This document shows positions 1-21,132 of a stretch of 21,132 nt of DNA, piece after piece. The stretch is from IMG/VR virus record IMGVR_UViG_3300036985_007737, positions 1-21,132 of that record; one strand, 5' to 3'. This DNA comes from a virus. The notes beneath the pieces were generated by a model. That model did no database searches and was not told the origin of the DNA. It saw nothing but the letters and a program-made list of their open reading frames with translations. Each line of letters opens with the position of its first letter. Positions within the stretch are counted from its first letter, which is position 1. Position numbers and translations under genes: made by a program.

Positions 1-625
1 TGTTGTTCAAGGTAATATCTACTACAATTTTACAAGCGGCTATATGACATTTGGCACTGCCGCTTCTGGCAATACTCAAACCGAACGTGCGCGTATCACT
101 TCTGGCGGCACACTTTGCCTTAACACGACGAATCCGACAGTCGACAGCAAAACCCCGTTGCTGCTGTCTTATCAGACGGGCAGCAGCCCTGCGATTTCTT
201 GTTACGTCAACAGTACCAGCTCAGCCAACCAGATCACGTTCCATAACCCAAATGGTGAAGTCGGGCAGATCAACACGGGCGGTACGACAACTTCCTACAA
301 CACCAGCTCAGACTATCGCCTTAAAGAGAACGTCGTACCGCTGATAGGAGCCGCTGCCCGAGTGCAAGCGCTGAAGCCTTGTCGGTTTAATTGGGGCGTA
401 GAACCAGCTGGACCGAAGGTTGACGGTTTTCTCGCGCACGAAGCCGCAGAGGTCGTCCCCGAAGCGGTGAGTGGCGAGAAGGACGCAGTGAATGAGGACG
501 GCAGCATCAAACCACAGGGCATAGATCATTCTAAGTTGGTGCCGTTGCTTACCGCCGCACTCCAAGAAGCCCTGACTAAGATTACGGCCTTAGAAGCCCG
601 CCTAACCGCATTGGAGGCAAAGTAA
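1..625 (+). CDS. Tail fibre/spike C-terminal part with S74 chaperone domain (5' truncated)
   Basis: The reading frame is open from base 2, so the gene begins upstream of the window; the first in-frame ATG at 44 is probably internal. The visible N-terminal half is Gly/Ser/Thr/Asn-rich and beta-prone, as in fibre shafts. At base 308 begins the S74 (endosialidase-type intramolecular chaperone) signature SDYRLKENV, followed by FNW, then GFLAHEAAEVVPEAV and a short coiled coil (ITALEARLTALEAK). In this family the C-terminal domain trimerises, helps fold the fibre and cleaves itself off at the Ser of the SD motif using a Ser-Lys pair; here Ser is at 308-310 and Lys five residues on. The stop overlaps the start of the next gene (TAATG). 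The fibre role is well supported; the receptor is unknown. Confidence 0.85.
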   Translation, partial: VVQGNIYYNFTSGYMTFGTAASGNTQTERARITSGGTLCLNTTNPTVDSKTPLLLSYQTGSSPAISCYVNSTSSANQITFHNPNGEVGQINTGGTTTSYNTSSDYRLKENVVPLIGAAARVQALKPCRFNWGVEPAGPKVDGFLAHEAAEVVPEAVSGEKDAVNEDGSIKPQGIDHSKLVPLLTAALQEALTKITALEARLTALEAK

Positions 626-627
626 TG
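590..627. repeat. 38-bp direct repeat, copy 1 (fibre 3' end, SD, stop/start)
   Basis: This stretch is identical to 1405-1442 except for one base. It spans the last coiled-coil codons, the GGAGG that acts as Shine-Dalgarno for the next gene, and the overlapping TAATG. Confidence 0.9.
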
Positions 628-1440
628 TCAACATTAGCAGCCACGAACCTCAAGCACGCCAGCAGCGCCAGCAACAACATTGTGCTGGATAGCAGCGGCA
701 ACGTGGGGATTGGGACGAGTTCAATTGTTTCACCTGCTCGTCTTGATCTTACAAAATCCACAACAAACAACGATGTAACTACGCAACGCCAATTACGGAT
801 TGGAGGTGATACGAGTAGTACATACTCTTTATTTATTGGGTTCGGTCAGCCAGTTACAGGACAGGAGTTGGGCGGCAATATTCAATCGCTTGATAACGGC
901 GTTGGTAGCAAGCTATTGCTCAACCCATCTGGCGGCAATTTGTTGGTTGGAACGTCATCCACTTTGTTCGCTTCATCACATGCGTTTGTTAATTCTGGCT
1001 CCGCTGTTCTTGGATTGCGTAATTCAGTTTCTACCGCTGGAAAGTATTGGCAAGTTGGCCCTGATGGCTTCAATTCCTTTAAGGTTTACAATCAGAGCAG
1101 CGTCGGCATGTTTATGTCTGATGGTTCCACTTCTTGGTCGTCATCGTCGGATGAACGCCAGAAGAATATCATTGAACCAATATCTGATGCTGTCGCCAAG
1201 GTTGTATCTTTGCGGGCTGTGATCGGCTCTTACAAAGCAGACGAAGAAAATCGGCGCAGGTCTTTTCTGATTGCTCAGGATGTTGAACAGGCGCTACCGG
1301 AAGCGGTTACAACGGCCCCTGACGGGTTCTTGGGTGTGGCGTACACCGATGTTATCCCGCTTCTTGTCGCAGCCATTCAGGAGCAGCAGACGCAGATTGC
1401 GGCTTTAGAAGCCCGCCTGACCGCATTGGAGGCAAAGTAA
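625..1440 (+). CDS. Tail fibre protein with C-terminal S74 chaperone domain
   Basis: A 271-aa fibre protein. The N-terminus (ATNLKHASSASNNIVLDSSG, then NVGIGTSS) is of a kind often seen at the start of phage fibre proteins and probably docks the fibre. The middle is Ser/Gly/Asn-rich beta-shaft sequence. The S74 domain starts at Ser175 with SDERQKNIIEPI, continues through FLIAQDVEQALPEAV and VAYTDVIPLLVAAIQEQ, and ends in a coiled coil with the same last residues as the preceding fibre. Ser175 and Lys180 match the family's Ser-Lys self-cleavage pair. It starts at the ATG inside TAATG, with GGAGG just upstream. Its position directly after another S74 fibre suggests duplicated or alternative receptor-binding proteins. 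Confidence 0.85.
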   Translation: MSTLAATNLKHASSASNNIVLDSSGNVGIGTSSIVSPARLDLTKSTTNNDVTTQRQLRIGGDTSSTYSLFIGFGQPVTGQELGGNIQSLDNGVGSKLLLNPSGGNLLVGTSSTLFASSHAFVNSGSAVLGLRNSVSTAGKYWQVGPDGFNSFKVYNQSSVGMFMSDGSTSWSSSSDERQKNIIEPISDAVAKVVSLRAVIGSYKADEENRRRSFLIAQDVEQALPEAVTTAPDGFLGVAYTDVIPLLVAAIQEQQTQIAALEARLTALEAK

Positions 1441-1442
1441 TG
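1405..1442. repeat. 38-bp direct repeat, copy 2
   Basis: Second copy of the 590-627 sequence (one mismatch, A to G). It again covers the fibre 3' end, a GGAGG Shine-Dalgarno and TAATG, and here leads into the 43-aa gene at 1440. Confidence 0.9.
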
Positions 1443-1571
1443 AAACTCGACCTAACCATCAACGAAGTCAACGTAATCCTGCAAGCGTTGGGTAATGCGC
1501 CATACGCGCAGGTGTTTGAACTCGTCCAGAAAATCCGCGAACAAGCGCAGGCTCAGGTGTCTGCGGAGTAG
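1440..1571 (+). CDS. Small conserved phage protein, 43 aa
   Basis: The ORF starts in the TAATG at the end of the fibre gene and ends TAG at 1569. The product begins MKLDLTINEVNVILQALG and continues with PYAQVFELVQKIREQA, an amphipathic helical peptide. From memory, peptides with this INEVNxILxALGxxPYxQVxxLVxKI pattern are common next to tail-fibre and holin genes in phages; no function is established. GGAGG lies 8 nt upstream in the 38-bp repeat. Its last codons carry the GGAG that precedes the next gene. Confidence 0.75.
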   Translation: MKLDLTINEVNVILQALGNAPYAQVFELVQKIREQAQAQVSAE

Positions 1572-1575
1572 GTTG

Positions 1576-1746
1576 ATGATGGTCCAGATCAGCGAAACCG
1601 AAGCCCGGCTGCAAGCGCATGAAGCGGTGTGCCAGTTGCGCTATGAGGCCATCAATGCCCGCCTGAAGCGGCTTGAGTCTATCCTTATGGTGACGGCTGG
1701 GGCCATCATCACGGGGCTCACGGCCATAGCTTTCAAGATACATTAG
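1576..1746 (+). CDS. XhlA-like single-TM protein, possible holin or holin accessory
   Basis: A 56-aa protein. Residues 5-35 form a charged heptad-like helix (ISETEARLQAHEAV..., RLKRLESIL), followed by one membrane segment at about 36-53 (LMVTAGAIITGLTAIAF) and a short KIH tail. Helix plus C-terminal TM is the layout of the haemolysin XhlA family, which works with holins in phage release. The ATG at 1576 was chosen because GGAGTAGG ends 3 nt before it; TTG at 1573 and ATG at 1579 are alternatives, while a longer open frame to 1495 overlaps the 43-aa gene and is unlikely. Followed by two more membrane proteins, so a lysis cassette is the natural reading, but the function is inferred from topology. 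Confidence 0.65.
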   Translation: MMVQISETEARLQAHEAVCQLRYEAINARLKRLESILMVTAGAIITGLTAIAFKIH

Positions 1747-1756
1747 AGGGGTCGCC

Positions 1757-2242
1757 ATGTCGGATGCCGTTAAACAGGCTCAGATGTCAGAGCAGATGGC
1801 AGCCAACGCCTCCAAAGGCGCTCTGATTGAGAAGGTCGTGTTCGCCGCCATTCCAATCCTGTTTAGCTGCGTGGTTTATCTGATGACCGCCCTGTCGACG
1901 GCTAACAACGAAATCACCATTCTGAAGTCCAGGGTTGCCGTGGTCGTCACGCAGGACAACCGGGCGATCCCGCCGCAAGGCACGACCATTGATATGGCCC
2001 AGATCAGAGAGCAACTATCAAACAAAATTGATCAAGTGGAGCGTGACGCCGCCATAGCGCGTGGCAACATGACCCTTGATCGTGAGAAGTCCATGGCCGC
2101 GATTGAGCGCAGCCGGTTGGAGATGGCGGCGGACGCGGCACTTGCCCGCGCGAATATCCGCGCTGATCTGGGGCGAATGATTTCCGAACATGATAAACGG
2201 CTAACCTTGTTGGAGACCTCTCGCCGTGGAAGCAATCCTTAA
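1757..2242 (+). CDS. N-terminal TM plus coiled-coil protein, spanin-like
   Basis: A 161-aa protein. After a short polar N-terminus there is one membrane helix at about residues 27-46 (VVFAAIPILFSCVVYLMTAL), then a long, charged, helical region (from about 75: IREQLSNKIDQVERDAAIAR, continuing past residue 150). An N-terminal anchor with a periplasmic coiled coil is the architecture of inner-membrane spanins (Rz). I see no partner outer-membrane lipoprotein with a lipobox, so this assignment is tentative. The RBS GAGGGG precedes ATG 1757. The 3' end overlaps the next gene, a holin, by 17 nt, which supports a lysis role. Confidence 0.55.
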   Translation: MSDAVKQAQMSEQMAANASKGALIEKVVFAAIPILFSCVVYLMTALSTANNEITILKSRVAVVVTQDNRAIPPQGTTIDMAQIREQLSNKIDQVERDAAIARGNMTLDREKSMAAIERSRLEMAADAALARANIRADLGRMISEHDKRLTLLETSRRGSNP

Positions 2243-2741
2243 CCTCGTCAAAACGGTCGCTCCGACCATCGCCAGCGCGGTGGGCGGTCCTTTGGCTGGG
2301 ATGGCCACCAGGGCGATCTCAGAAGCCCTCCTGGGCAAGCCTGATGGCTCTGAGCAGGAGCTTGCCGAAGCTGCGGCCAAGGCCACCCCGGAGCAGCTTT
2401 TGGCCTTGAAGCAGGCTGAAAACGACTTTGCGATCAAGATGCGGGAATTGGACATTGATCTGGAGCGGATTGCCAATGAAGACCGCGATTCAGCCCGCAA
2501 CCGGGAAGTTGCCACGAAAGACTGGACCCCGCGCATTTTGGCGGGGTTGATCACGGTTGGATACTTCGGTGCGCTGTTTTACATGCTCCGCAATGGCCTG
2601 CCGCAGCATGGTGGGTCTGAGGCTATGTTGGTGATGCTTGGCACCTTGGGGACTGCCTGGGGTGGCGTGGTGGCCTACTATTTTGGCTCTTCGGCTGGAT
2701 CAAAAGCCAAAGATGAAGCTATGCGTAGAAATGCAAAGTGA
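2226..2741 (+). CDS. Holin of the GTA 3-TM family
   Basis: A 171-aa protein from a GTG start (GGAG 10 nt upstream, inside the preceding gene). It has a weakly hydrophobic N-terminus (VAPTIASAVGGPLAGMATRA), a charged helix with the family's DRDSARNRE signature, then two clear membrane segments at about 105-122 (ILAGLITVGYFGALFYML) and 133-154 (MLVMLGTLGTAWGGVVAYYF). It ends YFGSSAGSKAKDEAMRRNAK; YFGSS(A/x)GSxxK is characteristic of the holins first described for gene-transfer-agent release. Such proteins make the inner-membrane hole that lets endolysin reach the wall. The matching endolysin is probably the GH108 enzyme at 15834. Confidence 0.8.
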   Translation: MEAILNLVKTVAPTIASAVGGPLAGMATRAISEALLGKPDGSEQELAEAAAKATPEQLLALKQAENDFAIKMRELDIDLERIANEDRDSARNREVATKDWTPRILAGLITVGYFGALFYMLRNGLPQHGGSEAMLVMLGTLGTAWGGVVAYYFGSSAGSKAKDEAMRRNAK

Positions 2742-2754
2742 ATTAGGCTAAGAG

Positions 2755-2774
2755 GGTAGGCTAGCATCCCTACC
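2755..2774. terminator. Small hairpin in the holin-adaptor gap
   Basis: GGTAGG (2755-2760) pairs with CCTACC (2769-2774) around an 8-nt loop in the only sizeable gap among the early plus-strand genes. No T-run follows, so it is at best a weak terminator or an RNA-processing element between the lysis and structural genes. Confidence 0.3.
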
Positions 2775-2791
2775 GGCAAGGGGTTTCGGGT

Positions 2792-3511
2792 ATGACCACG
2801 GGCTTGACGTTTTCTCAGTATGTGACGGAGATCGCCACCCTGGCGGTGGTGCCTGAGACTGACCCCAATTTCGTGGAAATCCTGCCCCAGATGATCACCT
2901 ATGCGGAAAACCGCATTTATCGTGATCTGGACTTGCTGGAGACTGTCACTGCCATCAGCAGCTATATCACTTCCTCAAATGCCAGGACGCTGACTTTCCC
3001 GATTGCTGACTTCATTACCCTTCAGGAAGCCAACGTCATCAGCCCGGCAGGCACTACGGTGCCAAACAATGGCACCCGCAATCCATTGCTGCCGGTGACC
3101 AAGGAATGGATCAACTACACCTATCCCAGCAGCGCTTCAGCCGGGCTGCCGGGCTATTTTGCCATGTTCAATCAAAACACGATCATTTTGGGACCGTGGC
3201 CTGACAATGCTTATGCGGTGGAATTGGTGGGGACGTTCAGGCCAGATTCGCTATCAAGTGGCAATCCATCCACATTCATTTCGCTTTATCTGCCTGACCT
3301 GATGATCATGGCTTCCATGATCTACATCAGCGCCTTCCAGCGCAATTTCATTTCAGCGGCTTCCAATGACCCTCAGATGCCGGTGAATTATGAAACGCAG
3401 TATCAGACCCTGTTGAAGGGTGCGATGGTCGAAGAGGCGCGGAAGAAGTTCCAATCATCTGGCTGGACCTCCATGTCGCCTGCCCCTGTGGCCACGCCGA
3501 CCAGGGGATAA
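2792..3511 (+). CDS. Head-to-tail adaptor protein (P22 gp4-like)
   Basis: A 239-aa protein. The N-terminus (TFSQYVTEIATLAVVPETDP, then FVEILPQMITYAENRIYRDL) is the helical part typical of podovirus adaptors, which extend the portal ring and receive the tail nozzle. The middle is beta-rich with an FPIADF motif and GYFAMFNQNTIILGPWPDNA, and it ends in helices (YETQYQTLLKGAMVEEARKK) and a flexible Pro/Ala tail. The next gene encodes the expected partner, the nozzle/hub. ATG 2792 follows CAAGGGG. The family is recognised by sequence character from memory; fold comparison with P22 gp4 or T7 gp11 would settle it. Confidence 0.7.
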   Translation: MTTGLTFSQYVTEIATLAVVPETDPNFVEILPQMITYAENRIYRDLDLLETVTAISSYITSSNARTLTFPIADFITLQEANVISPAGTTVPNNGTRNPLLPVTKEWINYTYPSSASAGLPGYFAMFNQNTIILGPWPDNAYAVELVGTFRPDSLSSGNPSTFISLYLPDLMIMASMIYISAFQRNFISAASNDPQMPVNYETQYQTLLKGAMVEEARKKFQSSGWTSMSPAPVATPTRG

Positions 3512-3514
3512 CAG

Positions 3515-5629
3515 ATGCCGCATGCCACCCTTAAGCTGATCCCCGGTGTTGATCAGAACCGCACACCAACGCTGAATGAGGCTGCGCTATCTGAAAGCCA
3601 GCTTATTCGCTTTGTGCAAGATCGGCAGGGGCTTGGCTTGCCGCAGAAGCTTGGCGGTTGGACCCGGTATTATCCTGATCAGCTTGCTGCAACGCCAAGG
3701 GCTATGCTGGCTTGGCAGGACACTAACGGCGAGCAGTATTTGGCTGTTGGATGTGAAGCGCCAGCTTCAATCATCAGCCCTCCACCGGGTGCGCCAATTT
3801 ATTTGATCAATAATAATACAGCCACAAATCTTGTGCCGCAAGTAAATCGTAATGATGTTGCTGTTAGTGTGACGACAACAACATCTTCTAATGCTGTTAC
3901 CATCACGGATATTGGAAGCAATATAACCAATTTTGATTCGGTTTTTATCCTCACTCACATTTCTGTGGGTGGAGTCATCTTGTTTGGATTTTATAGGACT
4001 TATCAACTTAGCCCAGATACATACAATATTTATTTAACGGACACTCTTGGCAATATCGTTATTCCAACCTCTGCTGTTGTTAATGGTGGTGTGGTCGCTC
4101 AATTCAATGTTACAAACAGCAGTTCTGTTGTTACGGTCACATTAGCAAATCACGGGTATTCCGCTGGAGACACTTATCCAATTCTTGTTTCAACCACTCT
4201 TGGCGGTGTAACTTTGTTTGGGAATTACACGATTACTGAGGTTTCCAGCACTAGCCAATTTACCATTAATGCACCGCAGACTGCGACTTCAACCACAAGT
4301 ATATTCATTAATGGCGGCAATGCTGCTTATGACTATTACTATGGTTTTGGAGCTTTGGTCAGTGGCACTGGTTATGGTGTTGGTGGATACGGCACAGGTG
4401 GGTATGGCTCTGGTGTCGCTGTTGTTCCTTCTGGTGGGGATGAGCTTATTGCGACAGATTGGACCTTAGATAATTGGGGTTCAATTTTAATCGCATGCCC
4501 TAATGGTTTGACTTTTGGTGCTGCTGTTTCTAACCCCCTTGGGGGGCCGATTTATACTTGGGCGCCTCAGACCAATTCGCCAACGCTTGATGTTATTCCA
4601 GAGGCGCCAGTTGCAAACGCAGGTATCTTCGTCGCCATGCCGCAGCGGCAGATCATTGCTTGGTCATCGACTTTCAATGGTGTGCAAGATCCGCTGTTGA
4701 TTCGCTGGTGTGATGTTGAAGACTACGAACAATGGATTGCGTTGCCGACCAATCAGGCTGGCTCTTACCGTATTCCCAAGGGCTCTAAGATTGTCGGGTG
4801 TATCCAGGGGCCGCAGCAGGGCTTGGTTTGGACCGATCTGGCGTTATGGGCCATGCAATATGTCGGTCCTCCTTATGTCTATTCCTTCAATGAAATTGGC
4901 ACGGGCTGTGGATTGATCAGCCCAAAGGCTGCTGCATCGTTAAATGGCATGGTTTACTGGATGTCTCAGAGCCAGTTCTTCATGCTTTCGCCAAGCGGGG
5001 TTCAGGGCATTCAATGCCCGATTTGGGATGTAATCTTCCAAGACTTGGATCAAAGCAATCTTGATAAAATCAGGATTGCGGTGAATTCGCGCTTTAATGA
5101 GATTTCATGGTTTTACCCCACCATGAGTAATGGCGGTGAGATCAACGCCTATGTGAAGTACAATGTCGGCCTGAACCAGTGGGATTTCGGCACTTTATCG
5201 CGTACTGCATGGATCAATCAGTCTGTTCTTGGACCGCCCATTGGCGCTACGCCAGAAGGGCTGATTTATCAGCATGAAACATCGCAGAATGCTGATGGTC
5301 AGCCGATGAATTCGTATTTCCAGACTGGCTATTTTACGCTGTCTGACGGCGATGTGTTGACCTACATTGATCAGTTTTGGCCGGATGCGAAATGGGGATA
5401 CTATGAGGGAATTCAGGACGCCAACATCCTGCTTACCTTCTATGTGACCAATTATCCCGGCGATACGCCGCAGGTTTATGGTCCCTTTGATGTGACCCAG
5501 GCAACGCAATACATTGTGCCGCGCTTCCGTGGCCGCTTGGTGTCGATCAAGATTGAAAGCAACGACATTGATTCCTTCTGGCGTATGGGTGCCATGCGCT
5601 ATCGCTTCTCTCCTGACGGGAAGTTCTGA
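3515..5629 (+). CDS. Tail nozzle/hub protein (P22 gp10 / T7 gp12-like)
   Basis: A 704-aa structural protein directly after the adaptor, where podoviruses encode the nozzle that plugs the portal channel. The N-terminus (LIPGVDQNRTPTLNEAALSE, then IRFVQDRQGLGLPQKLGGW) and the C-terminal two-thirds (QRQIIAWSSTFNGVQDPLLI, RFRGRLVSIKIESNDIDSFW, ending MGAMRYRFSPDGKF) are beta-rich with propeller-like repeats. The final segment, with RGRLVSIKIES and WRMGAMRYRF, is typical of gp10-like hubs. Residues about 115-275 hold two beta-rich repeat modules in visibly more AT-rich DNA, and about 276-310 are Gly/Tyr-rich. RBS evidence is weak, but the start lies 3 nt after the adaptor stop. Confidence 0.7.
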   Translation: MPHATLKLIPGVDQNRTPTLNEAALSESQLIRFVQDRQGLGLPQKLGGWTRYYPDQLAATPRAMLAWQDTNGEQYLAVGCEAPASIISPPPGAPIYLINNNTATNLVPQVNRNDVAVSVTTTTSSNAVTITDIGSNITNFDSVFILTHISVGGVILFGFYRTYQLSPDTYNIYLTDTLGNIVIPTSAVVNGGVVAQFNVTNSSSVVTVTLANHGYSAGDTYPILVSTTLGGVTLFGNYTITEVSSTSQFTINAPQTATSTTSIFINGGNAAYDYYYGFGALVSGTGYGVGGYGTGGYGSGVAVVPSGGDELIATDWTLDNWGSILIACPNGLTFGAAVSNPLGGPIYTWAPQTNSPTLDVIPEAPVANAGIFVAMPQRQIIAWSSTFNGVQDPLLIRWCDVEDYEQWIALPTNQAGSYRIPKGSKIVGCIQGPQQGLVWTDLALWAMQYVGPPYVYSFNEIGTGCGLISPKAAASLNGMVYWMSQSQFFMLSPSGVQGIQCPIWDVIFQDLDQSNLDKIRIAVNSRFNEISWFYPTMSNGGEINAYVKYNVGLNQWDFGTLSRTAWINQSVLGPPIGATPEGLIYQHETSQNADGQPMNSYFQTGYFTLSDGDVLTYIDQFWPDAKWGYYEGIQDANILLTFYVTNYPGDTPQVYGPFDVTQATQYIVPRFRGRLVSIKIESNDIDSFWRMGAMRYRFSPDGKF

Positions 5630-5631
5630 CC

Positions 5632-5988
5632 ATGGCTAGCCTTGACGATATCGCAACTATTCAAAAAAACGGCGTCATAGCCGTCAATACGTTGAACCAG
5701 ACGCTTCAGCGCATTTATGGGTCCAACACCTCTGCCACGGCTGCTGCCAATACCGTGGTGTTTACGGGGCCGGGAAGGCTGATCAATGTGTCTGTGACGG
5801 TGGCGGGAACAACGAGTGGTGCGGTGCATAATTGCACGACCACTGCGGCAGCATCGGCGGCCAATATGCTGGCGTCCATTGGCAATACGGTCGGGGTGTT
5901 CCCGATGAATCTGCTTTTCAATAGCGGGCTTGTGATCGTGGTCGGCACCGGCCAGCAATTGAACGTCACCTATTCGGTGGGGGCATAA
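5632..5988 (+). CDS. Small beta-rich virion protein, conserved hypothetical
   Basis: A 118-aa protein without Cys. A short helix (IQKNGVIAVNTLNQTLQRIY) is followed by a Thr/Val/Ala-rich beta domain (FTGPGRLINVSVTVAGTTSG, VGVFPMNLLFNSGLVIVVGT, GQQLNVTYSVG). The pattern of a beta-sandwich with VxGTTSG and a C-terminal GTGQxxxVxYS strand recurs in small podophage structural genes, perhaps fibre tips or head decorations. It sits between nozzle and ejection genes; ATG 5632 is 2 nt after the hub stop. The exact role is unknown. Confidence 0.6.
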   Translation: MASLDDIATIQKNGVIAVNTLNQTLQRIYGSNTSATAAANTVVFTGPGRLINVSVTVAGTTSGAVHNCTTTAAASAANMLASIGNTVGVFPMNLLFNSGLVIVVGTGQQLNVTYSVGA

Positions 5989-5990
5989 AG

Positions 5991-6548
5991 ATGCCGTTGA
6001 AGCGCGGGAAATCCCAAGCCACGATCTCAGGCAACATTCGTGAGATGATCCATGCCGGTCACCCGCGTGATCAGGCTGTGGCTGCTGCGCTGAACATTGC
6101 CCGCAAGAAGGCTGCTGAGGGTGGCATGAAGCTTGGTGTGGCCAATCCGCAGCCTGACAAAATCCATGTTGGGCCAATTCACAGCACGGTGGCCGGGCGC
6201 ACGGATCACCTGCCGGTGCATGTGGCCTCGGGGTCTTATGTGATCCCGGCAGACATCATTTCAGCCATGGGAGAGGGGAATTCCATGGCTGGTTTTAAGG
6301 TTTCGGACCGTATTTTCCGCGCGCCTGACGGTGAGCGGGAGCCTCACAAGAACCCTGCGTTTGCCGATACGGAGACGGTTCCTGTGGTTGTGGCGGGTGG
6401 GGAGTACATTATTAGCCCGCAAGATGTGATTCACCTGGGTGGAGGCTCGATGGAGGACGGGCATCGCATGCTGGATGAATTCGTGAAGCAATATCGGCAA
6501 AAGACCATTCAAACATTGAAGGCCCTGCCGGGCCCGAAGAAGGACTAG
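5991..6548 (+). CDS. Conserved phage protein with N-terminal RGKS motif and internal repeats
   Basis: A 185-aa protein. Residues 1-41 (PLKRGKSQATISGNIREMIH, then PRDQAVAAALNIARKK) match a short basic helical motif seen in many phage proteins of unknown role. Two internal repeats follow: residues 73-101 (HLPVHVASGSYVIPADIIS plus MGEGN) and 129-157 (TVPVVVAGGEYIISPQDVIH plus LGGGS). A helical tail contains LDEFVKQYRQKTIQTLKALP. No membrane segment or catalytic motif is evident. It lies 2 nt after the preceding gene and 3 nt before the acetyltransferase, within the structural operon, so a virion or assembly role is likely but unproven. Confidence 0.55.
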   Translation: MPLKRGKSQATISGNIREMIHAGHPRDQAVAAALNIARKKAAEGGMKLGVANPQPDKIHVGPIHSTVAGRTDHLPVHVASGSYVIPADIISAMGEGNSMAGFKVSDRIFRAPDGEREPHKNPAFADTETVPVVVAGGEYIISPQDVIHLGGGSMEDGHRMLDEFVKQYRQKTIQTLKALPGPKKD

Positions 6549-6551
6549 CCG

Positions 6552-7040
6552 ATGAGCGACGATATCAAGGTCAGGATTGGGACGCCGGAAGATGTCCATG
6601 ATCTTATGGAATTGGCCATGTTGGCCTGCGATGAAAATGGTTTTGTGAATCCGAACCCGGTCAAGCTTTTGAATGAAATATGGCCAGCCCTACAGCTTCA
6701 TGAGGGCATAATTGGTGTTGTCGGAAAGCCGGGGGAAAAGCCCGAAGCGGCTATTTTGTTGCGTGTTGGCCATGTTTGGTATTCAGATAACCCTGTGCTT
6801 GAGGAGCGGGCTATCTTTGTCCATCCCGAATTCCGCAGCGCAAAGGGTGGCCGTGCGGCCAAGTTGTGCCGGTTTGCCAAGGAAACGGCTGATCGGATGG
6901 ACATGCCCTTGATGATTGGAGTGTTGAGTAACGACCGTACAGCCGCTAAGATACGGATGTACGAGCGCCAATTCGGCTCTCCAACGGGGGTTTACTTCCT
7001 GTACAAGGCCCATACAGGGGTCTGGAAAGAGGCGTCATGA
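6552..7040 (+). CDS. GNAT-family N-acetyltransferase
   Basis: A 162-aa protein with GNAT layout: an opening beta strand and helix (VRIGTPEDVHDLMELAMLAC), a central sheet (AAILLRVGHVWYSDNPVLEE, RAIFVHPEFRSA), the acetyl-CoA pyrophosphate loop at about 96-101 (RSAKGGRAAKLCRFAKETAD, a form of R/Q-x-x-G-x-G/A), and a C-terminal GVLSNDRTAAKIRMYERQFG helix where GNATs contact the thiol. Phages of this type often carry a GNAT between hub and ejection genes; the target (virion or host protein, or small molecule) is unknown. RBS GAAGGA precedes ATG 6552, and the stop overlaps the next start by ATGA. Confidence 0.8.
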   Translation: MSDDIKVRIGTPEDVHDLMELAMLACDENGFVNPNPVKLLNEIWPALQLHEGIIGVVGKPGEKPEAAILLRVGHVWYSDNPVLEERAIFVHPEFRSAKGGRAAKLCRFAKETADRMDMPLMIGVLSNDRTAAKIRMYERQFGSPTGVYFLYKAHTGVWKEAS

Positions 7041-10000
7041 GCGGCGGCGGTAAGAGCAGCACAAGTACCTCATCGGTATCTATACCGCCGGAAGTTCTCG
7101 CCCGGTATAATGCGGTCAATACGCGGGCTGAAACAGTCGCTCAGACACCGTTTACGCCATACGGCGGGCAATTTGTTGCTCCTCTTACCGGCACCCAGCA
7201 AGCAGGTATTGCCAATGTCAGTCAAGCCGCTGGTATGGCTCAGCCCTATTATCAGGGCGCCAGCACTGCGTTGCTTGGCGGCGCGGCGCAGGCGCAGCCT
7301 TATTATCAAGGGGCCACGCAAAGCCTTTATGGTGGTCAGGCGGCGGCGGCGCCGTTCCAGGCTGCGGCTGCCCAGAACATTGCTGGCGCCCAGGCTGGCG
7401 CGCAGCCTTATCAGGCCTTGGCCACCGGGTATGGCTTGGCTGGTGCGCGGCAGGTAGCGCCGGGCGGCTTGAATGTCGGGGCGTATATGTCGCCCTACAC
7501 TGAAGCTGTGGCGCAGCCGACCTATCAGGCTTTGCGGCAGCAGCAGCAGCAAGAACAGCAGAAGATCATTGGGGATCAAATTCGCAGCGGCGCCTTTGGT
7601 GGTGATCGCGGCAAGATCGCCCAGGCCAATTTGGCGCAGCAGCAGAACCTTGCCACGGCCCAGGCGCTTGGGAACATCTATCAGCAGGGCTATGGGCAGG
7701 CGCTTGGCGCTGCCCAGCAGCAGCAGGGCGTGTCGTTGCAGGCTGAGCAGGCCAACCGGCAGGCGCAGCAGCAGGCGGCGCAGCAGTTCCTCGGCATTGG
7801 TCAGCAGGGCTTTGGCCAGGGCATGACGGCTGCCCAGCAGCAGGCAGCGCTGGGACAGCAGCTTTATGGCCAGGGGGCGCAGACGGCGCAGCAGGCTGCG
7901 GCTCTCGGCCAGGGCTTGTATGGCATTGGGGCTGGTGTCAGCCAGGGGCTTGCCGGGCTTGGTACTGGCGCGCAGCAGGCTGCCTTGCAGGGCGGTCAGG
8001 CGCAGCTTGCGGCTGGCACTGTCGAGCAGCAGACGCAGCAGGCGCAGAACCAAGCGCTTTACAATCAGTTTCTGCAACAGCAGGGCTATCCGTTCCAAGT
8101 GGCGCAGTTCCTGGCGAACATCGCCATGGGTACGGGTGCGCTGTCTGGTTCGACCACGACGACCACGCAGCCTTCTTCGTTCTTCTCGGATGAGCGTTTG
8201 AAGGAAGATGTGGAACCGATTGGTAAGACCTTTGATGGTCAGCAGATCGTGCGGTTTAAGTACAAGGGCGAGCCCGGCACCCGGATCGGCCTTGTGGCTC
8301 AGGATGTGGAAAAGCGGCATCCCGAGGCCGTGGGGCTGGCTGGTGGCTACAAGACTGTGGACTATGACAAGGCCACTGATGAGGCTGCTGCACGGGCTCC
8401 GCACAAGGCTTACGGCGGTGGTTTGAGCCCCTGGGAAGGTGGCTCAATGGGCGGCAGCGTGTTCCGTGAGGATGCTGGCGCTGGGTTTGCTGCCGGTGGT
8501 GCGCCGGGTGATGATATTTTAGCGCAAATCAATCAGTTGGTGAATGCGCATCAAGGCATGTATCCTTATGGGAAAACGGGGCTTTACGGCGCAAGCAGCG
8601 GTAAGTCCGGCCCATATGGTAGCAGCTTGATGCAGTCACAGCCGCGTCAATTGATGATGGCAAGCCCGCATAGGTTGCCTGAACCACAAGGCGTAAAATT
8701 TCTTGAAAATGTGGGGCGTGTTGGAAGTGCGGTAGAAACCGGGTCCAAGGGCGCAAGCTTTTTGGGGCGTCAAGCATCACTTTCTCCTGAATATCAAGCG
8801 CAGGGTCCATCACCTTCTGGCGCTCCTATTTCTGAACCCCGTACTGCTGCTGATTATCTTGATCTTGCTAGGCGCCGCGCACTTTCTTCCTCGCCCGAAC
8901 CGTCCTCCAATCTTCCTTTGCCCTCTGATCCTAATGCCGCTTATGGTTTAATGCCAGCAACAGCCGCTCATGGCGGCGCCATTCGTTCTGGCCTTGCGGC
9001 TGGCGGGTTGCCTTACAGTCAAGCTGAAGACGAATACGTCCCTGAAGATATTTCCAAGCCAATACAAACGCCAAAGCTGCAAACTGCATCTACCGGCCCG
9101 ATGAAAGATCAAGGCGCCGAAGATGCCAAAATGGCTATGGACATAGCAAAATTGGCCATGATGGCCGCCGCTTCAGATCGTCGTTTGAAGGACAACATTG
9201 AACCGATTGGCAAACTGTTTGATGGGCAAAAGGTCTATCGATACAATCTCAAGGGTGACGATGAAAAGCGTATTGGCTTGATGGCGCAGGAAGTTGAAAA
9301 GCGTTATCCTGATGCTGTTGGGCTTGCACCGCGCCATGGCTATCAGGCTGGCGGCGAACCTACAGTTCCTGAAGAATGGCGTAGCCATATCTCTGAAGCT
9401 TCGCGCCGTTTTGGTGTGCCAGAGCATATTCTGACGGCTGTGGCTCGTCAGGAAAGTCAGTTTGGTCGTGCCGCTCCCGACAATCCCATGCAAATCATTG
9501 AAAGCACAGCGCGTAATCCCGGCTTTGGGTTATCGCCAATTGCTTTGGAAGATCGTGCGCGGCCAGAAGCTTTTATTCCTTTTTCTGCCCAGTACATCGC
9601 TGCGCGTAATCCAAATGTGAATTGGGAAGATCGTCCCGCTGCGGCGCGGGCTTTGGCTGCCACATATAATGCGGGCGGCGATCCGAATTATGCCTACAAT
9701 GTCGGGCGTTATATCCCCGGCATGTCTGCTGAAGATCTTGCCGCTCTTCGGGTGAACACTCAAAATCAAGGTTTGGGTGGTGCTGAACCTCAACCCCAGT
9801 CAGGAGGATTGGGTCAAGCTCGGCCAGAGTCAGTCCCGATCCTTCAGGGGCTTGGTGCGCGACGCGAACCTGAGAAAAAAGACTTCATGCAGCGTAATCA
9901 GGATTGGATTGTACCGCTTCTCACTGGTCTTGGCACCATGGCGTCTTCACCAAGCCGTTATCTTGGCTCTGCAATTTTGCAAGGTATTGGAGGCGGTGCG

Positions 10001-11470
10001 CTTCAGTATGCTGGCATGCAGGAGCGCGGTGAAGGTCAAGCCATTCAGCGTGAGCAGGTTGATGTTTCCCGTCTGCGCGAAATTAATCAAGCGATGCAGA
10101 CGCAAGAGCAGATGCGTCAGAGGTTGCTTGAGTCGTTTGGCCCACGGCTTGAAGGCAATCAATATCTCAATCCGTATAGTGGCGAATTGGTTTCAGCACA
10201 GCAGCGTATGGCCATCGTGAATTCCATGATGTCCAACATGGCTCGGCAGATGGGTCTGCCAGCTATGACTGGGGCTGAAGCTGCTGGTGGTCTGCCGCCC
10301 GGTCAGCGCCCCGGCGAAGCACCGCAGCAGCCGCCCTCTGGCGCTCCTGCACCGCCTTCCGGCGCGGCGCCTGGGGCTGCTGGCTCATCTGGGCTTGTAA
10401 CGCCAGCCACGGGCGCTGAGCGGCCAGCGCCGCCTGATGCGTCTGTTGTTGGCGCTGGCCGCAGCCCTGATTACAGCACAGCCTTCACTGTAGATACTTC
10501 TTCTCTGCGTGGGCAAAATAACCCCGACACGCTTGAGCAAGAGGCGAATGCATTATTTAATCAGTCTCGGGTTGTTATGGGGCAAGGACTTGCATCAAAC
10601 GCTCAGCTTTATCAGGAGCAAGCCAAAGAAAAGCTTGCTCGCGCTGATGCTATTCGCAATGGCACATTGCCTGTTCGCGATGTGAATGGTCAACTTTTTC
10701 GTGGTTTTGCTCAAGCATCTCGTGACCGTACACGGTTTGAGGAAGAACAAAAGAAAGTTGAAGAAGCTTATGCGGCGCATGCAAGTGAAGGTGTTCGCGT
10801 ACAAAACACCTTAGAAGGCATGGCCAGGACGTATCAAAGCGGCGCCGAATTGGGCGCCGCTTCCAATCCTTTAGCTATGGCGGCAGGTCTCGTTCAAACC
10901 GCCCTTGGGCCGCAAAATACGCCAGAGGCGATGAACCGCTTCCTGCAAGCCGTTCAAACGTCAAACAAAGAAGCCATCATGTTGGCGTTTAATAACCTTC
11001 GGAACACTGGCATGAGCCGTGGTACCAACATGGCGTTGCAGGAAATGTTGGCTATGGTTCCAGGGCCTGAAATGACCTCTTCTGCAAGATATAGTATTTT
11101 GACCAGAGCTATGGGTGAAATAGCCAGGGATAATGCTTTCTATGAAGCGGCTATGCAGCGTGATCCGCGTGAATCAATTGGTGCTTTCCAGGCGCGTTGG
11201 AATTCACAACCTGAGAATTCACTTGATCGTTTCACACAAAACGTCAGAAGCAGGACTGTTGGCTTTACCGGCATGACACCAAATGATGTTCGCCAGCTTG
11301 GCGCAGCATCTGCCGCCGTTCCACCAAACCTACAAGGCAGGCAGGGCTTGGAATATGATCGTACCACGGGAATATTCAGGGCTCCGTCAGGACAAGATGC
11401 TGAAGGGCGCCCGGTTTTTGAATACTTCAATATTGCTGGTCGGCCATCGCAAGCACCAGGGAGGCCATAA
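7037..11470 (+). CDS. Giant ejection-type virion protein with two S74-like modules and a lytic transglycosylase domain
   Basis: A 1477-aa multidomain protein. Residues 1-370 are Gln/Ala/Gly-rich, starting with about four 18-20-aa repeats around AQPYYQGA. A first S74-like module starts at Ser384 (SDERLKEDVEPIG, RIGLVAQDVEKRHPEAVG, YKTVDYDKAT). Residues 460-700 are a low-complexity linker with GG motifs. A second, shorter S74-like module starts at Ser713 (SDRRLKDNIEPIG, RIGLMAQEVEKRYPDAVG). Residues 774-895 resemble a soluble lytic transglycosylase: catalytic Glu806 in AVARQESQFG, NPMQI, ALAATYNAGGDPNYAYNVGR. Residues 1100-1477 are mostly helical, like DNA-transfer proteins. It would cut peptidoglycan locally during genome entry. 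It starts by ATGA overlap and ends TAATG into the second ejection gene. Confidence 0.75.
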   Translation: MSGGGKSSTSTSSVSIPPEVLARYNAVNTRAETVAQTPFTPYGGQFVAPLTGTQQAGIANVSQAAGMAQPYYQGASTALLGGAAQAQPYYQGATQSLYGGQAAAAPFQAAAAQNIAGAQAGAQPYQALATGYGLAGARQVAPGGLNVGAYMSPYTEAVAQPTYQALRQQQQQEQQKIIGDQIRSGAFGGDRGKIAQANLAQQQNLATAQALGNIYQQGYGQALGAAQQQQGVSLQAEQANRQAQQQAAQQFLGIGQQGFGQGMTAAQQQAALGQQLYGQGAQTAQQAAALGQGLYGIGAGVSQGLAGLGTGAQQAALQGGQAQLAAGTVEQQTQQAQNQALYNQFLQQQGYPFQVAQFLANIAMGTGALSGSTTTTTQPSSFFSDERLKEDVEPIGKTFDGQQIVRFKYKGEPGTRIGLVAQDVEKRHPEAVGLAGGYKTVDYDKATDEAAARAPHKAYGGGLSPWEGGSMGGSVFREDAGAGFAAGGAPGDDILAQINQLVNAHQGMYPYGKTGLYGASSGKSGPYGSSLMQSQPRQLMMASPHRLPEPQGVKFLENVGRVGSAVETGSKGASFLGRQASLSPEYQAQGPSPSGAPISEPRTAADYLDLARRRALSSSPEPSSNLPLPSDPNAAYGLMPATAAHGGAIRSGLAAGGLPYSQAEDEYVPEDISKPIQTPKLQTASTGPMKDQGAEDAKMAMDIAKLAMMAAASDRRLKDNIEPIGKLFDGQKVYRYNLKGDDEKRIGLMAQEVEKRYPDAVGLAPRHGYQAGGEPTVPEEWRSHISEASRRFGVPEHILTAVARQESQFGRAAPDNPMQIIESTARNPGFGLSPIALEDRARPEAFIPFSAQYIAARNPNVNWEDRPAAARALAATYNAGGDPNYAYNVGRYIPGMSAEDLAALRVNTQNQGLGGAEPQPQSGGLGQARPESVPILQGLGARREPEKKDFMQRNQDWIVPLLTGLGTMASSPSRYLGSAILQGIGGGALQYAGMQERGEGQAIQREQVDVSRLREINQAMQTQEQMRQRLLESFGPRLEGNQYLNPYSGELVSAQQRMAIVNSMMSNMARQMGLPAMTGAEAAGGLPPGQRPGEAPQQPPSGAPAPPSGAAPGAAGSSGLVTPATGAERPAPPDASVVGAGRSPDYSTAFTVDTSSLRGQNNPDTLEQEANALFNQSRVVMGQGLASNAQLYQEQAKEKLARADAIRNGTLPVRDVNGQLFRGFAQASRDRTRFEEEQKKVEEAYAAHASEGVRVQNTLEGMARTYQSGAELGAASNPLAMAAGLVQTALGPQNTPEAMNRFLQAVQTSNKEAIMLAFNNLRNTGMSRGTNMALQEMLAMVPGPEMTSSARYSILTRAMGEIARDNAFYEAAMQRDPRESIGAFQARWNSQPENSLDRFTQNVRSRTVGFTGMTPNDVRQLGAASAAVPPNLQGRQGLEYDRTTGIFRAPSGQDAEGRPVFEYFNIAGRPSQAPGRP

Positions 11471-13854
11471 TGGCTTTTGAACCTGTTCCGGAAGGTGGTG
11501 TTTTTCGCTATGGAACACCTCTGCGCCCTATGGAAGAGGGGCAAACATTTGCCCCTGCTCGCCCGCAGCTTGAGGTTCCTGCGCCGCAAGCTGAGCGCCC
11601 AGCAGTAACACCATCAACGCGTCCATCTTCACAGCCGCGCCCGGTTAGCGAGCCTGACCTATTTTCCACGGCTACGCTTGCTGATGTTGCCCGATCCCAA
11701 TTGGCTGGCACACAGCGCGGGTTAGTGGGGCTTCTGGGGCTTCCTGGTGACATTGGGCAGCTTACCGATGTCGCTGGGCCTATGGTGCGCTATTACGGCA
11801 GCCGGGCGCTGGGAACCTCTTCTGAGGAAGCGCAGCAGGTCTATGATCGTGCCATGGAAGCCCTGCGTCAGCGTCAGACACCGGAAGAACAGGCTGGGCG
11901 GCGGGGGCGCTTGCTTGGTATCAATTTTCCGACCAGCGCTTCAGTAATTGAAGGCGCATCTTTCATCCCCGGCATTACATATGAACCGAAAACGCGCGCT
12001 GGGCGCATAGCTCACACAGTTGGCGAATTCATGGGTAGCGCGCCCTTGGCTGAAGTGGCTGCTCCTATTCAAGCCGCGCGTGGTTTGACGACTGCTGGCC
12101 AAGCTGCTGCCCGTGTCGGGCGATCTGCCATTTCACCAGCTTCTGTTGTTGGGGGCTTGGGTAGCGGCGCTGCCGGTGAAATGATGTATGGTGAAGAGGG
12201 TGAAACTGGCGCACGTTTGGCTGGTGGCCTTGCTGGTACTGTTGCTGGTGGTAGCCTTGGCAGTATGGCTGCCCGTGGCGCTCGGGCGGTTGCTGGCTCT
12301 CCCGAAGCAGCGGCATTGGAGGCAGCGCGTCGCGGGCTTGGACAGAAAGGGCTGTCGCTTGATGAGGCAGCCCGGCTTGCTGAAGCTGGGCATGATGTTC
12401 GTCTGACCGATGTTGCTGGCATGAAGGCGCCGACACAGCGCGCTTTGGGGCGGCAAGTTGAATCAGAAGCCGCGCAAGATGTTGTTTCTGGATTGGCACA
12501 GCGAGCTTCTGTCAGTCGCGATAATGTGACCAATCAGATTGATAATATTTATGGATCGCGGATTGATCCGTTTGTGACTGCGCAAAATGCCTCTCAGGAA
12601 GCGCGCAAGATATTGGCGCCAGAATATGATCGTGTGTTTTCTTTACCTGCTGCGCAATCAATTTGGTCGCCTGAATTGGCTAACCTTACAAATACTGCGG
12701 CGGGTCGAAACGCTCTAACCACAGCTTTTGATAATCTGACCCATCTTAAAGGGACGCCTGTAAGCCTTGATCAATATTTGGCCAGGGATGCTGCTGGTAA
12801 CCTTGCTTTGCGTCCAGGCGCAACAGGTCTTCCTTTGGAAGTATGGGATCAGGTTAAGAAAAACCTGGATGCCCAAGTCAATAATTTATACAATTCGCCT
12901 ATCGCTCGTGATGCTGCTGCCGGTGCTGCTTTGAAGGCAGAGCGTGATCGCATGAAAGGCGTTTTGGATAATGCGGTTGGCGAATATGGTAAGCTTCGCG
13001 CTGAAGCACAGCGTTATATTTTGGGGAATAATGCGTTTGAAGCTGGCCAAAATCTTGTACAGCTTCTTTCTGGGCGTTCGCCAAAGGCGGCTCGTCAACT
13101 TTCAGAATTCAATTCAAAGGTTCCAAATTTTACAAAAAATGAACGCTCATTTTTAAGCCAAGGTGTTGCATCAAATATCAGCACACAGCCTAATGTGGCG
13201 GCGCGTATCTTTATGGCAAATGATGCCAGGGCTATGCGGGCGCTTGAAAATGCCCTTGGCCCCGAAGAATTCAATAAAATCCGTGATGTCATGACTGTTC
13301 ATGATCTCGCGATAAATATGCAGAAAATAACGCCTGTGCTTGCACGAGAAATGCCGAATTGGGGTGGTGCGCCGGTAGGCTATGTTCTCATGAACCTTGT
13401 TCAGCCTGGAATGTCGCTAGGTCATGCGGCGGCATCTGCGGTTGGATATGGTGCTGTGGCGGCCAGGAATGCGATCAAAGACCGTAATGCTGGGCGGCTT
13501 TTGGAATTAATCAACAGTAACGATCCAGCAGTATTGCGTCAGCTTGCTGAAGAAGCTTCGCGTAATCCAGAGCTTTCGCGCACCCTGGCAGGACTTGGGG
13601 CGACGATGCGGGCTGCTTATGCCACATATGGTCTTGAAGGCGGTCAGCAGCCAGCCCAGCGCTTTGCCGGTGGCCGCGTAGGCCGGGCATCAGGTGGCAG
13701 GCTGGTGCGCACTGATCATGCTGCCAGGGCTGCTTCGCTGATCAGGGCTGCGGAAGCCGCCAAGAAGGCGCATAATAGGACCACTGAGGATATCCTTGAG
13801 CAGCCGGATGAGGCTGTTGCCAAGGCGCTTTCCATCGCAAACAAAGCCATCTGA
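11470..13854 (+). CDS. Second ejection/DNA-transfer-type internal virion protein
   Basis: A 794-aa protein, unrecognised at family level. A Pro-rich N-terminus (residues 1-70) is followed by Ala/Gly-rich helical sequence with glycine-zipper-like stretches at about 220-270 (VVGGLGSGAAGEMMYG, LAGGLAGTVAGGSLGSMAAR) that could insert in membranes. A long helical body (300-640) and another weakly hydrophobic Ala/Gly segment (about 640-670) follow. It ends with a GGRVGRASGGRLVRTDHAAR linker and the motif AAEAAKKAHNRTTEDILEQP plus VAKALSIANKAI. A C-terminal LIRxxExAKKxxxxxTExxLxxxDxxVAKAL motif recurs at the ends of podophage internal proteins. Together with its position after the transglycosylase protein this suggests a P22 gp16/gp20-type role. 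Start overlaps the previous stop by 1 nt. Confidence 0.6.
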   Translation: MAFEPVPEGGVFRYGTPLRPMEEGQTFAPARPQLEVPAPQAERPAVTPSTRPSSQPRPVSEPDLFSTATLADVARSQLAGTQRGLVGLLGLPGDIGQLTDVAGPMVRYYGSRALGTSSEEAQQVYDRAMEALRQRQTPEEQAGRRGRLLGINFPTSASVIEGASFIPGITYEPKTRAGRIAHTVGEFMGSAPLAEVAAPIQAARGLTTAGQAAARVGRSAISPASVVGGLGSGAAGEMMYGEEGETGARLAGGLAGTVAGGSLGSMAARGARAVAGSPEAAALEAARRGLGQKGLSLDEAARLAEAGHDVRLTDVAGMKAPTQRALGRQVESEAAQDVVSGLAQRASVSRDNVTNQIDNIYGSRIDPFVTAQNASQEARKILAPEYDRVFSLPAAQSIWSPELANLTNTAAGRNALTTAFDNLTHLKGTPVSLDQYLARDAAGNLALRPGATGLPLEVWDQVKKNLDAQVNNLYNSPIARDAAAGAALKAERDRMKGVLDNAVGEYGKLRAEAQRYILGNNAFEAGQNLVQLLSGRSPKAARQLSEFNSKVPNFTKNERSFLSQGVASNISTQPNVAARIFMANDARAMRALENALGPEEFNKIRDVMTVHDLAINMQKITPVLAREMPNWGGAPVGYVLMNLVQPGMSLGHAAASAVGYGAVAARNAIKDRNAGRLLELINSNDPAVLRQLAEEASRNPELSRTLAGLGATMRAAYATYGLEGGQQPAQRFAGGRVGRASGGRLVRTDHAARAASLIRAAEAAKKAHNRTTEDILEQPDEAVAKALSIANKAI

Positions 13855-13866
13855 CCGGAGCGACAA

Positions 13867-14970
13867 ATGACCTCCACTTTCACGCCCAACAAGACTTTGG
13901 AATTGCCGGGGTTCAACGACTATGTGAATTCGTGGAATACCCCTGTTAATGCCGATTTCACGGCGATTGATACTGCGCTTGGGGGCGTTACCAACCTCAA
14001 TGTCACGGCGCTATCAGGTGATGTGACGCTATCGACTTCGCAGTATCGCCCGATTCAGATTATTATCAGCGGCACTCTCACGGCGAATGTCAGGTATTTG
14101 GTACCGGCAAGCGTGGGTGGCCAATGGACAGTCACTAACAGCACCACGGGCGCTTTTACGCTGACGATTGCTTCGGCTGCCGGTGGGTCAAACATTACGC
14201 TGCCAAGCGGCACGACGATTGTTTCCTGCGATGGCACAGCAGGCGGCATGAGGCTGTCGATCACCAATACGTCAAGCGTAGTGAATACTGTTTCCGGTGG
14301 CACTACGGGCCTGACGCCAGCCTCTGCCACCAGCGGCGCTGTTACCCTGGCGGGTACGCTTGCCGTGGCCAATGGCGGCACGGGGCTTACGACTGCGCCC
14401 ACCAATGGACAGGTTCCTATTGGCAACGGTACTGGCTATACGCTTTCTGCGATTACGGCTGGTGCGGGCATTACGATCACGAATGGCGCTGGCTCTATTA
14501 TTGTTACTGCTACTGCACAGCAACCTTTTGCGGCAGGTACAGTTATGGTTTTTGGGCAAACTTCAGCGCCAACTGGTTGGACAAAAATCACGGCCTACAA
14601 TAATGCTGCTTTGCGCATTGTTAATGGTGCGGCAAGCTCAGGCGGGTCGGTTGATTTTACCACGGCTTTTGCTTCGCAAGCTTTGTCAGGCTCCATCGGG
14701 AACACCACGGATACCGGCACTGTTGGCAGCACAACGCTTTCAACGGCTCAAATACCAAGTCATACTCATACTTATGACCAAATAGTTGGTAGCCCTTGTG
14801 GTGGTTTTACTGGCGGTGGAACAAGTATTATTACTTCAAATACTGGCGCAACAGGTGGTGGCGGCTCTCACAATCACTCATTGACTATGAATGCTCACAC
14901 ACATAGTTTCAGCGGGACCATCAATTTGGCTGTGAAATATGTAGATGTAATCTTCGCTTCAAAGGATTGA
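13867..14970 (+). CDS. Tail fibre with collar-type domain and HxH tip
   Basis: A 367-aa fibre. The N-terminus (KTLELPGFNDYVNSWNTPVN, then ADFTAIDTALGG) is a typical fibre-attachment head. A Thr/Gly-rich shaft contains VANGGTGLTTAPTNGQVPIG. From about residue 219 a tail-collar-like domain follows (FAAGTVMVFGQTSAPTGWTK), then a tip with SHTHTYDQ, SHNHS and HTHSFSG. In T4 gp37 tip such HxH motifs bind iron ions on the threefold axis, so a metal-stabilised trimer is likely here. GGAG lies 8 nt before ATG 13867. It has no S74 domain, unlike the two fibres at the window start, and is followed by two small fibre-associated genes. Confidence 0.8.
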   Translation: MTSTFTPNKTLELPGFNDYVNSWNTPVNADFTAIDTALGGVTNLNVTALSGDVTLSTSQYRPIQIIISGTLTANVRYLVPASVGGQWTVTNSTTGAFTLTIASAAGGSNITLPSGTTIVSCDGTAGGMRLSITNTSSVVNTVSGGTTGLTPASATSGAVTLAGTLAVANGGTGLTTAPTNGQVPIGNGTGYTLSAITAGAGITITNGAGSIIVTATAQQPFAAGTVMVFGQTSAPTGWTKITAYNNAALRIVNGAASSGGSVDFTTAFASQALSGSIGNTTDTGTVGSTTLSTAQIPSHTHTYDQIVGSPCGGFTGGGTSIITSNTGATGGGGSHNHSLTMNAHTHSFSGTINLAVKYVDVIFASKD

Positions 14971-14971
14971 T

Positions 14972-15277
14972 ATGATGAAGATTGAGCCAAAATCAAACTG
15001 TCCATTGAATAATTTTGAGCCATGTAAGCAGCTTGACTGCGCGTGGTTTATGCAGGTGCGTGGAACCAATCCAAACACCGGCAAGGAAGTGGATGAATGG
15101 GGCTGCGCCATATCTTGGTTGCCAATTCTCTTAATTGAGAACAGCCAGCAGCAGCGGCAAACCGGTGCTGCGATTGAGTCTTTTAGAAACGAAATGGTCA
15201 GGGCAAATGAAACCAGTCAACAGGTTTTATTGGCCACGGCTGCCATCGCACCGACTAAGCTAATCGGAGGCATCTGA
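14972..15277 (+). CDS. Cys-containing conserved phage protein
   Basis: A 101-aa protein: residues 6-50 hold PKSNCPLNNFEPCKQLDCAW, then FMQVRGTNPNTGKEVDEWGC and AISWLPILLIENSQQQRQTG. Four Cys (in NCPL, EPCK, LDCAW, WGCAI) are spaced so they could bind a metal. The LDCAWFxxVxGxNPNTGxxxDEWxCAxxWxPxLLIE block recurs in many phages beside tail-fibre genes; no function is known to me. ATG 14972 lies 1 nt after the fibre stop, with a second ATG at 14975. The stop overlaps the next start (TGATG), preceded by GGAGG. Confidence 0.65.
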   Translation: MMKIEPKSNCPLNNFEPCKQLDCAWFMQVRGTNPNTGKEVDEWGCAISWLPILLIENSQQQRQTGAAIESFRNEMVRANETSQQVLLATAAIAPTKLIGGI

Positions 15278-15564
15278 TGAAATTCACCCTTATCGTTCCT
15301 GATGCGACTATGGCTATTGATGGAGTGGGATATCAAATTGATGTTTCTGCTGCATCTTCAGGGCTTCATGCTGTGCAATGGTATGACACTTGGGGCGAAG
15401 AAGAATGGGCAGATGATCGCGGGCGTATAGTTCGCAATCAGGAAATCTCTTCGTGCGCTCCATATCAATGGGCAATTGATTTGTGGACGCAAGCTGAACA
15501 AGCCGCTCAACAGCCGCCACCTCAAACGCTGCCTGGGGATGGAACCGGGCCAACGGTGATCTGA
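15277..15564 (+). CDS. Fibre-associated conserved phage protein
   Basis: A 95-aa protein: MKFTLIVPDATMAIDGVGYQ, LHAVQWYDTWGEEEWADDRG, APYQWAIDLWTQAEQAA, then a Pro-rich tail. Short proteins with the MKFTLIVPDxxVxIDGxGY...HAVQWY pattern regularly follow fibre genes and may cap or chaperone the fibre, but I know of no experimental role. TGATG overlaps join it to both neighbours, so translation is probably coupled. Confidence 0.65.
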   Translation: MKFTLIVPDATMAIDGVGYQIDVSAASSGLHAVQWYDTWGEEEWADDRGRIVRNQEISSCAPYQWAIDLWTQAEQAAQQPPPQTLPGDGTGPTVI

Positions 15565-15830
15565 TGTTGCAGACCAGAGTCATTACGCTTGGTAAGCTAT
15601 CAGGGGCCATCTATGACTTCCCCGAAGTGGGCGACACGTTACCCATGCACTCGCATGGACATGCTGACGTTCATATCACTGTCGTGGCTCGTGGTTCGTT
15701 CAAGGCGCATGGTAACGGGTGGGAGCGCGTTCTCAAGAACGGCGATGTCGCTGACTGGAGCCCCAATGACCCGCACGAATTCATCGCGCTTGAAGCGGAT
15801 TCACGCATTGTGAACATCATAAAGGGCTGA
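15564..15830 (+). CDS. Small cupin-domain protein
   Basis: An 88-aa single-domain cupin. The metal-site signature is visible: PMHSHGHADVHITVVARGSF (several His with a downstream Gly strand) and the second cupin motif DVADWSPNDPHEFIALEADS. Cupins this small are common in phages near the tail-fibre/endolysin junction; the role (metal or sugar binding, or virion part) is unknown. The start overlaps the preceding stop in TGATG and the endolysin starts 3 nt after its stop. Confidence 0.75.
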   Translation: MLQTRVITLGKLSGAIYDFPEVGDTLPMHSHGHADVHITVVARGSFKAHGNGWERVLKNGDVADWSPNDPHEFIALEADSRIVNIIKG

Positions 15831-15833
15831 CCC

Positions 15834-16361
15834 ATGAGCCACTTCCCCAAAATCCTCTCCAACACCCTGCACCACGAGGGCGGCTGGTCTGATCACCCCA
15901 AAGATCCTGGCGGTGCCACCATGAAGGGTGTCACCATGAAGACCTATTCGGATTACCTTGGGCGCCCGGCGATGAAGGATGAGCTTCGGCGCATCCCCGA
16001 TGACCACCTGGAGGCGATCTATCGCAAGGGCTACTGGGACAAGGTGCGCGGTGATGAGCTTGCCGCGATCTCTCCAGGGCTTGCTGCTGCGGTCTTTGAC
16101 TTCGCGGTGAACAGCGGTCCTGGCCGGGCTGCCAAGGCCCTACAGGGGCTCTGTGGGGCTGTTTCGGATGGCGCGATTGGCCCCAATACCATGAAGCAGG
16201 TGAAGGCCTGGGTGGAGCTTATGGGGCCGCAGGGGGCGATTGATGCGTATCAGGCTTTCCGGCAGCACTATCTGGAAAGCCTGGATACGTTTGCCACCTT
16301 TGGCAGGGGCTGGACCCGGCGGATTGCGGAAATGACAGCCTTTGCGAAAGACATGGCGTAA
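15834..16361 (+). CDS. Endolysin, GH108 N-acetylmuramidase type
   Basis: A 175-aa enzyme with full GH108 character: catalytic Glu15 in LHHEGGWSDHPKDPGGATMK, then GVTMKTYSDYLGRPA, YRKGYWDKVRGDELAAISPG, AAAVFDFAVNSGPGRAAKAL and a PG-binding_3-like C-terminus (GAIGPNTMKQVKAWVELMGP). The enzyme would cleave peptidoglycan sugar bonds at lysis. There is no signal peptide, so export probably depends on a holin (2226-2741). It closes the late operon, and a palindrome lies just past its stop. Length is normal for the family. Confidence 0.9.
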   Translation: MSHFPKILSNTLHHEGGWSDHPKDPGGATMKGVTMKTYSDYLGRPAMKDELRRIPDDHLEAIYRKGYWDKVRGDELAAISPGLAAAVFDFAVNSGPGRAAKALQGLCGAVSDGAIGPNTMKQVKAWVELMGPQGAIDAYQAFRQHYLESLDTFATFGRGWTRRIAEMTAFAKDMA

Positions 16362-16365
16362 TTCC

Positions 16366-16389
16366 TTACTTAAGGCCGTCCTTAAGTAA
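16366..16389. terminator. Palindrome between convergent operons
   Basis: TTACTTAAGG (16366-16375), loop CCGT, CCTTAAGTAA (16380-16389): a perfect 10-bp stem between the endolysin stop and the stop of the minus-strand gene, whose TAA lies in the left arm. TTC/GAA adds three more pairs past one mismatch. Neither side has a strong T-run, so it may act by blocking both transcripts rather than as a classical intrinsic terminator. Confidence 0.6.
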
Positions 16390-16626
16390 AGAAATTTCAT
16401 GATCTCTAACGCGATCCCGGCGGATAATGCTTTGCCGGATCGCGTTTAGGCTCATGTTCTCCTGAAGCCTGATGTCTTTGTTTGCCCAGGTCCAGCATTC
16501 GCCGGTTTCGTCCTGAAAGCACACCCATAGCAGATCGGCTTCGGGGCCATAGTCAATCAGGACATGCGCCCAGGCCTTCCCCTTGGGCGTCTGCACCGGC
16601 AGCGGCGGGCTAAGCTGAAGCATCAT
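16366..16626 (-). CDS. Conserved hypothetical protein
   Basis: An 86-aa protein: MMLQLSPPLPVQTPKGKAWA, HVLIDYGPEADLLWVCFQDE, TGECWTWANKDIRLQENMSL, then a basic tail. From memory, the PKGxAxAxxxIDYGxExxLxWVxFxDxTGECWxxxNxxIRxxxNxT pattern recurs in short alphaproteobacterial phage proteins; function unknown. It overlaps the repressor gene by 17 nt and is last in the minus operon. Confidence 0.65.
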   Translation of the reverse strand: MMLQLSPPLPVQTPKGKAWAHVLIDYGPEADLLWVCFQDETGECWTWANKDIRLQENMSLNAIRQSIIRRDRVRDHEISLLKDGLK

Positions 16627-16873
16627 TGTCTTTGTCCATTTCTAATTCCACGCGCCGCATCAGGTTTGACAGCGGCAGCCGCATGATTGCCGCGAGGTTC
16701 ACTAGGTTGAACCATGTCGGGCTGGAGATCGCTAATTCCCAGGACGACACGCAGGCCCTGCTGACGCCCACACGCCTGCCAAGCTCAGTGGCGCTCCAGC
16801 CTCTGCGGTTGCGTTCTCTGAGGATCACGTTGCCCAAGGCCTGGGCGTATTCCTTGCTTGCTTTTTTGACCAT
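16610..16873 (-). CDS. Xre-family HTH regulator
   Basis: An 87-aa single-domain DNA-binding protein. The HTH is clear: LGNVILRERNRRGWSATELG, RRVGVSRACVSSWELAISSP, TWFNLVNLAAIMRLP. The start at ATG 16873 is preferred (GGAAGG about 10 nt upstream, and TGATG with the stop of the gene before); a longer open frame to 16954 runs inside the neighbour and lacks homology. It probably controls phage or operon transcription. Its place at the distal end of a polycistronic operon is unusual for a main repressor, so autoregulation or control of late genes is more likely. Confidence 0.8.
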   Translation of the reverse strand: MVKKASKEYAQALGNVILRERNRRGWSATELGRRVGVSRACVSSWELAISSPTWFNLVNLAAIMRLPLSNLMRRVELEMDKDNDASA

Positions 16874-17184
16874 CAGAGCCTTCCAGCGCGGCGGCTGGCC
16901 CCTTCCACAATTTCCCATGGGGTTGGGGTGCGCTCCTGCTTGCAGCGGCTGCACAGGCGGTTGTGGGAGCCTTCAGAGGCGAATTCCTGGCGGCAGCACA
17001 TGCATGCGCGTTTCTGCCTTGGGTCGCGATCCAGGCGGTCCTGGCGGGTGTACCAGCTTTCGACCGATGTGGATGCGATCCCCAGATGCTCGCCGATCTG
17101 CCGCCATGTGAGCCCCTCCTTGCGAAGGCGCTCAATGGTACTCAGGCGTTGAATGCGTTCCCCGTCGGAAAGAACCTGCCCCAT
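16873..17184 (-). CDS. HTH plus Cys-cluster putative DNA-binding protein
   Basis: A 103-aa protein. Residues 8-46 form an HTH (RIQRLSTIERLRKEGLTWRQ, IGEHLGIASTSVESWY); residues 60-82 hold a zinc-ribbon-like cluster, CMCCRQEFASEGSHNRLCSRC (CxxC, then CxxC with intervening His). The (C/x)xCCxxxFxSEGxHNRxCxxC block is seen in small alphaproteobacterial and phage proteins. The start ATG 17184 overlaps the stop of a 19-aa ORF (TAATG) and the stop overlaps the Xre start (TGATG), so the three are coupled. A transcription-regulator role is inferred from the domains only. Confidence 0.7.
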   Translation of the reverse strand: MGQVLSDGERIQRLSTIERLRKEGLTWRQIGEHLGIASTSVESWYTRQDRLDRDPRQKRACMCCRQEFASEGSHNRLCSRCKQERTPTPWEIVEGASRRAGRL

Positions 17185-17243
17185 TATTTGGGCGCCTCTG
17201 AATGGGGAACCTTATTCCATTTTAAAAATGCGCTGCGTGTCAT
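17184..17243 (-). CDS. Candidate 19-aa microprotein or translational leader
   Basis: The peptide is MTRSAFLKWNKVPHSEAPK. The case for translation is positional: AGGAG (17252-17256) lies 8 nt upstream of the ATG, the start follows the SleB stop by 4 nt, and the TAA overlaps the ATG of the HTH/Cys gene in TAATG. It has no recognised family, is basic and is not membrane-spanning. It could be a real microprotein or just a ribosome-loading leader for the regulator behind it. Confidence 0.5.
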   Translation of the reverse strand: MTRSAFLKWNKVPHSEAPK

Positions 17244-17247
17244 ATCT

Positions 17248-17679
17248 CTATCTCCTGATTCCGTAAAAGATGTGATCGTCGATCTGGGCTACCTCTTCCA
17301 AATGCCGCCATCTGGCCCTGTATCTTCGGGCGTGGAAGAACAGCGCGCCATTGGTGAGGTCGCCGGGCGGTTGCCGTGCGATGCGCACAGCGTTCTGCCA
17401 AGCCGGGCTATTGCGCGGCGTGACATTTCTGGCGTGGGTGCATACCCACGAAAACTGGCATGTGCCGTTGCGCTGCTGATAGACGACGGCGCAAGGCGTC
17501 TTGGGGAAGCTTGTGTGGTTGACGCGGTTCCAGATCACCTCTGCGACTGCGCGCTGCCCGGCTTCTGACGTTCCACGGGCTTCCCAATAGATTGCTCGTG
17601 CGATGCAGGCGCGCTGATCTGCGGCCTGGACGGGCGTGATGCAGAGCAGGGCTGTAAGCGCGATGGCTGTTCGAATCAA
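17248..17679 (-). CDS. Secreted SleB-type cell-wall hydrolase
   Basis: A 143-aa enzyme from a TTG start (AAGGAG 7 nt upstream, overlapping the preceding stop). Residues 1-19 are a signal peptide (MIRTAIALTALLCITPVQA, likely cut after VQA). The rest is the Hydrolase_2/SleB fold: IARAIYWEARGTSEAGQRAV with Glu33 as probable catalytic residue, AEVIWNRVNH, CQFSWVC and TNGALFFHARRY. The family hydrolyses peptidoglycan glycan strands. Unlike the GH108 endolysin it carries its own export signal. A 41-aa membrane peptide precedes it, suggesting a separate lysis or entry-exclusion unit. Confidence 0.85.
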   Translation of the reverse strand: MIRTAIALTALLCITPVQAADQRACIARAIYWEARGTSEAGQRAVAEVIWNRVNHTSFPKTPCAVVYQQRNGTCQFSWVCTHARNVTPRNSPAWQNAVRIARQPPGDLTNGALFFHARRYRARWRHLEEVAQIDDHIFYGIRR

Positions 17680-17690
17680 TTTTTCTCTCC

Positions 17691-17816
17691 TTACTCAAAC
17701 ATTTGCAGGCACAATTTTATTGTGACGGTCACGAGTGCAGCGGATAAACACGCTACGCCAATTAAAATCAGCCCTGCTATGGCGCAATCAACGAAGTTGT
17801 CTAAGTCTGGCTTCAT
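17691..17816 (-). CDS. 41-aa single-TM membrane protein
   Basis: The ORF begins MKPDLDNFVDCAIAG, has one hydrophobic helix of about 22 residues (AIAGLILIGVACLSAALVTV) and ends TIKLCLQMFE. GGAGG (17824-17828) lies 7 nt before the ATG, and the start overlaps the stop of the 163-aa gene by ATGA. The stop TAA lies in the Shine-Dalgarno region of SleB. The acidic N-terminus, Ala/Gly/Ser-containing TM and position next to a hydrolase suit a pinholin-like or signal role, but this is inference. Confidence 0.65.
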   Translation of the reverse strand: MKPDLDNFVDCAIAGLILIGVACLSAALVTVTIKLCLQMFE

Positions 17817-18304
17817 CCCCTTTCCTCCAGCGCCGCGCGGGTTTCCGGCTTCAGCTTATCCCAGTCGCCGCGCCAGACATGCTTTGCCATGTCTGCCAGC
17901 GCCGCTTCCAATTCCGCGATGCGGGGGCAATACAGATTTCCAGATTCGTCACCATAAATGTCATGAAGGCACTGGTTAGCACTTAGGCCAGCGTTCTCGG
18001 CCTTCAGCGCATCACGTTCGGCGACGAGGGAGCGGATCGTGGTGGCGAGATCATCGCGAAGGTTTTGGGCTTCATCGGGCGTGAGGCCGTAAGGAAGGGC
18101 TGGCCTGATGTATTCCATCTCGGCTAAAATCACGGGATCATTCAAGCGTTCATCGGCCCACCTGCCCGATCCGAGAAACACTTCCCATAAATACGGACGC
18201 GGTTTGCTGAGGGAGGCGGCGCCTTTAAGCCAATGCCACCCGCTTTGCTCAGGATTCAGCGGCACCCCAGGCTTGTCGGGCCAGCCGTTGTTTGTGTCAG
18301 TCAT
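17813..18304 (-). CDS. Conserved phage protein with WPDKPGVPLNP motif and coiled coil
   Basis: A 163-aa soluble protein. The N-terminal block NNGWPDKPGVPLNPEQSGWH is typical of small phage proteins of unknown function (DUF551-like flavour). Residues 40-70 contain PYLWEVFLGSGRWADERLND, and 75-160 are helical/coiled coil (LRDDLATTIRSLVAERDALK, RIAELEAALADMAKHVW). DNA for RIAELEAAL is nearly identical to that in the next gene upstream. GGGGAG precedes ATG 18304; ATGA overlaps occur at both ends. Confidence 0.6.
   Translation of the reverse strand: MTDTNNGWPDKPGVPLNPEQSGWHWLKGAASLSKPRPYLWEVFLGSGRWADERLNDPVILAEMEYIRPALPYGLTPDEAQNLRDDLATTIRSLVAERDALKAENAGLSANQCLHDIYGDESGNLYCPRIAELEAALADMAKHVWRGDWDKLKPETRAALEERG
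17897..17924. repeat. 28-bp direct repeat, copy 1
   Basis: Matches 18418-18445 with one mismatch. On the minus strand it encodes RIAELEAAL in the 163-aa protein. Confidence 0.85.
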
Positions 18305-18525
18305 TCTTTCTCCCCTTTCAGCGCGGCGCGGGCCGCACGCAAATCCCCAACAAAAACGCAGGCACTTTCACTGTCTCTATCTGTTTCACAATAATCGGCC
18401 ATGCCAGCAAAAGGCCGCAGCGCCGCTTCCAGTTCCGCGATGCGGTCGGCGGCTTCTGGCCCATCTGGATTTACCGTCGCGCCATCTGTCGTGGCTCGCA
18501 ACCGCTTCTCAAGATCATCACTCAT
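18301..18525 (-). CDS. Small coiled-coil protein, hypothetical
   Basis: A 74-aa protein: MSDDLEKRLRATTDGATVNP, AADRIAELEAALRPFAGM, then a Cys-containing acidic stretch (YCETDRDSESACVFVGDLRA) and a helical tail. RIAELEAALRPFA modules are widespread in small phage proteins of unknown role. ATG 18525 was chosen over an upstream ATG at 18603 because GAAGGGAAG lies just before it and the 53-aa gene occupies the upstream region. It overlaps that gene by 8 nt. Confidence 0.6.
   Translation of the reverse strand: MSDDLEKRLRATTDGATVNPDGPEAADRIAELEAALRPFAGMADYCETDRDSESACVFVGDLRAARAALKGEKE
18418..18445. repeat. 28-bp direct repeat, copy 2
   Basis: Second copy of the sequence at 17897-17924 (one mismatch), encoding RIAELEAAL in the 74-aa protein. 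Confidence 0.85.
18510..18525. repeat. Start-codon repeat, copy 1
   Basis: On the minus strand ATGAGTGATGATCTTG, identical to 18906-18921 and sharing 14 bp with 18666-18679. Each copy is the first codons (MSDDL) of a different gene. Confidence 0.85.
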
Positions 18526-18679
18526 CTTTCTTCCCTTCAAACCAACTGCAAACAAAGTCAAAGCAATCGTCCAGCGTTCCAGCAAAAAGCATCGCCGTGT
18601 CATTGTTTATGACATCGTGCTTCTTCACGATATATCCACCGTGCTTGCATCGAAAGATAATCAAGAGATCATCACTCAT
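18518..18679 (-). CDS. 53-aa hypothetical protein
   Basis: The product begins MSDDLLIIFRCKHGGYIVKK and continues DVINNDTAMLFAGTLDDCFD to end WFEGKKDE. It is a compact alpha/beta-looking peptide with three Cys. It fills an otherwise empty stretch, starts by ATGA overlap with the 81-aa gene and ends 8 nt into the 74-aa gene. No family recognised. The gap-free packing and identical start cassette to its neighbours argue that it is translated. Confidence 0.6.
   Translation of the reverse strand: MSDDLLIIFRCKHGGYIVKKHDVINNDTAMLFAGTLDDCFDFVCSWFEGKKDE
18666..18679. repeat. Start-codon repeat, copy 2
   Basis: ATGAGTGATGATCT on the minus strand: the start of the 53-aa gene, with the preceding gene's TGA inside it. 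Confidence 0.8.
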
Positions 18680-18921
18680 TGCAAGGTCATCCCTTCATCT
18701 TCTCTAAGATCAATCGAATACCATTTGCCATTGCTGCAAGGCCCAGCGACGCAGGTGACGGCATCAGATGGATCGCACCTGTGGCCATTTATTTTAAACC
18801 AGTCCGTGATTTGAATTACTTCGCCGGTGCTGAGAATGGCGAGTCTTTCAGTGGGGTTGATGGCAAAAATTTCGGCAACCGATCCATTTTGCCCAATACC
18901 GTCTGCAAGATCATCACTCAT
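18676..18921 (-). CDS. Hypothetical small protein, 81 aa
   Basis: Residues run MSDDLADGIGQNGSVAEIFA, then a beta-rich part with STGEVIQITDWFKINGHRCD and DAVTCVAGPCSNGKWYSIDL, ending acidic. The TDWFxxxGxxCxPxDAVxxVAGP...KWYxIDL pattern is familiar from small phage accessory proteins, function unknown. GGAGGA precedes ATG 18921; the start lies 3 nt after the upstream stop. Confidence 0.6.
   Translation of the reverse strand: MSDDLADGIGQNGSVAEIFAINPTERLAILSTGEVIQITDWFKINGHRCDPSDAVTCVAGPCSNGKWYSIDLREDEGMTLQ
18906..18921. repeat. Start-codon repeat, copy 3
   Basis: ATGAGTGATGATCTTG on the minus strand at the start of the 81-aa gene; identical to 18510-18525. Confidence 0.85.
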
Positions 18922-18924
18922 GGC

Positions 18925-19248
18925 TTATTCCTCCCATTCGATCTTGACGGTGGCTATTAAAGACGGGCCAGCGGCTTTCTCAGCTTCAGTTTTGGTTTCA
19001 TGATAACCAGCAGCGAAACCGTTCTCATACACATTGACCCACCCTTCGCGCTTGGTCTTGCGGTTGCGTAACTTAGGCCCAATAAGAGTGGGATCGCCTT
19101 GCAACGTGTAACTTGCAGTATGGCTGTATTCTGCCTCTTCAATCTGCACCATCATGCAAATACCATAGCGCATAGTTCGATAGTCGCGCGAAATTACCTT
19201 CGCTGGACTTCCGTTCTCGGTTTCAATTGGCTTATCCCAGTCGATCAT
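18925..19248 (-). CDS. Conserved phage protein with WVNVYENG motif
   Basis: A 107-aa protein: MIDWDKPIETENGSPAKVIS, YSHTASYTLQGDPTLIGPKL and the C-terminal REGWVNVYENGFAAGYHETK, AEKAAGPSLIATVKIEWEE. Proteins starting with IDxxKPIxTxxGxxAxVI and ending WVNVYExG...EAxxAAGxxRIAxVKIEW recur across proteobacterial phages, often in early regions. No function is known to me. ATGA overlap with the upstream gene; GGAGGA inside its end serves the next gene. Confidence 0.65.
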   Translation of the reverse strand: MIDWDKPIETENGSPAKVISRDYRTMRYGICMMVQIEEAEYSHTASYTLQGDPTLIGPKLRNRKTKREGWVNVYENGFAAGYHETKTEAEKAAGPSLIATVKIEWEE

Positions 19249-19436
19249 TGCTTTTCCCCCAGCGCAGCCACGATGATGGCATGCGCGCCAATCACATCGT
19301 CAGCGTCAATGCACTGCCGGGCATCGACCAGAGCCTGCCGCAGCAGGCCGTTCTCTTCCAGCAGCAGCCGGGCTTCAGCCTTGGCCTGGGCGGCTTCGGC
19401 GGTGGTGCTGGTGGTTGGGTACGCTTCAATCTTCAT
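19245..19436 (-). CDS. Small helical protein, 63 aa
   Basis: MKIEAYPTTSTTAEAAQAKA, then EARLLLEENGLLRQALVDAR and QCIDADDVIGAHAIIVAAL. Mostly helical and acidic, no recognised family. GGAGG lies 9 nt before ATG 19436; a longer open frame to 19523 runs through the preceding gene and is not supported. Overlaps its neighbours by 11 and 4 nt. Confidence 0.55.
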   Translation of the reverse strand: MKIEAYPTTSTTAEAAQAKAEARLLLEENGLLRQALVDARQCIDADDVIGAHAIIVAALGEKQ

Positions 19437-19560
19437 GATGGGCCTCCATGACCGCTGTAAGGGCTTCCTGAGCGTCCTGGCGGGTGGGCCAGGGGTATCC
19501 ATGAAATGCCCCCAAGGGGGCATTAACGATGAACCAGAATTGGCCGATCTGCCTGATCAC
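19426..19560 (-). CDS. 44-aa hypothetical protein from a GTG start
   Basis: The product reads (M)IRQIGQFWFIVNAPLGAFHG, YPWPTRQDAQEALTAVMEAH, HED, with a WPTRQDAQEAL helix common in small phage proteins. The GTG overlaps the TGA of the 27-aa membrane peptide (GTGA), so translation is probably coupled; no strong Shine-Dalgarno is seen. A 9-bp-arm palindrome (19505-19524) lies inside the coding region. Open frame continues upstream to 19680 but would overlap two genes. Confidence 0.55.
   Translation of the reverse strand: MIRQIGQFWFIVNAPLGAFHGYPWPTRQDAQEALTAVMEAHHED
19505..19524. repeat. GC-rich perfect palindrome in coding DNA
   Basis: AATGCCCCC (19505-19513), two bases, GGGGGCATT (19516-19524). 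As RNA it would form an 8-bp stem with a 4-nt loop, in the middle of the 44-aa gene. Only TTT follows on the minus strand, so an intrinsic terminator is unlikely; it could be an attenuator, an RNA-stability element or a protein site. Confidence 0.5.
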
Positions 19561-19640
19561 AGCAGCACATCCAGGCAGAGGATCAGATAAATGATCACGA
19601 CAAACCCGAAGAAGCAGATGATGAATTCTGCGCGTTGCAT
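19557..19640 (-). CDS. 27-aa single-TM microprotein
   Basis: MQRAEFIICFFGFVVIIY followed by LILCLDVLL: after five polar residues nearly the whole peptide is one membrane helix. GGAGG (19646-19650) sits 5 nt before the ATG, and the stop is shared with the next gene's GTG start. The sequence matches nothing I know. A small membrane-active, regulatory or toxin-like role is possible but not shown. Confidence 0.55.
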   Translation of the reverse strand: MQRAEFIICFFGFVVIIYLILCLDVLL

Positions 19641-19642
19641 GA

Positions 19643-19888
19643 CTACCTCCAATCCCGCTTGATCTGGCGGGCTTCGGCACGATACTGCGCCGAGATCTGA
19701 AGGTTGATGTTCCCGATGTCGGGGAAGAATTGAGCCAGCTTCTGACCTGCGCGGTGGAGCTGCCAAGCCCGCTTCATGATCTCCCGGCGGCGTTCAATCG
19801 CTTCGTCCCGCTCCATCTCGTAGCGGTTCCAATCGTCCTGGGCCTGCTGGTCCTGCATGTCGATCAGCATGTCTTTCCACACACCCAT
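19643..19888 (-). CDS. Charged helical hypothetical protein, 81 aa
   Basis: A highly charged helical protein: MGVWKDMLIDMQDQQAQDDW, NRYEMERDEAIERRREIMKR, AWQLHRAGQKLAQFFPDIGN, ending QYRAEARQIKRDWR. Probably coiled coil; no family recognised. GGAGG lies 9 nt before ATG 19888. Its stop lies within the Shine-Dalgarno region of the 27-aa membrane peptide. Confidence 0.6.
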   Translation of the reverse strand: MGVWKDMLIDMQDQQAQDDWNRYEMERDEAIERRREIMKRAWQLHRAGQKLAQFFPDIGNINLQISAQYRAEARQIKRDWR

Positions 19889-19891
19889 GGC

Positions 19892-20197
19892 TCAGGCCTC
19901 CCGGCGGGCGTTGGCGGCGTCGATGGCGCGGTAGAAGCCACCATTCACGCGGTCGTCTTCTTCCTTGCGGGTGGCGCGGCCAACCACATCGTGGAGCAGG
20001 TCAAGGGTGCTGGCCACCAGATCGTCACCCTCTCCAGAGTGATGCATGCGGCGGATTTCCATCAGGCGGGTCAGGAAGACTTCACCGGCAAGCACGATGC
20101 GATCCGCGACAGCAATGGCGGGGTGATCGTCGGCTTCGGCCAGACTGTTTTGCAGACCCTTGATTTCGCCTTCAAGGTTAAATTTGCGGAAGTCCAT
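19892..20197 (-). CDS. First gene of the minus accessory operon, hypothetical
   Basis: A 101-aa helical protein: MDFRKFNLEGEIKGLQNSLA, AVADRIVLAGEVFLTRLMEI, RRMHHSGEGDDLVASTLDLL, HDVVGRATRKEEDDRVNGGF. ATG 20197 is chosen because GGAG lies exactly 6 nt upstream; an upstream TTG (20215) is in frame but less well placed. It follows the promoter at 20238-20266 with an untranslated leader of roughly 34 nt. No function recognised. Confidence 0.6.
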   Translation of the reverse strand: MDFRKFNLEGEIKGLQNSLAEADDHPAIAVADRIVLAGEVFLTRLMEIRRMHHSGEGDDLVASTLDLLHDVVGRATRKEEDDRVNGGFYRAIDAANARREA

Positions 20198-20237
20198 CTC
20201 GATCTCCAATTTCAATCGGCATCAGCGCCGTGAGACC

Positions 20238-20266
20238 CTTTTACGAGTAGCAAAATGCTATGTCAA
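20238..20266 (-). promoter_or_regulatory. Sigma70-type promoter of the accessory operon
   Basis: Read on the minus strand: -35 TTGACA (20261-20266, consensus), 17-bp spacer, -10 TAAAAG (20238-20243, four of six). Transcription would start near 20231, about 34 nt before the first ATG. A terminator lies just upstream, so this is the natural entry for the whole minus operon. Confidence 0.7.
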
Positions 20267-20287
20267 CGATAAATTTCGCTTTTCTGC

Positions 20288-20318
20288 AAAAAAAATGGCG
20301 GTCACCCCTCTGACCGCC
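20288..20318 (-). terminator. Intrinsic terminator behind the 94-aa gene
   Basis: On the minus strand GGCGGTCA, 6-nt loop, TGACCGCC, then ATTTTTTTT. The stem is a perfect GC-rich 8 bp and the T-run has 8 bases. It starts 7 nt past the stop of the 94-aa gene and separates it from the accessory operon promoter. Confidence 0.85.
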
Positions 20319-20324
20319 GCTAAG

Positions 20325-20609
20325 TCATTGAGAAAGAACGTTTCCGTTCCCATGCAGGTCGTAGAACTGGGCCACCTTGCCGATATGATCGGTATTGATG
20401 ATTTTCTCCCCCCGATCCTGCCAGCCTTTATCCCCCTGCCCGCGCTTGTCGGTCACAAAATAGAATTCGCGCACAATGATGAAGGCATTGCCGTTCAGGA
20501 AATCGCAGAATTCCTCAATATCTTCAGCGGGATGATCGGCAATCACCTGATGGACCAGATAGTTTGGGTTGGCGGGTGGCATGTGCATGGTGATCAAAAA
20601 ACGAGCCAT
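20325..20609 (-). CDS. Hypothetical protein divergent from the repressor gene
   Basis: A 94-aa soluble alpha/beta protein: MARFLITMHMPPANPNYLVH, QVIADHPAEDIEEFCDFLNG, NAFIIVREFYFVTDKRGQGD, ending KVAQFYDLHGNGNVLSQ. ATG 20609 has AGAGGA upstream; an ATG at 20636 is in frame but lies within the operator-containing region. From layout alone (divergent from a Cro-like gene, with its own terminator) it could be controlled by the same operator. No family recognised. Confidence 0.6.
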   Translation of the reverse strand: MARFLITMHMPPANPNYLVHQVIADHPAEDIEEFCDFLNGNAFIIVREFYFVTDKRGQGDKGWQDRGEKIINTDHIGKVAQFYDLHGNGNVLSQ

Positions 20610-20622
20610 ATCAAAAATCCTC

Positions 20623-20651
20623 TTGCAATCTGTCAAAATGACAAATATGAT
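20623..20651 (+). promoter_or_regulatory. Promoter of the Cro/YdaS-like gene
   Basis: TTGCAA (20623-20628, four of six), 17-bp spacer, TATGAT (20646-20651, five of six). The expected start point (about 20658-20660) coincides with the ATG at 20660. Confidence 0.65.
20631..20643. promoter_or_regulatory. Operator-like dyad between -35 and -10
   Basis: TGTCA AAA TGACA, a perfect 5-bp-arm inverted repeat lying wholly in the spacer of the plus-strand promoter. A dimeric HTH repressor bound here would block polymerase. Only one copy was noticed. Confidence 0.55.
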
Positions 20652-20659
20652 GCGCGGCC

Positions 20660-20902
20660 ATGAACCAGCCGACCACCCGCGATATTATTGATGCCCTCGG
20701 TGGCGTCAACCATGTTGCCAACAAAATCTGCGTTGACCGCCATATGGTGGACAACTGGATGCGGCCCACACGCGGCATTGCCTCGGCTTATTGGATTGAC
20801 ATCCTTGAGCTTGCGCGCCGCCAGGGCGTCAAGTGGATCACCTCCAATGCCTTGAAGCGGGCAAAAGGCAGTTACGCAAGGAAGATCCATGAATCCCTTT
20901 GA
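20660..20902 (+). CDS. Cro/YdaS-like HTH repressor, probably leaderless
   Basis: An 80-aa DNA-binding protein: TTRDIIDALGGVNHVANKIC, VDRHMVDNWMRPTRGIASAY, WIDILELARRQGVKWITSNA. The ALGGxxxVAxxxxVxxxxVxNW pattern with a closing IPA-like segment is typical of small Cro/YdaS or carph-isopro HTH proteins of phages. No Shine-Dalgarno is seen before ATG 20660, and the promoter's -10 ends 8 nt upstream, which points to a leaderless mRNA as for lambda cI from PRM. Its end overlaps the nuclease gene by 14 nt. It likely represses its own and perhaps the divergent gene through the dyad at 20631. Confidence 0.75.
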   Translation: MNQPTTRDIIDALGGVNHVANKICVDRHMVDNWMRPTRGIASAYWIDILELARRQGVKWITSNALKRAKGSYARKIHESL

Positions 20903-21132
20903 AACCCACGGCATTAAACACCTGTCGCCAAGCAGCCTGAATACCTTTGCTGCCGAGCCTGCCATGTGGGTGCTTCAGAAGCTCGCCGGGAAACAGACCC
21001 CGGCGGGCTATGCCGCCCATCGCGGCACGGCTTCCGAATCGGGCATCGTGGCCGGGCTGCTGAACCCAGAGATGCCCATCGTGGAAGCGCAGCAGATCGC
21101 CCTGGCCGAATTCGACAAGCTGTCAGCCTTCA
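20889..21132 (+). CDS. Start of a PD-(D/E)XK recombination nuclease (3' truncated)
   Basis: The frame is open from ATG 20889 to the window end, about 81 residues: MNPFETHGIKHLSPSSLNTF, AAEPAMWVLQKLAGKQTPAG, YAAHRGTASESGIVAGL. The opening HLSPSSLNTFxxxPxxWVLxxLxG...AxHRGxxxExG is typical of Cas4/RecB-like and phage exonuclease N-termini; the catalytic D/E-K core would lie beyond the window. AAGGAAG precedes the ATG. It marks the beginning of the replication/recombination genes. Confidence 0.65.
   Translation, partial: MNPFETHGIKHLSPSSLNTFAAEPAMWVLQKLAGKQTPAGYAAHRGTASESGIVAGLLNPEMPIVEAQQIALAEFDKLSAF

Follow-up and report, generated by a model that had tools for sequence, protein, structure and literature searches.

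Locus and parts of the fused protein

The window, by which we mean the whole stretch of DNA that was analyzed, is a virus record 21,132 bases long. Its genes follow a P22-like arrangement (adaptor, gp10-like, (acetyltransferase), A, B, C), represented by SU10_adaptor, phrog_3287, acetyltransferase, the ORF at 7037-11470 and an ORF of 794 amino acids. A similar order is found in L001, in most of L162-L171 and in P22. Our subject is the ORF at 7037..11470 (+ strand), which is open and intact, encodes 1477 amino acids and, read against the gene order of P22-like podophages, is almost certainly a fused ejection protein made up of A, a linker and B. Its ends overlap the neighboring genes, by 4 bases on the upstream side and by 1 base on the downstream side. 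The gene directly upstream (6552..7040, +) is acetyltransferase-like (phrog_1249, acetyltransferase) and occupies the position of P22 gene 14, as it does in relatives; further upstream, a 185-amino-acid ORF at 5991-6548 matches phrog_2423 (52 positions) only over its first 43 residues. Downstream lies the long protein C (11470..13854, +; 794 amino acids), which is assigned to the gp16 position from its place alone and matched no family in Pfam or PHROG. At the C-terminus of protein C, a Gly-rich stretch (RFAGGRVGRASGGRLV) precedes a helical tail (RTTEDILEQPDEAVAKALSIANKAI), and together they resemble the GG-rich patches of the neighboring ejection protein. The window also encodes two adjacent fiber-type S74 proteins with a complete C-terminal coil (44..1440, +; genes 44-625 and 625-1440), both of which match PF13884 and fall on a separate branch of the module tree described below; their coil tails are nearly identical (ITALEARLTALEAK and IAALEARLTALEAK).

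The 1477-residue protein can be divided as follows. The Gln-rich A part (residues 1-383; 7037..8185, +), delimited with a profile of 15 relatives, closes with a Thr-rich cable (GTGALSGSTTTTTQPSSFF) and stands at the gp7 position, the same position as separately encoded A proteins that match PHROG families named DNA ejection protein. The whole ORF matches phrog_4287 (DNA ejection protein) over residues 276-446, largely through module 1, and in PHROG neither the A part without its module nor B alone gave a match. Module 1, a coil-less S74 module (residues 384-450; 8186..8386, +; PF13884, HMM 129 bits, nearest modeled fold the MYRF ICA domain 7dc3), begins with Ser384 (codon 8186..8188, +), which aligns with MYRF S587 and is the predicted nucleophile for a predicted cut between Phe383 and Ser384; Lys389 (codon 8201..8203, +), a Lys in 193/193 modules, is predicted to act as general base in the Ser-Lys dyad. 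The linker that follows (residues 451-712; 8387..9172, +) is rich in Gly, Ser and Pro, looks disordered, diverges fast (38-60% identity in the closest clade) and closes with a hydrophobic helix (MDIAKLAMMAAA). Module 2 (residues 713-770; 9173..9346, +), delimited from Pfam, from an alignment with complete second modules and from the empty site in relatives, is without the last strand and the short helix. The two dyads, S384/K389 and S713/K718, share a +5 spacing.

B contains an SLT transglycosylase domain (residues 785-882; 9389..9682, +; PF01464, 25.5 bits, cut-off 21.3) whose catalytic Glu is predicted to be Glu806 (codon 9452-9454, +), in an ES motif that is kept in L011, L013, L019 and L031. 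A wall-cutting transglycosylase is likewise borne by an ejection protein in the T7 gp16/gp15 set (PMC8954989). In B, the hydrolase is joined to a helical ejection part; the rest of B (residues 930-1477; 9824..11467, +) is swapped relative to near kin, with 23-29% identity, and matched no PHROG family. A preliminary description of this DNA had proposed an ejection-type protein with two internal S74 modules starting at Ser384 and Ser713, an intact Ser-Lys signature in each (Lys389 and Lys718) and a transglycosylase with Glu806. All of this is borne out by the P22-like gene order and the gp7 position of A, by PF13884 matching twice above its curated cut-off of 22 (E 3.9e-21, 75.5 bits; the best stretch is 713-761, from model position 1), by the residues themselves, Glu806 among them, and by the PF01464 match.

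Structure prediction for module 1 points the same way. Two single-chain AlphaFold2 models reached a modest mean pLDDT of 57 and 68, and the Ser/Asp/Lys segment is not a clear helix in them. The best PDB match of the longer model, itself of modest pLDDT, is the MYRF ICA domain 7dc3 (Foldseek E 0.045). The 83-residue model returned no S74 entry among its top 50 PDB matches in Foldseek, but in structural alignment the module core superimposes on 7dc3 at 2.4 Å over 59 residues with a VIA Z of 3.9, less than 1 above the next match. In BFVD, 20 matches had E ≤ 0.001 (best 8e-11), many of them named ICA or endosialidase-chaperone. A profile search of the PDB named three solved S74 domains weakly (E 0.019-0.091), those of MYRF, a long tail fiber and a GA-1-type neck appendage. 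Its top rows, recA concatemers and ThreeFoil, were set aside as repeat artifacts in which no single stretch is significant, and a single-sequence PDB search gave low-complexity matches only. Taken together, these comparisons favor membership of the S74 family without deciding it.

Split and fused relatives

The nature of the fusion becomes apparent in phages in which A is a gene of its own. In about a dozen split-gene phages, cultured or environmental, the module ends 1-17 amino acids before the stop of A, B follows, and the A proteins are 270-470 amino acids long, with other ejection genes coming next. They include Bradyrhizobium phage ppBeUSDA76-2, EBPR podovirus 2, Rhizobium phages RHph_N2 and RHph_Y1_10, Sinorhizobium phage phiM5, Pseudomonas phages PAE2 and AH02, Sulfitobacter phage pCB2047-C, Vibrio phage 199E37-1, Ochrobactrum phage OH, Microcystis phage Mae-JY35 and one environmental phage. 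These A proteins match PHROGs named DNA ejection protein or virion structural protein, and those of PAE2, AH02 and 199E37-1 match phrog_598, the family of P22 gp7. P22 gp7 stops at ...GLLGSLF, where its relatives read ...VGLLSMF|SDIRLK, so that they continue with SDxRxK from the very point at which gp7 ends. Relatives of the Bradyrhizobium A protein with 57-76% identity have the same stop point and no module. The S74 domain is presumably the reason why, in public records, several split A proteins (for example, ARV77528, WAX24423 and QIG66096) carry the label tailspike or tail fiber. The S74-bearing A protein of phiM5 is annotated as detected in particles.

Because module 1 ends separate A proteins in relatives and gp7 stops at the point that corresponds to the start of the module, the window's protein is almost certainly A, in the gp7 position and ending with module 1, fused to B. 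As judged from these alignments, module 1 once closed a gp7-like ejection protein at its C-terminus and became internal through gene fusion. The preliminary description was right that the modules are real and internal, and the two alternatives it offered, cleavage or an assembly role, are sensible ones. The modules are not two odd insertions, since module 1 is the former C-terminus of A. Nor is the arrangement a peculiarity of one protein; it is a widespread trait of a family.

The extent of this family was assessed in two scans. In the first, module 1 lay inside a long ORF in nearly all of 79 loci; the second used the N-terminal part only, so that there was no selection for the module, and its loci were classified together with all others. 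One module is present in 75, two in 35 and none in 4 of the 114 complete fused ORFs, a count in which overlapping loci enter more than once and which does not represent independent genomes. Module 1 is thus found in all but a few relatives, far beyond chance. Contigs of bacterial genomes contain both forms, the split form mostly in Alphaproteobacteria. With the A protein of L003 as the query, one near-copy was the only find. A deposited protein of similar length, A0A6J5LD05 (1487 amino acids, uncultured Caudovirales, "ICA domain containing protein"), is 69% identical over the module and, by sequence, is a member of the same family; its annotation names the domain alone, and we found no study of it in open-licence papers. 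The fused layout is thus common to a large and apparently undescribed phage family.

Both module sites are optional among relatives. Fused proteins without module 1 remain one chain (L287/L289, L288, L315/L318), and comparison of L287 with L080 shows the module cleanly absent after GALSGSTTTTTTP. Likewise, module 2 is absent between the hydrophobic helix and a GG..RHGY motif in L018/L297 relative to L015. In many fused ejection proteins, the linker has at its end, ahead of B, the short motif GG(G)xxxR[HKR]GYxxxG (8387-9172 in the window, and relatives), which occurs in 32 distinct contexts without module 2 and in 11 after module 2. Following module 2, near kin have swapped what comes next (9350-9700 in the window): the window, L011, L013 and L019 have SLT, L006 has a different wall-cutting domain (glycosyl hydrolase 108, GH108), and L004/L005 have a region without assignment. 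In L270 and L271 (ORF 6998-11053, residues 545-580), a half-length second module keeps SDRRAK and stops past the first strands; from its sequence, it appears to be a decaying copy.

A conserved S74 class without the coil

S74 domains are understood as trimerizing, self-removing chaperones of fibers. The modules described here sit inside a Gln-rich ejection protein and not at the end of a beta-structured fiber or spike, and both lack the coiled coil in which a complete fiber-type S74 ends. The coil motif occurs in 74/82 fiber-type modules, in 2/70 C-terminal modules and in 1/99 internal modules; the two C-terminal exceptions, on Thioploca and Parabeggiatoa contigs, look fiber-type. Sequence comparison thus defines the ejection-type modules as a coil-less S74 class that is without the trimeric coiled coil of the fiber type. 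Since they have no trimerization coil, trimerization is not implied by the S74 name, and the earlier label of trimerization module does not carry over to this short class.

In a tree of the modules, which rests on about 70 columns and has long fiber branches, the ejection-type modules are separate from the window's own fiber-type S74 with support 100/99, which argues for an old lineage rather than recent fiber debris. An origin from the window's own fiber genes was rejected on this separation, read with the same limits of some 70 columns and long fiber branches. Second modules arose more than once in this tree; those of L020/L263 group with the first module of their own proteins.

Conservation within the class is strong. 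Without exception, distinct ejection-type modules (193/193, whether internal or C-terminal) and fiber-type modules (87/87) carry the Ser, Asp and Lys of the signature. Across the 193 modules, the Ser is never Thr, Asp or Asn, changes that a simple helix cap would tolerate, and the Lys is never Arg, whereas other Lys columns switch to Arg 23 and 15 times. Because the Asp is as invariant as the Ser and Lys, invariance by itself is no proof of catalysis. Identity in the closest clade is 80-100% for both modules but only 38-60% (about 55%) for the linker between them. Among pairs close enough to be measured in this clade, dN/dS is 0.05-0.18 for module 1 (0.03 for L012) and 0.02-0.09 for module 2, values that indicate strong purifying selection on both. 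Module 2 is nonetheless shorter than module 1, the "GGYKTVDYxxATxxAA" end being absent in the window's clade, and the activity of module 2 is doubtful because this last strand is missing.

Proposed cleavage, its alternatives and known systems

Our preferred reading, self-cleavage of module 1 before Ser384 with release of A, is about an even bet. A broader reading, to which we assign a probability of roughly 0.4, is that a widespread and undescribed class of coil-less S74 modules cuts phage ejection proteins during assembly without the trimeric coil regarded as necessary and that, in fused members such as the window's, the cut would turn one packaged polyprotein into separate parts of the trans-envelope conduit. 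Internal S74 domains do cleave in animal MYRF (PMC8326128, PMC3742443), in which S587A and K592A, both aligned with the module dyad, abolish cleavage (PMC8326128). The argument for cleavage combines the invariant dyad, what this dyad is known to do in MYRF and endosialidase, and the predicted new C-terminus, which matches the stops of gp7 and of module-less relatives. The coincidence of the gp7 stop with the cut site is consistent with cleavage, although it would also be expected if the module had been appended by recombination.

According to this proposal, A would fold and assemble first, and module 1 would then cut before Ser384 via its Ser-Lys dyad, so that A gained a free C-terminus like that of P22 gp7 or of the module-less relatives. 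As in MYRF, the module would stay on the N-terminus of the remaining chain. The benefit of fusion would be 1:1 co-packaging, and that of cleavage the freeing of the parts for ejection. A cut at Ser713 could free the hydrolase part likewise, although this is less likely given that module 2 is truncated. Release in three pieces, which the preliminary description expected if the modules cleave, is accordingly rated below release in two, the last strand of module 2 being absent from the clade, and is unlikely to be universal. Nor can separation of A from B be required everywhere, since fused relatives without module 1 stay one chain.

The main rival, close in weight to cleavage and likewise tentative, is that the modules do not cut at all and are assembly or docking domains whose signature is kept for structure, making oligomer contacts through collar helices or acting as a packing tag to the portal or to each other. 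The missing coiled coil speaks for a non-cutting role and against cleavage: MYRF cleaves poorly without coiled-coil trimerization (L683A, PMC3742443; PMC8326128). The invariant Asp, which is constrained as tightly as the Ser and Lys, the fused relatives that lack the module and need no cut, and the conservation of module 2 in its clade despite the loss of its last strand fit this alternative as well. However, a structural role leaves unexplained why none of 193 modules has Thr, Asp or Asn in place of the Ser, or Arg in place of the Lys, and where close relatives of split A proteins have no such tag, the finished particle does without it. We found no virion proteomics in the paper on Ochrobactrum phage OH.

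It is improbable that the modules are shuffling remnants from tail-fiber genes, left as passive junctions by mosaic gene fusion. Both sites can be present or absent, the second module was gained several times, enzyme domains are swapped after it, and the half-length copy in L270/L271 shows that decay occurs; a passive remnant would, however, be hard to reconcile with dN/dS of 0.02-0.18, with the invariant dyad and with the position of the modules apart from the window's fiber-type S74 (100/99 in the tree of about 70 columns). Least probable is that A and B are made separately from internal translation starts, making a cut unnecessary: we found no support for this, the sole candidate among residues 300-900 being a GTG at residue 392 with a weak AGGA upstream, and neither junction has an in-frame start nearby that is preceded by a good ribosome-binding site.

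S74 domains, their internal occurrence (MYRF), ejection proteins that cut the cell wall and gene fusions have each been described, whereas we found no account, in open-licence papers, of their combination, an S74 lineage that is coil-less and peculiar to ejection proteins. Because this large lineage lacks the trimer coil and yet keeps a fully invariant dyad, either S74 cleavage needs no coil or SD..K has an unrecognized structural role. If the modules do cut, podophages would co-package ejection proteins at a fixed ratio and then free them. The annotation of several such genes, labeled tail fiber or tailspike on account of their S74 domain, is corrected in either case.

Among known systems, endosialidase-type chaperones (PF13884; PDB 3gw6, 3gud, 6f45) and the window's own fiber genes share the Pfam family, the dyad and, by prediction, the core strands with the ejection-type modules, but the fiber types have a coiled coil at the end and a beta-structured shaft before it, and the ejection-type modules have neither. 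The MYRF ICA domain (7dc3) is, like module 1, an internal S74-type domain with a Ser-Lys dyad at the same spacing, and its cut leaves the ICA domain on the C-terminal part; MYRF differs in being a eukaryotic transcription factor that has a beta-helical stalk and, at its C-terminus, a trimeric coiled coil. In T7, the transglycosylase sits on gp16, which is not known to have an S74 domain, whereas in the window it belongs to a part at the gp20/gp15 position that is fused to A. P22 gp7 (phrog_598) has the same gene position and is homologous to the module-bearing A proteins of PAE2, AH02 and 199E37-1, but it has no S74 domain and stops where the module would begin; it is proteolytically processed too, a precedent for processing of such proteins, although at the N-terminus, where according to its annotation a host protease takes 20 residues. 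The closest counterparts are the split, S74-tagged A proteins of ppBeUSDA76-2, EBPR podovirus 2, phiM5, pCB2047-C, PAE2/AH02 and 199E37-1 (PHROG 4287, 6121 and 598), which have the same coil-less module with its invariant SD..K and are encoded at the same place, ahead of B and C and in several cases right after the acetyltransferase. In these phages the module is the end of the protein, whereas in the window A runs through the linker and module 2 into B.
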